A stretch of DNA of 64,000 nucleotides from Thermoplasmatota archaeon (GTDB lineage Archaea > Thermoplasmatota > Thermoplasmata > Thermoplasmatales > Thermoplasmataceae). The position numbers and the translations under genes were made by a program. The stretch is from contig JAMDDH010000037.1 in the NCBI GenBank assembly GCA_023488885.1, forward strand, positions 62,001 through 126,000, given 5' to 3'. The notes under the pieces were generated by a model that saw nothing but the letters and a program-made list of their open reading frames with translations, ran no database searches and was not told the origin of the DNA. This document shows, one piece after another, positions 1 through 64,000 of the stretch (positions are counted from its first letter, which is position 1; each line of letters opens with the position of its first letter).

Positions 1-223
1 AAGCATTTATCTTCCCGTTGACAAACCACTTGTAGAACGGTGCATCGCTTTCATCAAGAACTTTATCCCATCTCCTGTGCCAGTCAAGCACCTGAGCCTG
101 TTTGCTCCAGAATTCTTCCGGCTTCTCTATGGACTCTTTGTATGCCTGCTGGTAGCTTCCGATATTCGGATGATACAATTCTTTTGTTGGAAGGACGCCT
201 TCTTGAGTTTTTACCTCAGTCAT
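1..223 (-). CDS. acs: Acetyl-CoA synthetase (AMP-forming), N-terminal fragment cut by window edge
   Basis: The reverse strand encodes 74 residues from an ATG at 223 before the window ends. The segment matches the N-terminal cap of AMP-forming acetate-CoA ligases: it runs through IGSYQQAYKESIEKPEEFW, then a WHRRWDKV stretch and FYKWFVNGKINA, the usual lead-in of this family. The enzyme activates acetate with ATP and CoA. The catalytic AMP-binding core is outside the window, so function rests on the N-terminal cap only. A SatP-type acetate transporter lies immediately upstream on the same strand, which supports acetate as substrate. A TATA-like stretch 20-30 bp upstream gives this gene its own promoter. 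Confidence 0.82.
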   Translation of the reverse strand, partial: MTEVKTQEGVLPTKELYHPNIGSYQQAYKESIEKPEEFWSKQAQVLDWHRRWDKVLDESDAPFYKWFVNGKINA

Positions 224-241
224 ACGGAAATCAAAGTAATG

Positions 242-255
242 ATTATATATTAATA
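242..255 (-). promoter_or_regulatory. TATA box of the acs gene
   Basis: On the reverse strand the A/T-rich stretch TTAATATATAAT is centred about 26 nt before the acs ATG at 223. No SD is seen in front of that ATG, so the message is probably leaderless. Confidence 0.5.
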
Positions 256-310
256 TTACCCGCAAAATGTTTCGAAAAATAGACAAATTAAAAAAATGTA
301 AGGTAAAACC

Positions 311-925
311 TTACTTTTTGAGGTATTTTCCTATATTCACCCCAGCTCCGAGAGGCATCGTACCGGGTCTTACTGAGTTTGTGACTATGGCAAAACTCGT
401 GTATGCTGCAAAAAATGCTGTAAGAAAACCAAGATATCCGCCAAGAACTGTCAGATAACTGCTGCCCATGAGTGCTCCGGCGCCGAGGACGAAAAAGGCA
501 AGCCACAGGAAGAAGAAGGTAAGATTGAGTGCCTTGCTGGCCATCATTGCCGGGATCCACATATATAATGTGAAGAAGCCCCATAATATCAACGCCATGC
601 CTATGGCGCTTGCGGGGGGAGATATTATTTTCGCTGCACTCAACGTGACCAGCAGTGCATAGAATATCCAGAATCCACCATAACTGGAGAACGCAGTGAA
701 ACCGAACGTGTTCCCCTTCCTCATCTCAAATACGCCTGCCAGCAACTGCCCAAGACCTCCATAAGCGAAAGCAAGAGGCACAACAACAAACGCTCCCGAA
801 GCAGGGAGAATCCCTGCATTCACAAAGCTCAGCAGAAAAGTTGTGAAAGCAAAACCAGCCAGTCCCAGCGGAGCGGGATCTGCACCGAATGCTTTACTGA
901 AAGAACTCTCCATCGCGTCAGGCAT
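311..925 (-). CDS. satP: SatP/GPR1-FUN34-YaaH family acetate/succinate transporter
   Basis: The 204-residue protein is a six-helix membrane protein of the acetate uptake transporter family. Near the N-terminus it has DPAPLGLAGF, the form in this protein of the family signature N-P-A-P-L-G-L; the usual Asn is Asp here. Further helices include FANAGILP-like and GGLGQLLAGVFEMRKGN segments typical of the family. An ATG seven codons further upstream exists (946), but GGAGGT lies directly in front of the ATG at 925, so that start was chosen. It precedes acs on the same strand, suggesting a two-gene acetate uptake and activation unit. Confidence 0.88.
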   Translation of the reverse strand: MPDAMESSFSKAFGADPAPLGLAGFAFTTFLLSFVNAGILPASGAFVVVPLAFAYGGLGQLLAGVFEMRKGNTFGFTAFSSYGGFWIFYALLVTLSAAKIISPPASAIGMALILWGFFTLYMWIPAMMASKALNLTFFFLWLAFFVLGAGALMGSSYLTVLGGYLGFLTAFFAAYTSFAIVTNSVRPGTMPLGAGVNIGKYLKK

Positions 926-1058
926 TTTCGACCTCCGGTAAGTCAATTATATTTGACATGTTATGATTCAAGAACTTAATATATAAAAACATTTTTAACA
1001 AAATACTACATCTAATGTATTCAACTCTCAGGAACTCTGAAAAACCGATGTGTAAAGA

Positions 1059-1066
1059 TTTATAAC
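1059..1066 (+). promoter_or_regulatory. TATA box of the cystathionine synthase gene
   Basis: TTTATAAC is centred 27 nt upstream of the ATG at 1089 and no SD is present, so transcription should start at or next to the start codon. Confidence 0.55.
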
Positions 1067-1088
1067 GAGAACCCCTCTCGTAATTCAA

Positions 1089-2267
1089 ATGGTTCATTAT
1101 GGCGGTTTCAACACCCGTGCTGTTCATTCAGGCGAACTGAGAGACTCCAGGTTTGGAAATGTTGTAACACCGATTTTTGAAACGACAACATTTCTGCATC
1201 CCAATGATGATAATGCTGCTTACATTGATGCGACAAGAGGTTCGCCATACCTTTACACCAGATGGGGGAATCCTACTATACAGGCACTGGAGGAGAAATA
1301 TTCTGCTCTTGAGAATTCCAATCATGCTCTGGCATTTTCTTCTGGAATGGGGGCAATAACCTCAACTGTTCTATCCCTCACATCTTCTGGCTCAAGGATA
1401 CTTTCGCTGAATGAACTTTACGGCCAGGCTCACGGATTCTTTTCCGAGGAATTGCCCAGATATCAGATAAGAACAGATTTTGTCCCGATAGACGAGATCA
1501 ACTCATTAAACTTCAAGCTTAAGGATTATGCGGCCGTATATGTGGAATCAATTACAAATCCTACAATGAAGGTAACTGATCTGGTTGAATTGTCGAAATT
1601 TTGCAATGAGAATAACACTCCACTGGTCGTAGACGCTACCTTTGCTTCCCCGTATAACCAGAAACCACTTGATCTTGGTTGTTCCGTTGTAATACACAGC
1701 GGCACAAAATATCTCTCAGGGCATAGCGACGTGACACTTGGGATGGTAGCGGCATCAAGTGCCGAACTCCACAATAGGATACTGCGCATGAGAACCACTC
1801 TAGGCCCCACCATGGATCCATTGCAGTCTTATCTTGCTCTTCGCGGCATCAAGACCCTTGGGCTGAGGATGGAGAAACATAATCGCGTTGCACTCGAAGT
1901 CGCAAAATTTCTGTCGCAGCACAAGAAAGTTACTGGGACATTTTATCCTGGTCTTCCGGACTCGAAATATCACAATATCGCAAAAAAAGTCCTCACCGGA
2001 TTTGGCGGTATGCTCTCTTTTGAGGTGACCGGCGGCCTGGACGGTGCTAAAAGGCTGTTGAAGCACATTAAAATAGCGAGTGTGGCAGCAAGCCTTGGTG
2101 GCGTTGACAGCCTGGTCTCACTTCCCCTGGAGACAAGCCACGCAAACATACAACGTGCGGAACGCTTAAAAATGGGCATTAACGATGGTCTGGTGAGATT
2201 TTCCTGCGGAATAGAAGATCCTGAGGATTTGATATTGGATATTGAGTCTGCACTGGCTTTTGTTTAG
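1089..2267 (+). CDS. Cystathionine gamma-synthase / O-acetylhomoserine sulfhydrylase family PLP enzyme
   Basis: This 392-residue protein belongs to the Cys/Met metabolism PLP family. It shows YTRWGNPT near residue 55, the SSGMGAI phosphate-binding loop, VVDATFASP with the pyridine-contacting Asp, and HSGTKYLSGHSD with the Schiff-base lysine, followed by the family C-terminal GVDSLVSLP and R-F-S-C-G-I-E blocks. Members make or cleave cystathionine or add sulfide to activated homoserine; the exact reaction cannot be fixed from sequence. It stands alone with its own promoter and ends 4 bp inside the end of the convergent pth2 gene. Confidence 0.88.
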   Translation: MVHYGGFNTRAVHSGELRDSRFGNVVTPIFETTTFLHPNDDNAAYIDATRGSPYLYTRWGNPTIQALEEKYSALENSNHALAFSSGMGAITSTVLSLTSSGSRILSLNELYGQAHGFFSEELPRYQIRTDFVPIDEINSLNFKLKDYAAVYVESITNPTMKVTDLVELSKFCNENNTPLVVDATFASPYNQKPLDLGCSVVIHSGTKYLSGHSDVTLGMVAASSAELHNRILRMRTTLGPTMDPLQSYLALRGIKTLGLRMEKHNRVALEVAKFLSQHKKVTGTFYPGLPDSKYHNIAKKVLTGFGGMLSFEVTGGLDGAKRLLKHIKIASVAASLGGVDSLVSLPLETSHANIQRAERLKMGINDGLVRFSCGIEDPEDLILDIESALAFV

Positions 2268-2623
2268 AGAAGAGGATATCCGCCGGTAACAGGCTCTATA
2301 TCAGATTCTTCAACCGGCCCTATTCCTATGCACGTTAATGTTCCCGGTTCGACCTGTGTGTGGCCAGCGTCAAATACTGCCTCAGTGAGAATTCCCATGG
2401 TATCTATTTTCTTCTTAAGTTCAAGAAGGGCATCTGCATTATCCAGCCTGATGACTATCTTCTTCTGGCCGGTCCTGATCCACTCTGCAAAAAGTTTTTT
2501 CTGGAATTTTTCAGCTTTAAGTGCGCAGAGAACGGCTGCATGCGCAACCTGTGCAGCTATTTTCCCTTTACCGAGGTCCAGGTCTTTCCTGACAGCTATT
2601 ACCATTTTAACGGTGCCTACCAT
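2264..2623 (-). CDS. pth2: Peptidyl-tRNA hydrolase, archaeal Pth2 type
   Basis: The 119-residue protein matches Pth2, which frees tRNA from prematurely released peptidyl-tRNA in the cytoplasm. It carries the N-terminal [19 protein letters not shown] strand-helix with the conserved lysines, [19 protein letters not shown] and TCIGIGP, all family blocks. The reading frame extends upstream, but GGAGGTCCC lies just before the ATG at 2623 and the homologous part begins there. It overlaps the end of the carS gene by 7 bp and is probably co-transcribed with carS and the XRE-CBS regulator. Confidence 0.93.
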
Positions 2624-3180
2624 GGGACCTCCTTCTTCTTCATCCTGAATCCGATAATATTTACTAGCCTGTGTAACGGAGGAGTTATTATCAATATTGA
2701 AACAGCCCCTATTATGTTTCCGTAATAGGTCATGAAGAAATTCGTGGAGAAAATAAACAGGAAGAGGAAGGATACAAGAGCGAACGGCCACTGGTCAAGC
2801 AGTGAACCCTTTCCACCCCTCTCGATTCCGATCCTGCGTTTTATGAATGAGCCCATTACGTCTCCGGTTAGTGATCCGAATGACATTGCAAATAGGGTGA
2901 CAGTGACTGATAAAATGCCGTTGCCGTATGATAAGTAGTTCTGCAGCCCAAGCAGCAGGAACATTCCATAAAGAATAAGCCCGACAACGACTCCGGACAA
3001 AGAACCACCGAAGTAACCTGACCATGTTTTTCCGTCACCGAGTATCCTCTTCCCGTCAATGAATTTCCTTCCGAAATCCATCGGGAAGTGCCCTCCGGTG
3101 ATAACAGCGGCAGGATTGGCTACAAATGCTGGAATGAACAGAACGAACGAGGAAAAGATCAGAAAAGGAATGTCAGGCAT
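2617..3180 (-). CDS. carS: CDP-archaeol synthase
   Basis: The 187-residue integral membrane protein has about five hydrophobic helices and the signature GDGKTWSG near residue 50, followed by [19 protein letters not shown] in the C-terminal half, both typical of CarS (formerly DUF46). The enzyme transfers CTP to unsaturated archaetidic acid, giving CDP-archaeol, the activated precursor of archaeal polar lipids. It is the middle gene of a three-gene minus-strand operon: it begins 8 bp inside the XRE-CBS regulator gene and ends 7 bp inside pth2. Confidence 0.92.
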
Positions 3181-3751
3181 ATTCTTCTACAGCCTTCAGG
3201 ATATCCGCCTTGGTTATAATTCCCTTTAGTTCTCCCCCGTCAACTATGAGGACAGCACTGGAATACTTCAGGAGAGGGTATATCATTGAAATGGGAGAAC
3301 CCTTGTCCAGTTGTGGCGGAGTTACGCCCATCACCTTCCTGACAATAAGGTTTCTGAGAGAATCAGGGGTGGCACCCTTGAGCAGAAGGTCATTTATTTC
3401 AGACTCGGAAACCGTCCCGATAACCTTCCTGTCCATTGTTATTACCGGAAGCTGTGAGAAGCCCCTCTCTCTCATAACATTCAGGGCAGAAATTATAGAA
3501 TCAGTTGGAAAACAGGTTATGACTGAAGTGCTCATTATCTTCTCGGCAGTCATGTCAATGGAATTTGCTTTCTGACCAGTTTTATTCAAGTAATCAAAGA
3601 TCTTTCTGACCTTGTCATAGGTGGGATTAATACTGCCTTTCTCCAGCCTGGCAATGTATGACTGGCTCACCCCGCTGATCTTGGCCAGCTCCTTCTGGCT
3701 GATCCCGAGGTTTTTTCGCATTTTCCTCAGTTCTTCAATGGATGGCAACAT
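3173..3751 (-). CDS. XRE-type helix-turn-helix regulator with tandem CBS domains
   Basis: The 192-residue protein starts with a Cro/C1-type helix-turn-helix (residues about 5-58; [19 protein letters not shown]) followed by two CBS domains (about 70-120 and 130-190; [12 protein letters not shown] and VMGVTPPQL). CBS pairs bind adenosyl ligands, so DNA binding may respond to adenylate charge or S-adenosylmethionine. This architecture is common among archaeal regulators. As first gene of an overlapping operon with carS and pth2 it may control its own operon; two perfect palindromes lie 51-75 bp upstream of its start. Confidence 0.88.
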
Positions 3752-3801
3752 CTCTGACGGAATGAATTATTACAGATATATTAAGTATTATCATATTCAA
3801 A

Positions 3802-3826
3802 ATTACCTTTGGTAATATTCCGGAAT
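3802..3826. promoter_or_regulatory. Candidate operator: two adjacent palindromes in a divergent promoter region
   Basis: ATTACC-TTT-GGTAAT (3802-3816) is followed at once by the perfect palindrome ATTCCGGAAT (3817-3826). They lie between the XRE-CBS regulator (minus, start 3751) and a membrane-protein gene (plus, start 3906). The minus-strand TATA-like sequence is near 3773-3784, so the palindromes lie just upstream of that promoter. Binding by the adjacent regulator is inference. Confidence 0.4.
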
Positions 3827-3905
3827 AGGAATCCTTCACTGACGAAGTCGTTGATTCTTGAAACGCATCTGTAACTAATTTATACGCATTCCTGATTATG
3901 TCCTG

Positions 3906-4643
3906 TTGACGGATATAAAGGACCTGATCATCAAGAAAAACAACATTACAGCCCCGCTTATAGCCATCATAATATCAATTCCAGTTGTTTTCATGGCCAT
4001 TTACATCTATGGCGAAATAATATTCCTCGTGCCCGTCATATCATTCCTTTCATTCCATTACACAAAACTCTACAGGATTAAGAAGAGAATACTCGGAAGT
4101 ATTGTTATATTTCTCGCAGTAGCTTTCATTTTTACTGGTATATACAGTGATGTGGCTTATTATTCGAGCCCTGTTTATCACACATCCCTCAGCGACGGTT
4201 CCAGTGTTACCGCTTCAGTATCCCCCTATTCCGGAACAGGCGGGAGTTACAATTTTAGCTTTACGATCTCTCCAAATGGCACTCTGCAATACAGTTCTGT
4301 AGAACTCAACATAAGGAGCGGCCAAACTTTTGAGATGATCCCATATTCCAGACTCAATCCAGCGTTATCAAATGGTTCGGAACATTTCTATTATATCGCC
4401 AAGGGACTCCCAGAGGGAATATACCAGTTCAATATCACGGCACAGAAGAACGGAACCATTACAACGCAAGATATGAGCGGTCCCATCAACGCCCCTGTAT
4501 ATTACCTGATAGAAGCACTCCTGCCGGTCTACTCAACCATATATATTGTATATTTCGAGCTCATTTTCATTACAGGAATATTCATCGGCCGCAGCATTTC
4601 GAATTCAATGAGGCGAAGTTCGGATAAGAATGCCGGTAAATAA
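3906..4643 (+). CDS. Membrane protein with an extracellular beta-rich domain, unknown function
   Basis: The 245-residue protein is not recognised. Hydrophobic segments at about 15-36, 38-52 and 60-80 are followed by a polar Ser/Thr/Gly-rich stretch (about 85-195) with Asn-X-Ser/Thr sequons, then one more membrane segment near 205-230 and a short basic tail. This suggests a membrane-anchored protein with a glycosylated external domain. The start is a TTG at 3906; the only nearby ATG (3898) hits a stop after two codons. TTTATAC at 3879-3885 sits about 25 nt upstream, fitting a leaderless TTG start. It is divergent from the XRE-CBS operon. Confidence 0.6.
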   Translation: MTDIKDLIIKKNNITAPLIAIIISIPVVFMAIYIYGEIIFLVPVISFLSFHYTKLYRIKKRILGSIVIFLAVAFIFTGIYSDVAYYSSPVYHTSLSDGSSVTASVSPYSGTGGSYNFSFTISPNGTLQYSSVELNIRSGQTFEMIPYSRLNPALSNGSEHFYYIAKGLPEGIYQFNITAQKNGTITTQDMSGPINAPVYYLIEALLPVYSTIYIVYFELIFITGIFIGRSISNSMRRSSDKNAGK

Positions 4644-4757
4644 CGACTTATGACAATGATACCCTCCTGATTTTTTTTGGTATTTTCTTCGATTCCATGC
4701 TAAAGGAAAATCAGAAAAATTTAAATCAGCTTTTGTTAATATATTCTAAGTGAATAA

Positions 4758-4943
4758 ATGACAAGTTATCAGTTTAAATGCCAGGACATAGGAATGGACT
4801 GTGATTTTAAAGTGTCGGCAAAAAAGGCCGAAGATCTAATTCCCCAGATAGCAGATCATGCAAAATCAGCGCATGAAATGACAGAAATCAGTGACGATCT
4901 GAAGCAGAAAGTCAATAGTGCAATAAAGAAGAAATTTTTCTAA
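4758..4943 (+). CDS. DUF1059 family small protein
   Basis: This 61-residue protein matches the small DUF1059 family: an N-terminal CQDIGMDCDFKV stretch with two cysteines, a helix with AKKAEDLIPQIADHAK, and a SAHEM motif before a basic tail. The family is short, widespread in archaea and of unknown biochemical function; the paired cysteines suggest a metal or redox site, which is inference. It is monocistronic, and a run of seven T directly after the stop looks like an archaeal terminator. Confidence 0.78.
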   Translation: MTSYQFKCQDIGMDCDFKVSAKKAEDLIPQIADHAKSAHEMTEISDDLKQKVNSAIKKKFF

Positions 4944-5055
4944 TTTTTTTGTTCTGATCGACCAGCCACGCAATTGACAAATTCTTTTTTGGTACGTATA
5001 TATCTCTTCGATAATTGACATAATAATATATAGTTCTCAGTAATTATACATATAT

Positions 5056-6039
5056 ATGATCTCATATACCAGACGAGTTCAGCTTACCGGTGGATCAACA
5101 TACATATTATCGTTGCCTTCAAAATGGGTTAAAGAAAACAAAATTACAAAGGGTAGCGAAATAACAATTGAAGATGACAAAGGCAAACTTCTCATTTCGT
5201 ATGGGGAGGACAGGAAAGCGGAAAATGTAAAGAGAATAAATATAGACGGGAAAGTCAACCTGGAACATTTCCAGAGGGCCATCACTTCATTATACATATC
5301 GGATTTCGACACCCTCATAATAACAAGTTCACAGTACATAGATCAGCCGTTACGTGAAGCTGTGAAACGGTTTGCGAGGCTGGTGATGGGCATAGAGATT
5401 TTCGAGGAATCCTCCAGATCGGTAGTTCTCCAGAACGTCCTCGATTCCGCGTCGTTCCCGTTGTCAAACGCCATAAGGCGCATGTCCCTGAATGTTGAGA
5501 CAATGATTGAGGACGTGATCAGCGGAATAAACGAATCCGACGAAAAACTTCTTGACAGCGTTATCAACAGGGACGATGAAGTGGATCGCTACCAGCTATA
5601 CGTGTACCGTGAAGTGAAGAGCGGAAAGAATGAAAATGAAAACAGCGTCTTCTACCTGATATTTTCCAGGATTCTTGAAAGAATGGCAGATCATGCGGTA
5701 AACATCTGTAAATTATGGAAAATGAGGGAAGACATCAATCAGGAGAATAAAGATTCCTTTGTATCATTTCTCAAGACTGCCCTGAACATGTACAGGAAAG
5801 CCTCAGAAGCATTCTATGCCAGGAAATTCGATGAACTTAACGGGATCATCGAAAGAAAGCCGGAACTCATAAACAAGAAGCAGGAAATTCTGACATCGAT
5901 ACACGAGCCGGCATTCTCTTACACAATCTCATCCTCTTCAGAAGAGGTTCTGAGAATAGCACTTTACGCAACGGATATTGCAGAGCTCGCCATGGATATG
6001 ATACTCGGCAACCAGGAACAGTTCTCGCTCACATCATAA
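5056..6039 (+). CDS. AbrB-PhoU family phosphate-signalling regulator
   Basis: The 327-residue protein combines an N-terminal SpoVT/AbrB-like swapped-hairpin DNA-binding domain (residues about 5-50; RRVQLTGGSTYILSLPSKWV) with PhoU helical repeats (about 110-200 and 205-315; DDEVDRYQLYVYREV and ERMADHAVNICKL). Archaeal proteins of this build are annotated as phosphate uptake regulators. No phosphate transporter is nearby, so its target is unknown. A TATA-like AATATATA about 27 nt upstream of the ATG and no SD suggest a leaderless message. Its end overlaps the convergent metallo-hydrolase gene by 6 bp. Confidence 0.82.
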   Translation: MISYTRRVQLTGGSTYILSLPSKWVKENKITKGSEITIEDDKGKLLISYGEDRKAENVKRINIDGKVNLEHFQRAITSLYISDFDTLIITSSQYIDQPLREAVKRFARLVMGIEIFEESSRSVVLQNVLDSASFPLSNAIRRMSLNVETMIEDVISGINESDEKLLDSVINRDDEVDRYQLYVYREVKSGKNENENSVFYLIFSRILERMADHAVNICKLWKMREDINQENKDSFVSFLKTALNMYRKASEAFYARKFDELNGIIERKPELINKKQEILTSIHEPAFSYTISSSSEEVLRIALYATDIAELAMDMILGNQEQFSLTS

Positions 6040-6855
6040 TTGAACTGGCTCAATTTTCGGGTTGCCCACGTCTCCTGATATGATCGCTGAAGGGATTTCA
6101 ACATCATGATTGAAAATACATATGGCGTGATCCCTGATAGCTTTTGAAATGAGTTTCTTCTTCATTGTCACTGTGTCTATCGGGTACGTGTCAATCGCAG
6201 TTATGTAGGAAGGCTTCACATGGAATGCCGTGGGCGCAAGATCCCCCATGTATATTATTTCGTGATCTCCATTTCTGAACACTACTGCCTGATGCCCGGA
6301 AGTATGCCCGCCTGTCAGAATAACGCTGATCTCGTGAGTAATGCGTGCTGACCCGTTCACCGTCAGTTTCTTTGCTTTGCGCAGAACGTCAGGTTCACTT
6401 CTGTAATTTCCTTTCGTGAAATCTATCGGTCTCCTATATCCGTTGAACTCCTTTCTCTGTGCAACCAGGCTGGCTTTTCTGAAAAGGGGGCCATTTTCAG
6501 TTCTATCAAGGCTGTGCCCGAAATGATCGAAGTGTAGATGGGAATGGATCAGAAAATCTATGGATTCTGGATCCGCAAAATTCCTCATTTCCGATATCAG
6601 GTCACGTTCCTTACTAAACTCGAAAATCTTTGACAGCTTATCTTCCCTTGGATTTCCAATGCCCGTGTCAATTATGGCCGAATAATCCCGGCCGACGATA
6701 AGTGGGATGTTCAGGGCCATGCGTATCCTGCCATTTCCATTTTCCCTGAAAGACCTTGACCACAGGGGTCTCGGAACTATGCCGAAGCACGCTCCCGGGT
6801 CCAGCGAGAAGAAGCCATCGGAAAGTAATTCCACGTTAAATTCGCCAAATTTCAT
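6034..6855 (-). CDS. Metallo-beta-lactamase fold hydrolase
   Basis: The 273-residue protein has the metal-binding motif HSHLHFDH (H106, H108, D110, H111), a later GGHTSGHQ with the third-histidine region, an Asp in MGDLAPTA, and a final IFNHD. This matches the lactonase-like (AttM/AhlD) branch of the superfamily, which opens lactones or esters. The substrate is unknown. It starts 12 bp after the stop of the acyl-CoA synthetase on the same strand, with GGTGTTACC just before its ATG, so the two are likely co-transcribed; a role in processing an ester or lactone related to that acid is inference. Confidence 0.82.
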   Translation of the reverse strand: MKFGEFNVELLSDGFFSLDPGACFGIVPRPLWSRSFRENGNGRIRMALNIPLIVGRDYSAIIDTGIGNPREDKLSKIFEFSKERDLISEMRNFADPESIDFLIHSHLHFDHFGHSLDRTENGPLFRKASLVAQRKEFNGYRRPIDFTKGNYRSEPDVLRKAKKLTVNGSARITHEISVILTGGHTSGHQAVVFRNGDHEIIYMGDLAPTAFHVKPSYITAIDTYPIDTVTMKKKLISKAIRDHAICIFNHDVEIPSAIISGDVGNPKIEPVQL

Positions 6856-6867
6856 GGTAACACCTGT

Positions 6868-8739
6868 TCAGGGGTTATAATATATCATCCCTATCTCTTT
6901 AATGTAATCCAGCACACCGGTATCTTCCATATTGCTCAGATCACCCTGGGGTTCATTAAGAAAAGCTTTCTTCAGGACTCTTCTCATTATCTTGCCGTTT
7001 CTCGTTTTGGGGAGCTGGGGTAGCCATATTACGTATTTCGGTGCAAACGATTTCCCGAGTTCATTTTCCACAGCGGACCTGATTTCAGCTCTGGCGGCAT
7101 CATTATTCTCTCCTGTGTAGAAAACAGCCACAGCTTCTCCTTTTATTTCATCAGGCACGCCGGATACCGCCGTTTCAGCCACTCCTCTTACGGTCATGAC
7201 AACATTCTCGACTTCGTTGGGACCAAGTCTTTTTCCCGCAACCTTGATCACATCGTCAGACCTGCCAAGCAGGAAGAAGTATCCTTTACTGTCCATAGTC
7301 GCCCAGTCGCCCTGAACCCATACGTTATTGAACATTGACCAGTATGTTTCCATGTATTTATCCGGCTGCTTCCATATCCCCCTCGTCATTGAGGGGCAGT
7401 GTGTTTTTGATACAAGATATCCCACCTTATCGTATACGTCATTTCCTGCGTCGTCAAGAACTGATACGTTCATTCCGAGTCCTTTGAATAGGCATCTTGG
7501 CATGAGAGGGATGGCCGGTGTTGAAGCAAGAAAGCATCCTATAATATCAGTTCCACCGGAAATATTGGATATTGGTATCTTTTTCTCTCCGATCTTTTCG
7601 AACAGCCATAACCATGATTCCTCATCCCATGGCTCTCCGGTGGAACCGAACAGCCTGACAGTCCTGAACGGTTTTTCAAGACCTTTTGATCTGAGGGTGC
7701 GAATAAGGGTCGGGGACAGGCCAAGAAGTGTTACCCCGCCTGCATCAACCACATCCCAAAGTCTTCCGGGATTCGGGTAGTCAACTGCGCCATCGTAGAC
7801 AAATATTGATCCGCCAATGGCATTTGAACCGATTATTGACCACGGTCCCATCATCCATCCAAGATCGGATATCCAGTAAAGGGTATCGTCCGGGGTCATG
7901 TCCATATAATATCTGACCTCCTTGACTATATTCACAAAACTTCCACCATGGACATGCACTGTTCCCTTCGGTTTTCCTGTTGTTCCGGATGTATAGAGCA
8001 TTATTGCCGGATCTTCCGATCCTGTCTCGACTGTTTGAATGTATTTCCCGTTTTCTACCATATCATTAAAATTATGCCTGTTCTTTCCAGCATCGCCATG
8101 AAAAATAATCGTCACGCCCTTGAGGTTATCCAACGTTTTCTTAATGTCAACAATCTTTCCTTTTCTCTGGTAATTCACAACTGAGAACAGTACGTTGATT
8201 CCGGCATCTTCAACCCTGGTTCTGACAGCTTCGAAGCCATAGCCTGAAAAAATTGGAACTGCAACAGCCCCGATCCGCAGGATGGAATACAGGGCAATGA
8301 TACTCTCCGGACTCGGTGGCATATAAATTCCCACGCGATCGCCCTTCCTCACTCCTATATCTGTCAGTGATCCCGACAGATTGCCTACTTTTCGATCGAG
8401 TTCCTTGAAAGTTAAGCTGCCTCTCTCTCCATTTTCTCTCTCAAATTTTACCGCAATCCGTTCGCTTTCCTTGAACTTCTCAACACAGTTGAATGCTATA
8501 TTTACAGAACCGTCAATGAACCATCTTGTCCATGGAATTCCATCAGTCCGGTCATTGATCTTACTGAAGGGCTTATTGAAAACTATCTCACAATCGTCGA
8601 TGACCGCTCTCCAGAACCACTCAGGATCACTGTCGGCCCTGCTGTAAAGATCATCAACGCTGTGAATATTGTGTTTTCCGGCCAGTCTCATGAGATTTGT
8701 ATTCTGTGGTTCAGAGGGATAATAGACGAATTCAGGCAT
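6868..8739 (-). CDS. AMP-forming acyl-CoA synthetase (acetyl/propionyl-CoA synthetase-like)
   Basis: The 623-residue adenylate-forming enzyme has the P-loop motif LYTSGTTGKPKG, the SGGTDIIG block, WVQGDWATMD, the hinge KVAGKRLGPNEVE and the C-terminal lysine motif TRNGKIMRR. N-terminal WFIDGSVNIAFNC places it in the acetyl-CoA synthetase-like subgroup, which forms acyl-AMP and then acyl-CoA from short carboxylic acids. Substrate not determinable. It differs from the acs copy at the window start. AGTTTATTTTTAG about 27 nt upstream of the ATG serves as TATA box; the metallo-hydrolase follows in the same operon. Confidence 0.88.
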   Translation of the reverse strand: MPEFVYYPSEPQNTNLMRLAGKHNIHSVDDLYSRADSDPEWFWRAVIDDCEIVFNKPFSKINDRTDGIPWTRWFIDGSVNIAFNCVEKFKESERIAVKFERENGERGSLTFKELDRKVGNLSGSLTDIGVRKGDRVGIYMPPSPESIIALYSILRIGAVAVPIFSGYGFEAVRTRVEDAGINVLFSVVNYQRKGKIVDIKKTLDNLKGVTIIFHGDAGKNRHNFNDMVENGKYIQTVETGSEDPAIMLYTSGTTGKPKGTVHVHGGSFVNIVKEVRYYMDMTPDDTLYWISDLGWMMGPWSIIGSNAIGGSIFVYDGAVDYPNPGRLWDVVDAGGVTLLGLSPTLIRTLRSKGLEKPFRTVRLFGSTGEPWDEESWLWLFEKIGEKKIPISNISGGTDIIGCFLASTPAIPLMPRCLFKGLGMNVSVLDDAGNDVYDKVGYLVSKTHCPSMTRGIWKQPDKYMETYWSMFNNVWVQGDWATMDSKGYFFLLGRSDDVIKVAGKRLGPNEVENVVMTVRGVAETAVSGVPDEIKGEAVAVFYTGENNDAARAEIRSAVENELGKSFAPKYVIWLPQLPKTRNGKIMRRVLKKAFLNEPQGDLSNMEDTGVLDYIKEIGMIYYNP

Positions 8740-8891
8740 CAGGATATAATAGCTGCGAACTAAAAATAAACTTGCTTACACCAAAGCGTAACTTACAATA
8801 AAATCAGTCGCCTGAAGCGTTCAGCAGCCAGGTTTAAAATTTGGAATTTGAACAGTTATGCCAGGCATGAAATTGCCAGGTTCTCACTATT

Positions 8892-10418
8892 CTATCCGGA
8901 TTCACCCCTGAGCGGGGTTTCATCTTTCACAGGACGGTTTTTCACTGCCGGATCCTTCGAGGTGTAGTTCCTAGTAACCATGTTCAATCCGATTATTATG
9001 CTGACCAGGACGAATCCAAATCCCATGAGCACATTGAACGCCATGGATGTAGGGAAAAGCAACTTCGTAGGAACATTTGCCCCAGTACCGTTTACAAGAA
9101 GTTCAACCGAATAGGAGGTCATGACACTTGATGCAATAGCTGGACCTATGGCTGCCCCCAGTGATCTCAGCATCACGTTCATGCCGAGACCGACTGCTCT
9201 ACTTTCAGATGGCAGTGATACCGCAACCATGTTGATCAGCGGGATTATGACAGAAATCATGCCTATCCAGATTGCCACTCCTCCTGCTGCCAGCCAGGCC
9301 TCAGTCGACCTCTCAAGCGTGAATAGAGCCAGCCCCAGTCCAAGAAGAGATGAACCGGCGAGGATAAGAGGTTTTGGCCCGATCCTCCCCGTCATCCTTC
9401 CAATAAACGGCCCTATGATTGCCATACTTATTGCACCGGGGGCCAGTATCAGTGCAGTTGAAATATTGTTGAGCCCAAAGCCGAAAGGGGGAGGATCTCT
9501 TGCATAGTACACCACAGACAGAAACATGACCTGCATAAGTATGCCTGTGAACATACCTATGGTATTGGACACGAACACGTTGCGCTCCTTCAGCAGATGC
9601 AGCTTGATCAACGGATCCGGAATCTTTCTCTCAACAACAAAGAACAAGAATGTTAATGAAAGCCCGGAAATGAGCATTAGCAGATCCAAGTTCGACATCC
9701 AGCCCAGCGACGGTCCTTCGGTGATATATAGTAGCGAGATGGACACGCCTGCGGTAAGCAGCAAGGCCCCGACATAGTCTACCTTCACTTTCAGTTTTGT
9801 TAGATCCGGTTCTATCAGCAATGCAACGGCAACCAGAAGAATAACACTGGCAATTAGTGCAGAATGGAATGCCCATTGCCATCCAAAGTACTGGGCAATA
9901 TACGATCCAATTACAAGTCCCAATACTCCTCCCATCGCGAATGCTCCACTCATGATGCCCTGTGCCGCTGCAATACGTTCCCGAGGAAAGACATCAGCAA
10001 TTATTGCAAAGGAGAGGGGAACAGCTCCGAAACCCAACCCCTGGAAGGCTCTGGCGAATATAAGGAATCCCATGGAAGTAGAGAATCCTGCCATCGCCAC
10101 TCCTGAGATATAGAAGATGATGGATATCAGGAGCATTTTCTTTTTTCCATAGTTATCCCCAAGTTTTCCAAAAAGGGGAGATGCTACACAGCCGGTTATG
10201 AGGAAAGCGGAAAGAATCCAGGAAGCAACTGTGGGTGAAGACGAAAAATTAGTCTGAAGCATTGGGATAACGGGAATGACCATGGTTTCAACATAATTCA
10301 CCATGAGTGCGACACCCATAATGGCCAGAAGCACCCTGTTCGGATGCACAGAGGATTTTGATCCAGTCGTAAATGGTTGGTCTGCGGAAGAACTGGTCCC
10401 CTTTCTTTCAAGATGCAT
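8892..10418 (-). CDS. DHA2-type major facilitator drug/solute exporter
   Basis: This roughly 508-residue protein has the fourteen-helix layout of the DHA2 drug:proton antiporters: WILSAFLITGCVASPLFGKLGD in the first half, the GxxxGPxxGG-like motif C as GGVLGLVIGSYIAQ, and extra central helices. A GTG (10427) and two ATGs (10424, 10418) are possible starts; GGTGA placed five bases ahead favours 10418. It is transcribed away from a TetR-family gene, the classic exporter/repressor arrangement. The substrate is unknown. Confidence 0.85.
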   Translation of the reverse strand: MHLERKGTSSSADQPFTTGSKSSVHPNRVLLAIMGVALMVNYVETMVIPVIPMLQTNFSSSPTVASWILSAFLITGCVASPLFGKLGDNYGKKKMLLISIIFYISGVAMAGFSTSMGFLIFARAFQGLGFGAVPLSFAIIADVFPRERIAAAQGIMSGAFAMGGVLGLVIGSYIAQYFGWQWAFHSALIASVILLVAVALLIEPDLTKLKVKVDYVGALLLTAGVSISLLYITEGPSLGWMSNLDLLMLISGLSLTFLFFVVERKIPDPLIKLHLLKERNVFVSNTIGMFTGILMQVMFLSVVYYARDPPPFGFGLNNISTALILAPGAISMAIIGPFIGRMTGRIGPKPLILAGSSLLGLGLALFTLERSTEAWLAAGGVAIWIGMISVIIPLINMVAVSLPSESRAVGLGMNVMLRSLGAAIGPAIASSVMTSYSVELLVNGTGANVPTKLLFPTSMAFNVLMGFGFVLVSIIIGLNMVTRNYTSKDPAVKNRPVKDETPLRGESG

Positions 10419-10628
10419 ATTCATCACCGCGCTGAAGATGGGAATTCCTGTTTTCTGTTTCCACAGAACGTATCCGGATCATGTCCGGAGCATAGTTGAA
10501 GCGGTGGAGTACCTGATGAATTGTATGGTAGTCAATTAGTGAACGTAGAGTCATAACACTGAAAATAAAGTCATTTATTTAAATATTTAGTAACAAACAA
10601 TGATAATAGGTTAGTTTTCTGTATAAAC

Positions 10629-10652
10629 TTTTATATCTCTTCAACATGTTGA
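10629..10652 (+). promoter_or_regulatory. Promoter and candidate TetR operator
   Basis: TTTTATAT (10629-10636) is the TATA box, centred 27 nt before the tetR ATG at 10659. Between them lies the perfect 12-bp palindrome TCAACATGTTGA (10641-10652), ideally placed to block initiation. Autorepression by the adjacent TetR protein is inference. Confidence 0.55.
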
Positions 10653-10658
10653 CATATA

Positions 10659-11264
10659 ATGCCCAAGATTGTTCCCAACTACAGAGATGAGGTAAGGACA
10701 AAGATCATCCAAACTGCATGGGAAGTTTTGCTGGAGAAAGGGGCCCTTGAGTCCACAATGGATGATTTCGCAAAGGCACTAAATTGTAGCAAGGGTGCCT
10801 TGTACAATTATTTCAGGAATAAGGAAGAGCTTCTCGAACAGACAATCTGTTCAAAGAAGATAGAATTTGAGGAACAATTATTTGCACGTTTTTCCGAAGG
10901 AGACTTCCTGGAAAACGCAGGCACTTATTTCGATAGTGAGATTCTCTCATCTGCCGGCACGTTCCCAGCCTTAATGGAGATATATCTCGAAGGAAGCAGA
11001 AACGAGAAAATCAGGGATGCGGTGCACCAGAAATATAACAATATAGTAGAATCAATAGCAAAACTCTTGGGAGAATTGTCTGCCTTAAACAGAATAGTGC
11101 TCAGGACTGACGTATCTACGGCAGCCAAGTTCATTTATTCCGTTCGCGTGGGAGTTCTCTTTTCTCTATTCGCAGGGCTCGACAGGAAAGACGCCAGGAG
11201 GATCTGGATTGAGGGTCACAGGAGCATTATCGCGGAGCCACCTGCGCAGCACGAAGAATTATGA
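10659..11264 (+). CDS. TetR-family transcriptional regulator
   Basis: The 201-residue protein has a TetR helix-turn-helix in residues about 12-58 (IIQTAWEVLLEKGALEST, then ALNCSKGALYNYFRNKEEL, the canonical recognition helix) and a helical ligand-binding domain after it. TetR proteins usually repress a neighbouring exporter until a ligand binds. It is divergent from the DHA2 exporter across a 240-bp gap containing a palindrome in its own promoter. The mRNA looks leaderless. Confidence 0.9.
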   Translation: MPKIVPNYRDEVRTKIIQTAWEVLLEKGALESTMDDFAKALNCSKGALYNYFRNKEELLEQTICSKKIEFEEQLFARFSEGDFLENAGTYFDSEILSSAGTFPALMEIYLEGSRNEKIRDAVHQKYNNIVESIAKLLGELSALNRIVLRTDVSTAAKFIYSVRVGVLFSLFAGLDRKDARRIWIEGHRSIIAEPPAQHEEL

Positions 11265-11325
11265 GTACATGTCCCATTCCTCCGGATTGCAAACACCTCT
11301 ATAAGGATCAATTACATTATAATTC

Positions 11326-12492
11326 ATGGTCTCCAGACTTCTTATGCATGTGGGCCCCTCGTTGAGCAATTTTAATGTACTGTCTTCTGCAAATGCAACT
11401 AACATAGGGTTTGCATCGCCGGAATTCAACGAGGCGATGAAAAGCTCACTTGAAGGGGTTCGGTATGTCATGGGCGCGGACGAATCCTACACTCCTTTCA
11501 TATTGCCATGCAGTGGAACCGGGGCAATGGAAAGCACAGTGTCTTTTCTCAAGAAAGGTTCAAGAGTCCTGATCGTCAGCAACGGAGTGTTCGGAGATCG
11601 CTGGGAGAAAATTCTGTCACGATATCCGGTGGAATTCCGGATATTAAAGGCGAATCCCGGCAGTGCAGTTTCCGTGGATCAGGTCGTAGCTGAACTGCGA
11701 ACCACCCACTACGATGCAGTCACTCTGACGCATGTCGAGACGAGCACAGGAGTCAGGATTCCGTTAAAGAGCATGGTTGCTGCTGTCAGGCCTTTTGTGA
11801 ATCTAGTTATAGTGGACGGAGTAGCCAGTGTGGGCGGAGAGAAGCTGAATATGTCTGAATGGAAGATAGATGTGTGCCTGACTGCCAGCCAGAAAGCACT
11901 TGGTGCACAGGCAGGAGCAGGTATAGTTGTAGCTTCGGAACACGCTGTCTCGATGCTCAAGGAGGAATCTATCTCCGGATATCTTCTGGATCTCAGGAAC
12001 TGGCTCCCCATTATGGGTGAGTTCCTGAAGGGGAGAGGTGGTTATTTTGCGACTCCGCCTGTCGGAACAGTTTTTTCAGTCAGGAGCAGTATCGATCTAA
12101 TCAGGACTGAAACTATTGAGAGAAGAGTGGAAAGACACAAAATATGCGCAGAAGCTTTCAGAAACGGGATCAAAGCAATGGGACTCGAGATGGTTGCAGG
12201 CGAGGGTGTTAGAAGCAATACTGTTTCCGGCGTATACCTGAAAGAAATCGATACGGGAAGATTTCTTCAGGAGTGCATGGCGAACGGAGTGGAATTCGCC
12301 GCCGGTGTTCATCCGCTCATAAAAGACAGATATTTCAGGGTGGGTCACATGGGATGGGTTGAGCCGTCTCACATAATCAAAGCCATTGACACCATAGCAA
12401 AAAGTGCCATTTCACTTGGTGCACACCTTAATAGAGCAGATGGAGAAAAGGCTGTTTTGGAAACTTTTGAAGGTAAAGTTCCTTGTTTTTAA
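11326..12492 (+). CDS. Class V aminotransferase (alanine/serine-glyoxylate type)
   Basis: The 388-residue PLP enzyme begins with HVGPSLSNF, the family opening of alanine-glyoxylate and serine-glyoxylate aminotransferases, followed by SGTGAMEST, VDGVASVGG (Asp contacting the pyridine ring) and TASQKALGAQAG with the Schiff-base lysine. It transfers amino groups between alanine or serine and glyoxylate or pyruvate; specificity is not resolved. CTATAAGG at 11299-11306 lies about 25 nt upstream of the ATG at 11326, fitting a leaderless start; another ATG is six codons further in. Confidence 0.87.
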   Translation: MVSRLLMHVGPSLSNFNVLSSANATNIGFASPEFNEAMKSSLEGVRYVMGADESYTPFILPCSGTGAMESTVSFLKKGSRVLIVSNGVFGDRWEKILSRYPVEFRILKANPGSAVSVDQVVAELRTTHYDAVTLTHVETSTGVRIPLKSMVAAVRPFVNLVIVDGVASVGGEKLNMSEWKIDVCLTASQKALGAQAGAGIVVASEHAVSMLKEESISGYLLDLRNWLPIMGEFLKGRGGYFATPPVGTVFSVRSSIDLIRTETIERRVERHKICAEAFRNGIKAMGLEMVAGEGVRSNTVSGVYLKEIDTGRFLQECMANGVEFAAGVHPLIKDRYFRVGHMGWVEPSHIIKAIDTIAKSAISLGAHLNRADGEKAVLETFEGKVPCF

Positions 12493-12545
12493 TTTTCAAC
12501 ACGCACCCAAAATCTTTTAGGCATCTCAAAATTTCAATTGATAAT

Positions 12546-13061
12546 TTGAACGGCAGCATATATGAGAGAGAACTCGCCGGAATATTCTCCGGAAACCCTA
12601 ATGTGATACAGAAATTCAAGAAAAAACTTGAACCTGAAGATCACAAAATCGTGGAATCACTGCTGAGCAAGCCATTCTTCGTGACCCGTTCCGCCGGATC
12701 GCTGGGTGCGGACCTGATAGCCCTCAGATACGACTACTCACTGATAGTCGAGGTGAAATCCTCAATCAATGAAACCATCATGTTTGCCGAATCTTCAGGC
12801 CAGAGGCAGGATCAGGCCAACAGATTAAGAGATCTGTGCCTCAGGGCTGGACTCTTCGTTGTGTATGCATTCAGGCTCAAGAACGGATCCGGTGACCCCT
12901 GGAGACTGTTTACAATACCTGCAGAGCCAAACGGGAGAATGCGTCATCTTTACGACGTGCTTCCGAAAATGGGAGAAACAAAAAGCGGAAACTATTTCCT
13001 GAAATGGGGAGAAGGATTCTCTCTTGTCCGTCTTCTCGACTATATAAATATGGAAATTTAG
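12546..13061 (+). CDS. Hjc-like archaeal Holliday junction resolvase / endonuclease fold protein
   Basis: The chosen 171-residue frame starts NGSIYEREL, then TRSAGSLGADLIA and LIVEVKSS. These are the Hjc active-site elements: Glu in YERE, Arg-Ser-Ala-Gly-Ser, Asp in GADL, and the E-V-K catalytic pair. Hjc resolves four-way junctions in recombination. The frame is open from 12483, overlapping the previous gene, but homology begins at a TTG at 12546, with TCTTTTAG about 29 nt upstream. The protein is longer than typical Hjc (about 120-140 residues), with an insertion before the RSAGS block, so a related nuclease is possible. It overlaps the convergent aminotransferase by 4 bp. Confidence 0.75.
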   Translation: MNGSIYERELAGIFSGNPNVIQKFKKKLEPEDHKIVESLLSKPFFVTRSAGSLGADLIALRYDYSLIVEVKSSINETIMFAESSGQRQDQANRLRDLCLRAGLFVVYAFRLKNGSGDPWRLFTIPAEPNGRMRHLYDVLPKMGETKSGNYFLKWGEGFSLVRLLDYINMEI

Positions 13062-14392
13062 GAAGAGGCTTTGATAACTCTATGCAAAACCTCTATTCCC
13101 ATATCTATCTGATCCTCGGTAACATTGAGTGGAGGGATAAGCCTTATTGCGCTCAAGCCGGTTGACAGGAGAATAAGTCCATTTTCCATGGATTTTAGTT
13201 CCACCTTGTCCCTGAGTTTAGTATCCGGCTCTCTAGACTTCTGATCCTTCACGAAATCTATTGCAAGCATCAGTCCAAGCCCTCTGACGTCTCCAATCTG
13301 ACTGAACCTGTCCTTCATTTCATTCAGCCTCTTTTTGAAGTATTGCCCTTTATCAGTTGCGTTACGTAGCAGATTCTCGCTCTTTATGGCCTCTACCGTG
13401 GCTACGCAGGCAACACTTGCAAGAACGTTGCCGCCGAAAGTGTTTGAATGCAGGCTTGGTTCAGAGAAGTTAAGTTTGTCTCTGACCACTACTGCGCCCA
13501 TTGGTATTCCGGAGGCGATTGCCTTGGCAATAGAGATTATCTCAGGCTCTACGCCGAAATGCTCTGATGCAAAGAATTTTCCAGTTCTTCCAAAGCCGGT
13601 CTGAACCTCATCCATTATGACAAGAGCATTATTTTCGTCAGCAAGTTTCCTGAGTTTTTTATGGAAATTTCTGGGAGGAACTATGTACCCCCCCTCCCCC
13701 TGTATAGGTTCAGTCATAAATCCGGCAAGGTTATCCGGGTGAATATATGTTCTTAACATGTATTTCTCAATATAATCTATAACCCTGTTCTCCAACTCTT
13801 CCGGATCTTCATAACCATCAATGCCAAAGGGATTTCTGTACGGATTCGGGAACGGTGCGTGTTCAACACCAGGCATAGACGGGAAAAATCCTTTTCTCTG
13901 GATCGCTTTTGAAGCAGTGAATGAGAGCGATCCCTGGGATCTGCCATGAAAACCTCCGATGAAGCCTATAAATTGCTGTTTCTTTGTGTATGCCTTGGCA
14001 ATCTTTATTGCAGCTTCGTTTGATTCTGTACCGCTGTTTGTGAAGAACACCTTTTTTTCGAAAGTACCTGGCGTAATTTCAACAAGGGTCTTTGCTGCAT
14101 CAACCTGTTCCTGATAGTAGAAGTCCGTTCCGGCAAAGTGCCAGAGCTTATGCAGCTGTTTCTCCACTCTGTCTACAACCAGCGGGTGAAGATGACCGAG
14201 ATTCAGGACGCTTATTCCAGTTGAAAAATCGAGAAACACGTTTCCGTCAACATCCTCGACGAAAGATCCCTGAGCTCTATTAGCCACAACAGGTAGCGAT
14301 TTTGTGCTTGTAACAAGATACTTTGCATCTTCTTCTACAACCCTTCTGGCAATCGGGCCCGGAGGGGTTGTTTTTATTAAAATTTTATTCAT
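13058..14392 (-). CDS. Class III aminotransferase (4-aminobutyrate/ornithine type)
   Basis: The 444-residue PLP enzyme carries TPPGPIARR at the N-terminus as in archaeal 4-aminobutyrate aminotransferases, VFFTNSGTESNEAAIK, FIGGFHGRS, VIMDEVQTGFGRTG (Asp contacting PLP) and SIAKAIASG with the Schiff-base lysine. It deaminates an omega- or alpha-amino acid to the aldehyde or oxoacid with 2-oxoglutarate as usual acceptor. The frame opens at 14422, but GGTGAG lies 4 bases before the ATG at 14392, where family similarity starts. An SSS symporter gene precedes it on the same strand, suggesting uptake of its substrate. Confidence 0.87.
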   Translation of the reverse strand: MNKILIKTTPPGPIARRVVEEDAKYLVTSTKSLPVVANRAQGSFVEDVDGNVFLDFSTGISVLNLGHLHPLVVDRVEKQLHKLWHFAGTDFYYQEQVDAAKTLVEITPGTFEKKVFFTNSGTESNEAAIKIAKAYTKKQQFIGFIGGFHGRSQGSLSFTASKAIQRKGFFPSMPGVEHAPFPNPYRNPFGIDGYEDPEELENRVIDYIEKYMLRTYIHPDNLAGFMTEPIQGEGGYIVPPRNFHKKLRKLADENNALVIMDEVQTGFGRTGKFFASEHFGVEPEIISIAKAIASGIPMGAVVVRDKLNFSEPSLHSNTFGGNVLASVACVATVEAIKSENLLRNATDKGQYFKKRLNEMKDRFSQIGDVRGLGLMLAIDFVKDQKSREPDTKLRDKVELKSMENGLILLSTGLSAIRLIPPLNVTEDQIDMGIEVLHRVIKASS

Positions 14393-14825
14393 TTTCTCAC
14401 CCTGTGAAATATTTTCCATCATCGCAATCAGGAACTTATATTTGTGAATAATATATATCTTTTCAAAACAAAATCGAACATGGCATACGAAATTCGTATA
14501 TGCGCATTTTACATTCTTGCTTTATCAAAACCTGATACAGCAGCGGAGATCCGTTCCCCGTGAGTGCGTTGGCCTCCTGTCAGTCCCTGAAGGATGGATA
14601 CCTGCACGCCAGGAATCTACATGGTATTCCTGGACCCAGGAAAGGATAAATTGACTCAATCTAAGGATCTATTCCCTAAAATTAGCAACATTAGGGTTTA
14701 AGTAATAATCAATTTGTCAGTGATAACATAACTCAATCAGATTCAACAACGTGGTTGCATAAGACAATTCTTCGGAACGGTATTTCAAAGGTAAAAAAAG
14801 AAAAATAAATTTTGGAGGTAAAAAA
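14393..14825. other. Non-coding gap with a hairpin and an orphan SD-like leader
   Basis: No gene is supported here. CCAGGAAT (14609-14616) and ATTCCTGG (14626-14633) form an 8-bp stem with a 9-nt loop. At 14810-14826 the plus strand carries TTTTGGAGGTAAAAAAT, identical over 17 bases to the leader in front of the substrate-binding-protein ATG at 56132, but here it leads only into a six-codon frame. A 37-codon open stretch at about 14535-14649 resembles nothing known. Confidence 0.4.
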
Positions 14826-16274
14826 TTATGCCTCCAGAAATCCTTTAATTACTTCTTCAGACGGCGGTTTTGTAACCATGCTCACGAGTACTGTGACAAC
14901 TGCATCCACCAAAAGCCCCAGCAGACCCGGATAGACAATGGCAGAATATTGCTTGATCACCAGGAAGAAGATCACGTTTGTAGCTAGACCCATAACTATG
15001 CCGGAGAAGACTCCCACCTTTGTCGCCTTCTTCCAGAACACTCCAAGTGCAACTCCCGGCAAGAACAGGGTTATTCCACTATATCCTACCAGTAGAAGGT
15101 TCACGAATAGTGCAGGCAGCTCGATGGCAAAGAACAGAGCCACGGCAGTGATGATAATAACAAACACCCTCGCAACCGTCGTAACAGATTTTTCGCTTGC
15201 ATCCTTCTTTATCAAGTCTTTGTAGATGTTCTTTGATATTATCGTTGAACTGGCAATAAGCAGCACGGAGGCAGGAACCATTGATCCCAGAAGTATAGCG
15301 CCAGTCACAACTCCGGTCCACCACGATGGGAAAGTACCCTTTACAAGTACCAGGAATGCGGAATTAGAGTTTGTGAGTCCAGGGTAAAGTAAAAGCGCAG
15401 CAAACCCCATGAACACCGTGACCAGAAGAAGAACGTTGTATATTGGCAGGAATATCGCATTCTTTCTCAGGACATTGTCATTCTTTGCAGAAAGGAATGC
15501 CTGGAAGGCGTGAGGCCATACAAAGAATCCAAGCGAACTCATAAGAACTACCGAAAAGAACCATGAAAGGCCAAGAGGACTATGCCCAGGAAGGTACAGG
15601 TAATTCTCGTGAGCAAGTACCATCTGGTGCATCATGTTGCTCAGGCTGCCAAACCTCAGGATTGGTATGGCAATTATTGCAACTATAATCACAACCAGTG
15701 CAAGACCATCCTTGAAGAATGAAGTGAAAGTTGCAGATCTGAGACCGTTCATCACCACATAACCTGCCACAACTCCGAACGTGATTATCATAACGAAGGC
15801 TGGCAGGATAAGGTTATTGCCCATGACTCCCAGTATAAGTTCTATAGCTGAAACCTGCAGTTCGAGGTAGGGCACCATAAATATCACACCAACTATCGCA
15901 ACGAGTGTTGAGAGTGCTTTACTGCCATACCTTTCTCTGAAGAAATCAGGTTGAGTTATTACGCCATTTTTCTTTGAAGCCCTCCATATCTTCGGAAGAA
16001 GAATGTAGGAGAACAGATACGCCAATACTCCGTATGAGAGCGCATAATACGCTGGACTGCCAAAAGTATATGCGAATCCCGGCACGCCGAGGAAAGTGAA
16101 GGCAGTATATATTTCACCGGCCATCAGGAACCATATTAACAGGGTTCCCACGTTTCTGCCACCGATCGCCCATTGTTCCAGGCTTGCATTGCGCACCCTG
16201 GCGTAGTAACCGATTATAGCAGCGATCACAACAATAGCGAAGGCGACGCCAAGTATCTCAATAGCTGAGCTCAC
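14826..16274 (-). CDS. Sodium:solute symporter (SSS family, monocarboxylate-type)
   Basis: The 482-residue membrane protein has about thirteen helices and SSS signatures: EQWAIGGRNVGTLLIWFLMAG in the first loops, QPDFFRERYGSKAL, and a GSMVPASVLLIASSTIISKN block in the later core. SSS proteins import organic solutes with sodium or protons. It begins 4 bp inside a DUF3311 gene; this pairing occurs with monocarboxylate or amino-acid-type SSS permeases (established context for the MctP group). The aminotransferase gene downstream suggests an amino or carboxylic acid, which is inference. Confidence 0.88.
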   Translation of the reverse strand: MSSAIEILGVAFAIVVIAAIIGYYARVRNASLEQWAIGGRNVGTLLIWFLMAGEIYTAFTFLGVPGFAYTFGSPAYYALSYGVLAYLFSYILLPKIWRASKKNGVITQPDFFRERYGSKALSTLVAIVGVIFMVPYLELQVSAIELILGVMGNNLILPAFVMIITFGVVAGYVVMNGLRSATFTSFFKDGLALVVIIVAIIAIPILRFGSLSNMMHQMVLAHENYLYLPGHSPLGLSWFFSVVLMSSLGFFVWPHAFQAFLSAKNDNVLRKNAIFLPIYNVLLLVTVFMGFAALLLYPGLTNSNSAFLVLVKGTFPSWWTGVVTGAILLGSMVPASVLLIASSTIISKNIYKDLIKKDASEKSVTTVARVFVIIITAVALFFAIELPALFVNLLLVGYSGITLFLPGVALGVFWKKATKVGVFSGIVMGLATNVIFFLVIKQYSAIVYPGLLGLLVDAVVTVLVSMVTKPPSEEVIKGFLEA

Positions 16275-16462
16275 TTAACCACCGCCTTTTCTTTCTCGTC
16301 CATCCTGTATATCTGATACGTTATAATGGGGGTCAGGAAAAACCACAAAAACAGCCAGAACATGATAAATGGCATATCAAGTACGAGCATATGTATGCCA
16401 TTTACTGCCGGACCGCCCACAAGAATCCCGACAAACGGTATCAGAAACAATACCTTTTTCAT
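16271..16462 (-). CDS. DUF3311 small membrane subunit paired with SSS symporter
   Basis: The 63-residue protein has two membrane segments (about 3-22 and 28-50) and the DUF3311 pattern LIPFVGILVGGPAVNG, then PFIMFWLFLWFFLTP with a short charged tail. DUF3311 proteins are encoded directly ahead of SSS permeases and are presumed accessory subunits. The frame opens at 16495, but CCTATAATT (16484-16492) lies inside that extension, about 26 nt from the ATG at 16462, so the shorter leaderless start is preferred. Its stop overlaps the symporter start by 4 bp, implying coupled translation. Confidence 0.8.
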   Translation of the reverse strand: MKKVLFLIPFVGILVGGPAVNGIHMLVLDMPFIMFWLFLWFFLTPIITYQIYRMDEKEKAVVK

Positions 16463-16483
16463 CGTTTTGGTTTCCATTGCCAA

Positions 16484-16492
16484 AATTATAGG
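16484..16492 (-). promoter_or_regulatory. TATA box deciding the DUF3311 start
   Basis: On the reverse strand CCTATAATT sits between the upstream in-frame ATG (16495) and the preferred ATG (16462), 26 nt from the latter. The longer frame could not be transcribed from this promoter. Confidence 0.45.
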
Positions 16493-16771
16493 CATGGTAC
16501 AATATGAATGTTTGTTTGTAAACTTGGATTACTTTGACGGATTCGCCGACAAGTCTTAAAAAAAGCATCTTGAAACAAATTTCTGGAAGATTCAATGTCA
16601 CAGTGACAGACGGGGTCATTCAACCAGGTGTTGGAATAATGGATACATCTGAGGCTTTTCATGTTCATTTATTGACAGACTTTCACAAAATCGATATTTT
16701 TATCTAATGACGAATTTATGAATACAAATTGTTGACAAACAATATTATACATCCAGAAAGATTATACATTC

Positions 16772-18037
16772 ATGGAAAAAGAACAACGCCAAGTTCTTGG
16801 TGCGTCCATGGTCGGGACAATACTTGAATGGTACGGTATTTTCCTGTTTGCTTCTGGTGCCAGCTATATTGCAGGGAATTTCCTGCCCTCCACCAATCCG
16901 CTGACTTCAATTGCAGTGACTCTGTTCATATTTGCAATAGGGTTCTTCCTGAGACCCGTGGGGGCGGTTTTCTTCGGTCATTTCGGAGACAGGATGGGAC
17001 GCAAGAGAATGCTCCTTGCCACACTTTTGATTTCCGGGGTGTCCACAGGTCTGGTAGGTGTTATACCAAATTATCAGCAGGCCGGCGTTCTCGCCATAGT
17101 GCTCCTTATAATTCTGAGACTCCTCCTTGGATTTGGACTCGGAGGAGAATGGGGCGGCGCAATGCTTCTTACTCTTGAGAACTTCAAGCAGAAGAGAGGA
17201 CTCTGGGGATCATTTGTCCAGTCAACTGTCGGAATAGGCCTTATACTTGGTGCGCTGGCATTCCTTTTACTCAACCTTGCCCTTGGTAAAACTGCGATGG
17301 AGTCATACGGCTGGAGAATTCCATATCTGCTGGCATTCCTTGTGCTTGTAGTTGGAATATTCATACGATTCAGGATACCGGAAACACCGCTATTCGAGGC
17401 AGCAAAGAAGGAAAAACAGATTGTGAAAGTGCCAATAAAAGAGTTGTTCGCAGATCACAAAGTCAGCCTTCTCCTGAGCACATTTATTGTTGCGTCATCG
17501 GGCACGATATATTACGTTGGCGTTGCCTTGATTCCGACATTATTCCACATTTATTTCCACGTAATTGATGCAAACCAGTTGCAGGTTGGAGTAATATTAT
17601 TCGCGCTCATGGAGATCATCTTTGTATTTTTTGGTGGCGTGCTCTCAGACATAGTCGGCAGGAGAACAATGGCAATTGTCGCGAATCTGATCTTCATCAT
17701 AATAGTATTTCCATCGATCCTGGTGAGGACACTGGCTTCTTATTACATATTTATGGCACTTTACGGAATATCCCACGGGTCTGGATATACCTCGGAAGGT
17801 GATATGATCTCAGAGATATTTCCGACAAATGTCAGGTATACGGGGAATTCATTTGCTTATCAGTTTGCAAATGCATATATTGCTGGGCCTGCTCCATACG
17901 CCTCCGTGGCGCTTGGTAGCCTCTCTGTTTTCCTGTATCCATTCTATGGGCTTTTCTTTTCTGTCCTGGCGATAATATCCGCCATCAAGTTCAAGGAGAC
18001 AAAGGATGTCGCAATGGGAGAAGCGGAGGCTACCTGA
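16772..18037 (+). CDS. Metabolite:H+ symporter, MHS branch of the major facilitator superfamily
   Basis: The 421-residue transporter has twelve helices and MHS hallmarks: ASMVGTILEWYGIFLF at the N-terminus, GHFGDRMGRKRML (motif A), then RLLLGFGLGGEWGGAMLL in helix 4-5. MHS members import osmolytes or organic acids such as proline, 2-oxoglutarate or citrate with protons. The natural substrate is unknown; the neighbouring DAO-type flavoprotein suggests an amine or N-substituted amino acid. ATTATACATC about 25 nt upstream of the ATG indicates a leaderless message. Confidence 0.88.
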   Translation: MEKEQRQVLGASMVGTILEWYGIFLFASGASYIAGNFLPSTNPLTSIAVTLFIFAIGFFLRPVGAVFFGHFGDRMGRKRMLLATLLISGVSTGLVGVIPNYQQAGVLAIVLLIILRLLLGFGLGGEWGGAMLLTLENFKQKRGLWGSFVQSTVGIGLILGALAFLLLNLALGKTAMESYGWRIPYLLAFLVLVVGIFIRFRIPETPLFEAAKKEKQIVKVPIKELFADHKVSLLLSTFIVASSGTIYYVGVALIPTLFHIYFHVIDANQLQVGVILFALMEIIFVFFGGVLSDIVGRRTMAIVANLIFIIIVFPSILVRTLASYYIFMALYGISHGSGYTSEGDMISEIFPTNVRYTGNSFAYQFANAYIAGPAPYASVALGSLSVFLYPFYGLFFSVLAIISAIKFKETKDVAMGEAEAT

Positions 18038-18149
18038 CCTCCGAAAAGCAAATTTTCAGTTTTAGATCAGTATGTACCATATTTACTCCATTTTTTTAAC
18101 ATATTCCTGCAAATGTAGGTTTTAAGCCCAAGTTCCCCTGACATATACT

Positions 18150-19463
18150 ATGTCCACTGAAAAGGCGGATATCGTTATAATTGGAGCCGGACTTATCGGC
18201 CTGTCTTCTGCATATCACGTAAAGAATCAAAACCCCGATCTTGACGTTCTGGTGATCGAGAAGGAAAAAACTTATTCCCAGGGAAATACAGGCAGAAGCA
18301 CGGCTGGTTTCAGAGACATGTTCTCAACTCGGGTAAATTTCATGCTTTCCCATTCCAGCATTGAGTTTTACAGGCATGTGCAAAAAGATCTGGGCCATAA
18401 CATTGACATGAAATACATAGGCTACATGTTCCTGATGAGCAGAAAGAAAGTTGAGACACTTGAAGCACTGGATAATCTTTCTAAACTCACTAGGATAGAC
18501 ATAATTGAGCAAGACAGGCTTGCTGAAATATCTCAGTTGAATCTCAAGCTGGATGAAACTGAATCCAGAGTTTTAGGTCTTGATCCCATTGAAGTGGGAG
18601 TTCTGGGAAGAAACTGTGGCATACTTGAGATAGAATTGCTCTCATCTTTCTATTATGAGCAGTGCGTGAAACTTGGAGTCAGGTTCAAGTTCCAGAGTGA
18701 AGTAAAGTCCCTGGAGGTGTCGCCACAGGAACCGCTGGAATACCCCGGGGAGCCATTTCTCTGGCAGAAAAAGAGAATAAGATCGATTATCACGGATGTC
18801 GGGGAAATAAAGGCTGACAGGTTTATAATCACCACCGGCGCGTGGACAAAACAGCTCCTCGATCCACTTGGGATAGATAGCCACATGCGTCCAAAAAGGA
18901 GGGACGTGTTCCAGACCTCTGGTGAAGATATTCGAAATTTTGTCCATTCTTCATATGAGTTCCTGAATGATGAATCAGTGTTTCCCTTTACCGTTCTTCC
19001 ATCACATGGCATATACCTCAGACCTTATCCAAAAAACGGTTCATTCTGGGTCAGCACATCAGGAACCACGTCTGATCAGGAAGTGGGGCCGCATTTCTCC
19101 TATGATCCAAATGACAGGATCGAATATACTGTCCCCAGCGGGATATTATTCGAGAATCACATTGCTCCAATACTCAAGGCCTACCTGAAACCATATTCCA
19201 ATTTCAAGGTCTCCGGTAGTTGGACCGGATATTATTCCCTGAACACTCAGGACAAGACACCCTACATTTTCCCTGCATTGAATGCCATAATAGCAACTGG
19301 GGGTAGCGGAGCCGGAGTAATGAAGGCTGATGCTCTAGGTAGAATTGTCTCCGGCATTCTTACGGGAGAGGAAGCAGTATCCCTATATGACGGCTCAAGG
19401 ATAGAAACAGATATTCTGGGTGTTTCAAATCGCAATGTCGGGATAGAGAGTTTGCGATTCTGA
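18150..19463 (+). CDS. FAD-dependent oxidoreductase of the DAO family
   Basis: The 437-residue protein opens with the dinucleotide-binding fold IVIIGAGLIGLSSAY and VIEKEKTYSQGNTGRSTAGF, and ends with the second FAD motif IATGGSGAGVMKADALG, both characteristic of the D-amino-acid oxidase / sarcosine oxidase / glycine oxidase family. Members oxidise C-N bonds of amino acids or N-methylated amines, passing electrons to oxygen or a quinone. Substrate is unassigned. GGTTTTAAGC about 28 nt before the ATG acts as promoter. Its end faces the convergent ThDP enzyme with a 12-bp gap. Confidence 0.85.
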   Translation: MSTEKADIVIIGAGLIGLSSAYHVKNQNPDLDVLVIEKEKTYSQGNTGRSTAGFRDMFSTRVNFMLSHSSIEFYRHVQKDLGHNIDMKYIGYMFLMSRKKVETLEALDNLSKLTRIDIIEQDRLAEISQLNLKLDETESRVLGLDPIEVGVLGRNCGILEIELLSSFYYEQCVKLGVRFKFQSEVKSLEVSPQEPLEYPGEPFLWQKKRIRSIITDVGEIKADRFIITTGAWTKQLLDPLGIDSHMRPKRRDVFQTSGEDIRNFVHSSYEFLNDESVFPFTVLPSHGIYLRPYPKNGSFWVSTSGTTSDQEVGPHFSYDPNDRIEYTVPSGILFENHIAPILKAYLKPYSNFKVSGSWTGYYSLNTQDKTPYIFPALNAIIATGGSGAGVMKADALGRIVSGILTGEEAVSLYDGSRIETDILGVSNRNVGIESLRF

Positions 19464-19475
19464 ATTGCAAAATTA

Positions 19476-21176
19476 TTAACCCATATATTTAGTTCCATGT
19501 TTTCTGGCAGCCTGTTCCCATTCCGGTACTGGAGGAACAAGCCTGTCCTCTGGTTCAGCGATTACCTCTATCAGTATGGGGCCTTCCTCGGCAAACGCCT
19601 TGCTGATTTTCTCCGCAACCTCTGAATCCCGTTCTATCCTGTCGTATCTTATGCCGTGGGCGGATGCAATCTTTGAGTAATCCACCTCGGAAAAATCAGT
19701 ACCTGATATAACTTTATCAAACTGTGTTACCATAGTGGCGCGTATCCAGCCGAATGAACCGTTGTTCACCAGAATTATCTTAATGTCTGCATCGTAACGT
19801 CTAACTGTCTCCAGTTCGCCTTGGAAAAACCCAAAGCTTCCGTCTGTGGTAAGGCAAACTGTGCTGGTATTTTTTGCAAAATATGCTCCAATTGCAGCCG
19901 GCAGTGAAAATCCGAGACCACCGACTGAGTAGTTGAAAATGAACTTTCTTCCGGGCTTTCTTACTCTGAAATAAGCCGAACTGTATATTGCCCCCACTCC
20001 CGGATCTGCTGTGATGATCGAACTGTCAGGGACTATTGCTTCAAGACTCTTGACAAGATGCACAGGGTTGACTGAAGTCGAATTATATGCTGCCAGATCA
20101 CTGATCAGTTTTTCCGCGTTGTTCTTCTCACTGGTGATTTCAGGACTCTTTCTACCCAAATGATCTTCAGACGCAAGCTTCATCATTCTTGAGAGTGTTA
20201 GTTTTACATCCCCGTAGAGGAAGACATCAGTAGCATAATTATTTCCAAGTTCTGCCTCGCTGATATCCAGATGTATTATTCCCCTGTTCGTCAACCTGAA
20301 TGGTGGATGCTTCCATTCGGATGTGGATGCTGAATCTGTATTCGTTCCCACAAAGAAGATGAGATCTGCACTGTCGAGAATACCATTGGAGAATTTTGTC
20401 CCCCCTCTGCTTCCTACCACTCCAATTGACAGTGGACTCGTCTCCCGGTAAGATCCCTTTCCGGATATTGTTGTACCGACAGGGATCTGAAGCATCTCAG
20501 AGAACTTCATCACCTCTTCCTGCGCATGTGAAAGTAAAACCCCCTGTCCACATACCATTACCGGCCTAGAACTTCTGGCTAAGAGTTTCAACGCATCCTT
20601 CATCACAGAATCTTCAGGGGAGGTTCGGAGTGCAGGGTAATGCGAAAATTGTTCCTGTGCGAATAACTCTTCCCTTGAAACTTCACCAGAATAAACGTTC
20701 ATTGGGAATCTTACAAAAACTGGCCCCATTCTCCCTGTGGTCGCAATCCTGAATGCCCGCCTCAGAAGCCTGGGGATTTCTTCTGCAGAATTAATTGAAA
20801 TGTATTCCTTTGTAATTTTACTGAATAAGTGAGATTTGTCATATTCAGTCAGGAAATTTCTCTTCTCAGAATTAGTAGAGATATCACTGGAAAAAATTAT
20901 CATGGGCACTCCGGAATTGTATGCTTCTATCACTCCGGGAAGGATGTATGACGCTCCTACCCCGGGAACTTCACATATCCCCGGCATATCTCCAGCACGG
21001 GAATAACCGTCTGCCATGATTGCAAGATTCCTCTCGTCCCGGCCAGATATATGCTTAATATTATGGTAATTCTCCCAGCTTTCGTATAATGGGAATGAAG
21101 TCTCACCAATCAGGCCAAAAACGTTTGAAACGGAATATTTCTGCAGAATTTCAAGAATCGCATCCGAACCTTTCAC
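19476..21176 (-). CDS. Thiamine-diphosphate enzyme, acetolactate synthase / decarboxylase-like
   Basis: The 566-residue protein has the three-domain layout of ThDP enzymes. The catalytic glutamate appears in SGRDERNLAIMADGYSRA near residue 48, PGVGASYILPGV follows, and the C-terminal ThDP/Mg motif is TDGSFGFFQGELET with VNNGSFGW. The presence of the glutamate argues against glyoxylate carboligase, which lacks it. Candidate activities are carboligation or decarboxylation of a 2-oxoacid; none can be fixed. It starts at a GTG. The hyuBA genes lie upstream on the same strand across a 125-bp gap, and a TATA-like CTTAATCT near 21205 gives a separate promoter. Confidence 0.82.
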   Translation of the reverse strand: MKGSDAILEILQKYSVSNVFGLIGETSFPLYESWENYHNIKHISGRDERNLAIMADGYSRAGDMPGICEVPGVGASYILPGVIEAYNSGVPMIIFSSDISTNSEKRNFLTEYDKSHLFSKITKEYISINSAEEIPRLLRRAFRIATTGRMGPVFVRFPMNVYSGEVSREELFAQEQFSHYPALRTSPEDSVMKDALKLLARSSRPVMVCGQGVLLSHAQEEVMKFSEMLQIPVGTTISGKGSYRETSPLSIGVVGSRGGTKFSNGILDSADLIFFVGTNTDSASTSEWKHPPFRLTNRGIIHLDISEAELGNNYATDVFLYGDVKLTLSRMMKLASEDHLGRKSPEITSEKNNAEKLISDLAAYNSTSVNPVHLVKSLEAIVPDSSIITADPGVGAIYSSAYFRVRKPGRKFIFNYSVGGLGFSLPAAIGAYFAKNTSTVCLTTDGSFGFFQGELETVRRYDADIKIILVNNGSFGWIRATMVTQFDKVISGTDFSEVDYSKIASAHGIRYDRIERDSEVAEKISKAFAEEGPILIEVIAEPEDRLVPPVPEWEQAARKHGTKYMG

Positions 21177-21301
21177 AGGTATTTAATAACATTCCGCACA
21201 GATTAAGATTTTCATTCAGAAAATCAACCTGTTACTGTGGAGGGAAACTCGCATTCAGATGATTATTTCTTGACCTCAGTGTTAGATGTCTCCCAGTTGT
21301 C

Positions 21302-22867
21302 TCATTGTCTGTGGGGCAATGAGCCGAAGCCGCCCCCACCAGGCGTTCTAATTATCACTTCGTCACCGGAGTCCAGGGAAAACGAGAACTTGCTTGGCAT
21401 TTCTTTCTTCTCTCCATTATGGATTATATCTATTTCCCCGGTTTTTCCAGATTCTCCGCCATGAGCACCGGACGGGGTGACCTTGAATCTATCAGCTATT
21501 ATGGATAGTTTTGTTGGCAGCATGACTTTAAAACCCCTTATAACACCATCTCCACCACTGTGAAGACCCTTGCCTCCGCTGCCATCCCTTAGTTTGTATG
21601 TTGTAAAAAGCAGCGGGTATTCCTTTTCAGCGATCTCTACAGGAGTGTTTAGGGTGTTAGTCATGTTTGAATGGACACCGGAAACCCCTGGACCTGTCGG
21701 TCTTCCGCCGTTTCCTCCTCCTACTGTCTCGTAATATGACCAGAATTTCCCGTTTTTCCTGCGGCCGCCCATCATTATGTTCATCATCGTTCCGGAGGAT
21801 GCAGCCACAGCCCTGTCCGGCATGCATTTCGAAAGGGCAGCAAGCACCACATCGGCCACTCTTTGCGTGGTTTCTACGTTCCCTCCTGATACAGCAGCTG
21901 GTTTCCTTGGGTTCACTATACATCCTTCAGGGGCTATTATCTCCAGAACTCTGTAAAATCCCTCGTTGGTAGGTATTTCTGATTTCATGAAGCTCCTGAT
22001 CGCGAAGGCAGTTGCAGAATATGTGACACCTATGACGGCGTTTATAGGGAAATCAACTTGGTCTGAAGAACCTGTAAAGTCCGCTTTAATTCCGTTTTCT
22101 TTCACCTCCAGACTTACCCTGACCGGTACCTTTTCGTCATTCCTCTCAAGATAATCGATGGCTTCAAAGACACCTTTGTTCCAGTTCTTCAGTTCAAGGA
22201 GAGACAGCCTATTGGTATGTTCTATTGACTTATTCCAGCTTTCATGAACAAATGCCTTTCCGTACCTGCGGAAGAGTTCCGTAACCCTTCTTATTCCGGA
22301 TCTATTGGCTGCCATCTGGGCGTTCAGGTCGCCGATGGCGGTATCTGCATCTTTGAAATTCTCAGTTATGAAGTTCAGTACCTCTTTATTGACCTTGTCA
22401 TTTATGAGAAACCGCGAAGGAGGTATCACAAGACCCTCTTCAAAGAGCGTACTTGCGGATGGGTTCAAACTTCCAAAGACAGGTCCACCCACATCAACAT
22501 TGTGTGCCTTGTTTATCACATAGCCTGAGAGATCGCCTTCAAAATAGATCGGTGCTATGATGGTGACATCGTTAAGATGAGTTCCGGAGATATAAGGATC
22601 GTTGACTATCAGCATGTCTCCTTCTTGAAGAATCATGGAGTTTCTGTTGAGCCAAGACACTATATTTCTTGAACCGATTCTGAATGAACCAAGATGAACG
22701 GGTATATGTTCTGCCTGAGCGACAATGTTGCCTTCGGTATCAAGAATGGCGCAGCTATGATCCATTCTCTCCCTTATGTTAGGTGAGATTGCTGATCTTT
22801 TGAGGGCAACTCCCATTTCTTCCGATATAAATTCAGTAGCTTTCGCAACTATCTCCCAGCTTGCCAT
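21302..22867 (-). CDS. hyuB: Hydantoinase B / 5-oxoprolinase-type subunit
   Basis: The 521-residue protein matches the HyuB family: [15 protein letters not shown] near residue 30, [17 protein letters not shown] around 110, and C-terminal [18 protein letters not shown] and [14 protein letters not shown]. With HyuA it forms an ATP-dependent cyclic-amide hydrolase acting on hydantoins, N-methylhydantoin or 5-oxoproline; acetone carboxylase alpha is a relative, but the third acetone-carboxylase subunit is absent. It begins at the base next to the hyuA stop, with GGGTGAG as SD, so the two are translationally coupled. Confidence 0.88.
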
Positions 22868-24844
22868 TTATCTCACCCTCCTGAGATGAATTTCGAGATT
22901 ATTCCCTGGGGAAGCTTCCCAGCCTGACGGGACATATGTCGTTGAACCGTATTCATCTATCAATGCAGGACCGGTTATTTTCGATCCCGGTTTCAAGGAA
23001 TGTCTGGTAATTGTCCTCGCTTCAATCCATTTTCCACCTTCCAGGATAGTACGGTTGTCTCCAGCACTATCAGAATGTTCTGAGGAAACTATCTTCGGAG
23101 AGGTCCTTTTAATGACCGCAAAAATCCTAATAGTCACCACATCAACTTTCCTTTCCAGTTTGAAACCAAAAGCTTTCATGTGGGCTTCCTCGAAGGCATC
23201 CTGAAGCTCTTTCAACTTTACATCAGTACTGCCTACTGGAATGGTGAGTTCCGAACCCTGCCCGGAATACCTGCAATCAGCGTAGTACAGGAATTCAGCA
23301 TGTGGGAATTTCTCACGCATTTTCTTTTCCAGTTTTCCGAAGGATTCCTGCAAATCCCGTGGATAGGAAATCCTCGATTCATATTTCCAGTCAGAGAACA
23401 TGAGGCCAAGGGCACTAAAAACTCCAGGTTCCGGAGGGATAATGACGTGATCAACCCCAATTTCTTCTGCTATCCTGGCCGCATGTTGTGGTCCTGCTCC
23501 TCCAAAAGCCATAATAGAGAAATCAAGCGGGTCAATACCTCTCTCAACAGTTACTATTCTTATCGCCCTGGCCATCTCCAGATCGACTAACCTCAGAGCC
23601 TCACCGGCTATGCCGAACGGCTCGCCAAGTTTTGAAAGAGCGTCTTTTGCCGACTCCTTGTTGAGTTTCATCTCGCTCCCCAGCATAGAATCCCTGATTA
23701 TTCCGGTGACAAGATTGGCATCGGTGATTGTCGGCTCAGTTCCTCCTTTTCCGTAAGAAACCGGGCCTGGATCTGCACCTGCGCTCAAGGGGCCTATCTT
23801 TAGAGCTCCCGCAGCGTCTTTCCATATTATTGTGCCACCGCCAGCTGATACCTCTGCGAGGTCCACAAACGGAAATCTGACTGGGTAGCCTGAACCCTTT
23901 GTCATCCGTCCATGATGTGATTGTCCACCAACTTCATATTCAGATGTAATTTCTACCTCAAAATTCCTTATTGTTCCAGCTTTGGCTGTGGTTCCGCCCA
24001 TGTCGAAGCTTATCACGTTCTTTAAACCTATTAACTTTGAAAATTCCGACGCAGCTATGACTCCTGCAGCAGGTCCCGATTCGACGATCTGTACAGGTCT
24101 GGTTGTAGCTTCCTCAGCAGAAATGAGGCCTCCGGAACTGGCCATGATGCTCAGGGACGGAGAGCCAAAGTTCTTCATTGAATTATCAAGTTTTCTGATG
24201 TACCCGGAAGTTACAGGCATAAGAGCCGCATTTACCGTTGCAGTTGAAGTGCGTTCATATTCCCTGGGCTCGGGGGCAACTGTTGACGAAAGTGATACGT
24301 ATTCAATGACCTTTTGCAGTTCGCGGCCTATCTTCAGTTCATTGTCCGGATTTGCATAAGAATGGAGGAACGCTACAGCTACCGACCTGATGTTTCTTTT
24401 CCTGATCTCTTCCAGAGGCTTTCGCAGCTCCCCGAGGTCAATATTCTTCAGTATGTTGCCATCAACATCCACTCTCTCGTCAATTTCGTATCTATTTTCC
24501 TTGGTGACCAGGACCTTTGGTCTCTCAAAAAGAAGGTCATACAGCTTTGGCCTGTTCTGTCTACCTATCTCTATAATGTCCCTGAATCCTTTTGTTGTAA
24601 TCAACGCAACAGGTTCGATCTCAAGCCCATGTTGTCCAAGTAGCGAATTCGTGGCGATAGTTGTGGCGTGGAGAAATTCACTGATTTCAGTATTGCAGTA
24701 TTTCTTCAGTCCATCCAGTATTCCCGTTTCCGGATTTCTAGGGGTTGTTGGAACCTTATAGAATCCAGTTATCTTCCCATCAGCGGAAATGACAATGTCA
24801 GTGAAAGTACCTCCAACGTCTACTGCAACTACTGTTTGTTTCAC
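22868..24844 (-). CDS. hyuA: Hydantoinase A / 5-oxoprolinase-type ATP-binding subunit
   Basis: This roughly 658-residue protein begins with [15 protein letters not shown], the actin-like ATPase phosphate loop of HyuA, followed by an internal [18 protein letters not shown] and [17 protein letters not shown], all family blocks. It supplies ATP hydrolysis for ring opening by HyuB. The frame is open to a TTG at 24859, but a GTG at 24844 lies about 29 nt below TAATAATTAAC (24868-24878 on the reverse strand), fitting a leaderless start. It leads the hyuA-hyuB operon. The actual cyclic substrate is unknown. Confidence 0.88.
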
Positions 24845-25030
24845 ACTTTCAAATATCAAGGACGTAGTTAATTATTATGCTGTTTCACGACCTTGAAATG
24901 CATATGGAATTCTGTTTTTTCCAGTATTCCTCTGTTATGCAGAATACATCCCTGATCCCCTTTTGCGGTCAAGGTTTAGATTTTCCAGGTCAACTTAAAG
25001 AGAAGTCGACAAGAAAACTTATCTGGAATC

Positions 25031-25654
25031 TCAGGAAGAATCTGCGGGCACTGGAGCCCAGCGGAGGGTGTTAGACTTACCTGCTTCTTTTCCAAGTTCT
25101 AGCGCTTTAAGATTCACGGCACTTAATTTTCCAGGAAACATGATGTTCATTTCATCCACTATGTGTTTTTCTGGTATTTCCAGGAGCCCAAGGCCAAGCA
25201 TGAATCCGATGACAACTACGTTTACTGTCCGTGCGTTGCCGGCTTTTCTGGCGAGAGTTATCGCGTCTATCGCGTAAACCACGAAGTCTCTGGATATTTC
25301 AGAAATCATCTGGTCAACATCTGGATACTCCTTCCCCTGTATACCCAGTGAGATCGGAGCCATCTTTTCCCTGCTCATCAGGACCTTTGTGCCGGGGCCA
25401 GCCCTGGTCAAAACTCTCTCGGCTTCTAAGGGCTCAAGGCCTATGACCAGATCTGCGTCTCCGTCCGGAATCATCGGAGCATAATAATCTCCAATTCTCA
25501 CATCTACAGAAACTGAGCCTCCTCTCTGAGCCAGCCCGTGTATTTCCGACATGACAACATGATTTCCCCCAGCTATGGCCGCCCTGGATATCAGCAGCCC
25601 TGTTGTTACAACACCCTGTCCCCCGACGCCGGAAATAATGATATTAGATGGCAA
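25031..25654 (-). CDS. iorB: Indolepyruvate ferredoxin oxidoreductase, beta subunit
   Basis: The 207-residue protein has NIIISGVGGQGVVTTG at the N-terminus, VVMSEIHGLAQRGGSV and ADLVIGLEPLEAER, the gamma-domain pattern of 2-oxoacid:ferredoxin oxidoreductases in its IorB form. With IorA it converts arylpyruvates from aromatic amino acids to aryl-acetyl-CoA while reducing ferredoxin. Its start lies 11 bp inside the end of iorA. Downstream hyuA has a separate promoter. Confidence 0.92.
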   Translation of the reverse strand: MPSNIIISGVGGQGVVTTGLLISRAAIAGGNHVVMSEIHGLAQRGGSVSVDVRIGDYYAPMIPDGDADLVIGLEPLEAERVLTRAGPGTKVLMSREKMAPISLGIQGKEYPDVDQMISEISRDFVVYAIDAITLARKAGNARTVNVVVIGFMLGLGLLEIPEKHIVDEMNIMFPGKLSAVNLKALELGKEAGKSNTLRWAPVPADSS

Positions 25655-27524
25655 CAGGGATCACCTCTATGGCCTGGAAAGGACAGACATAAGGTTCAGA
25701 ACAGACTCCGCAACCGTCGCATAGAACTGGATCAATGCTAATTTTTCCTCCACTGATTGAAAGCGCCGGGCAGGCGAAATGTTCGACACAATTCAGGCAT
25801 GCGGAGCATTTCTCAATGGAAACCCGGTATTTCACAGATTCACCCTCCCTATGCTTCCTGCTGTCTCTTATTATTGCACATTCCCTCCTGGCTATAACTA
25901 CCGAGACACCGTCCCCTTTCAGGCCTTCCATCACGGCTCCAAGAGTCTCCTTGAGATCATATGGATCAACAATCTTCAGATAAGGTACGCCTATAGCCTC
26001 AACTATCTTTTCGATGGACACCCTTCCGGAAGGCGCCAGTTTGAGTTGATCCGGAGTTCCCGGATTCGGTTGTCTTCCGGTCATAGCGGTCACATCGTTG
26101 TCCATTATCACGAGAAGCATCCTGGAATTGTTGTGGACAGCGTTTATAAGTGCGGGTATGCCAGCATGGAAAAATGTTGAATCACCTATGAATGCAATCA
26201 CTCTCTGGCCTGTTGCCTTGGTAAATCCAGATGCCACGCCGATTGACGACCCCATGCTCAGTAGAACATCAGCTTCACTGAAAGGTTCGTAATTACCAAG
26301 AGAATAACAACCTATATCGGAGGAATAGATCACGTCGTTGATCTTCAGCATTTTTACTGCTCTCTTCACCGAATAATAGGTTCCTCTGTGAGGACATCCT
26401 GGACATAGCACAGGCGGACGCGGCGGGAGATCTGGTCTTGCCATGCGAACTTCTTTTTTAGTATAGTCCAGACCGAATATCTTCGAGAATGCTTCCATAA
26501 GAGAATCTGGAGAACACTCGTGGCTGTAAGGTATAATCCCGCTCATCTTTCCAATAATCTCAACATCGAACCCATTGACCTGCGCCACGGACCTTGTCTT
26601 TATTTCCATTATGGGATCGACTTCTTCCACTACAATTATGTTACTGTGTCTAGAAATGAAATCCGAAACCATATTCTCAGGAAAAGGATTGGTGAAACCA
26701 AGTTTTAGGATCTCTATATTCAGATTCAATTTGTTCAGTACATCCCTGACAACATTGTAAGCCTCTCCGGATGTAATTATTCCATGGGGGGACTTTCGAT
26801 CTCCCTCCATCCTGTTAAGAATCATCATGTAGCTATTGTCCCTGATCTCGTCCATCTTTCTGATGAGAACTTCCTTGAAATGATAGCCGTTGCTAGGCAA
26901 AGTGACAAAACTTCTGCCAGGCTTTTCCACAGTGCCTTTTCTTTCACCAGGTATGATAGGGCCGAGTTTAACGTTACCCCTGGTATGGCTAATTCTGGTA
27001 GTGGTTCGGAACAGCACGGGCAGCCCTTCTTTTCTGGAAATTTCAAAGGCGGCTATGAGAAAATCCTTTGCTTCCTGCGGATTGGAAGGCTCTATCAACG
27101 GCAGATGAGCGATGTCCGCGTAGTGGCGGTTATCCTGCTCGTTCTGGGATGAAAACATGGATGGATCGTCAGCCGTCATAATTACCATCGGGCCTTTAAC
27201 ACCGGTATAGGCTATGCTCATGAGGGAATCTGAAGCAACGTTAAGTCCGACGTGCTTCATGAATACAAAGGAACTCAGGCCTGCTATAGATGATGCGAAT
27301 GCCGATTCCAGCGCAACCTTTTCGTTGACTGAAAATTCGAAATGTATGCCTGTTTCTCCGGCAAGTTCGTACAGTACGTCTCCCACTTCGCTGGAGGGTG
27401 TTCCCGGGTATGTAGTTGCTGTGGATAAACCAGCCTCAATAGCTCCTCTGGCTATCGCTTCATTCCCAAGAAGGAATAGAAACTGGCCCTCAGCACCTTC
27501 CAGCAGTCTCCTGTAGGTTGACAT
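25644..27524 (-). CDS. iorA: Indolepyruvate ferredoxin oxidoreductase, alpha subunit
   Basis: The 626-residue protein has the alpha domain (TTYPGTPSSEVGDVLYEL; EKVALESA), the ThDP-binding domain (LCPGCPHRGTYYS; IGDSTFFHAGI; VIMDNDVTAMTGRQ) and a C-terminal ferredoxin domain with two cysteine sets (CSACLNC and CDGCGVC). It oxidatively decarboxylates aryl-2-oxoacids with CoA and ferredoxin. The frame opens nine codons earlier, but ATATACT upstream (27552-27559) fits the ATG at 27524, where similarity also begins. The acdAB genes lie upstream on the same strand, which would cleave the acyl-CoA product. Confidence 0.92.
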   Translation of the reverse strand: MSTYRRLLEGAEGQFLFLLGNEAIARGAIEAGLSTATTYPGTPSSEVGDVLYELAGETGIHFEFSVNEKVALESAFASSIAGLSSFVFMKHVGLNVASDSLMSIAYTGVKGPMVIMTADDPSMFSSQNEQDNRHYADIAHLPLIEPSNPQEAKDFLIAAFEISRKEGLPVLFRTTTRISHTRGNVKLGPIIPGERKGTVEKPGRSFVTLPSNGYHFKEVLIRKMDEIRDNSYMMILNRMEGDRKSPHGIITSGEAYNVVRDVLNKLNLNIEILKLGFTNPFPENMVSDFISRHSNIIVVEEVDPIMEIKTRSVAQVNGFDVEIIGKMSGIIPYSHECSPDSLMEAFSKIFGLDYTKKEVRMARPDLPPRPPVLCPGCPHRGTYYSVKRAVKMLKINDVIYSSDIGCYSLGNYEPFSEADVLLSMGSSIGVASGFTKATGQRVIAFIGDSTFFHAGIPALINAVHNNSRMLLVIMDNDVTAMTGRQPNPGTPDQLKLAPSGRVSIEKIVEAIGVPYLKIVDPYDLKETLGAVMEGLKGDGVSVVIARRECAIIRDSRKHREGESVKYRVSIEKCSACLNCVEHFACPALSISGGKISIDPVLCDGCGVCSEPYVCPFQAIEVIPVAI

Positions 27525-27713
27525 AAATATCTCATGATAACATTTACTCATAGTATATCAATTAACGCCCTGATTCCATGAGTGATAGTGTGTATCAGGG
27601 CGTAAAATTCAGGGTTTCCAGAGTGTCATTATTATTTACAGTCTCAAATATAATATTCCATCTAGAAAATCTCGACTGGAGTATATCTTGCTGATTCCCG
27701 GTTGTTACCTCTG

Positions 27714-28367
27714 TTATGTCACCGTCAACCTTATTTTCGCATCAACCACAGTAGCTTTTTCGCGATCAACGATGACTGGGTTGAGGTCCATAGTATCGAT
27801 CTTGCCTAGTCCAAGCACAATGTCACTGATTCTTATGAGCAGGTCTGCCAGAATTTTGCAATCAATCTGCATACCTCTGAAACCTTCACAGAAAGCCCCG
27901 GATTTGATATCTGATATCATATCTTCGGCGTCTATTGCATCTATTGGAATTTTTCTGAATGTAACATCTCCATAGAGTTCGGTGTATATCCCACCGGAAC
28001 CAAGCATGATCATATGCCCGAACACAGGATCAGTTACAACACCAACAATGAATTCCGCCCCTTTCCCCACCATACTTTCTATGAGAAAGTCCGAATACGG
28101 GAATTTCAATTTCATGTCTGAAAATTCCTGCCTCAGTTCCTCCATGTCCCTTATGCCGAGTCGTACTCCACCGGCATCGGACTTGTGAAGGATCGTGCTG
28201 CTGGAAATCTTAAGCACAAGCGGAAATTTTAAACTCAGTTTAGCAGGAAGGTCCTTAACCAGTATTCCTTCCGGAACTGTTATGCCTTTTGATTTTAGCA
28301 TACATTTCGCTTCGTATTCTGTGATTATACTGGAATTTCCACTCCCCTTTGAAAAATTATTACTCAT
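27714..28367 (-). CDS. acdB: ADP-forming acetyl/acyl-CoA synthetase, beta subunit
   Basis: The 217-residue ATP-grasp protein shows TEYEAKCMLKSKGI, FPLVLKISSSTILHKSDAGG with the ATP-grasp lysine and His, and DLNPVIV near the C-terminus. It is the small subunit of the archaeal ADP-forming synthetase that turns acyl-CoA plus ADP and phosphate into acid, CoA and ATP. It overlaps the alpha-subunit gene by 4 bp and has GGAGGGGGG as SD. The split subunits match Pyrococcus rather than the fused Thermoplasma-type or bacterial versions. Confidence 0.9.
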   Translation of the reverse strand: MSNNFSKGSGNSSIITEYEAKCMLKSKGITVPEGILVKDLPAKLSLKFPLVLKISSSTILHKSDAGGVRLGIRDMEELRQEFSDMKLKFPYSDFLIESMVGKGAEFIVGVVTDPVFGHMIMLGSGGIYTELYGDVTFRKIPIDAIDAEDMISDIKSGAFCEGFRGMQIDCKILADLLIRISDIVLGLGKIDTMDLNPVIVDREKATVVDAKIRLTVT

Positions 28368-29752
28368 GGGACCCCCCTCCTGTTCAGGAAATGACCGTAG
28401 TTATACAGCACCTTCATGGCTTTGACGCTCCTGCTGATTGAAGGATAAGCGGGAATCCTTTTTTTCTCCAGTTCCCTGAGTACATCCTTTGCTAACCTGT
28501 TTCCTATGACGCCAACCACCATGGGCTTATTCCTTGCGTACTTGCTGAGTACGTCCACTATTCCGAGATCGATTTTAGGGGTCTGCGGGAGGGCATAAGC
28601 AATAATCCCGTCAACATTTCCTGACTTTGAAATCACATCCAGAATGATCTCATAAGTGTCCACGTTCCCGTCTGCAGTGAGGTCTATCGGATTGGCAACA
28701 GAAGCAAATGGAAGTACTGCTTTTTTCATTTCAGCAGTCTCAGTATCGTTAAACTTAGTTAGATCCAGGGCCGGACCGTATTCATTTGAGGTCAGCAGAT
28801 CAGTGGTAACAACACCGGCGCCCCCTGCAGTGGTTATTATTGCGATCCTTTTTCCTTTCAGGGGCTTCCCATACGCCAGAGCCTTTCCGTAGTCAATGAG
28901 ATCAACTTCATCCAAAGCACGCTGCACACCAGCCTGTTTTAGGATTCCATCAATGACCCGGTCGTCAGATGCAAGTGCTCCGGTATGGAAGGATGCTGCC
29001 CTTGAAGATGCCTCAGATCTTCCTGTTTTCAGGACTACTACGGGTTTTTTAAGGTTCACCCGTTTCACGATTTCATAGAATTTATTCCCGTCGGATACGC
29101 TCTCAAGATAGACAGCTATGGACTTTGTGTGAATATCTTCCGAAAAAGCCTGCAACAGGTCACTTTCATCTATGTCTGTCCTGTTGCCAATATTAACGAA
29201 GCCGGAAATGCCGAGATCGTATTCTGTTATTGAATCCATTGTTAGAAGGCCAAGCGCTCCGCTCTGGGATATGAATGCGATCTCTCCTCGGCCAGGATAA
29301 TATATCCTTTCCTTTGGAGTCAGAGCTGTATTCAGATTTGAATAAGGAAAAAGCACACCAACCGTATTAGGGCCTATTACACGTGTTTGTGTTCCCTTTA
29401 TCATTTCGTTGATCTGGTCCTGCAATGCCCTGCCCTCGCCTCCAAGCTCCGAAAAGCCTCCCGCCACTATTATCACGCATTTCACTTTGGCCTCCACACA
29501 CTGGCTAAGGGCTTCCACTGATCTACTTGCAGGAAGAGCTATTACGACAAGGTCTATGGAATCTTTAACCTCCGTTACGTTCATATAACATCGTAGACCC
29601 ATTATTTCCTTATTCGCAGGGTTTATTGGATAAATTTTTCCACTGAATCCTGTTCCGAGCACATTCTCCATAATGGCATGTCCAATCTTCATTGGATCTT
29701 GTGATGCCCCGATTACGGCTACAGATTTGACATTAAAAAGGAAGTTCAACAA
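28364..29752 (-). CDS. acdA: ADP-forming acetyl/acyl-CoA synthetase, alpha subunit
   Basis: The 462-residue protein has a CoA-binding Rossmann domain (VKSVAVIGASQDPMKIGHAI), two succinyl-CoA-ligase-like domains (ISQSGALGLLTMD; SFHTGALASDD, where the His matches the phosphorylated histidine region; ITTAGGAGVVTTDLL). Together with AcdB it conserves the acyl-CoA bond as ATP. The start is a TTG at 29752, followed by another TTG; no ATG gives the family N-terminus. It heads the acdA-acdB operon, upstream of iorAB. Confidence 0.9.
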   Translation of the reverse strand: MLNFLFNVKSVAVIGASQDPMKIGHAIMENVLGTGFSGKIYPINPANKEIMGLRCYMNVTEVKDSIDLVVIALPASRSVEALSQCVEAKVKCVIIVAGGFSELGGEGRALQDQINEMIKGTQTRVIGPNTVGVLFPYSNLNTALTPKERIYYPGRGEIAFISQSGALGLLTMDSITEYDLGISGFVNIGNRTDIDESDLLQAFSEDIHTKSIAVYLESVSDGNKFYEIVKRVNLKKPVVVLKTGRSEASSRAASFHTGALASDDRVIDGILKQAGVQRALDEVDLIDYGKALAYGKPLKGKRIAIITTAGGAGVVTTDLLTSNEYGPALDLTKFNDTETAEMKKAVLPFASVANPIDLTADGNVDTYEIILDVISKSGNVDGIIAYALPQTPKIDLGIVDVLSKYARNKPMVVGVIGNRLAKDVLRELEKKRIPAYPSISRSVKAMKVLYNYGHFLNRRGVP

Positions 29753-30032
29753 ATGACCACATAGGATTCAGCATCCTTGGGCGTATTAATTTTTCAGTGT
29801 GAGATTAATTAGCTTGGCATACAATTGCAACCTTCCCGTGGATCATAACGCTGCAAGCTGTTTTTGCAGACGAATTTGAAATCATTGAGATCAAGAGAGG
29901 TAGCTTATGCCGGATCAGCGAGTCTTGATCCTTCAGCTGCAGAATATCGTGATTTTCAGGTGATACTAACTCTGTAAAAAGATCTTTATGAGAAACGTTA
30001 AATATTTACTTGTTGTCATATAATTCAGCTAT
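29753..30032. other. Divergent intergenic region
   Basis: This 280-bp gap separates acdA from the plus-strand unknown gene at 30033. It holds a minus-strand TATA-like TTAATACG near 29793, a short CTGCAA/TTGCAG inverted repeat around 29851-29869 and AAATATTTAC near 30000, the likely promoter of the unknown gene. No coding potential is seen. Confidence 0.4.
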
Positions 30033-30416
30033 ATGGATACTAGAATCTTCATGAGGTCTTTTGAAGACCAATTGAAACAGATCAAATTTCAACTAATAGA
30101 AGCCGATGAACCTTCCTCATACCAGTATGACATAAATAAAGATGAGCTGCTCGATAATGCTAAAATGTGGTTTTTAAGAACGGTTCAAAATACGGAACTG
30201 CTTGCAGCTGATTTTAAAATGTCATGCACAGAGTGTATTTCAGAATCTGCGCTGGAGATAGAAAAGAGTCCGCCATACCGCCCAAAGTACCCAGCACTGG
30301 TGTGGATGATATTAAACCTGGAGAGGGAGCAAGTAGACACAATATTCGGGGTGCTGTTCTTTGAAAAGTTGACTCGTTTGGCCAAAACACACCGTATCAT
30401 CACAGACATAGCTTGA
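30033..30416 (+). CDS. Uncharacterised 127-residue protein, first of a gene pair
   Basis: I do not recognise this protein. It is mostly helical and charged, with Asp/Glu/Lys in the first half and a Cys-X2-Cys (CTEC) near residue 64, and a PPYRPKYPA segment. No membrane helix or signal peptide is visible. AAATATTTAC lies about 28 nt upstream of the ATG. Its stop is 28 bp before the start of the next gene on the same strand, so the pair is probably co-transcribed. Confidence 0.5.
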   Translation: MDTRIFMRSFEDQLKQIKFQLIEADEPSSYQYDINKDELLDNAKMWFLRTVQNTELLAADFKMSCTECISESALEIEKSPPYRPKYPALVWMILNLEREQVDTIFGVLFFEKLTRLAKTHRIITDIA

Positions 30417-30444
30417 AAGCGTATTAATAGATGAGTGATGTTGA

Positions 30445-31437
30445 ATGTTCAGTTCAGAAACTTTACCTAGATGTGCGATCATAAAAATTAGTGACCTACT
30501 TCCGAAGAGAATCAGGGTTTTCGACAACAGTACCGATCTGAAAGATGGTTTTCTCTTCCTCGGAAGGAGCGGAAAAAAACTGCTGGTTTACCAGAATCTT
30601 GGATTTGATATTACCGATCAGGATCGTGAACACCTGATAAAATTCATCTCGACATGGGGAGGAGGAGAAACTGTTGAAATCAGAAACGGGATACTTGAGA
30701 TGGAATTACCATCTTTCCTTGTCCCTTTTTTAAATGAAATAAACTCCATTGCAGGCAGCAGGGTCTCTCCGAATCTGTTGAGGATTTCCGGCGACGTCTA
30801 TATCTGTGTTGAATTCCACGACAATGCCAGAGTCAAAGTCAGCAATACTGTTATGGACTTTGCCTCTAAGAATCACATTTTCGAGAAAAATGTCGTGTAC
30901 ATGGGAAAACAACCAACAGAAATGCCGTATCTGCTCAAAATATACGCTGATTCTGGCAACAATCTTGAGGATTTAACGCTGGTCAACAGTATCTGGGAAT
31001 TTACTGATGAACAGATTGTAAACCAGAATTTAGGAGTCTTTCAGAATCAAGGAAGCTTCGTCCCTAAGCACTTCATCGATGACACACAGGACATATTAAT
31101 ATTTAAAATGGAAAAACCCCAGGTTCTGGGGAATGGGAAGCACGATATTGTAGATCAATCGGAAAACCTGGTCGAAATAACGGTTACCTCAAAATTCTTT
31201 TCAGATTTTTATAATGAAGTGATAAAGGGCTATTCTGGCCCTTTATTCTATCAGGCTGAAGTGACCGGAAAAAGTCTAACCACTCACTTCCTAGTGGAAA
31301 GTGATCTGACATCCCAGTTTTTAAAAGGTCTCCTGAATCACTGGAAGAAAGAAGTGAGAGCCGATCACAGAAACTTTATCTACTGTATTCAGAAATTTGA
31401 CTCCTTTTTGGAGGATCGTGACCTTAACTTGGCATGA
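30445..31437 (+). CDS. Uncharacterised 330-residue protein, second of a gene pair
   Basis: No family is recognised. The soluble protein has alternating strand/helix character and no membrane segment. The first 25 residues are uncertain: another frame opening at ATG 30432 gives a 16-codon peptide whose composition resembles a normal N-terminus and then stops, so a frameshift or a different start is possible. A C-terminal helical block ends in KGLLNHWKKEV. A distant relation to the bacterioopsin-activator type regulators of archaea was considered but no HTH is visible. The gene follows the 127-residue gene by 28 bp. Confidence 0.5.
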   Translation: MFSSETLPRCAIIKISDLLPKRIRVFDNSTDLKDGFLFLGRSGKKLLVYQNLGFDITDQDREHLIKFISTWGGGETVEIRNGILEMELPSFLVPFLNEINSIAGSRVSPNLLRISGDVYICVEFHDNARVKVSNTVMDFASKNHIFEKNVVYMGKQPTEMPYLLKIYADSGNNLEDLTLVNSIWEFTDEQIVNQNLGVFQNQGSFVPKHFIDDTQDILIFKMEKPQVLGNGKHDIVDQSENLVEITVTSKFFSDFYNEVIKGYSGPLFYQAEVTGKSLTTHFLVESDLTSQFLKGLLNHWKKEVRADHRNFIYCIQKFDSFLEDRDLNLA

Positions 31438-31521
31438 AGACAGTTTCATTATCTTGTAGATGCACATTTTCAGGTAGCGTTCGGTCAATATATGGTGCTC
31501 AAAACCAATAATGGAGAAATA

Positions 31522-32589
31522 TCATTTTTGTGGACGCTTGAGTTCTATCGTGATTCCATGGTCCATTAATCTTTTCAGGATAAAATCGTAGATCGCGGTT
31601 TCCCGGCCAATCCATTCTGCAGGATAAACGCCTGTTTCCTCAATATGTCCCTTTAATATGGCTGAGGAAATTGAGGCTGCACTGTATCCGGTCATTCTTC
31701 TCATTGATGAGATGCCCAGAATTTCATCGTAACTATCTATGCACTCAAACTGAAGGCGCGCACCGTCAAGTTGCCTAACCTGAAGTATGCTCAGGTCTTT
31801 TTCGTCCTTGACCAGAGACTGGAATATCCTTTCAGAAATTTTCCGGGGAGAACAATTATCTGCGGAACTGCCTGAGAAGTATCCCATGTCCCTGAGGAAT
31901 TTCATTTTTTCCAGATGCCCGTGATACCTCACTGTTTTCTCAATTACTGATGCGCCATTGAAAGTATCAAGTATGGTGGCCAGACCGTCGGAATAGAATG
32001 TATCGAGGTGCCCGATTCCCTCAATAGTAAGGGTTTCAAGCGTTTCCAGAGGTTCTGCCATCCGTACTTCTCCTTCAACGAGGTACTTTGCAGGCCTAAT
32101 ATATTCATCTATTACACTGCCAGCGTTGAAAGTGGGAATGTAATCCATTGGTGGAATGTGTTTTTTCTGGAGACCTCCAACAATGATTTCCATGTTGCGG
32201 GAGTCCTCGGAGTAGTAAAGTTTCCCGGCAAGTATATTAGAAAGTCCGGGGGCAAAGCCGGCATGAGGAATAAAAATTGCCTTGTTTTTCTTCGATATGT
32301 CATCTAGATCAAATGGATCATAATCAGTAAACGATATGTCAACAACACTTTTTCCGTGTGAAAGCAATTTTTTCACGATTTCATAAGCCGCATCGGCAGG
32401 CAGAGCCGTTATGAACAGTTCCACGGAATCAAATCTGTCGAAATCAAATACATCTCCAAGAAAAACGTTGCATCCTTTTACTTTATCAAGAGCGGTTTTA
32501 CTGGTATCGATTACAGTTACCTCATCTTCCGCAATTAGGTCTTCAGCAATTACGGAACCCATTGATCCTGCTCCAAGTACGGCTATCAT
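31522..32589 (-). CDS. Saccharopine dehydrogenase-family / lysine 6-dehydrogenase-like oxidoreductase
   Basis: The 355-residue protein begins with a Rossmann motif IAVLGAGSMGSVIAEDL and has PHAGFAPGLSNILAG near residue 122, the conserved block of the saccharopine dehydrogenase family; the later ETLTIEGIGHLDTFYSDGL matches lysine 6-dehydrogenase-like members. It likely oxidises an amino acid such as lysine with NAD(P). Substrate unproven. AAGGTGTC just before the ATG is an SD. It stands alone between the unknown pair and the DsrE gene. Confidence 0.78.
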   Translation of the reverse strand: MIAVLGAGSMGSVIAEDLIAEDEVTVIDTSKTALDKVKGCNVFLGDVFDFDRFDSVELFITALPADAAYEIVKKLLSHGKSVVDISFTDYDPFDLDDISKKNKAIFIPHAGFAPGLSNILAGKLYYSEDSRNMEIIVGGLQKKHIPPMDYIPTFNAGSVIDEYIRPAKYLVEGEVRMAEPLETLETLTIEGIGHLDTFYSDGLATILDTFNGASVIEKTVRYHGHLEKMKFLRDMGYFSGSSADNCSPRKISERIFQSLVKDEKDLSILQVRQLDGARLQFECIDSYDEILGISSMRRMTGYSAASISSAILKGHIEETGVYPAEWIGRETAIYDFILKRLMDHGITIELKRPQK

Positions 32590-32808
32590 GACACCTTCAA
32601 CGGAAATTGAGATATAATACAGTTCCCAATCTCTTCACAGGCATGACTGTTGGCATGGCTTAAGTCAGTCTGATGAAACTGCACGGGAAAACACCGAGAG
32701 AAAGTAAGTTGCTGAATTTGGGGCAAAATTGCCTTTTCAAGATTGCAAAATGACAGTACTGCAAACGTCAAGGATTTTAACCTGATTGAGATTCACATCA
32801 GGATAAAT

Positions 32809-33150
32809 ATGGCGAAAGCACTTTTTTATATAATAGCCGGTGAGAATGAGAAAGCACGGGCGATAATGGGCCTTAACATGGCCAAGAGAGCCTTTGAATT
32901 CAAAAGATTCGATGATGTGAAAGTTCTCCTTCAGGGTCCCAGCGAGAAGATGATAATCGATGAAGCCCCGGAAGTGAAAGAGATCGTGGACTACCTCATA
33001 AAGAACAAAGTAATCGATTCAGCCTGCAAGTTTATCGCTGAAAATCTTTCCATAGTCGAGCCAATCTTGAAACGCGGAGTGGATCTGAAACCTGCGGGAG
33101 AGAGACTTTCCGCTCTGGTAAATAGTGGATTTGTACCGTTGATCTTCTGA
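32809..33150 (+). CDS. DsrE-family small protein
   Basis: The 113-residue frame starts MAKALFYIIAGENEKARAI, followed by AKRAFEFKRFDDVKVLLQGP and a C-terminal KRGVDLKPAGERLSALVNSG, matching the DsrE/YchN-like alpha/beta fold, which includes sulfur-relay and unassigned proteins. The usual active cysteine of sulfur carriers is not present at the canonical loop; one Cys occurs near residue 76. The frame opens at 32743, but GATTTTAAC at 32773-32781 points to the ATG at 32809 as leaderless start. Confidence 0.68.
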   Translation: MAKALFYIIAGENEKARAIMGLNMAKRAFEFKRFDDVKVLLQGPSEKMIIDEAPEVKEIVDYLIKNKVIDSACKFIAENLSIVEPILKRGVDLKPAGERLSALVNSGFVPLIF

Positions 33151-33203
33151 TTTTGTAATAATTCCAAACTAATTTTTCATTATAACTAAAAAATAGGCTA
33201 ATT

Positions 33204-34883
33204 CTACACAGCAGATTTTGAACCACTCTTTGTGTAGAAATCACTGTACTGGTCCCTCAGTAACCTTTTTGCAATTTTGCCGACGCTTGTCTTGGGTATT
33301 TCCCCAACAAAGAGAAAATCGTCGGGAACCTGCCATTTTACGAATTTCTTTGAAAGAAAATCCTTCAGTTCTCCCTTCAGTTTTTCCCGTTCATCACCTG
33401 AATAGTCCTTCCTTAACACAATGAACGCTAATGGCCTTTCATCCCACTTTGGGTGTGGTATCCCAACAACAGCGGCTTCAAGGATCGCTGGATGACCAAC
33501 AAGGAAGTTCTCTAGATCGACACTGGAAATCCATTCGCCACCGCTTTTGATCACATCTTTTATCCTGTCCATTATCTTCAGGTAACCAAATTGGTCAACT
33601 GTCCCGACATCACCACTTCTCCACCAGCCTTCAGGCGTACACTGTTCTTCTGTTCTTTTGTCCTCATGATATTTCCTGATGATCCACGGACCCCTCAGCC
33701 ATATTTCGCCAGCGGTCTTACCGTCATGGGATACCTCTTTTCCGTCAGGTCCGACAAGCTTAAGGTCTACCCCAAAGGTGGAATAACCCTGTTTTCTCTT
33801 GTAGTCCATAAGAACGTCATCTGAAAGTCCTGACATGCTCCCCATTTTCGGATGATTCACTGTAGCAAGAGGCGTTGTTTCCGTTGCCCCATAGGCATGA
33901 ACAAACTTGGCGCCATAACCCATCCATGTCTTCATCAATGCCAGTGGAGGCTCTGATCCGCCGGAAATTATCCTCAGATTGCTCAGGTCGGGGCTTATTC
34001 CCTTCTTTTGAAGAGCCTGTGCCATGCCTGAAAGTATCGTTGGCACTCCAACAGTGACGGTCACTTTCTCCTGCAACAGGAGTTCAGTAAGACTCTCCGG
34101 AGTATATCTGCCAGGGAAAACTACCTTTGATCCGGACATTGCAGCAGCCATGTGTATCCCCCATCCGTTAGCGTGGAAGAGAGGGACTATCTGCAGAAGT
34201 GTATCATTCACGTTCATCCCGGATGCCTGAGCAATTGACCATGTATGCAGTATCAATGATCGATGCGAGTAATATACTCCCTTGGGGAGCCCGGTAGTGC
34301 CTGAAGTATAACAGGCTGTAGCCGCAGATTTTTCATCGATGTCCTCCCATTGGAATTCTTGCTTTGATCCGCTCTCTACAAAATCTTCATAAGAATAGAC
34401 TACTCCGAGTTTCTGATTTGTGGTATCAACTTTCCCATCGCTCATGACCACGACAAAATCAAATTTATGCTTCGAAGAGAGTGTTTCCGCCAGATTCAGG
34501 AGGGAATCATCGACGAACAGAGCCCTAGCCTTGGAATGGTCGAGTATATACGTAACTTCATCCGGATTCAACCGTAAATTCAACTGCAACATAACGGCGC
34601 CTATGCCGGAGATTGCGAAGTAGAGTTCGAAGTATCTGTGATCATTCCAACCCAGAACTGCTATCCTGTCGCCGGGTTTAATTCCAAGAGCTTTCAGCTG
34701 TGCTGAAACTGCAGATACTCTTGAAGACACAGTCCTGTAATTCAGCCTGTGTGTCTTTCCACCCTGAAGGATTCTGTAAGAAACCACCTGAGAATCCCCG
34801 TGAGTCTTTCCAGCATAATCTATCAGTTTGTTCACATTCAGTTGCCAGTCATCGTTCATTGTTGACGGAAAACCTTTAATCAA
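33204..34883 (-). CDS. Fatty-acid/medium-chain acyl-CoA ligase (AMP-forming)
   Basis: The 559-residue adenylate-forming enzyme has CYTSGTTGLPKGVYYSH, HAYGATETTP, WWRSGDVGTVD, the hinge RIKDVIKSGGEWISSVDLE and PKTSVGKIAKR with the catalytic lysine. These motifs match the FadD-like long/medium-chain acyl-CoA ligases. It would activate fatty acids for the neighbouring beta-oxidation genes. The start is a TTG at 34883, with AGGTGA seven bases ahead on the reverse strand; no ATG in frame fits the family N-terminus. Confidence 0.88.
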   Translation of the reverse strand: MIKGFPSTMNDDWQLNVNKLIDYAGKTHGDSQVVSYRILQGGKTHRLNYRTVSSRVSAVSAQLKALGIKPGDRIAVLGWNDHRYFELYFAISGIGAVMLQLNLRLNPDEVTYILDHSKARALFVDDSLLNLAETLSSKHKFDFVVVMSDGKVDTTNQKLGVVYSYEDFVESGSKQEFQWEDIDEKSAATACYTSGTTGLPKGVYYSHRSLILHTWSIAQASGMNVNDTLLQIVPLFHANGWGIHMAAAMSGSKVVFPGRYTPESLTELLLQEKVTVTVGVPTILSGMAQALQKKGISPDLSNLRIISGGSEPPLALMKTWMGYGAKFVHAYGATETTPLATVNHPKMGSMSGLSDDVLMDYKRKQGYSTFGVDLKLVGPDGKEVSHDGKTAGEIWLRGPWIIRKYHEDKRTEEQCTPEGWWRSGDVGTVDQFGYLKIMDRIKDVIKSGGEWISSVDLENFLVGHPAILEAAVVGIPHPKWDERPLAFIVLRKDYSGDEREKLKGELKDFLSKKFVKWQVPDDFLFVGEIPKTSVGKIAKRLLRDQYSDFYTKSGSKSAV

Positions 34884-35392
34884 GAAACATTCACCTCATT
34901 GTCCGGGTTTGAGAATCATACATTTTTCTGCTAATTAATCTTCTCATTATCATTACGACGGAAATGAGTTTGTTTGCATCCCTGTACCTCGCTATTTTGA
35001 CGATGGATAGGTTTTTGAACCGGATGCTTACCGTCTCTGAGTCATTTCAGCAGAAGAAAAAACGCCATAACTATTCCTCTATGTTCGCTTCAGAAAGCTG
35101 CCTGAGATTCTATTTCAAATGTGTAATCTTCATGAGTAACAGAATCTCCCTGGCCGGGGAGATCAATTGCAATCAGCGTAAAGTTTCTCAGTAAATCGTT
35201 ATGGATTATTGACTTCCAGTATCTTCTCCATCCAGAGAGGCCTGCAAGAAAAACTACTGATTCAAGCCCGTTTCCAGCGTTTCTTACAGTGGCGGAAATT
35301 TCTCCTGAACTGGTCATGACTTTCTTCTCTTCTGTGTCATACATTCTAAGTTATCCTTAACGAATTTTATATAATGCCCAAGACCTATTCTT
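34884..35392. other. Gap holding an alpha/beta hydrolase remnant and divergent promoters
   Basis: Apart from the 84-residue hydrolase fragment described separately, this 509-bp gap has no supported gene. In the part below 35090 on the reverse strand all three frames are stopped, as expected for decayed coding DNA. ATTTTATATAATG near 35363-35375 is the TATA region of the plus-strand dehydrogenase-hydratase gene. Confidence 0.4.
35090..35344 (-). pseudogene. Truncated alpha/beta-hydrolase fragment
   Basis: The 84-residue frame encodes only the first third of an alpha/beta hydrolase: VVFLAGLSGWRRYWKSII carries the oxyanion-loop region and LIAIDLPGQGDS is the classic strand-loop before the nucleophile elbow. 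The frame then ends at a TGA; the nucleophile (GxSxG), acid and histidine regions are missing and downstream frames are all interrupted. It is best read as a decaying gene. It is divergent from the dehydrogenase-hydratase gene. Confidence 0.6.
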
Positions 35393-37369
35393 ATGCTGAT
35401 TATGTCTCTAAAAATTGGAGTGGTTGGAGCGGGATTAATGGGCCATGGTATAGCGGAGATGTGTGCTATCGCGGGTTATGGGGTAACCCTTTCCGACATC
35501 ACTGACGATATTCTGAGAAAGGCCCTTGAAAAGATAAAATGGAGTCTCCAGAACCTGGCGAAAAAGGGAGGACTCAAAGAAGATCCGGAGAGGATAGTCT
35601 CTAGAATAAGGACCAGTTCCAACTTAAAATCGCTCTCCGATGCAGATTATATAATAGAAGCCGTGAAGGAAGACTCAAATATCAAGAAAGAGCTATTCGG
35701 CAAACTCGAGGCAATAACTGATTCTAACTGCGTCTTTGCTACTAATACATCCACTATCCCCATATCCGAACTCGCTTCTTCCACTAAAAGAGCAGACAGA
35801 TTCATAGGGCTTCACTTCTTCAATCCACCTGCCCTAATGCCAATTGTAGAGATAATAAGGGGAGATCGCACAAGTGATGAAACACTGGAGAAAACCAGGA
35901 ATCTTGCCAGATCAATCGGAAAGGATTACGTGACCGTGAAAAAAGATGTCCCTGGATTCCTAGTCAACAGGCTGAATGACAGGGTAATCCTCGAATCCAT
36001 GTCCATCCTGGAAGACGGTTATAGGAAAGAGGATCTGGATTCCATGGTGAGATTCCGGCTCAACTTTCCCATGGGCATGTGCGAACTTCTGGACTTCGTA
36101 GGAATTGACACAGTATTCTATGCAGGACAGGAGATGAAGAAAAGAGGATTCGATACAAGATCATCAGGTATTCTTAAGAAAATGGTGGAAGCCGGTAAAC
36201 TCGGAATGAAGTCAGGCGAGGGATTCTACAAATACCCGAAGCCAAATGTGTACGTCAGGCCGAATATTATGCCTTCAGATGGAATGTATCTCGTAAATCC
36301 ACTCAGGTTGATCTCCGCTGCCATAAATGAGGCTGCATGGCTTATAAGGAATGATGTGGCTTCCCTGGAGGATATTGACAAATCCATGACGCTTGGGATG
36401 AACTGGCCTGAAGGGCCATTGAAACTGGCAGATAAATTCGGGATCGATGTCGTTGTTTCGGTGCTTGAGCAGAGGCTGATCGATTCTGGAGAAACCAGAT
36501 TCAATGTAGACCCCCTTCTCAAGGAAAAAGTTGAAAAGAACGAACTCGGAAAAAAATCCGGGAATGGCTTTTATTCATGGAAGTGGGATCATACTGACTT
36601 TGGTGCAGTGAAGTATACAAAAATTCAGGATTATGGCCTCATTACGCTGAACAGGCCGGAGAAGCTCAATTCCCTGAATGAGGAGGAGTGGGAAACATTC
36701 AGACTGGCCCTGGAGAAAGCCAGAGATGATAACGAGATCAGGTGCGTTGTCGTGACCGGAGAAGGCAGAGCGTTCTGTGGCGGAGACGACATTGATATGA
36801 TGAGCAAATGGAAAAGTGCCGTGGATGCCAAAAAATGGATGGAAAAATATGCCACCCCCCTCATTGATCTCCTGGCAAATTATCCTAAACCGTTAATCTC
36901 CGCAGTGAACGGTATCGCATTCGGCGGTGGATGTGAACTGAATCTTCTTTTCGACATAGTACTGGCAAGTGAAAAAGCAGTATTTGCAACGCCGGAGGGG
37001 CTAATTGGCGCCATGCCGCCCCTGGCAACATCCTACGGAACAGCCCTTGTAAGCAGGAAGATGGCAAGATATGCACTCACTGGAGACTGGATAACGGCTC
37101 AGGAAGCCAAACAGATCGGATTTGTAGACGTTGTTGTCCCCCATGAACAGCTGACAATTGTAACTGCGGAATTTGTGGACAAGATAAGGAGGATATCACC
37201 AATGGCAGCGGCAGGAGTGAAATCTGCAGTGAATCTGGTGAGACAGGGATTTGCGGACCAGGCAAAATTTGCAGCGGAAGAGCTTATCCGTCTCGCATCT
37301 TCTGAAGATTTCAAAGAGGGGCAGAGAGCTTTCCTCCATAAGCAGAAACCGGAATGGACCGGGAAATAA
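35393..37369 (+). CDS. 3-hydroxyacyl-CoA dehydrogenase / enoyl-CoA hydratase fusion protein
   Basis: The 658-residue fusion has an N-terminal NAD-binding 3-hydroxyacyl-CoA dehydrogenase (IGVVGAGLMGHGIAEM; catalytic His in LHFFNPPALMPIVE; VPGFLVNRL), a second C-terminal dehydrogenase helix domain (about 300-395; GKKSGNGFYSW), then a crotonase domain from about 405 with AFCGGDDID and GGGCELNLLFD and TPEGLIG, where both catalytic glutamates are present. This order is the archaeal bifunctional type of beta-oxidation enzyme. The following acyl-CoA dehydrogenase completes an operon. ATTTTATATAA about 25 nt upstream marks a leaderless start. Confidence 0.93.
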   Translation: MLIMSLKIGVVGAGLMGHGIAEMCAIAGYGVTLSDITDDILRKALEKIKWSLQNLAKKGGLKEDPERIVSRIRTSSNLKSLSDADYIIEAVKEDSNIKKELFGKLEAITDSNCVFATNTSTIPISELASSTKRADRFIGLHFFNPPALMPIVEIIRGDRTSDETLEKTRNLARSIGKDYVTVKKDVPGFLVNRLNDRVILESMSILEDGYRKEDLDSMVRFRLNFPMGMCELLDFVGIDTVFYAGQEMKKRGFDTRSSGILKKMVEAGKLGMKSGEGFYKYPKPNVYVRPNIMPSDGMYLVNPLRLISAAINEAAWLIRNDVASLEDIDKSMTLGMNWPEGPLKLADKFGIDVVVSVLEQRLIDSGETRFNVDPLLKEKVEKNELGKKSGNGFYSWKWDHTDFGAVKYTKIQDYGLITLNRPEKLNSLNEEEWETFRLALEKARDDNEIRCVVVTGEGRAFCGGDDIDMMSKWKSAVDAKKWMEKYATPLIDLLANYPKPLISAVNGIAFGGGCELNLLFDIVLASEKAVFATPEGLIGAMPPLATSYGTALVSRKMARYALTGDWITAQEAKQIGFVDVVVPHEQLTIVTAEFVDKIRRISPMAAAGVKSAVNLVRQGFADQAKFAAEELIRLASSEDFKEGQRAFLHKQKPEWTGK

Positions 37370-37381
37370 CGGTGATGATGA

Positions 37382-38536
37382 ATGCCTGTTAAGGATGAAC
37401 TTACGTCGGAACAGAAACTGATTGCAGATACGTTTGAAGAATATTGCCGGACCAGGATAACTCCAAATCAGGAGAGATGGATAAGTGAGAGAAAGTTCCC
37501 CAGATCAGTTATGAAAGATCTGTCTGAAATGGTTTTTGGAGCAATGCTCGGAGAGGGATCAGAAAAGATGGATGAAGTCACACTAGGCCTCATTTCCGAG
37601 TTAATGGGAAAATATGAGTTCCCTGTTCCTGCTTTCCTGACTATGCATTTTGCCAAACTCCTTCCCTTCATAGAGGACAGGGAAACGAGATCAGGATATA
37701 TTGAGAGATACCTCAATGGAGACCTTGTAATATGCGGTGCATTTACGGAACCGGGACATGGATCGGATTCCTCTTCCATAACCACGACAGCCGATCTGCA
37801 AGGCAAAGAGTTTGCTGTTAACGGGGAAAAGGCCTTCGTGAGCAGCCCGGGAAATGCAGACGTGTTTGTTGCATCAGTGAGAACTGCGAAGACGGCAGAG
37901 GACAAACAGTATGCTGGGATCAGTCTCCTTCTCGTTGACGTCACTGCGAAGGGTGTCGAAACATACGAAACGGAAAATATGGCGTCGGTATTCAAGGGAG
38001 ACTTCGGAGGAATCCGGTTCAGTAACGTTGCGGTTCCGGCAGGAAACATTATTGGCGAGATGAACAGGGGGTTTCACCTCCTTATGAAGATCCTCAATGT
38101 CCAGAGGGTGCATGTTGCTCTTTACTCTATAGGTCTGGCCGAAGCAAGCCTTGACGATGCGATATCCTACGCCAGGATCAGGAAGACATTCGGGCGGCCC
38201 ATTTCCAAGCGTCAGGCAGTGGCTTTCAGGCTAGCGGAAGACTGGACAAGAATTGAGGCATCAAGGCTACTTGCTTTCAAGGCCCTGAGAATGCAGGATA
38301 ATGGAGAGGAAAACAGCGCTCAGTGTGCCTCAGTGAAATGGTATGGTTGTGAAAGCGCATTCAACACTGTGAGCGACTGCCTGCAGACATTCGGAGCTGC
38401 CGGATACGTGAAGTCCTCACCGATCGAAAGAAGATTCAGGGCTGCCAGAGGATTCCTGATTGGAGACGGCACGCCAGATATACAGAAACTGATAATATCC
38501 CGGAAATTGTTTGGAAGGGAGAACGCACCACAATGA
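37382..38536 (+). CDS. Acyl-CoA dehydrogenase
   Basis: The 384-residue flavoprotein shows the family blocks ICGAFTEPGHGSDSSSI, VNGEKAFVSSPGNAD and QRVHVALYSIGLAEASLDDA, and the C-terminal FGAAGYVKSSPIERRFRAARG followed by IGDGTPDIQ. It introduces the trans-2 double bond into acyl-CoA using FAD. The usual catalytic glutamate of medium-chain enzymes (E-G-T) is Asp here; some family members put the base elsewhere. GGTGATG lies 5 bases before the ATG at 37382, and the gene begins 12 bp after the fusion-protein stop, making an operon. Confidence 0.9.
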   Translation: MPVKDELTSEQKLIADTFEEYCRTRITPNQERWISERKFPRSVMKDLSEMVFGAMLGEGSEKMDEVTLGLISELMGKYEFPVPAFLTMHFAKLLPFIEDRETRSGYIERYLNGDLVICGAFTEPGHGSDSSSITTTADLQGKEFAVNGEKAFVSSPGNADVFVASVRTAKTAEDKQYAGISLLLVDVTAKGVETYETENMASVFKGDFGGIRFSNVAVPAGNIIGEMNRGFHLLMKILNVQRVHVALYSIGLAEASLDDAISYARIRKTFGRPISKRQAVAFRLAEDWTRIEASRLLAFKALRMQDNGEENSAQCASVKWYGCESAFNTVSDCLQTFGAAGYVKSSPIERRFRAARGFLIGDGTPDIQKLIISRKLFGRENAPQ

Positions 38537-38566
38537 TTTCCGGTAGAAGATAAGTACCTTGAATCC

Positions 38567-38893
38567 ATGTCCAGCCATATGAATCTGTCAGGGACCGCCC
38601 TTTCAATTCTTCTTTTAATTTTTTTCCTGCTTGGACTTGCATTCGGGGCATGGCTGGCCAGACTTTTAATAAGATACCCTTTCGGCAGGAACCCGATCAC
38701 AGGCAGGGAGGCGTTAATCGGAACTACTGCCATTGTGACTGCAAGCAGGGACGGCTTGATTGAGGCAAAGGCAGGATCACAGATATGGAGGGTCACCAAC
38801 ATGAATAATGATGAATTGAGGATAGGCGACAGGGTGATCGTGAGAAGTTTTGATAACCTGACACTCCTGGTTGAAAAGGAACAAAGAGTTTAA
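38567..38893 (+). CDS. NfeD-like short membrane protein
   Basis: The 108-residue protein has one membrane segment (about 10-32) and a C-terminal OB-fold of the NfeD type (about 45-105): LIGTTAIVTA, then GLIEAKAGSQIWRV and ELRIGDRVIVRSF. NfeD proteins accompany membrane stomatin/protease systems, but no stomatin or protease gene is next to it. It follows the acyl-CoA dehydrogenase by 30 bp on the same strand and could be the last gene of that operon or separate. Confidence 0.75.
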   Translation: MSSHMNLSGTALSILLLIFFLLGLAFGAWLARLLIRYPFGRNPITGREALIGTTAIVTASRDGLIEAKAGSQIWRVTNMNNDELRIGDRVIVRSFDNLTLLVEKEQRV

Positions 38894-38928
38894 CTCGAAA
38901 AAAGCTCCAGCGTTATTCGCCAGCCCAT

Positions 38929-40047
38929 CTAATCAAGAGGCACAGGATTACCACCATTAACGTTGGATCGGAGACCATTTTTTCCGGATTGAAACATAAT
39001 CAGGGCCAGGAAAATTATGGGGAGCGCTGTGTTAGGATCGGTGCCATATCCTCCAAATATTCCAAAATCCTGTCCAATGAACCAGAATGATGATGTCAGT
39101 ATCGCTGTCATTAATGACGCGATCTTTACATTTTTCAGCCATGATATTGCTATCAGGACCATAAAAAGGGTGAAAACGATGTTCCATATGGTGTTGCCTG
39201 CAGCCAGTATATCGGCAGCGTGGAACATGAGGTACACAAGAGGCCTGGGCTGGGCATTGTACCCCAGGGAATATGTGATATGTGAAATGCTGCCCGACAA
39301 CCAGAAAATGTTCCATGGCAGTGCCTGTATTAACGCCGACAATGTGAAAAGAACCACCATGAATACTGAAATGCGCTTGACTGTAACAGTTTCATCAACG
39401 TCCTGCATTATGAAAAATGACATAATGGCATAGATAAGAGCCGATCCCGGAAAGCCCGTTATGAATGAAAAACCTGGAGAGAAAATTTCGCCGAGTCCTT
39501 CTCCGAAGATCCAGATCAATATTGCCCAGACAAATGAGATTGCACTGAAAATTACGAGGTTTCTCCTTGATTTAAGAACTATCATCCCCAGTCCTATGAA
39601 TATCTGCAGACATGCGGACATTGCATCAAAAAGCACCTGATGTGCAGCCCATGTGGCGATAGCTGAATTCAGTGCCGGCTGCAACCATTCCGGAGAACCC
39701 ATTGCAACCGGAGTCAGAACGAACGCGGCAAAGCCGAATGCCATCTCAGGCTGAAGCTGCAGAATGCCGTCCAGAATCCAGAGGGAACCGAGAATCAGGG
39801 CTATTCTCCTCTGCAACTGTGATGCGGGCAACAGGGATTTCTTCTCTTTCTCATGCAGGATCAATATGGCTGTCGAGGCGATAATTATCCCTGTGCCGGC
39901 GTATAGGTAGAGCCTGCCTACAATGAGCCATGGCATCTCGTAAGTCATAAAGTCTGCAATGAAAATTTCGGAAAGAGCAAGAGTTGCTATGACGGCCAAT
40001 AAGGGTTTCAAAACCTTCGAACCGGTTGGCTCATTCCCTATATCCAC
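38929..40047 (-). CDS. Polytopic membrane protein of unknown function
   Basis: The 372-residue protein has about ten or eleven hydrophobic helices. LGSLWILDGILQLQPEMAFGF resembles a conserved segment of uncharacterised bacterial and archaeal membrane proteins with LDGxLQLQP-type helices; no transporter or enzyme motif is evident. The start is a GTG at 40047. It is convergent with the NfeD-like gene and lies downstream of the small membrane protein and penicillin acylase on the same strand, possibly as a separate unit. Confidence 0.65.
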   Translation of the reverse strand: MDIGNEPTGSKVLKPLLAVIATLALSEIFIADFMTYEMPWLIVGRLYLYAGTGIIIASTAILILHEKEKKSLLPASQLQRRIALILGSLWILDGILQLQPEMAFGFAAFVLTPVAMGSPEWLQPALNSAIATWAAHQVLFDAMSACLQIFIGLGMIVLKSRRNLVIFSAISFVWAILIWIFGEGLGEIFSPGFSFITGFPGSALIYAIMSFFIMQDVDETVTVKRISVFMVVLFTLSALIQALPWNIFWLSGSISHITYSLGYNAQPRPLVYLMFHAADILAAGNTIWNIVFTLFMVLIAISWLKNVKIASLMTAILTSSFWFIGQDFGIFGGYGTDPNTALPIIFLALIMFQSGKNGLRSNVNGGNPVPLD

Positions 40048-40153
40048 AATATACGCCCCATTATGGTAGTCTTACATTTCTTATCTACTATTCCTGACAC
40101 TTCGGCCTGATGTGCTGCCGGAAAATAAAAAAGTGTTGCAAAATCATAAAAAA

Positions 40154-40522
40154 TCATTTTATCGCGATCTCTGTGTGTTCGAATACAACAGAAGCCCCTA
40201 CCAGCGAACCGAAGGATGACAGCACATAAGCAATCAGAGAAGTTATGAGGAGCAACGGGAGAGGCGATCCCATTCCAATTATGGTTGAAGCCATGGATGC
40301 CTCGGCAAATCCTGCTGATCCGTCAACAATGAGGATCATGGCAATTGTACCAAGCGCTCCTGCCGGTCCGACAATCGTGAATGAGGATTTCCCTGCCTTT
40401 GCAAGATATCCGGTAAAAAAAGCCGGAATGAACTGTACATACCATATTCCAGCCCATGAGAATACGAAAGAAAGTGCGAACTGTGCAAGGAACATGACGG
40501 CACGCTGCGCCAATATCTTCAT
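40154..40522 (-). CDS. Small membrane protein overlapping the penicillin-acylase gene
   Basis: The 122-residue protein has three or four hydrophobic helices (about 5-25, 28-45, 50-70, 85-110) and is not recognised. Its ATG at 40522 overlaps the stop of the penicillin-acylase-type gene by 4 bp (ATGA), so the two are almost certainly translated from one message. The glycine-rich GPAGALGTIAM and SSFGSLVGASV segments suggest packed helices. A partner or export role for the acylase is inference. Confidence 0.65.
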   Translation of the reverse strand: MKILAQRAVMFLAQFALSFVFSWAGIWYVQFIPAFFTGYLAKAGKSSFTIVGPAGALGTIAMILIVDGSAGFAEASMASTIIGMGSPLPLLLITSLIAYVLSSFGSLVGASVVFEHTEIAIK

Positions 40523-43083
40523 GGAGAAACACCTGCCGTATAGAGGTACCTGAACTGAGAAGGAGCTGTTGCAGGTATTAATGTGTAATACACACCGGAA
40601 TTCCACTGGGAGAAAGTATTCGAATAGTACGGACTTACTGGATTCTCTGAGATTCCACCCGGATAAATGCCGACAGCGTCCACGGGATGACTCATGTTTA
40701 CAACGAGCCTCCACGAGGGGCCAAAGTCAGAGACCAGTCCATATGAAGCATCCACAGTATTTGATCCTCCAGCAGTAGGAAGCGTGCCTGTGGAAAACTG
40801 GCTGATGCCGAAGAAACTTGACAGATACCTCCTGTGTATGTTGCCCCAGTTCCAGGAGCTTGAATATGAACCATACTTCTGGGTGAGTTCACTTATGGTC
40901 TGGTTGAAGCTTGCGAGCATTGCAGTCGTAGCGTTTCCCGGCGTCTTGTTAATTATGTTTCCGAACCAGGAGATATTCTGATAACTGGTTGTCCAGTTAG
41001 CAAGGTCTTCTATGAGCGGGCCATGATAGAAAGAGTCAGGACCGAGGAAAAACGCAGTCTGCCCGAGCCCTTCCTGTGGAGTTATGTTATAATATTGCAT
41101 ATAAGGGCTGAAGACATAATCGACGTAATTCTGTATCCAGAAATTGTAAATCGTGGCAGCGGAAGAGTTTACAGTCATGTTTCCATCCCATCCGGAAAGA
41201 TTCCTGAATTCATTTGTATTATTCAATTGCCCATATTTTAATGCGTTCAGGAGTGGCTTGAGGAATATATTTGTGGTGTAGTCGTGTACGTTAAGCTGAA
41301 GTTTTTCCATTTTAGCAGTGTTGAAGCTTGAGTTTGTGCTGAGAACATGGTAAATTTCATCAGCCCTGTATCCGGACTCATAATTCCAGCCGACGTAGTA
41401 TGGATAGTTCTGGGATACAGAAATCTGGTTTGCGGAAAATACAAAGCCCCTTTCCGGGTTGTACACCCCTGGAAGATACTGTGAACTGATGAAACCGGCC
41501 CAGTTATAAGGTCCATTGCCTGGAAGGACCCCCCTCGGGTTACCTGAATTTATGATGGGATAATTTCCATACGAGAATATACCTATGTTCCCTGCAGAAT
41601 CCGCAACTGCCCAATTCTGGATTCCGACCTTGAAATATCTGGAAAGATTGCTTTCAAACTGCAGTACGTTACCGCTTCGATCTATATTCAGGAAAAATGA
41701 AAGTTCATTGGTCGGGGAAAGACCAGGCCAGTCCATTGCGATTGTGGCAGAACTGTTTTCGATGACAACGCCATTCACTGCCCTTTCGATAGTAAGATGG
41801 TGCGGGGGAGCTCCTTTTACATTGATTGTTTCGTTTGTAACCTGAAAGCTCTTCCAGGTTACGTTGTCAAGGTACTGATAGGTATTATTCCGGTTCACTG
41901 TTTCCGCGTAGAAATAAGTTTGCTGTATCTGCCCGTTGGTCGCGCCCCATGCTATATACGGATTATGCCCCAGGATTATTCCAGGGAATCCGGGGAACGT
42001 AACACCTACCACATTCATTCCCGGCGAAACCAGCTGAAATCCTATCCATATGGACGGCACCGAGGTTGTGAGGTGAGGATCGTTGGCCAGCAAGGCGCTT
42101 GTGTCATTGGTCTTTACACCATTTACTGCCCAGTTATTGCTGCCGAAGTCCTTGAAAGAAAGATAATTTATATTGAATGGAGCACCTGTGATCTTTGAAA
42201 CCTTATCATTGAGGGAACTGCGGGCACTGATTATGTTTCCGAGAAAGTTCACGGAGGCAGTTGACACGTTATTCTGGCTCAAATTGACGAATGATTTGTA
42301 AAGAGAAAGGTTATGGATGTTTCCGTTCTCTGAGTATATGGAAGGATTCACACTGGAAGGGACTATTGGATTCTGTACTCCGGCAGGGTATACGGGATAG
42401 AATGCGTGTATTACATCTGCAGGCATGTTCTGCAAGGCGAAATTGAAATAAAGAGGATCAAAGCCTCCTGCGCTATTGTACCACAGGAATAGCTGCATAA
42501 CAGCGAACAGATCCGCCATATTCCAGTCGCGCGGGATAAAGCCAAGCAGCTTGAAAAGAACCGGGAGGTTGGCGGAACTCAGATTGTCTATGTAACTATT
42601 TATCCCCTTTAGGAACTCTGAAGTGGCCATATAGGTATAACTGCTCTTTGACAGGTTTTTTGCCTCTTCCATGCCAATTCTGTAGTTCCCGAGCTCCCTG
42701 TTGAACGTGTCCATGGGAATCAGTGAAGAACCGAGTATGGATGAGAGATTTCCGGTGGCAGTCCTCTTGAGTATATCCAGCTGTTCAAGGCGGTATTGTG
42801 CCTCGAGATAGCCCTGTTCATAAAAAACGGCCCACGTCTGGTTTGATGCTATTCCAATGATTCCATCGGATTCACGATAAATTACAACATGTGCAGTGGA
42901 GCCATTCTGGGTAATATTGATTTCCCTGACTCCCGTAGCGTAAGGTGGAATGCCGGGAGACCACACTCCCTGAGATGGATTCAACAGTTTGGAAATAGGA
43001 GGAAGGGGGCCTAACGGTATATTCAGGACAACAAGAACCACTATCAGAACACTGATGCCGACAACAAAACCTCTTTTCCGCAT
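40519..43083 (-). CDS. Penicillin acylase-type N-terminal nucleophile hydrolase, secreted or membrane-anchored
   Basis: The 854-residue protein has an N-terminal membrane anchor (residues about 6-25), an alpha-domain part (RLEQLDILKRTATGNLSS) and the precursor cleavage site KDFGSNNWAV, where Ser315 becomes the nucleophile. NDPHLTTSVPSIW, PGFPGIILGHNPYIAWG and HRRYLSSFFGISQF follow family order. Such enzymes mature by self-cleavage and hydrolyse amide bonds of acylated amines, homoserine lactones or peptides. Many Asn-X-Ser/Thr sites fit an external location. CTTTATTACG about 27 nt upstream indicates a leaderless message. Confidence 0.9.
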   Translation of the reverse strand: MRKRGFVVGISVLIVVLVVLNIPLGPLPPISKLLNPSQGVWSPGIPPYATGVREINITQNGSTAHVVIYRESDGIIGIASNQTWAVFYEQGYLEAQYRLEQLDILKRTATGNLSSILGSSLIPMDTFNRELGNYRIGMEEAKNLSKSSYTYMATSEFLKGINSYIDNLSSANLPVLFKLLGFIPRDWNMADLFAVMQLFLWYNSAGGFDPLYFNFALQNMPADVIHAFYPVYPAGVQNPIVPSSVNPSIYSENGNIHNLSLYKSFVNLSQNNVSTASVNFLGNIISARSSLNDKVSKITGAPFNINYLSFKDFGSNNWAVNGVKTNDTSALLANDPHLTTSVPSIWIGFQLVSPGMNVVGVTFPGFPGIILGHNPYIAWGATNGQIQQTYFYAETVNRNNTYQYLDNVTWKSFQVTNETINVKGAPPHHLTIERAVNGVVIENSSATIAMDWPGLSPTNELSFFLNIDRSGNVLQFESNLSRYFKVGIQNWAVADSAGNIGIFSYGNYPIINSGNPRGVLPGNGPYNWAGFISSQYLPGVYNPERGFVFSANQISVSQNYPYYVGWNYESGYRADEIYHVLSTNSSFNTAKMEKLQLNVHDYTTNIFLKPLLNALKYGQLNNTNEFRNLSGWDGNMTVNSSAATIYNFWIQNYVDYVFSPYMQYYNITPQEGLGQTAFFLGPDSFYHGPLIEDLANWTTSYQNISWFGNIINKTPGNATTAMLASFNQTISELTQKYGSYSSSWNWGNIHRRYLSSFFGISQFSTGTLPTAGGSNTVDASYGLVSDFGPSWRLVVNMSHPVDAVGIYPGGISENPVSPYYSNTFSQWNSGVYYTLIPATAPSQFRYLYTAGVSP

Positions 43084-43161
43084 TGATACTGATATTGGAA
43101 TCTCTGTAGTACGTAATAAAGGTTTACGAAATCAGTCATTTAAAGCATGCAGATGCTTATT

Positions 43162-43518
43162 TCACTCTTCCCTGACGATTTGGGCCTGATCTTTAGCTTC
43201 CATTAGCCATTCCTGTCCCCATTTTTTAAGATCTGAAAGTGCAACGCCGAGCGAAATGCCTTTCTGTGTCAGTTTATACCTCACCCTGAACGGACGGGTA
43301 CTTTCCACGTTCCTCTCGACAATCAGGTGCTCTTCAAGATATTTAAGTGTGGATGACAGGGTTTTAGAATTGATTCCAGGTATCCTTTTCATAAGTTCGT
43401 TGAAGCCCTGTGGGGTGTCGGCAAGGTACCGGATAATAATCAATCTCCACTCACCTCCAATTTCTCTGATGGCTTCCACTATGGGGCAACTCTCCTCTTT
43501 AAGGTCATTTCGGGCCAT
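43162..43518 (-). CDS. HxlR-family winged-helix regulator
   Basis: The 118-residue core carries the HxlR motif: ESCPIVEAIREIGGEWRLI with the family cysteine, FNELMKRIPGINSKTLSSTL as recognition helix and VRYKLTQKGISLG as wing. These regulators often sense redox state or electrophiles via the N-terminal Cys. The frame extends to 43740 but the upstream part overlaps the divergent yceI promoter and lacks similarity; the ATG at 43518 gives the family length. ATTTAAATACC (about 43570-43582) would start transcription near 43550. It is divergent from yceI. Confidence 0.85.
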   Translation of the reverse strand: MARNDLKEESCPIVEAIREIGGEWRLIIIRYLADTPQGFNELMKRIPGINSKTLSSTLKYLEEHLIVERNVESTRPFRVRYKLTQKGISLGVALSDLKKWGQEWLMEAKDQAQIVREE

Positions 43519-43603
43519 TACTTCAGTAACTTTACTAACCACTATCTCATTTACAGTGAGTAACATTAGGTATTTAAATATAATTACTCTATTGGATAAA
43601 GAA

Positions 43604-43636
43604 ATGGTAGTTACTTCCAAATGGTAATTATACCAT
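43604..43636. promoter_or_regulatory. Candidate HxlR operator between hxlR-type gene and yceI
   Basis: ATGGTA-ATTA-TACCAT (43621-43636) is an inverted repeat with 6-bp arms, and a second half-site ATGGTAGTTA lies 17 bp upstream (43604-43613). They lie between the divergent HxlR-type gene and yceI. Binding by HxlR is inference. Confidence 0.45.
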
Positions 43637-43660
43637 GAGAAAATAAACTGGTGAAATAAA

Positions 43661-44197
43661 ATGACAGCAGAAAGGAAATGGACCATCGATAACGCGCATT
43701 CTTCAATGGAGTTCTCGATAAAGCACATGATGATCTCCAACGTAAGGGGAAAATTTGACAGCTATGAAGCGGAAATAACCGGGGACGGCGACGATATCCA
43801 AAGCATGAAGGCACACGTGTCAATTGATGTTAAGAGCATCAACACAGGCAACAATGACAGAGACAACCACCTGAGGTCCGATGAAATATTCGCCTCGGTA
43901 AAATATCCTAAAATTGAGTTCCAGACAAAGAAAATAGAGTTGTCCGGGGACGAGCTTGATATTACCGGCGATCTCACAATCAGAGGAATCACCAAGGAGA
44001 TAACCCTGATGGGAGAATACGGCGGAAAGATTAAGGATCCTTTTGGAAATGACAGATTCGGGCTTTCCGTCTCCACGTCGATAAAGCGATCCGACTTCGA
44101 TCTCAAGTGGAACATGGTTCTCGAAGGGGGAGGCCTTATGCTGGGAGAGAAAGTTACCCTGCTCATCCAGCTGGAGGCTTTCTCGCCTTCAAACTAA
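43661..44197 (+). CDS. YceI family lipid-binding protein
   Basis: The 178-residue protein matches YceI: WTIDNAHSSMEFSIKHMMISNVRG, VKSINTGNNDRDNHLRSDEIF, ITGDLTIRGITKEI and DRFGLSVSTSIKRSDF. YceI proteins form a lipocalin-like barrel that binds isoprenoid or amide ligands. No signal peptide is present, so a cytosolic location is likely. GGTG six bases before the ATG is an SD. It is divergent from the HxlR regulator, an arrangement suggesting redox- or stress-responsive control. Confidence 0.88.
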   Translation: MTAERKWTIDNAHSSMEFSIKHMMISNVRGKFDSYEAEITGDGDDIQSMKAHVSIDVKSINTGNNDRDNHLRSDEIFASVKYPKIEFQTKKIELSGDELDITGDLTIRGITKEITLMGEYGGKIKDPFGNDRFGLSVSTSIKRSDFDLKWNMVLEGGGLMLGEKVTLLIQLEAFSPSN

Positions 44198-44234
44198 TTT
44201 TTCTTACAAACGAATATAAAAATTAAAGAATGGC

Positions 44235-45401
44235 CTACATCCCGGCCAGTTTCACTGCAGTTCTATAGAATATTTCCGTGCCATTCTTAAGTGCTGCTTC
44301 GTCCACAGTATATGTTGGGCTATGCTGAGGGCTATTTATTCCCTTATCCGAATTACCAACTCCAAGGAAGTAGAAAGCTCCCGGTTTCTCCCTGAGGTAA
44401 TATGCAAAGTCCTCTCCGCCCATGTCAGGATTAGGGTGTATAATCCTGTCCTTCCCAAGAACTTCAGTCGCTACCTCATCGATAACTTTTGTAACGCTTT
44501 CGTGGTTGATCAGGGCCGGATACCCTTCAATATACTCAAATTCATATTTAGCACCGAATGAACTGCAGATGCCCGCCAGAATCTTTTCCAGTTCCTCCCT
44601 GATCTTTTTCTGGACAGCCTTGTCAAATGTTCTGACTGTGCCTGTTATTTCAGCATGGGCTGCAATTATGTTATACCTGTATCCTGCATTCAATGTCCCA
44701 AATGTCACCACCGACGGGTCGAAGGGGCCGATCATTCTGGACACTATTGTCTGGGCAGCGTTAACATACTGCGTTGCTATAACAAGGGCATCTATTGTTT
44801 CCTGAGGTGCTGATCCGTGTCCTCCCTTTCCATGGATTTTAACACGGAATTCATCAGCGTACGCCATTGCTTCTTTAGGAAATGATGCAATGGTTCCGGT
44901 CTGGGACCTTGTCATAACATGCTGGCCTATCACGTAATCAACATTCTTGAGTGCACCCGCCTTGATGAGTGAAATTGCCCCTCCTGGAGGTTTTTCCTCT
45001 GCTGCCTGAAACATGATCCTGAACGTACCCTTCAATTCATTCCGGTTAGCCAATAGCATCTTCGCAACCCCGAGAAGCATAGCCATGTGTGCATCGTGTC
45101 CACAGGCATGCATAACACCCTTATTCCTGGAGATGAATTTGAAGGTGTTTTCCTCGGTGACAGGAAGGGCGTCCACGTCAGCTCTCAAGGCAACAGTCCT
45201 GCCCTTTATCCCGCCAATAATGTCGGCATAGAGTCCACCGTTTGGAACCTCTGTTACCTTCAATCCCATTTTTTCCAGCTCTTCTTTGAGTCTGCCGAAA
45301 GTTTCCTTTTCCTGAAAGCTGAGCTCTGGATTCTCGTGGAAGTGTCGCCGCATTGATATTACGTAATTCTCAAGTTCCTCATTCACCAGACTTTGAACCA
45401 T
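44235..45401 (-). CDS. M20D-family amidohydrolase (aminoacylase/hippurate hydrolase-like)
   Basis: The 388-residue metallopeptidase-like enzyme contains LRADVDALPVTEEN, MHACGHDAHMAMLLG with the metal-binding Cys and His, FQAAEEKPPGGA with the catalytic glutamates, and GGEDFAYYLREKPGAFYFLG. This matches the M20D subfamily, which cleaves N-acyl amino acids, hippurate or indole conjugates. It would release free amino acids for catabolism; the exact substrate is unknown. It is convergent with yceI and has its own promoter, CTTTTTAATTC upstream. Confidence 0.9.
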   Translation of the reverse strand: MVQSLVNEELENYVISMRRHFHENPELSFQEKETFGRLKEELEKMGLKVTEVPNGGLYADIIGGIKGRTVALRADVDALPVTEENTFKFISRNKGVMHACGHDAHMAMLLGVAKMLLANRNELKGTFRIMFQAAEEKPPGGAISLIKAGALKNVDYVIGQHVMTRSQTGTIASFPKEAMAYADEFRVKIHGKGGHGSAPQETIDALVIATQYVNAAQTIVSRMIGPFDPSVVTFGTLNAGYRYNIIAAHAEITGTVRTFDKAVQKKIREELEKILAGICSSFGAKYEFEYIEGYPALINHESVTKVIDEVATEVLGKDRIIHPNPDMGGEDFAYYLREKPGAFYFLGVGNSDKGINSPQHSPTYTVDEAALKNGTEIFYRTAVKLAGM

Positions 45402-45636
45402 ATCCTTTACCCATGTGATATACGAAGATAGAATTAAAAAGGTTATTTGTCAATCACTCCTTAGCTAATTCGGAGCTAGTGACTGGGGAATCGAACGATC
45501 AAGAATAGAATTCGCTATAGCAGGCCGGATGACATCAGTCCTGTCCTTCCTGCTGATGGTGACACATACTCAGATTAGCCGGGCAATCAGCTCCTGAAAA
45601 TGTAAAAATAAGTCCTGTGTATTCACATTTAATAAT
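45402..45636. other. Divergent intergenic region
   Basis: Between the M20D gene (minus) and the metallo-hydrolase (plus) no gene is seen. A minus-strand TATA region (CTTTTTAATTC, about 45437-45447) and a plus-strand AAAAATAAG (about 45603-45611) mark the two promoters. A GTTCGATTC string at about 45488-45496 on the reverse strand resembles a T-loop but has no tRNA stems. Confidence 0.4.
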
Positions 45637-46401
45637 ATGGGCTCCGTGAACTTTAACATGATTTCCAGTGGAAGCAGGGGAAACTCTACACTGATCTGGG
45701 ACGACGAAACCCTTCTCATAATTGATTTCGGGATAACTATCAAAAGATTCAGGGAAAGAATAGAGTCACTTGGAATACAACACAGAGATTTCTCGCTCTT
45801 CGTGAGTCATGAACACTCGGATCATTCGAGAGGAGTAGGAATGATGAGGAAGCATCACAGCCTCGATATATATTCGAGGGAACTCACCCTTGAAGCAATG
45901 GGGATAACGGACGGGTTTGGAATCCGTGACTCACTTGCAATTGGAAACTTTTACGTCAAGGCTGTTTCCGTTTCGCACGATGCTGCTGATCCGGTAGGAT
46001 ACGTAATTGAATCCGGAAAGTCAAAAATTACTGTTATCTCTGATCTGGGGCAGGTCTCAGAAGGTCTGATCAACGAGGCAAAGAATTCAGACATACTAGC
46101 CTTTGAGGCAAACCATGACATCGATATGCTCAAGAACGGCAGCTATCCTTACCACCTGAAGAGGAGGATACTCAGCGATCACGGACACCTCTCCAACGAA
46201 CAGTCAGCTGAGGCGATTTCGAGCATGGCCGGACCGAATTCCAGAATTATCCTCACTCACCTGAGCCAGGAAAACAACACCCAGGACTCTGCACTTAACA
46301 CGGTAAAATCGTATCTTGTGAACAGGGGAATCAATTACTCATCGATTGAGTGTGCTTCTCAGACTATCGGATCCGCTCTTCACACTCTGCAGATAGATTA
46401 A
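45637..46401 (+). CDS. Metallo-beta-lactamase fold hydrolase, YycJ/WalJ-like
   Basis: The 254-residue protein opens with SSGSRGNSTLIWDDETLLI, a signature of the YycJ/WalJ group, then VSHEHSDHSRG (HxHxDH), VSVSHDAADPVGYVI, VISDLGQVSEGLI and EANHDIDML, ending in ILTHLSQENN. Members are metal-dependent nucleases or hydrolases of unclear in vivo role. AAAAATAAG about 28 nt before the ATG suggests a leaderless message. The dehydrogenase gene follows on the same strand but has its own TATA box. Confidence 0.85.
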   Translation: MGSVNFNMISSGSRGNSTLIWDDETLLIIDFGITIKRFRERIESLGIQHRDFSLFVSHEHSDHSRGVGMMRKHHSLDIYSRELTLEAMGITDGFGIRDSLAIGNFYVKAVSVSHDAADPVGYVIESGKSKITVISDLGQVSEGLINEAKNSDILAFEANHDIDMLKNGSYPYHLKRRILSDHGHLSNEQSAEAISSMAGPNSRIILTHLSQENNTQDSALNTVKSYLVNRGINYSSIECASQTIGSALHTLQID

Positions 46402-46402
46402 A

Positions 46403-46410
46403 TTTTATAA
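46403..46410 (+). promoter_or_regulatory. TATA box deciding the dehydrogenase start at 46431
   Basis: TTTTATAA is centred about 25 nt before the ATG at 46431. The open frame begins at 46350, upstream of this box, so the longer form is unlikely to be transcribed. Confidence 0.5.
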
Positions 46411-46430
46411 CATTTGTTCCCTACACAACC

Positions 46431-47303
46431 ATGGGTGAGTTAGGTTTCATTGGCCTTGGAAAGATGGGAACCCCTTTGCTGAAAAAGATGAAGGAGAAGT
46501 ACCGCATCAAGGGTGTTTGCAGCAGAAATAGCGGTAAAGCTTCCTTGCACCCGGATATTAAATTTTACGAAGAGCCGTTCCAGATTGCTTCCAGTTGTGA
46601 TATAATATTCATCATGGTATCGGATGATTCTGCCTGTGAATCCGTGATATTCGGCGAAAAGGGACTCATTCGCACGATCAGGCCGAAAAGCATTGTCGTC
46701 AATCTCAGTACAGTTTCCCACAAGTTTACCATGTCTGCGGAAAAGAGGCTTCAGGATAGTATGTGCAGTTATCTGGATACGCCGGTGTTTGGCAGCATAC
46801 GGGCTGCAGAGGAAGGCAGGCTTGTGGTCCTGGCTTCCGGAAACGAGGAAGCTTTCCACACTGTCGAGGCAGTCCTAAACTCATTCTCCATCAGGGTGGT
46901 TTACATGGGGAAGTCCGGGAATGCAACAAAGATGAAACTGATCAGCAACATGGCGATGGCGGCAAACCTTGCTATCGCTTCAGAAGCTCTGTTCTCTGCT
47001 GAAAACGCAGGAATACCGAGAGAACTTGCCATGGATATCCTTCTGAGCGGTGGTTCCCATTCCCGCGTTCTCGAAATGAAGAAAGATGCCATACTGAAGG
47101 AGGACTTCATTCCAGATTTCACGCTGAAAGACCTGATAAAGGATCTCGATTACGCCATGGACCTTTCCATGTCACTGAAAAACCCGGTTCCACTGGGTGC
47201 AGGTGCTATGCAATTCTATATCGCAGCCTCTTCGATAGGATTCGGGAATCTTGATTATTCATCAGTTTCCCGTGTATACAAGTTTCTAGCGGGAAGGTCG
47301 TGA
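46431..47303 (+). CDS. 3-hydroxyisobutyrate dehydrogenase-family oxidoreductase
   Basis: The 290-residue protein begins GELGFIGLGKMGTPLLKKM, a NAD(P)-binding motif of beta-hydroxyacid dehydrogenases, followed by VVNLSTVSHKFT, LDTPVFGSIRAAEEGRL, GKSGNATKMKLISNMAMAAN with the catalytic lysine, and DFTLKDLIKDLDYAMD. It would oxidise 3-hydroxyisobutyrate, tartronate semialdehyde or a related acid. It lies 29 bp after the WalJ-like gene and 10 bp before the A24 peptidase gene. Confidence 0.88.
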   Translation: MGELGFIGLGKMGTPLLKKMKEKYRIKGVCSRNSGKASLHPDIKFYEEPFQIASSCDIIFIMVSDDSACESVIFGEKGLIRTIRPKSIVVNLSTVSHKFTMSAEKRLQDSMCSYLDTPVFGSIRAAEEGRLVVLASGNEEAFHTVEAVLNSFSIRVVYMGKSGNATKMKLISNMAMAANLAIASEALFSAENAGIPRELAMDILLSGGSHSRVLEMKKDAILKEDFIPDFTLKDLIKDLDYAMDLSMSLKNPVPLGAGAMQFYIAASSIGFGNLDYSSVSRVYKFLAGRS

Positions 47304-47313
47304 GGTAAATTCA

Positions 47314-48060
47314 ATGAATTATGCAGAACTCGTGCAGCTACAGAATACCGTCATCATCATTGCTCTACTGTCACTTGTCTATGGTTCGTACACTGACCTG
47401 AAGACGCGGACAATCAAGTCATACCTGTTCATTCCATTGATGATTGCAGGCATAGTCCAGAATTATTATTTCGGCGCCCCGACTATCTTTATCGTAGCTG
47501 CTCTTCTGGTGTTCTTTTTCGCATTCCTTGTTCCGGATACATGGGCTTACCTAATCATCGGGATGGTTTTCCTCGGGATTTCAAGTTATTATACATTATC
47601 CACGGATTTCTACTGGGGTTTCCAACTTGTCATAATTTCGGTGGTTTACCTCATAGGATTCCAGGAAACGTTTTTCGGGAACGGCGATATAAAAGCCATA
47701 ATTGCCTGCATGTTCTCCATGAGCATTTACTGGTTTGACACAGGAAGCCTGTTTAAAGAAAACATCTATTATTATAATATTCCGGCTGGTCTCGCAATAC
47801 TGGTCAGCATTGCTGTTTTCTCCTCAGTATACCTGCTATACGGCCATATACTTGCTTCCAGGTACGGACATGCAAAAATTCCAGGACAACCTTATTCCAT
47901 AAATTATGATCAGGCTGTTCTTGACCATAAACCCCACGCCTTCCAGGTATTTGAGTACCAGGGACAGAAGTACCTCAGATACAGGGTTCCTTTCATGATA
48001 CCGATTCTCCTTGGGTTCGTGCTGTTTCTGGCAGCAGGGTTCTGGCCGGCTTTACTTTAA
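47314..48060 (+). CDS. A24-family prepilin/preflagellin peptidase
   Basis: The 248-residue integral membrane protein has about six helices and both aspartates of the A24 family: SYTDLKTRTI (Asp28) and GNGDIKA (Asp125, the GxGD motif). This is the signal peptidase that trims class III signal peptides of archaeal pilins and archaellins. No pilin or secretion genes are adjacent. GAGGT lies 6 bases ahead of the ATG, suggesting co-transcription with the dehydrogenase gene 10 bp upstream. Confidence 0.87.
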   Translation: MNYAELVQLQNTVIIIALLSLVYGSYTDLKTRTIKSYLFIPLMIAGIVQNYYFGAPTIFIVAALLVFFFAFLVPDTWAYLIIGMVFLGISSYYTLSTDFYWGFQLVIISVVYLIGFQETFFGNGDIKAIIACMFSMSIYWFDTGSLFKENIYYYNIPAGLAILVSIAVFSSVYLLYGHILASRYGHAKIPGQPYSINYDQAVLDHKPHAFQVFEYQGQKYLRYRVPFMIPILLGFVLFLAAGFWPALL

Positions 48061-48104
48061 ACATTCATGGAAGGTATCGTTGATTCCGGTCATCAGATTA
48101 GAAA

Positions 48105-48113
48105 CTTTATAGG
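48105..48113 (+). promoter_or_regulatory. TATA box of the hutI gene
   Basis: CTTTATAGG is centred 27 nt before the ATG at 48136. The frame is open upstream to 48067, but that part lies above the promoter. Confidence 0.5.
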
Positions 48114-48135
48114 AGATGTGGCATTTTTCTGTTGG

Positions 48136-49392
48136 ATGACTTCACTTCTCATTGAGAACGCGTCCCAGATTTTGACCATGGCGGGAGCCGGATGGGAGCC
48201 GCTAACAAGGCAGAAGCTGAAAAAAATCAGGATACGGAAAGATGCCGTCATACTTGTCAGGGATGGGAAAATCTCAGAAATAGCCGATTCAACCAGATCG
48301 GAATTGCTGAAAACAAAATACAACCCGGAAATAATTGATGCCAGGGGAAACCTTGTGATGCCCGGGCTTATCGATTCCCATACACATGCCGTATACGGCG
48401 GAACAAGGGAAGAAGAATTCTATATGAAGGCCAGGGGGAAGAGTTATCTGGAGATACTGACCTCGGGAAACGGAATCTACAGAACGGTAGAGCACACAAG
48501 GAATTCCACGATTGACCAGATATTTTCGCAGAGCCTAGCGAGGATTTATGACGCCATAAATTTCGGCACCACTTCAATGGAGATCAAGACAGGATATGGC
48601 CTGGACCTTGAAACGGAAACAAAGATGCTTGACGTGATAAACAGGATATCCGCTATCGGCATCATGAACATAATTCCCACATTCCTGCCTCTTCACGCTA
48701 TTCCAAAGGGAAGCACTGAGAATTCTTATGTTCACGAGGTAATAGAGAAAATACTTCCTAAATTTAAGGGGAAAACAGCATTTGTTGACTGTTTCTGTGA
48801 CAGGGGAGCATTCTCTGCCGGCGTAACAGATGAATTCTTCAGGGCGGCCGAAAGCATGAACATTCCGCTGAGAATGCATGCTGATGAGCTGGGAGACATA
48901 GGGTGTCTTGACCTGTGTGATAAACACAGGATCAGGAGCGTGGATCACCTCCTGTTCACGGGGGACTCCGGAATTGAAAAGATAAGGAAAAGCGGTTCAG
49001 TTGCAACTTTCCTTCCAATTACCGCATTCAACATTTCAGATGGCAGATACCCTGATATTGGCAGGTTCATAGAAGCAGGCGTGCCGATTGCGATTGCAAC
49101 AGATTCTTCGCCCGTTTCATACAATACCAGCCTCTTCTTTGCCGTATACCTTGCCATAAGGTTCTGCAAAATTTCCGTGGAGGAGGCACTTAATGCAATA
49201 ACCGTCAACGCGGCCTTTTCTCTCGGGATACAGGAATCTGCGGGGTCAATAGAACCTGGAAAACGCGCTGATCTGATCATACTTAATGTTGACGACTACA
49301 GGAAGATACCTTATGAATACGGTTCCAGGCTCGTCAACACCGTGATAAACAACGGTGAGATCGTGATGAGGAACGGTGTGTTCACTCTCTGA
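48136..49392 (+). CDS. hutI: Imidazolonepropionase
   Basis: The 418-residue amidohydrolase carries LVMPGLIDSHTHAVYGGTREEEF (metal His pair), LEIKTGYGLDLETETKM, RMHADELGDIG, VDHLLF and the ATDSSPVSYN motif, all of HutI. It hydrolyses imidazolonepropionate to formimino-glutamate, the third step of histidine degradation. No other hut gene is in the window. The start at 48136 matches the leaderless promoter and the family length. The next gene reading frame begins at its stop. Confidence 0.92.
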   Translation: MTSLLIENASQILTMAGAGWEPLTRQKLKKIRIRKDAVILVRDGKISEIADSTRSELLKTKYNPEIIDARGNLVMPGLIDSHTHAVYGGTREEEFYMKARGKSYLEILTSGNGIYRTVEHTRNSTIDQIFSQSLARIYDAINFGTTSMEIKTGYGLDLETETKMLDVINRISAIGIMNIIPTFLPLHAIPKGSTENSYVHEVIEKILPKFKGKTAFVDCFCDRGAFSAGVTDEFFRAAESMNIPLRMHADELGDIGCLDLCDKHRIRSVDHLLFTGDSGIEKIRKSGSVATFLPITAFNISDGRYPDIGRFIEAGVPIAIATDSSPVSYNTSLFFAVYLAIRFCKISVEEALNAITVNAAFSLGIQESAGSIEPGKRADLIILNVDDYRKIPYEYGSRLVNTVINNGEIVMRNGVFTL

Positions 49393-49500
49393 TGTTGGAG
49401 TTCATCCTGCCGCCGGGAGAGCCCCTCCTCCTGTGCCCCGTACCGTCAGATAATCAGGAGACCGGGAAGACCGGCCATGAATTCCAGTATTCCGATTATC

Positions 49501-49510
49501 TCTTAATAGG
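49501..49510 (+). promoter_or_regulatory. TATA box deciding the dph2 start
   Basis: TCTTAATAGG is centred about 25 nt before the TTG at 49530, where similarity to Dph2 begins. The frame is open from 49392 but the extra 46 residues have no counterpart. Confidence 0.45.
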
Positions 49511-49529
49511 AGATTCGCATTCTCAACAA

Positions 49530-50537
49530 TTGAACATCACGATCGACGAGGTTATCAGTAAGCTTGACGAAATCAGAGCCAGGAAGATTCTACTTCAGCT
49601 GCCGGACGGTTTGAAGCCTCATGTATTTGATTACTTCAGCAGACTTTCTGAAAAATTCTCTGTTATTGTTAGTTCAGAGCCGTTCTACGGCGCATGTGAC
49701 ATAAGCACAATGGATGTCTACAAGGACGTGGATTGCATAGTCCAGCTGGGGCACTCCGAAATACCCAATATAAAATACCCGAAACCTGTAATATTCATGG
49801 AATATCGGGTGCAGAGAGAAATAGAGATTGACGATCAGGTCTTTCAGACACTAAAAGAGAAAGGTCACAAAAAAATCGGTCTTCTCTGCTCTGTCCAGTA
49901 TGTTGACCAGATGCATCAGGTCAAGGGAATCCTGGATCGCATGGGCTTCGAGACGCATATAGGCCGCCAGGACGCACGGATGAAACATCCCGGACAGGTA
50001 CTTGGCTGCAATTTCAGTTCTGCGCATTCAATATCCACAAATGTCGACTGCTATGTTGTGGTCAGTACGGGAAAGTTCCATGCCATCGGTGCACAGCTTG
50101 CATCTGACAGGGAGGTTTTCATTCTGGACATGAACGAGAGAAAGCTCATACCGATAAAGGATGAGACAGACAGGTTCCTCAGGCGAAGATATGGAAAAAT
50201 TTCAAGAGCCAGGGATGCGCAAAAGATCTGCGTTGTAACAGACACAAAGATCGGGCAATACAGGATCAGACTGGCGGAAACAATTATGGAGCAGGCAAAG
50301 TCACTGGGCATGCAGAGCATCCTTCTCACTGCCAACGACATCAGGCCATCTGACTACGAGAACATGAGGTGCGATGCCGTCGTGTTCACCGGCTGCCCAA
50401 GAGTATCCATTGACGAGCAGGACAAATTCACGATGCCCATCCTGACGCCACCGGAATTCCAGCAGCTTTTCGGATTTAAAAAAACGTCTAAATACATAAT
50501 GGATGAGATAGTCGCTGTTGACAGGCTAAATTCATAA
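49530..50537 (+). CDS. dph2: Diphthamide biosynthesis enzyme Dph2
   Basis: The 335-residue protein starts near ITIDEVISKLDEIRARKILL and carries the three cluster cysteines of archaeal Dph2: FYGACDIST, PGQVLGCNFS and FTGCPRVS. The family uses a non-classical radical SAM [4Fe-4S] centre to transfer the 3-amino-3-carboxypropyl group to the histidine of elongation factor 2, the first diphthamide step. The TTG start at 49530 fits promoter and family length; the ATG at 49392 that touches the hutI stop is the alternative. Its end overlaps the convergent tRNA methylthiotransferase by 6 bp. Confidence 0.9.
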   Translation: MNITIDEVISKLDEIRARKILLQLPDGLKPHVFDYFSRLSEKFSVIVSSEPFYGACDISTMDVYKDVDCIVQLGHSEIPNIKYPKPVIFMEYRVQREIEIDDQVFQTLKEKGHKKIGLLCSVQYVDQMHQVKGILDRMGFETHIGRQDARMKHPGQVLGCNFSSAHSISTNVDCYVVVSTGKFHAIGAQLASDREVFILDMNERKLIPIKDETDRFLRRRYGKISRARDAQKICVVTDTKIGQYRIRLAETIMEQAKSLGMQSILLTANDIRPSDYENMRCDAVVFTGCPRVSIDEQDKFTMPILTPPEFQQLFGFKKTSKYIMDEIVAVDRLNS

Positions 50538-51737
50538 GGTTTTTCCAATAAGGTAAGTGCCGGCCTGATCAACAATTTCAACCTTTATTCTTGAATAAAG
50601 GTCATGGTTTCCGGGAACAACGACCGGTCTGTAGGCATGATCCCTTCCAACGCTGGTGCCGGACCTGCCTTTCTCGGTTATCATCAATTCCTCCTCCCGC
50701 CCGATTATGCTTAACAGTTTCTCGCGAATTATGGATTTGTGGGTCGCCGAATACTCACGTGTCCATCTCTTTACCGAATTTGAAGGCGGGACGATCCTGT
50801 CATAATCCGGCGTGAACGGCCTCGGAGAAAAACGGGTTATGTTGATTATGTCAGGGCGGGTTTCATGTATCAGCTCCATTGTATTGAGGAAGGATTCGTC
50901 ATCCTCATCATGATACCCTGAAATTATATCGGTGGACAATGTGCTGTCCGGGAATCTGTCCCTGAATTTTGACACAATATCTCTGAAAACTCCGGTATTG
51001 TATTCCCTGTTCATTAGTTCCAGAATCCTGTCATCTCCGCTCTGAACCGGCACGTGAAGAAACTTGAAGACCCTTCTGTCCGACAGCCTGTCCAGGAGCC
51101 TGTCAATGATCAGTGCGGCATTCTTTGGCTCCATCATCCCCACTCTTATCATGAAATCTTCGTCTATGGCCAGCATGTCACCCAGGAGAACGTCCAGCGT
51201 GATCCCCAGGTCCTTTCCGTATGCAGCCGTATCCAGGGAGGTAATTCTCACTTCACGTATCCCTCTGTCAAGTTGCATCCTCACCTGATTCACAATCTTT
51301 CCGGGAGGCCTGGACACAAGTTTTCCTCTTGCTACCCTGGATATGCAGTAATTGCATGACCCCGTACATCCCTGATTGATGGGTATTCCATCAAAAATTG
51401 ATGGTTCCCTGATCTCGATATCATCAAGCTGACCGGAGTAGAATGACCTGAAATCCCTCGGCTTAAGGGCCTCAATCCTTTCGCTTTCAAGCTCACCTCC
51501 GCTGACGGAGGGAAGACAACCTATAACCCTGACCTTTGAGTCCCGTGAAAGGTTTCCTATTCTAGAGATCATCCGGTCCTGTGTATGCTTTATCACAACG
51601 CAGGTGTTGATAATGCTGAGATCGGCTTCCTCCGGAGATTCCACAAGATAATTTCCTTCACTGATCATTTTGTTCACGTAAAGACCTGCCTCCGATCTGG
51701 AAAGCGTGCAGCCGTACGATTCAAAGTAAATTTTCAG
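50532..51737 (-). CDS. tRNA methylthiotransferase (MtaB/CDKAL1-like), apparent CTG start
   Basis: The 401-residue radical SAM enzyme puts the methylthio group on t6A37 of tRNA. The N-terminal cluster domain has cysteines at about 10, 46 and 74 (ESYGCTLSR, INTCVV, VIGCLPS), the radical SAM cluster is GCTGSCNYC (124, 128, 131), and a TRAM-like domain ends the protein. The only GTG/ATG starts (51677, 51668) would delete the first cluster cysteine. The frame remains open to a CTG at 51737 that gives KIYFESYGC, the exact family N-terminus, and AGGTG lies seven bases ahead of it. aspA is upstream on the same strand. Confidence 0.85.
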   Translation of the reverse strand: MKIYFESYGCTLSRSEAGLYVNKMISEGNYLVESPEEADLSIINTCVVIKHTQDRMISRIGNLSRDSKVRVIGCLPSVSGGELESERIEALKPRDFRSFYSGQLDDIEIREPSIFDGIPINQGCTGSCNYCISRVARGKLVSRPPGKIVNQVRMQLDRGIREVRITSLDTAAYGKDLGITLDVLLGDMLAIDEDFMIRVGMMEPKNAALIIDRLLDRLSDRRVFKFLHVPVQSGDDRILELMNREYNTGVFRDIVSKFRDRFPDSTLSTDIISGYHDEDDESFLNTMELIHETRPDIINITRFSPRPFTPDYDRIVPPSNSVKRWTREYSATHKSIIREKLLSIIGREEELMITEKGRSGTSVGRDHAYRPVVVPGNHDLYSRIKVEIVDQAGTYLIGKTL

Positions 51738-51744
51738 CCGGGAA

Positions 51745-51749
51745 CACCT
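51745..51749 (-). promoter_or_regulatory. Ribosome binding site supporting a CTG start
   Basis: AGGTG on the reverse strand (51745-51749) is seven bases before the CTG at 51737. No other ATG, GTG or TTG codon in this frame lies between this site and the first cluster cysteine codon (51708-51710). Confidence 0.55.
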
Positions 51750-51825
51750 GTCTACGCGGTAAAACAGTATAACCTATTTCTGGTTTACGCAAAAAATGGT
51801 CTGAAACCATTGGCTAGGCAAAAAA

Positions 51826-53202
51826 TTAATTTTTGGGAACGCCGCCTGCCATTATGGTATCGAACTGTTCCCCGGTAATCTTCCCTGTGGCAAGAGCCAA
51901 TGACTTGATTGTTTTACCGGTTTCCAGAGCTTCCTTCACGATCTTGGCCACATTGTCGTATCCCAGGTACGGATTCAAAAGCGCCGCCGAACCGAAACTC
52001 CTGCTCCTGTGTTCCTTGCAGCTTTCTTCCTCAGCTTTCAGCCCGTCAATAAGTTTTGTCCTGAACATGGAGAGCCCGTTGGTAAGAATATCCTCTGATC
52101 TTGTAAGCTCGTAATCTATGTGCGGCATCATGACATTAAGTTCCAGCTGACCGGCCTGGACGGAAATGTTCAGGGCCTGCTGTGCACCAATAACAGAATG
52201 GCATATCATGTTCATCGCCTCCGCTATTGAGGGATTGATCTTTCCCGGCATAATGGAAGAACCCTGCTGGACAGCCGGTATCTTTATCTCATGGATGCCT
52301 GCCCCCGGACCTGAGTAAAGCAGCCTGATGTCGTTTGAAATCTTTGTCACGTCAAGTGCAATGTTCGTAGTAGCATTCATCAGCCTGGAGAAATCCGTCA
52401 TGAACTCCATGATTCCAGGAAGATTCTTGCTTGCTGTGTAAGTGAAGCCCGTGTATTTCTTGATCTCCTTCACCACGTTCTCCTGATAGTTTGGCGACGT
52501 GTTGATTCCCGTCCCTACAGCGGTCCCTCCTATGTTGAGTTCCAGGATGTATTCCATGGCGCTTTCCAGTTCCTTCCTGTCCTTCTCCAGGGTGTAAGCC
52601 CATGCAGACATCTCTATGCCAAGGGTTACGGGAGCAGCATCCTGAAGATGGGTTCTTCCCGGTTTGACTATGTCTTTCATTTCTCCTGCTTTTTTCTTCA
52701 GTGAATCAATCAGAAGTGCCACCTCACCGGAGAGTTTTTTTGCCTTCCTGTAGGCGACAAGGCGCATCATTGTAGGATACACATCGTTGGTGGACTGGCT
52801 CATGTTCACGTGGTCGTTTGGATGTATGAAAGAATAATCGCCTTTTTTCTTTCCGGCAGTTTCGAGAGCAAGATTCGCTATCACTTCATTTGCATTCATG
52901 TTGTAGGAAGTGCCGGCTCCCGCCTGAAAAACGTCGATAATGAACTGGTCGTGGATTTCTCCCTTGATAATCCGGTCACAGGCCCTGACTATTGCATCAG
53001 CCCTGTCATCGGGGAGCTTGCCGCCGATCCTGTTGGCAATCGCAGCCGATCTCTTGATTATAACCATGCTTTCCACATGATCGGAGTCGGCAGTCTGGCC
53101 GGTTATCTTAAAATTTTCACCGGCTCTCAGGGTGTTGATGCCATAATAAAGAGAATCTTCGATTTTTACCTCACCGATAACGTCTCTTTCTATTCTCGAC
53201 AT
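51826..53202 (-). CDS. aspA: Aspartate ammonia-lyase
   Basis: The 458-residue protein belongs to the aspartase/fumarase superfamily: IERDVIGEVKIEDSLYYGI, VNMSQSTNDVYPT, PGRTHLQDAAPVTLG, GGTAVGTG and the signature GSSIMPGKINPS with the catalytic serine loop. The QSTND form (rather than QSSND) and the LEDs-YYGI opening favour aspartase over fumarase, so it should convert aspartate to fumarate and ammonia; fumarase activity is the alternative. TTAATATTTTTTCC about 25 nt upstream is the promoter. Confidence 0.82.
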   Translation of the reverse strand: MSRIERDVIGEVKIEDSLYYGINTLRAGENFKITGQTADSDHVESMVIIKRSAAIANRIGGKLPDDRADAIVRACDRIIKGEIHDQFIIDVFQAGAGTSYNMNANEVIANLALETAGKKKGDYSFIHPNDHVNMSQSTNDVYPTMMRLVAYRKAKKLSGEVALLIDSLKKKAGEMKDIVKPGRTHLQDAAPVTLGIEMSAWAYTLEKDRKELESAMEYILELNIGGTAVGTGINTSPNYQENVVKEIKKYTGFTYTASKNLPGIMEFMTDFSRLMNATTNIALDVTKISNDIRLLYSGPGAGIHEIKIPAVQQGSSIMPGKINPSIAEAMNMICHSVIGAQQALNISVQAGQLELNVMMPHIDYELTRSEDILTNGLSMFRTKLIDGLKAEEESCKEHRSRSFGSAALLNPYLGYDNVAKIVKEALETGKTIKSLALATGKITGEQFDTIMAGGVPKN

Positions 53203-53327
53203 GATTCACAATCCGGAAAAAATATTAATGGTTTTGTGAGCACTGGTATTTGCATTCTATTTTCTCAGATTAGCAGAAAATCATTCCATAAGAATTAATA
53301 TGACACAAAAATATACAGGGGATTTAA

Positions 53328-55067
53328 ATGAAGACCGATGAGGTAGTTATCAGGGTCGGCGGTGCTGCCGGAGACGGAGTTCAGTCTGCCGGTTTAATAA
53401 TAGCAAAAGCATTCTCAAGAAGCGGACTGCACGCAAACACATACAATTACTATCAGAGCATCATACGTGGAGGCCAGAGCTGGTACCAGATTAGGGCCAG
53501 TGACAGGAAAGTTCGATCTCAGGGAGACAACGTTAACGTAATGATTGCCCTGAACAAGGATTCTTTGGAGCGACACACCAGCCCTACAATAAACGAAGGT
53601 GGGGCATCACCTATTGGGAAAGATGGGCTGGTAATTTACGATCAGTCCATAAGTGATTTCAGGAAGGGCGACTGCCAGTATTGCGCACTTCCGCTTTCTG
53701 AAATAGCCGCTAGGCATGGAAAGAACGCGCTGATGAAGAATACAGTTGCAATAGGGGCTGCAATGGCGTCAATAGGCATCAATTTTGAAGTCCTCGCCAG
53801 CGTAATCAGGGATCAGTTCGGAAACAAAGGAACAGCCGCTGAAGAGAACGTTAAGGCCGCAAAAGAAGGCTATGATCACTATCTTCAGAATTTTAAGAAG
53901 CTGAATGTCACCCTTAAAACATCAAGCAAGAAGTTTTACCTGATCAGCGGGGGAGAAAGCCTTGCTCTTGGAGCAGTCAATGCAGGCATGAAAATGTATG
54001 TTGCATACCCGATGACTCCAGCTTCATCTGCGTTGCACTATCTCGCAGAGCATGAGAAGGATTTCAAAATTTTCGTGAAAATACCTGAAGACGAGATCTC
54101 CGCAGTTAACATGGCGATAGGGGCAAACTATGCAGGCGTCAGGGCCATGACAGGATCATCCGGTGGAGGCTTCTCTCTTATGGTCGAGGCGCTTGGCATG
54201 TCCGGTATGATGGAGGTTCCTCTGGTAATATACGAATCACAGAGGGCGGGACCATCAACAGGACTTCCCACAAAAACAGAACAGGGAGACCTCAATCTTG
54301 TAATCGGGGCGTCACAGGGCGACTTCCCGAGAATAGTTCTTGCTCCGAGAAACGTTGAGGATGCTTTTTACTGTACAAGGGAAGCCTTCAACCTCGCCGA
54401 GAAATACCAGGTTCCTGTGATAGTAATGTCGGATCTTTACGTCGCGGAACATTACGAGACTGTTGAGAAATTTGATCTCAACTTCAAGATAGAACGCGGA
54501 AAAATAGCATCACCAGGCTCCGAAAATTACAGGAGATACGAATATACCAGTGACGGCATATCTTTCAGGGCACTGCCTGGCACGGCGGAATTGATGCATA
54601 ACGAAGATTCGGATGAACACAATGAATACGGGGACGTCGTCAGCGATGCTGTAACTGATCCAACCTTACGCGTTGAATCCATGAAAAAGAGAATGAGGAA
54701 GCTCGACGGCTACATCAGGGAAATGCCGCCTACACCCACTTACAGATATGATGATGCCGAGATAGCAATCATACAGTGGGGAGGAACGCAGGGCGTTGTG
54801 GAGGAAGCCGTGGATGCACTCAGGGAAAAAGGGATCAGAGTCGGCCTTATTGAGATAAACAGGGTTTACCCGCTGAATCCGGATATAGGGAAACTGCTTC
54901 ACGGGAAGAAGCAGATCATTGTGGTGGAAAACAATTATTCCGGACAGATGAACAGGCTTCTGAGATCGGAATTTCTTGTAAAGACTGATCTCGTGACAAA
55001 ATTCGATGGTGAGAGCTTTTATCCCAGGGCTCTTACAGAGGAGATCGAGACAATAATAAAGAGGTGA
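53328..55067 (+). CDS. korA: 2-oxoacid:ferredoxin oxidoreductase, gamma-alpha fusion subunit
   Basis: The 579-residue protein joins an N-terminal gamma domain (VIRVGGAAGDGVQSAGLIIAK; IRGGQSWYQIRAS) to an alpha domain from about residue 205 (AYPMTPASSALHYLAEH; TGSSGGGFSLMVEALGMSG; EQGDLNLVIGASQGDFPR) and the CoA-binding C-terminal domain (IAIIQWGG-type). This fusion is the two-subunit archaeal enzyme that decarboxylates 2-oxoglutarate or other 2-oxoacids to acyl-CoA. GGGGATTT precedes the ATG. The beta gene follows after 4 bp. Confidence 0.92.
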   Translation: MKTDEVVIRVGGAAGDGVQSAGLIIAKAFSRSGLHANTYNYYQSIIRGGQSWYQIRASDRKVRSQGDNVNVMIALNKDSLERHTSPTINEGGASPIGKDGLVIYDQSISDFRKGDCQYCALPLSEIAARHGKNALMKNTVAIGAAMASIGINFEVLASVIRDQFGNKGTAAEENVKAAKEGYDHYLQNFKKLNVTLKTSSKKFYLISGGESLALGAVNAGMKMYVAYPMTPASSALHYLAEHEKDFKIFVKIPEDEISAVNMAIGANYAGVRAMTGSSGGGFSLMVEALGMSGMMEVPLVIYESQRAGPSTGLPTKTEQGDLNLVIGASQGDFPRIVLAPRNVEDAFYCTREAFNLAEKYQVPVIVMSDLYVAEHYETVEKFDLNFKIERGKIASPGSENYRRYEYTSDGISFRALPGTAELMHNEDSDEHNEYGDVVSDAVTDPTLRVESMKKRMRKLDGYIREMPPTPTYRYDDAEIAIIQWGGTQGVVEEAVDALREKGIRVGLIEINRVYPLNPDIGKLLHGKKQIIVVENNYSGQMNRLLRSEFLVKTDLVTKFDGESFYPRALTEEIETIIKR

Positions 55068-55071
55068 AAAG

Positions 55072-55917
55072 ATGGTTACAATTGCAGATTATAAAGGTAA
55101 AGTAAAACCGGACTGGTGCCCAGGATGCGGAAACTTTGCGCAGCTTTCAGCCATAAGCGCCGCACTGGTGGATCTGGGAATAGAACCCAAAGATTCAGTG
55201 GTTGTTTCGGGTATTGGATGTTCAAGCAACCTTCCCGAATTCATAAACCTGTACGGGTTCCATGGGTTGCATGGGAGATCGCTTCCGGTGGCTTCGGCCA
55301 TAAAATGGGCAAACTCTAAACTCACCGTGCTTGCATACGGCGGAGACGGAGACGGTTTCTTTGAAGGAACCCAGCACTTCTACCATACAGCGAAGAGAAA
55401 TGTCGACATTACCTACATCGTTTCAGACAACCAGGTATTCGGCCTGACCACCGGACAGGCTTCTCCGACATCCCAGCTCGGAATGAAAACAAAGTCAACT
55501 CCGGAAGGGAACATAGAGAAGCCGTTGAATCCGCTCACGATCGCGTTGACTGCCGGAGCTACCTTCGTTGCAAGGGCTTTCTCCGGAGATGCCCTGAATT
55601 TAAGGGAAGTAATAAAGAAGGGAATAACTCACAAGGGTTTCTCATTTATTGATGTGTTCAGCCCATGCGTCACGTATAACAAGATCAACACGTACGACTT
55701 CTTCAGGCAGAGAGTGTATAAGCCGGTTACTGACACAAAGGATTTCGACAAGGCATACAAGCTGGCTCAGGAATGGGGAGACAAGATACCGATCGGAGTA
55801 TTGTATGATGTCGATGAAAAGACATATGAAGATTACGATCCCGTCATATCGTCGGCGCCTTTGATTGATCAGCCTCCAATAAAATTAACTGCAGAGGCTC
55901 TGGCAGAGTTCCTGTAA
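55072..55917 (+). CDS. korB: 2-oxoacid:ferredoxin oxidoreductase, beta subunit
   Basis: The 281-residue protein has PDWCPGCGNFAQLSAI and SGIGCSSNLPEF plus FSPCVTYN, which together supply the four cysteines of the [4Fe-4S] cluster, and the ThDP motif AYGGDGDGFFEGTQHF with SDNQVFGLTTGQASPTS. It transfers electrons from ThDP to ferredoxin. GAGGTGA lies 4 bases before the ATG. Together with the fusion subunit it forms a complete two-subunit enzyme; no separate delta ferredoxin subunit is needed in this type. Confidence 0.93.
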   Translation: MVTIADYKGKVKPDWCPGCGNFAQLSAISAALVDLGIEPKDSVVVSGIGCSSNLPEFINLYGFHGLHGRSLPVASAIKWANSKLTVLAYGGDGDGFFEGTQHFYHTAKRNVDITYIVSDNQVFGLTTGQASPTSQLGMKTKSTPEGNIEKPLNPLTIALTAGATFVARAFSGDALNLREVIKKGITHKGFSFIDVFSPCVTYNKINTYDFFRQRVYKPVTDTKDFDKAYKLAQEWGDKIPIGVLYDVDEKTYEDYDPVISSAPLIDQPPIKLTAEALAEFL

Positions 55918-55928
55918 TTTTCTTTAAT

Positions 55929-55967
55929 TCTTTTTTAAACCATAATTCCAATATTTTTTTAAAAAAA
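55929..55967 (+). terminator. T-rich terminator after korB
   Basis: Runs of six and seven T (around 55931-55936 and 55954-55960) lie just after the korB stop; T-runs are typical archaeal termination signals. Confidence 0.5.
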
Positions 55968-56050
55968 CGACAGAAAATTGCTATAATGTTTCAATTACAG
56001 ACACGCTGTATACATTCCTAAAATTTTCCCGTTTTTATGTAACTATAAGT

Positions 56051-56062
56051 GTACATTTGTAC
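56051..56062 (+). promoter_or_regulatory. Candidate operator upstream of the substrate-binding-protein promoter
   Basis: GTACA-TT-TGTAC is an inverted repeat with 5-bp arms ending 20 bp upstream of the TATA box at 56082-56090. Position suits an activator site; the binding protein is unknown. Confidence 0.35.
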
Positions 56063-56081
56063 CAACATTACTTCGAAAATC

Positions 56082-56126
56082 TTTATATACATAAATTCCG
56101 ATTAAAGACCACTCTTTTTTGGAGGT
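56082..56126 (+). promoter_or_regulatory. Promoter and SD of the substrate-binding protein gene
   Basis: TTTATATAC (56082-56090) is a strong TATA box. The ATG lies 46 nt further, so the message has a short leader holding a perfect SD, GGAGGT (56121-56126), unlike most leaderless genes nearby. Confidence 0.6.
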
Positions 56127-56131
56127 AAAAA

Positions 56132-59100
56132 ATGGATCAAGAAAATAAAGAGCCAATTGGTGGAGAGCCAAGCCTTTCACAATCTATGGTGCCTCCCGTG
56201 AGGCCATCAGGAAATGTGAAATGGTACGCGATAATCGTAGTTTTAATAATGGTTATTGCGGGCCTAGCCGTGCTGAATGTGTATCATCCGGCCCCGGCTG
56301 TAACCACCGCTAATGTTACGACCACGCAAGCTGCGATAGGAACTGGACAGCCATATTCGTTCAACATAACTGCGAATGGGAAATTCCAGAATATCTCAGT
56401 TAATTTTGGAGACGGAACTAGTGAAGTCGTGAACTATACGAACAGCAACACAGTAACCGTAACGCATACATACAGCAGTGTTGGACAGTACTTCATAATG
56501 TATGTCATAAATTATGGAAGCTCAACCTCAGGTCCGAACCTGATACCGCTTGATGTTGCGTTGCAGAATTTTACTGATTACAATGCTTCTTACGGTTCAC
56601 TTCAGCTCGTAGCTAATTCAACATCACCCGTTTCATCTGTACCGCTACTGTTTGGTCCAGGCACTAATCTGACATACTCAATTGGATCATCATCGCCGAG
56701 TAATGTCAATTATCAGGTAATTAACCAATCAATAAACATATACAAGGGAAATCAGCTTGTAAAGAGTGATTACTACCCGTATGTGTTTGATTATCAACAG
56801 GGTGCATACGTTCCGATGAACCCGCTGAGCTTGTATTTGAATGGGCTTACTGAGGGATATTACACTGTTGAACTTTACACATACACAGGAATACCTCAGA
56901 CACAGATCATCAATACTTCGGTAGCACTGACCAACACTACATCAGCTGTTTATTCCAGTGGCCAGAGCGTGTACTACAACCTGTCAGTTTATGGTTATTC
57001 TGCAGGTAAGAATTATACAACGAGTTATACACTCAGTTATTTAAGCGGTCTTAAGGTCGACAATACTGCCAACACAAACCTTACCTATCTCAGTAACACA
57101 AATGTTACCTATTCCAGTGGCGCAATACTATCATACCCGAACATGACTTCTCTGATAGTGCCCGCTAATAACGGATTCAAACTTGGTGGTAACACGAACA
57201 TAACATTCCTGACTGCCACTAACGTTACTATTGGTTCTGCGACAGTTAAACAGAATGCTACAAACACTACTGCATACACATCCGGTCAAGCACTGACCTT
57301 CAAAAATATATCATCAATAGTGATAGACAATGCAACAACGGTCACTTACTCCTCAGGTTCTTCTACAGTGAACTACACTGCAATGGATATGCTTGAGTAT
57401 GTGAACGGCGCAACCACAACATACAATGCCAATGCTTCCGTCTCATACACAAACCCCTCTACAAAGGTCACGTATCCAAGTGGAGGCAATGTAAATGTGA
57501 CAACCACAGTAACAGGTCAGACGCAGGTCACGGTTCCAACCGGAACAGTTGATCCAGCAGGCGAAGTTGGCACTGCAATGTATGTTAACATTCCAATATA
57601 CAGCAAAGTAACATTGCCTACACAGACAACGAGTACATTCACAAGTGCAGAAAATGCAGCAGGAGGCTACACAACCCTTGACCCGCAGATTGCATATTTC
57701 ACGGTGAATGATGAGATTCTTGCCAACACACTGCAGACACTGGTAACATACAACGGTAGCTCAACAAGCAGTTTTGTTCCTTTGTTGGCTGCACAACTTC
57801 CAACAGTAGCTAATGGCGGAATAAACGGACATTATCACAACTATACAGCCACGACACCTTGGGGAACAACCTACGTAGTCAATGAAACACCATACCAGAA
57901 CTACACGTTCCACATAAACCCCAATGCAAAATGGGAGGATGGAAGCCATGTTACAGCATGGGACGTTAGGTATGCACTGACAAGAGATCTCCTGTTTGCC
58001 AGTGGTTCGCCCGGAACACCAGGCTGGATATTCGCACAATACGCCCTTCCTGGAGGCGACATAGGTGCCAACAGTTTCTACAACATAACGCAGAACGTCA
58101 CTGCTGACAATGCCACTCAAAACGTAACCATACACTTCCAGAGTGCCATGCCGTCTAGCCTTGTATTCCAGGTACTTGCCGGTCCAGGAATGAACGTTGC
58201 AAGTTCAACATGGCTGAAGGCTCATGGTGCAGGAATAACATGGACTACAGCAGGCTTTGCAGCATACCAGTCAGAAGCACAGCTCGCTAATTACAACACA
58301 TATGTACAGAACCACATCTTCTCGGATGGACCATACAAGGTCGCGTACATCGTGCCCGGGTCGGAGATAGTGCTGGTAAAGAATCCAAACTTTGTCTCAC
58401 CGGGACCATGGGATCCTGTTGCTACTATCAACACAGTGATAATACAGTGGCTCAGCCAGCCTTCGACCATCTATCTGGAACTCAAGTCGCAGGTAGCGCA
58501 AACTGGAGGAATACCAACGAGCAACTGGAACGAAGTTCAGAGCCTGCAGCATGATAAGATAGTCAACGTATATTCATTCCCGACTCTCAGTGTGTATTTC
58601 TACACCTTCAACAACAACATTAACACATCGATGCTGCACACGATAAACAAGAATGCAAACGTTCCACAGAGCTTCTTTGTTAACCCCAACGTCAGGAAAG
58701 CATTTGCGTACGCTTACAACTACAGTTACTACTATCAGCAGCAGCTTGGCAATGCAATATACAATGAGACATTCCTGGCTCCATACACGGGCATGCTTCC
58801 AGCAGGGATGCTATACAACCAGAGCATAAGCGATCTGACTAGCAAGGGAATCAGCGTACCTGATGCCAATGGACAGAACCAGAACGCGAGCATAGGTACT
58901 GCCCAAGCATACTGGAAAGCTTTTATGAATGGACACGGTCTCGACAATGCAACCAAGATGGGAATCAGCTTAAGTGGTGGAAAGGTCATGTTCAAAGGAG
59001 CTCCTCTTGTGATACCAATTTTCATCCCACAGGGGGATCCGGTAGATCTTGCAGCAGCCACAACTTGGGGCCAAGCATTGGCTCAGGTTATCCCTGGAGC

Positions 59101-59611
59101 TACGTTCCCTGTACAGACCGTTACCTTCTATGATCTCTTTGTAGGTTACCAGGTACCAGGACAGGTCCCAATGCCCATTAACTGGGGCGGATGGGCACCA
59201 GATTATCCGTATCCAACGGACTACCTGTTGCCAATGGGAATGCCTGTGAACTCATCTACCTATATGGGTGCAGATATGCACACAATGTACTGGGTGAGTG
59301 GTGCTGGTGGACAGAATCCCAATCCCAACGCTACAGAGGCACAAATGCTAAAGTCGATGTACAACGCATTCCTGAATGCAACATCTAACGCATCGAACCC
59401 GGCTGCCGCTGAGCACTGGTTCCATGTTGCCAATGAGATGATTGTCAATGATACGGAACAGGTGTACATAGGACAGGCACAGGCATTCTGGATCATGAAC
59501 AGTAAAATAAACGGTAACGACGTTGTAAAGTATCAAGAAAACGTTATGATTGGTGGTGGCGCTATGTTGTTGTATAACTTCCTGTCATACAACACAACAG
59601 CCGCCTCATAA
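56132..59611 (+). CDS. Family-5 extracellular substrate-binding protein with N-terminal PKD and beta-repeat stalk
   Basis: The 1159-residue protein has a membrane anchor (residues about 30-52), a PKD domain (about 65-150; VNFGDGTSEVV, THTYSSVGQY), a Thr/Ser/Asn-rich region with imperfect VTYxSG repeats (about 320-450), and a peptide-type SBP_bac_5 domain from about residue 510 (YTTLDPQIAYFTVNDEI; FHINPNAKWEDGSHVTAWDVRYAL). It should bind oligopeptides outside the cell for an ABC importer. Dozens of Asn-X-Ser/Thr sites suggest heavy glycosylation. The length is about twice that of usual peptide-binding proteins. Gene has its own strong promoter and a terminator. Confidence 0.85.
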   Translation: MDQENKEPIGGEPSLSQSMVPPVRPSGNVKWYAIIVVLIMVIAGLAVLNVYHPAPAVTTANVTTTQAAIGTGQPYSFNITANGKFQNISVNFGDGTSEVVNYTNSNTVTVTHTYSSVGQYFIMYVINYGSSTSGPNLIPLDVALQNFTDYNASYGSLQLVANSTSPVSSVPLLFGPGTNLTYSIGSSSPSNVNYQVINQSINIYKGNQLVKSDYYPYVFDYQQGAYVPMNPLSLYLNGLTEGYYTVELYTYTGIPQTQIINTSVALTNTTSAVYSSGQSVYYNLSVYGYSAGKNYTTSYTLSYLSGLKVDNTANTNLTYLSNTNVTYSSGAILSYPNMTSLIVPANNGFKLGGNTNITFLTATNVTIGSATVKQNATNTTAYTSGQALTFKNISSIVIDNATTVTYSSGSSTVNYTAMDMLEYVNGATTTYNANASVSYTNPSTKVTYPSGGNVNVTTTVTGQTQVTVPTGTVDPAGEVGTAMYVNIPIYSKVTLPTQTTSTFTSAENAAGGYTTLDPQIAYFTVNDEILANTLQTLVTYNGSSTSSFVPLLAAQLPTVANGGINGHYHNYTATTPWGTTYVVNETPYQNYTFHINPNAKWEDGSHVTAWDVRYALTRDLLFASGSPGTPGWIFAQYALPGGDIGANSFYNITQNVTADNATQNVTIHFQSAMPSSLVFQVLAGPGMNVASSTWLKAHGAGITWTTAGFAAYQSEAQLANYNTYVQNHIFSDGPYKVAYIVPGSEIVLVKNPNFVSPGPWDPVATINTVIIQWLSQPSTIYLELKSQVAQTGGIPTSNWNEVQSLQHDKIVNVYSFPTLSVYFYTFNNNINTSMLHTINKNANVPQSFFVNPNVRKAFAYAYNYSYYYQQQLGNAIYNETFLAPYTGMLPAGMLYNQSISDLTSKGISVPDANGQNQNASIGTAQAYWKAFMNGHGLDNATKMGISLSGGKVMFKGAPLVIPIFIPQGDPVDLAAATTWGQALAQVIPGATFPVQTVTFYDLFVGYQVPGQVPMPINWGGWAPDYPYPTDYLLPMGMPVNSSTYMGADMHTMYWVSGAGGQNPNPNATEAQMLKSMYNAFLNATSNASNPAAAEHWFHVANEMIVNDTEQVYIGQAQAFWIMNSKINGNDVVKYQENVMIGGGAMLLYNFLSYNTTAAS

Positions 59612-59657
59612 TTTTTTTTGACACCATATATTAATTTTCCAACTTTTTTCCTTTTTT
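59612..59657 (+). terminator. T-rich terminator after the substrate-binding protein
   Basis: Eight T directly follow the stop (59612-59619), with two further T6 runs at 59644-59649 and 59652-59657. Confidence 0.5.
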
Positions 59658-59717
59658 GAATATACTCGCCTGATTCGTATTTTATGGTAGTCTACTATGA
59701 AAGAAGTTTTTTGACAG

Positions 59718-59740
59718 TACTCCATAACGTGTGGAGTACG
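59718..59740 (+). repeat. Hairpin inverted repeat near the IS110 left side
   Basis: GTACTCCA and TGGAGTAC are perfect 8-bp arms around a 7-nt loop. The stem lies in the short non-coding stretch between the peptide-binding protein terminator and the IS110 remnant; IS110 elements often insert at or carry such structures, which is inference here. Confidence 0.4.
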
Positions 59741-60801
59741 GGCCCGGGAAAGGCTGCCGATCATGTCTTTGAGCTTCGAGCTCGCACACAAGGTTGACAG
59801 CTTGCGGACCGACACCATGCCTCGAAAGAGACGGATAGTAGAGTGTTACCGGCCAACACATTTCCCGGAATCACCATCGGAGGTGACAGAAGATGAAGGC
59901 AATCTACGAATCCTACAAGAAGACGGACAGGAACGATGCAAGGATACTGGCAAAGAAGCTGAAGGACGGTGAACTTCCGGAATCGTATCTCCCTCCAGTG
60001 GAGACGGATGCGATCAGATCCCTTATCAGGTACCGCAGATCGCTTGCAGAGGAAAACAACAGGATCAAGAATCAGGTCCACTCCATTCTTGCACGGCATG
60101 GCATCTCAATTGAGGCGACAGACATATTCGGGAAGAGATTCCTGAAGAGGATACAGGAATCCGGAGATAAGATGCAGCCTGAAGACGGATACATCCTTGC
60201 AGATCTGGTACAGAGATTCCATGACGTCTCATCAAGGGCCGAAAACCTGGAGAAACAGCTTGCATTGGCGGGAAAGGATATACCTGAGGTGAAAAGGCTC
60301 ATGACTGTACCGGGAATTGGTTTCTATTCCGCCATGGCGATCTATTCCGAGATAGGTGAGATATCAAGGTTTCCGGACGCACCCCATCTGTCTGCATACT
60401 GTGGTCTCGTACCCCGTGTGGATCAGTCCGGTGATACAACATACTATGGCCATATCACGAAATCAGGTCCATCACTTCTGAGATTCTTCCTGGTCAATTC
60501 GGTACATACAACGGTGAAAATATCAGCGACGTTCAAAACATCATACAGGAAGCTGAAGAAACGCATTGGTAAAAACAGAGCCATAATAGCTATGGCAAGG
60601 AAGCTTTCCATAGTTATATACAACATGCTTGCCAGGAATCAGGATTTCGTCGAACTTGGTGCATTACAGGATCTATATGACAGAAAGGTTGGAAAGATGG
60701 AATCCATGACAAAAAATGTCCAGGGGTTGGATAAAGAATCAGTGAAAAGATTAATAGGTGGGGGAGTGATCAAATTACAGTCAAACAAACTTCTTTCATG
60801 A
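59730..60801 (+). pseudogene. IS110-family transposase remnant, N-terminus degenerate
   Basis: The intact frame (59893-60801, 302 residues) covers the C-terminal two thirds of an IS110 transposase: YKKTDRNDARILAKKL, then the Transposase_20 domain with MTVPGIGFYSAMAIYSEIGE and SAYCGLVPRVDQSGD. The first RuvC-like part (DEDD residues with the first catalytic Asp) is missing; upstream in other frames only STGPGKAADHVFELRA hints at the lost middle. The start ATG at 59893 follows GGAGGTGA but makes an N-terminally truncated protein. It is therefore probably inactive. Confidence 0.78.
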
Positions 60802-61035
60802 CACCTTGTGTGCGTATTGTCGCTTCTGCTTTCAAGGCTCATCGAAAAGAAAACTGAAATCACAATATCAGAGGCATCCCGCTTACTCTCATACCTGAAG
60901 GTTACACCAGTCCGTCTTGGATCAGGAACCGTTATGATCAGGTCGGAATCAGAGATGGCAGGAAATCTCCTTAGCCGGATGAATATCCCGTATCCGGAAA
61001 AAATCGTGGATGGTGCACGGACAGGAAAGCCATAG
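60802..61035 (+). pseudogene. IS4/IS1634-type transposase C-terminal remnant
   Basis: The frame immediately after the IS110 stop encodes VCVLSLLLSRLIEKKTEI and ASRLLSYLKVTPVRLGSG, resembling the C-terminal tail of IS4/IS1634-like transposases, where a helix FLALLLxRxLEKK is followed by a small domain. Only about 75 residues survive and no DDE residues are present. The reading frame is in phase with the IS110 frame across its stop. It is a decayed element fragment abutting the IS110 remnant. Confidence 0.55.
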
Positions 61036-61106
61036 CTTTTGCAAGAGAGGCAATGGAATACTGCTTAAGCATGCACTTTCACGAAAAGTGAACTGCGGAA
61101 CTCAAG

Positions 61107-61112
61107 TTTGAA
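61107..61112. repeat. Left target-site duplication of the IS1634-like element
   Basis: TTTGAA precedes the left terminal repeat and is found again right after the right end (62752-62757). Confidence 0.6.
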
Positions 61113-61135
61113 CCTATCCTCGCCCTTTTCTATTA

Positions 61136-62647
61136 CTACAACTCGAGCTTGAGCTTTTCCAGCAGTTCCCTCTGGTCTTTTGTGTATTCAACATGTGAGT
61201 GTGATCCTGTTGAATAGACCACTTCCCTTATGCCAGCAAGGGTTTCCAGTGCCTGGTTGTACGTGATTCCGCATACATTGGCAATGATTGCCACCATGGT
61301 GTATCCCAGGACGGCAAGGAATAGCCTTGCCCTTGTGCCCTCCTCTGATCTGGAGAAGAATGGCTCCAGATGTGGTTTCAGGTGGGCAAACGCCTTCTCA
61401 ACCCTGTCCTTGTCCCTGTATATCTTCAGCACATCGGGTGCTGCAATCATCGTGTTTGTGATCAGGATCGTGTAGCCGAACCTGTTCGTCCTGCGTTGAA
61501 TCGCCTTGTGCTTCAGCACATATGAGAACCTGGTCGATTCCTTCTCGTACTTGATCTCAATGAGGTTGCGGAACCCTTTAATCTCGGCCTCCACTGTCCT
61601 GACCATGTCGTCTGGGGAGTCGAACTTCTTTCCCATCAGTTCATTGAGATTTCTCTCCTTCTCGGAAAGCCTGTGATAGAAGGATTCAAGCTTCCTTGTC
61701 TTCAGGCGTGGAGAGAAGAAGACGATGTACCTGATCCCGTGGATGCGCTTCTCCCTCAGGAACACTGTTTCATCATGGTACTGGAAATAGTTCCTTGAAT
61801 TCTCCATGTCCCCTGATTCAAGTATGAGATCGTCGTGCATTCCAACGGTGGACGGAAGTGCACCTATGACGCTGTAGTCCTTGAGATCCTTCATGTTGTC
61901 TGAGGAGTAGAATCCCCTGTCGATCACGATCAGGATGGCCCGGATGCCGAAGTCCTTCAGATCACAGGCAAAGCCCCGTATCGTTGATACCGAGGGAATG
62001 TTCCCTGCAAGGGGCTTGTGGTGTACCGGAACGCTCCCTTTCCTTGTGACTGCGAGAACGAAGTTGATCTCCCTGTTCTCGCCATTGACATGGTAATAAT
62101 GGCCAAACCTGGCAAGATCGTTCTCCGTGCCATAGTACCTTATTGCGCTCAGATCGTATACAAGGCCCGAAGATCCGAACTCCTTTATGATCTGGGATGC
62201 CATGGACCTTTCCAGCATGCCTATGGTGTCCGGATCCTTGCGTCCCACCAGATCAACGATATCGCGGATCTCCTTGTCCGTGAGATCAGGAATGCCTGTG
62301 TGCACATATGCCGAGTGACCTGGGCCCAGTATGCACTCGGCAGCAAGGATGATTACCTTCCGGGCTGCGTGCTTTATCCCGGTGAGATTCGCCATCACCT
62401 CATCGTATTGTTGTACGAAGCCATGATCCCCGGCGACCCTGTACATAATATACGGTCCGGAATTCAGTATCCTCCGGACGCTTTTCCGGTCCATTGGAGG
62501 CTTTAGAGCCTTCTCACCATTCCTCTCGATCTCTTTCCCCAGGTAGGTGGCTTCCTGCCTGACTTTCTTCGTTACCGGATCCCTGTAGCTTCTCACCCTG
62601 TAAATGTAGACATTCTTCCCCTGTACCTGCCTACGGATATAGGTCAT
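61136..62647 (-). CDS. IS1634-type DDE transposase
   Basis: The 503-residue transposase is full length. DDE candidates are the Asp in VYDLSAIRYYGT, the Asp in LIVIDRGFYSSDNM and the Glu in YRDKDRVEKAFAHLK, in family order and spacing with the IS4/IS1634 group. ETLAGIREVVYS lies near the C-terminus. The ATG at 62647 has GTATATACTAAG about 25 nt upstream and an inverted repeat between them. The gene fills the element bounded by inverted repeats and is likely functional. Confidence 0.87.
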   Translation of the reverse strand: MTYIRRQVQGKNVYIYRVRSYRDPVTKKVRQEATYLGKEIERNGEKALKPPMDRKSVRRILNSGPYIMYRVAGDHGFVQQYDEVMANLTGIKHAARKVIILAAECILGPGHSAYVHTGIPDLTDKEIRDIVDLVGRKDPDTIGMLERSMASQIIKEFGSSGLVYDLSAIRYYGTENDLARFGHYYHVNGENREINFVLAVTRKGSVPVHHKPLAGNIPSVSTIRGFACDLKDFGIRAILIVIDRGFYSSDNMKDLKDYSVIGALPSTVGMHDDLILESGDMENSRNYFQYHDETVFLREKRIHGIRYIVFFSPRLKTRKLESFYHRLSEKERNLNELMGKKFDSPDDMVRTVEAEIKGFRNLIEIKYEKESTRFSYVLKHKAIQRRTNRFGYTILITNTMIAAPDVLKIYRDKDRVEKAFAHLKPHLEPFFSRSEEGTRARLFLAVLGYTMVAIIANVCGITYNQALETLAGIREVVYSTGSHSHVEYTKDQRELLEKLKLEL

Positions 62648-62666
62648 GTAGTAAGAATATTACTAC
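62648..62666 (-). promoter_or_regulatory. Inverted repeat between TATA box and transposase start
   Basis: GTAGTAA (62648-62654) and TTACTAC (62660-62666) flank a 5-nt centre directly before the transposase ATG (62647); the TATA-like sequence is at about 62668-62678. It may act as an operator or a leader structure that dampens transposase expression. Confidence 0.4.
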
Positions 62667-62751
62667 TTAGTATATACATGTTTCCGTTATCAGGTCCGGT
62701 AAAATACAGCCTCATGAAGAAAATGTAGTGTTATTTAGGGGCGAAGATAGG

Positions 62752-62757
62752 TTTGAA
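62752..62757. repeat. Right target-site duplication of the IS1634-like element
   Basis: TTTGAA follows the right terminal repeat, matching the left copy at 61107-61112. Confidence 0.6.
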
Positions 62758-62762
62758 ATCAT

Positions 62763-63125
62763 TCAAACCTTAAGTTTTGGGTCGATAATCTTTATAAATT
62801 TTCTATAGGCCTTGATTTCTAGGGTAATTGCGATATACTCTGCAAAAACAGTTAACAAGGATACATAAAAATAGACAAGGTAGAAATTGCCTGTCACAGA
62901 GTTAACCAGAGTGTTATATAAATATAGATTTGGAATAATGATATACAACTCAGCAATTACAACTCCATCCAGAAAAAGTGCTCCAACAATATACGAAGCT
63001 CTAAAGAAGTCATAAAATAAATACAAGAATAATTGTTTTTTTGTGAATTCTCTTGCCGGCTTTCGAATTAGTTCTTCCTCAAGTTTCTCTTGCTTGGTCA
63101 GGATTCTCGTAGTTCTCGGTGGCAT
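62763..63125 (-). CDS. Small membrane protein at the end of the peptide-transporter operon
   Basis: The 120-residue protein has a basic N-terminus, two membrane segments (about 35-60 and 78-102) and no known domain. It overlaps the end of the ABC ATPase gene by 47 bp, with GGAGA ten bases before its ATG, so it seems to be translated from the same message. Its stop lies only 6 bp beyond the TTTGAA duplication of the insertion element, so insertion narrowly missed the coding region. Function unknown; a transporter accessory is inference. Confidence 0.6.
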   Translation of the reverse strand: MPPRTTRILTKQEKLEEELIRKPAREFTKKQLFLYLFYDFFRASYIVGALFLDGVVIAELYIIIPNLYLYNTLVNSVTGNFYLVYFYVSLLTVFAEYIAITLEIKAYRKFIKIIDPKLKV

Positions 63126-64000
63126 TCGCCGTATTCTCCTCTGTTACCTTCTTAATCTTTTTCCTACCTTTATGTTCGTTGTAACCGGCATCATAAATAA
63201 GGCAGGATACGAAATGATCTTTTCTAACTTCGCGTAATCTGGGTACATCAGGTTCAATCATACCAATAGTTAATGTATCTGGCGTTCTAAACGCGACTGA
63301 CTTTATAGCCTTGAATTTGATTCCGTTAGCTTTTTTAGAAGCCTTATCCAGTGCATCGACAATCAGTTCTCTTGCTCTTACCTGGTCAGTAATCGCTGTC
63401 GAGAATACGATATCGAGCGTATTATCATTTTCATCTTCTATGATCTCCGAAATAGCAGGAAGTACTGACAGGGCAGGGTCTGAAAATGGGTCCAAAGCTT
63501 CACTTAGCGGTTCGCTCATGTCTCTTGGTGACCATCCGCAATTTTTCATGGCTTCGGGGCACCTTGGGTGGAAATAGCAGCCTTTAGGTGGATCTGACGG
63601 GCTTGGTATCTCTCCCTCAAGTATGATCCTCCCTTTCCTTTTGGTCGGATCTATGCTGGGAATAGCAGACAATAAGGCCTTGGTATATGGGTGAAGCATA
63701 TCAGTGAAAAGCGTATTTGTTTCGGCAAATTCTGCTATCCTTCCAAGATACATTACGATAACTCTGTCCGACATCAATCTGATAACATTCAGGTGATGAG
63801 AAATGAAAAGATAGGATAATTTCCTGTTCTCCTGTATTTCCTTAAGCATGTTCAAAATTTGTGCCTGAACAGATACGTCCAAGGCAGATGTTGGTTCGTC
63901 AAGAACCAGCATTTTTGGTTCAATACCAATGGCTCGCGCAATGCCAATACGCTGTCTTTGGCCACCACTGAATTCGTGCGGAAATCTAAACAGATGATCA
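63079..64000 (-). CDS. Oligopeptide/dipeptide ABC transporter ATP-binding protein (DppD-like), 5' end beyond the window
   Basis: The visible C-terminal 306 residues start with HEFSGGQRQRIGIARAI (ABC signature), Walker B MLVLDEPTSALD, FISHHLNVIRLMSDRVIVMYLG with the H-loop, then the oligopeptide C-terminal motif HPYTKALLSAIPSIDP and CYFHPRCPEAMKNCG. The Walker A is outside the window. A further 130-residue charged tail follows, absent from usual DppD/OppD. It would power peptide import, perhaps for the binding protein upstream of the transposons, though that gene faces it convergently. Confidence 0.9.
   Translation of the reverse strand, partial: DHLFRFPHEFSGGQRQRIGIARAIGIEPKMLVLDEPTSALDVSVQAQILNMLKEIQENRKLSYLFISHHLNVIRLMSDRVIVMYLGRIAEFAETNTLFTDMLHPYTKALLSAIPSIDPTKRKGRIILEGEIPSPSDPPKGCYFHPRCPEAMKNCGWSPRDMSEPLSEALDPFSDPALSVLPAISEIIEDENDNTLDIVFSTAITDQVRARELIVDALDKASKKANGIKFKAIKSVAFRTPDTLTIGMIEPDVPRLREVRKDHFVSCLIYDAGYNEHKGRKKIKKVTEENTANATENYENPDQARET

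Follow-up and report, generated by a model that had tools for sequence, protein, structure and literature searches.

The window, the 64,000-nucleotide stretch of DNA analysed here, comes from an uncultured archaeon and carries on its minus strand a single open frame (51773-50532) that encodes an archaeal MtaB-type tRNA (t6A37-C2) methylthiotransferase. Read from a CTG at 51737, the gene, mtaB, occupies 50532-51737 (-), stop codon included, and specifies a protein of 401 residues. The predicted protein scores 410.1 bits against TIGR01578 (MiaB-like-B; cut-off 314.7), which bears out the initial annotation of the frame as a tRNA methylthiotransferase. The Pfam domains UPF0004 (60.1 bits, cut-off 27) and Radical_SAM (68.7, cut-off 29.5) are present, and the C-terminal TRAM domain, at 20.2 bits, falls just under its cut-off of 21. 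The activity expected of the family is methylthiolation of t6A37 or hn6A37. The gene is single-copy, being the sole TIGR00089 match over cut-off in the 1.86-Mb draft genome; the next match is a weak one of 23 bits. Numbered from the CTG, the cysteines are Cys10, Cys46 and Cys74 in the N-terminal domain and the radical-SAM CxxxCxxC at 124/128/131, whose cluster roles we assume to be those of the MiaB family. In the family alignment Cys10 (TGC, 51708-51710, (-)) is the first cysteine of the N-terminal domain, in the motif YGC, and it aligns with the YGC cysteine of the MiaB chain 7mjz_A. At the distal end, a convergent plus-strand ORF (49392-50537, 381 aa) finishes inside mtaB, its last six bases (50532-50537) overlapping the mtaB stop.

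The mtaB frame opens at 51773, after a TAG. The codons before 51737 are GTT ATA CTG TTT TAC CGC GTA GAC AGG TGT TCC CGG, and from 51737 the frame continues CTG AAA ATT TAC TTT GAA TCG TAC GGC TGC, the last of these being the Cys10 codon (51710-51708). Between the upstream TAG and that codon there is no in-frame ATG, GTG or TTG, so that reading of the frame confirms the earlier observation that the first cysteine lies upstream of every canonical start codon. The first canonical codon downstream is a GTG (51675-51677, (-)) and the second an ATG (51666-51668, (-)), which lies after Cys10; both are rejected as starts for the reasons given below. A Shine-Dalgarno-like AGGTG (51745-51749, (-)) stands at offset -12 with seven bases between it and the CTG, at the coordinates and spacing originally described. 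Further upstream, AAATA (51775-51779, (-)) is a possible, weak TATA-like box; in the genus sample, AT-rich hexamers are most frequent near -32 to -25 relative to gene starts. If this box is real, the leader would possibly be short, some 10-14 nt.

The start region was compared across six genomes of the genus, namely the window genome, that of a sister species (G002, contig JAMDBW010000087.1; locus L031/L002) and those of four other congeners. The mtaB genes of the sister and the window are identical at 1,060 of 1,203 bases (88%) and differ at 143, and 375 of the 401 residues of the proteins are the same. The sister has the same CTG at the homologous position (51735-51737, (-), in the window), and the 18 bases of leader ahead of it, GTAGACAGGTGTTCCCGG, are identical too. 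The homologous codon is TTG in the other four congeners, each time after a differing leader. In a protein tree of 23 rows, the two CTG species group together (100/99), as do the four TTG species (100/99). It is noted that, 13 codons ahead of its CTG, the sister also carries an ATG in the same frame (L031:2962-3000), which is not conserved. The window has no start codon at that place, and its reading frame there differs by an indel. Since this stretch of the sister is indel-shifted relative to the window and shows no coding constraint, we read it as leader; the ATG is probably spurious as a start, though it could serve as one in the sister.

The comparison was extended to the family, in which 71 of 77 genomes have an mtaB match. 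N-termini were read at 70 places in 69 genomes, the window's own included, with two rows from one genome (G084). Two genomes were left out, one for a match without an N-terminus (G097) and one for a match broken over frames (G012). At the codon homologous to 51737, the 70 rows have 39 ATG, 8 TTG, 2 GTG, 2 CTG and 19 other codons, and each gene in the last group has a canonical start upstream. The initial annotation had named orthologues that begin with ATG at exactly this codon as support for the CTG start; 39 of the 70 rows do so, and the four congeners have TTG. Non-ATG starts at the homologous codon make up 12 of the 70 rows, with no demonstrated excess over expectation. The window gene is the only one of the 70 rows without a canonical start either at codon 1 or before it, and the cysteine aligned with Cys10 is kept in every row (70/70). 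The match in G012 (C7:16117-17336) is split over frames with several stops, which suggests either a disrupted gene or an assembly error in that genome.

The pattern of substitution indicates where coding constraint begins. In codons 2-20, all of which lie upstream of GTG 51677, the window differs from the five congeners by 3, 10, 9, 14 and 11 base changes, of which 3, 9, 8, 13 and 10, respectively, fall at third positions; the sole amino-acid change is one R/K. Because these changes are almost all synonymous, codons 2-20 are concluded to be translated. The 14 triplets before the CTG, compared without gaps, behave differently, with changes at all three positions numbering 15 to 29 per 42 bases. 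Considering that codons 2-20 are near-synonymous and the upstream triplets unconstrained, coding constraint starts at or beside the CTG. Over the whole gene, the window and the sister differ by 99 synonymous and 26 non-synonymous codons, which argues that mtaB is not decaying.

The initiation signal was evaluated against the genus as a whole. AGGTG is complementary to the CACCT of the 16S tail, GGATCACCTCCT, which is present in four congeners and in the window genome, there in a 3' fragment at the end of contig C25. A full-model 16S search gave no match in the window or sister genomes and missed this 3' fragment; matches in contig C14 and in the sister that were considered as 16S proved not to be 16S. 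The duplex of AGGTG with CACCT is estimated at -6.4 kcal/mol, and the leaders of the TTG congeners range from -3.7 to -6.3. Among 592 upstream regions taken as a sample from three genomes of the genus, with starts chosen by a crude rule that favours ATG, AGGTG is commonest at -12 (12 regions; 10 at -10). A Shine-Dalgarno match of at least 5 bases at -16 to -4 precedes 110 of the 592 sampled gene starts, and a match of the same length and position precedes 4.55% of 33,624 CTG triplets in the sampled DNA. Given that background, and a window match of just five bases, the Shine-Dalgarno element alone is weak evidence for the start. The strong evidence is conservation, that is, the CTG in the sister and the TTG in the four other congeners.

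Taken together, these observations suggest that translation of mtaB very probably begins at CTG 51737 and that the gene is intact. The initial annotation had proposed this CTG as restoring an MKIYFESYGC N-terminus, and the proposal is supported by the sister's CTG, by homologues that start at the same codon and by the constraint on codons 2-20. Its alternative of an A-to-C change or sequencing error fares poorly, as two species with 143 differences in 1,203 bases share the CTG and the other congeners have TTG. On the same grounds, the start is best regarded as a real but small oddity and not as damage; the conserved CTG is probably functional.

Several other starts can be weighed against CTG 51737. 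GTG 51677 and ATG 51668 are the first canonical codons in the frame, and a protein begun at the GTG still scores 380.3 bits against TIGR01578; as this exceeds the cut-off of 314.7, annotation software would probably accept it. The enzyme would then be without its first cluster cysteine, or the gene would be a decayed pseudogene. We regard either outcome as very unlikely, given the constraint on codons 2-20 and the invariance of Cys10, and given that the GTG is no start codon in four of the six genus species (GTC or GTA in the four congeners, GTG in the sister) and that the ATG is TTA in one congener (G001). Initiation at another near-cognate codon that lies in frame before the cysteine (ATT 51731, or upstream ATA 51770 or CTG 51767) would preserve Cys10, and near-cognate starts such as AUU do exist, switches to AUU having been counted in a survey of prokaryotes (PMC5622118). 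However, the third codon is ATA in three of the six genus members, the two upstream codons are unconserved and are cut off from the gene by the indel in the sister, and only CTG 51737 combines the usual Shine-Dalgarno distance with the position of the relatives' start codons, so that this possibility is less likely again.

A canonical start could also be made after transcription, by C-to-U editing to UUG, in which case the edited codon would equal the TTG of the congeners, or be reached by a frameshift from the out-of-frame GTG 51747. No supporting feature was found for either on reading the sequence, the GTG 51747 frame runs into a TGA after eight codons, and we know of no archaeal mRNA editing of this start-codon kind; both routes are highly improbable. 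To a misread ATG or TTG we give next to no weight. The window genome is a draft in 66 contigs, where an error of sequencing or assembly is conceivable, but the separate contig of the sister, different at 143 of 1,203 gene positions, carries the same CTG.

Initiation at CTG 51737 thus remains the preferred reading, and it raises the matter of how the codon arose. The deeper branches of the 23-row protein tree are not resolved, so parsimony cannot decide the direction of the change between TTG and CTG. Most likely a TTG start became CTG in the common ancestor of the window species and its sister, a course preferred because it takes a single transition. With TTG as the nearest alternative codon, a T-to-C change is likelier than the A-to-C considered initially.

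We propose the following course of initiation for the CUG. The 30S subunit would bind the short leader through pairing of AGGUG with the CACCU of the 16S tail, and this pairing would bring the CUG into the P site. There the ordinary initiator Met-tRNA (anticodon CAU) could initiate in spite of a first-position mismatch, so that the CUG would be read as Met. The product would begin MKIYFESYGC and so contain the cysteine that presumably serves as first ligand of the N-terminal iron-sulphur cluster. Synthesis is expected to be low, which would be tolerated, as a tRNA-modifying enzyme can probably bear a low yield. The scheme agrees with the initiator tRNA genes of the genus, which look ordinary. 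The anticodon arm of the initiator tRNA, GGGCTCATAACCC, occurs once per genome in all six genus genomes, each time within a tRNA-Met, and the initiator tRNA of the CTG pair differs from that of the other congeners only outside this arm, as read by eye. An altered initiator tRNA was considered as the cause of the CTG start and set aside because the arm is identical in all six.

Other candidate causes were also examined. A search for SUI1 (PF01253) gave matches in all four TTG congeners but none in the two CTG species, and the related model TIGR01158 had no match in the window genome, which made loss of the fidelity factor aIF1 a candidate. In one congener (G004) the SUI1 gene lies two genes from that of ribosomal protein S3, inside an apparent ribosomal protein operon; S3 was confirmed by PF00189, and the names of the operon genes are otherwise our own presumptive reading. 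A protein search did not find S3 itself in either CTG draft, and PF00189 has a match in each of the four remaining congeners. Both genes are missing although the window genome is rated 92.5% complete. Since this nearby gene is missing too, the missing aIF1 is best explained by a gap in the drafts, and its loss was rejected as the cause. Compensation of non-ATG starts by a stronger Shine-Dalgarno element was looked for in the genus sample, where matches precede 30 of 73 TTG, 15 of 58 GTG and 192 of 461 ATG genes; no enrichment over ATG genes was seen. A switch from leaderless to leadered transcripts that would enable non-ATG starts was set aside: the positions of the AT-rich box and the Shine-Dalgarno element are suggestive, but TTG genes are no richer in Shine-Dalgarno matches than ATG genes.

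To see whether CTG starts are a habit of the lineage, 384,184 bases of the window genome, about one fifth of it, were scanned against 466,616 bases of two congeners. An initial comparison was dropped because shadow frames swamped the result (146 candidates in 228 pairs). A stricter scan retained 72 coding-like orthologue pairs, mtaB included, of which nine, mtaB and eight others, have at least 12 aligned codons before the first canonical codon. These eight and one further pair with 11 codons were inspected. One extension runs antisense to a long open frame that we take for tryptophan synthase beta; each of the others is followed by a canonical codon common to both species and lacks a clear coding pattern. 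No second CTG-type start was found in the 72 pairs, that is, in partnered genes with extensions of at least 12 codons, and one of 11, within one fifth of the genome.

The case bears on annotation and on experiment. Gene callers commonly accept no start codons other than ATG, GTG and TTG, and would therefore cut the enzyme at GTG 51677, with loss of the conserved cysteine; in the sister they may extend the gene to the upstream, probably spurious ATG. The locus offers good support for a natural archaeal CTG start, with one other archaeal suspect found in the open-licence literature, and the four TTG congeners are ready controls for testing start-codon discrimination in archaea. A speculative and very improbable further reading is that the weak start acts as a sensor, synthesis of MtaB from CUG or UUG reporting on the enzyme's own modification pathway. 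The target of MtaB is A37 in tRNAs that decode ANN codons. In the initiator tRNA gene of the genus A37 lies beside U36, the base opposite the first position of the start codon. Such a sensor could work if the modification state of A37 altered the strictness with which UUG or CUG is accepted. The t6A modification has been said to aid AUG recognition (PMC9654439), and in a Candida albicans cyclic-t6A mutant more ribosomes were reported on CTG, GTG and TTG, which in its authors' view may indicate more non-AUG initiation (PMC11064501).

Compared with archaeal MtaB-type methylthiotransferases, the window enzyme has its start codon as the sole unusual feature; it is an otherwise ordinary enzyme from an intact gene. 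The characterised archaeal enzymes reported in one account are MJ0867, MA1153 and an ANME-1 enzyme (PMC10702137), and the likeness to them runs through the TIGR01578 family, the domains and the cysteines, not through direct comparison with MJ0867 or MA1153. The same account reports that a deletion of MA1153 was obtained in Methanosarcina acetivorans (PMC10702137), so that the initial description of the enzyme as essential-looking finds no support. With regard to CUG itself, CUG complexes in E. coli are reported to be less stable than those with AUG, GUG or UUG; with a variant initiator tRNA they assemble in the normal frame, though with lower stability, and according to that report initiation on CUG is inefficient with the variant and the wild-type initiator tRNA alike (PMC11497404).

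Though rare, CTG starts are known, and the window mtaB adds one more probable case. A search of the open-licence literature, where absence shows little, yielded no paper on start codons in Thermoplasmatales. A reconstruction over 36 prokaryote groups by Belinky, Rogozin and Koonin (2017) gives switches to CUG for 1 of 2,468 UUG, 2 of 61,358 AUG and 1 of 5,080 GUG starts (PMC5622118). The present start resembles those cases in being a switch to CUG among close relatives; unlike the cases as described there, the CTG is common to two species, and the start is tested by a conserved cysteine that precedes all canonical codons. Among archaea, HVO_1510 of Haloferax volcanii is suspected of an in-frame CTG start or of slippage from an out-of-frame ATG (PMC8305020). 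Both are archaeal genes for which a CTG start is proposed, and the ortholog set of HVO_1510 is reported to have major start-codon problems. The two differ in the kind of evidence: HVO_1510 has peptides upstream of Met-93 (PMC8305020), and the window mtaB is judged by the TTG and ATG of its relatives at the same codon.
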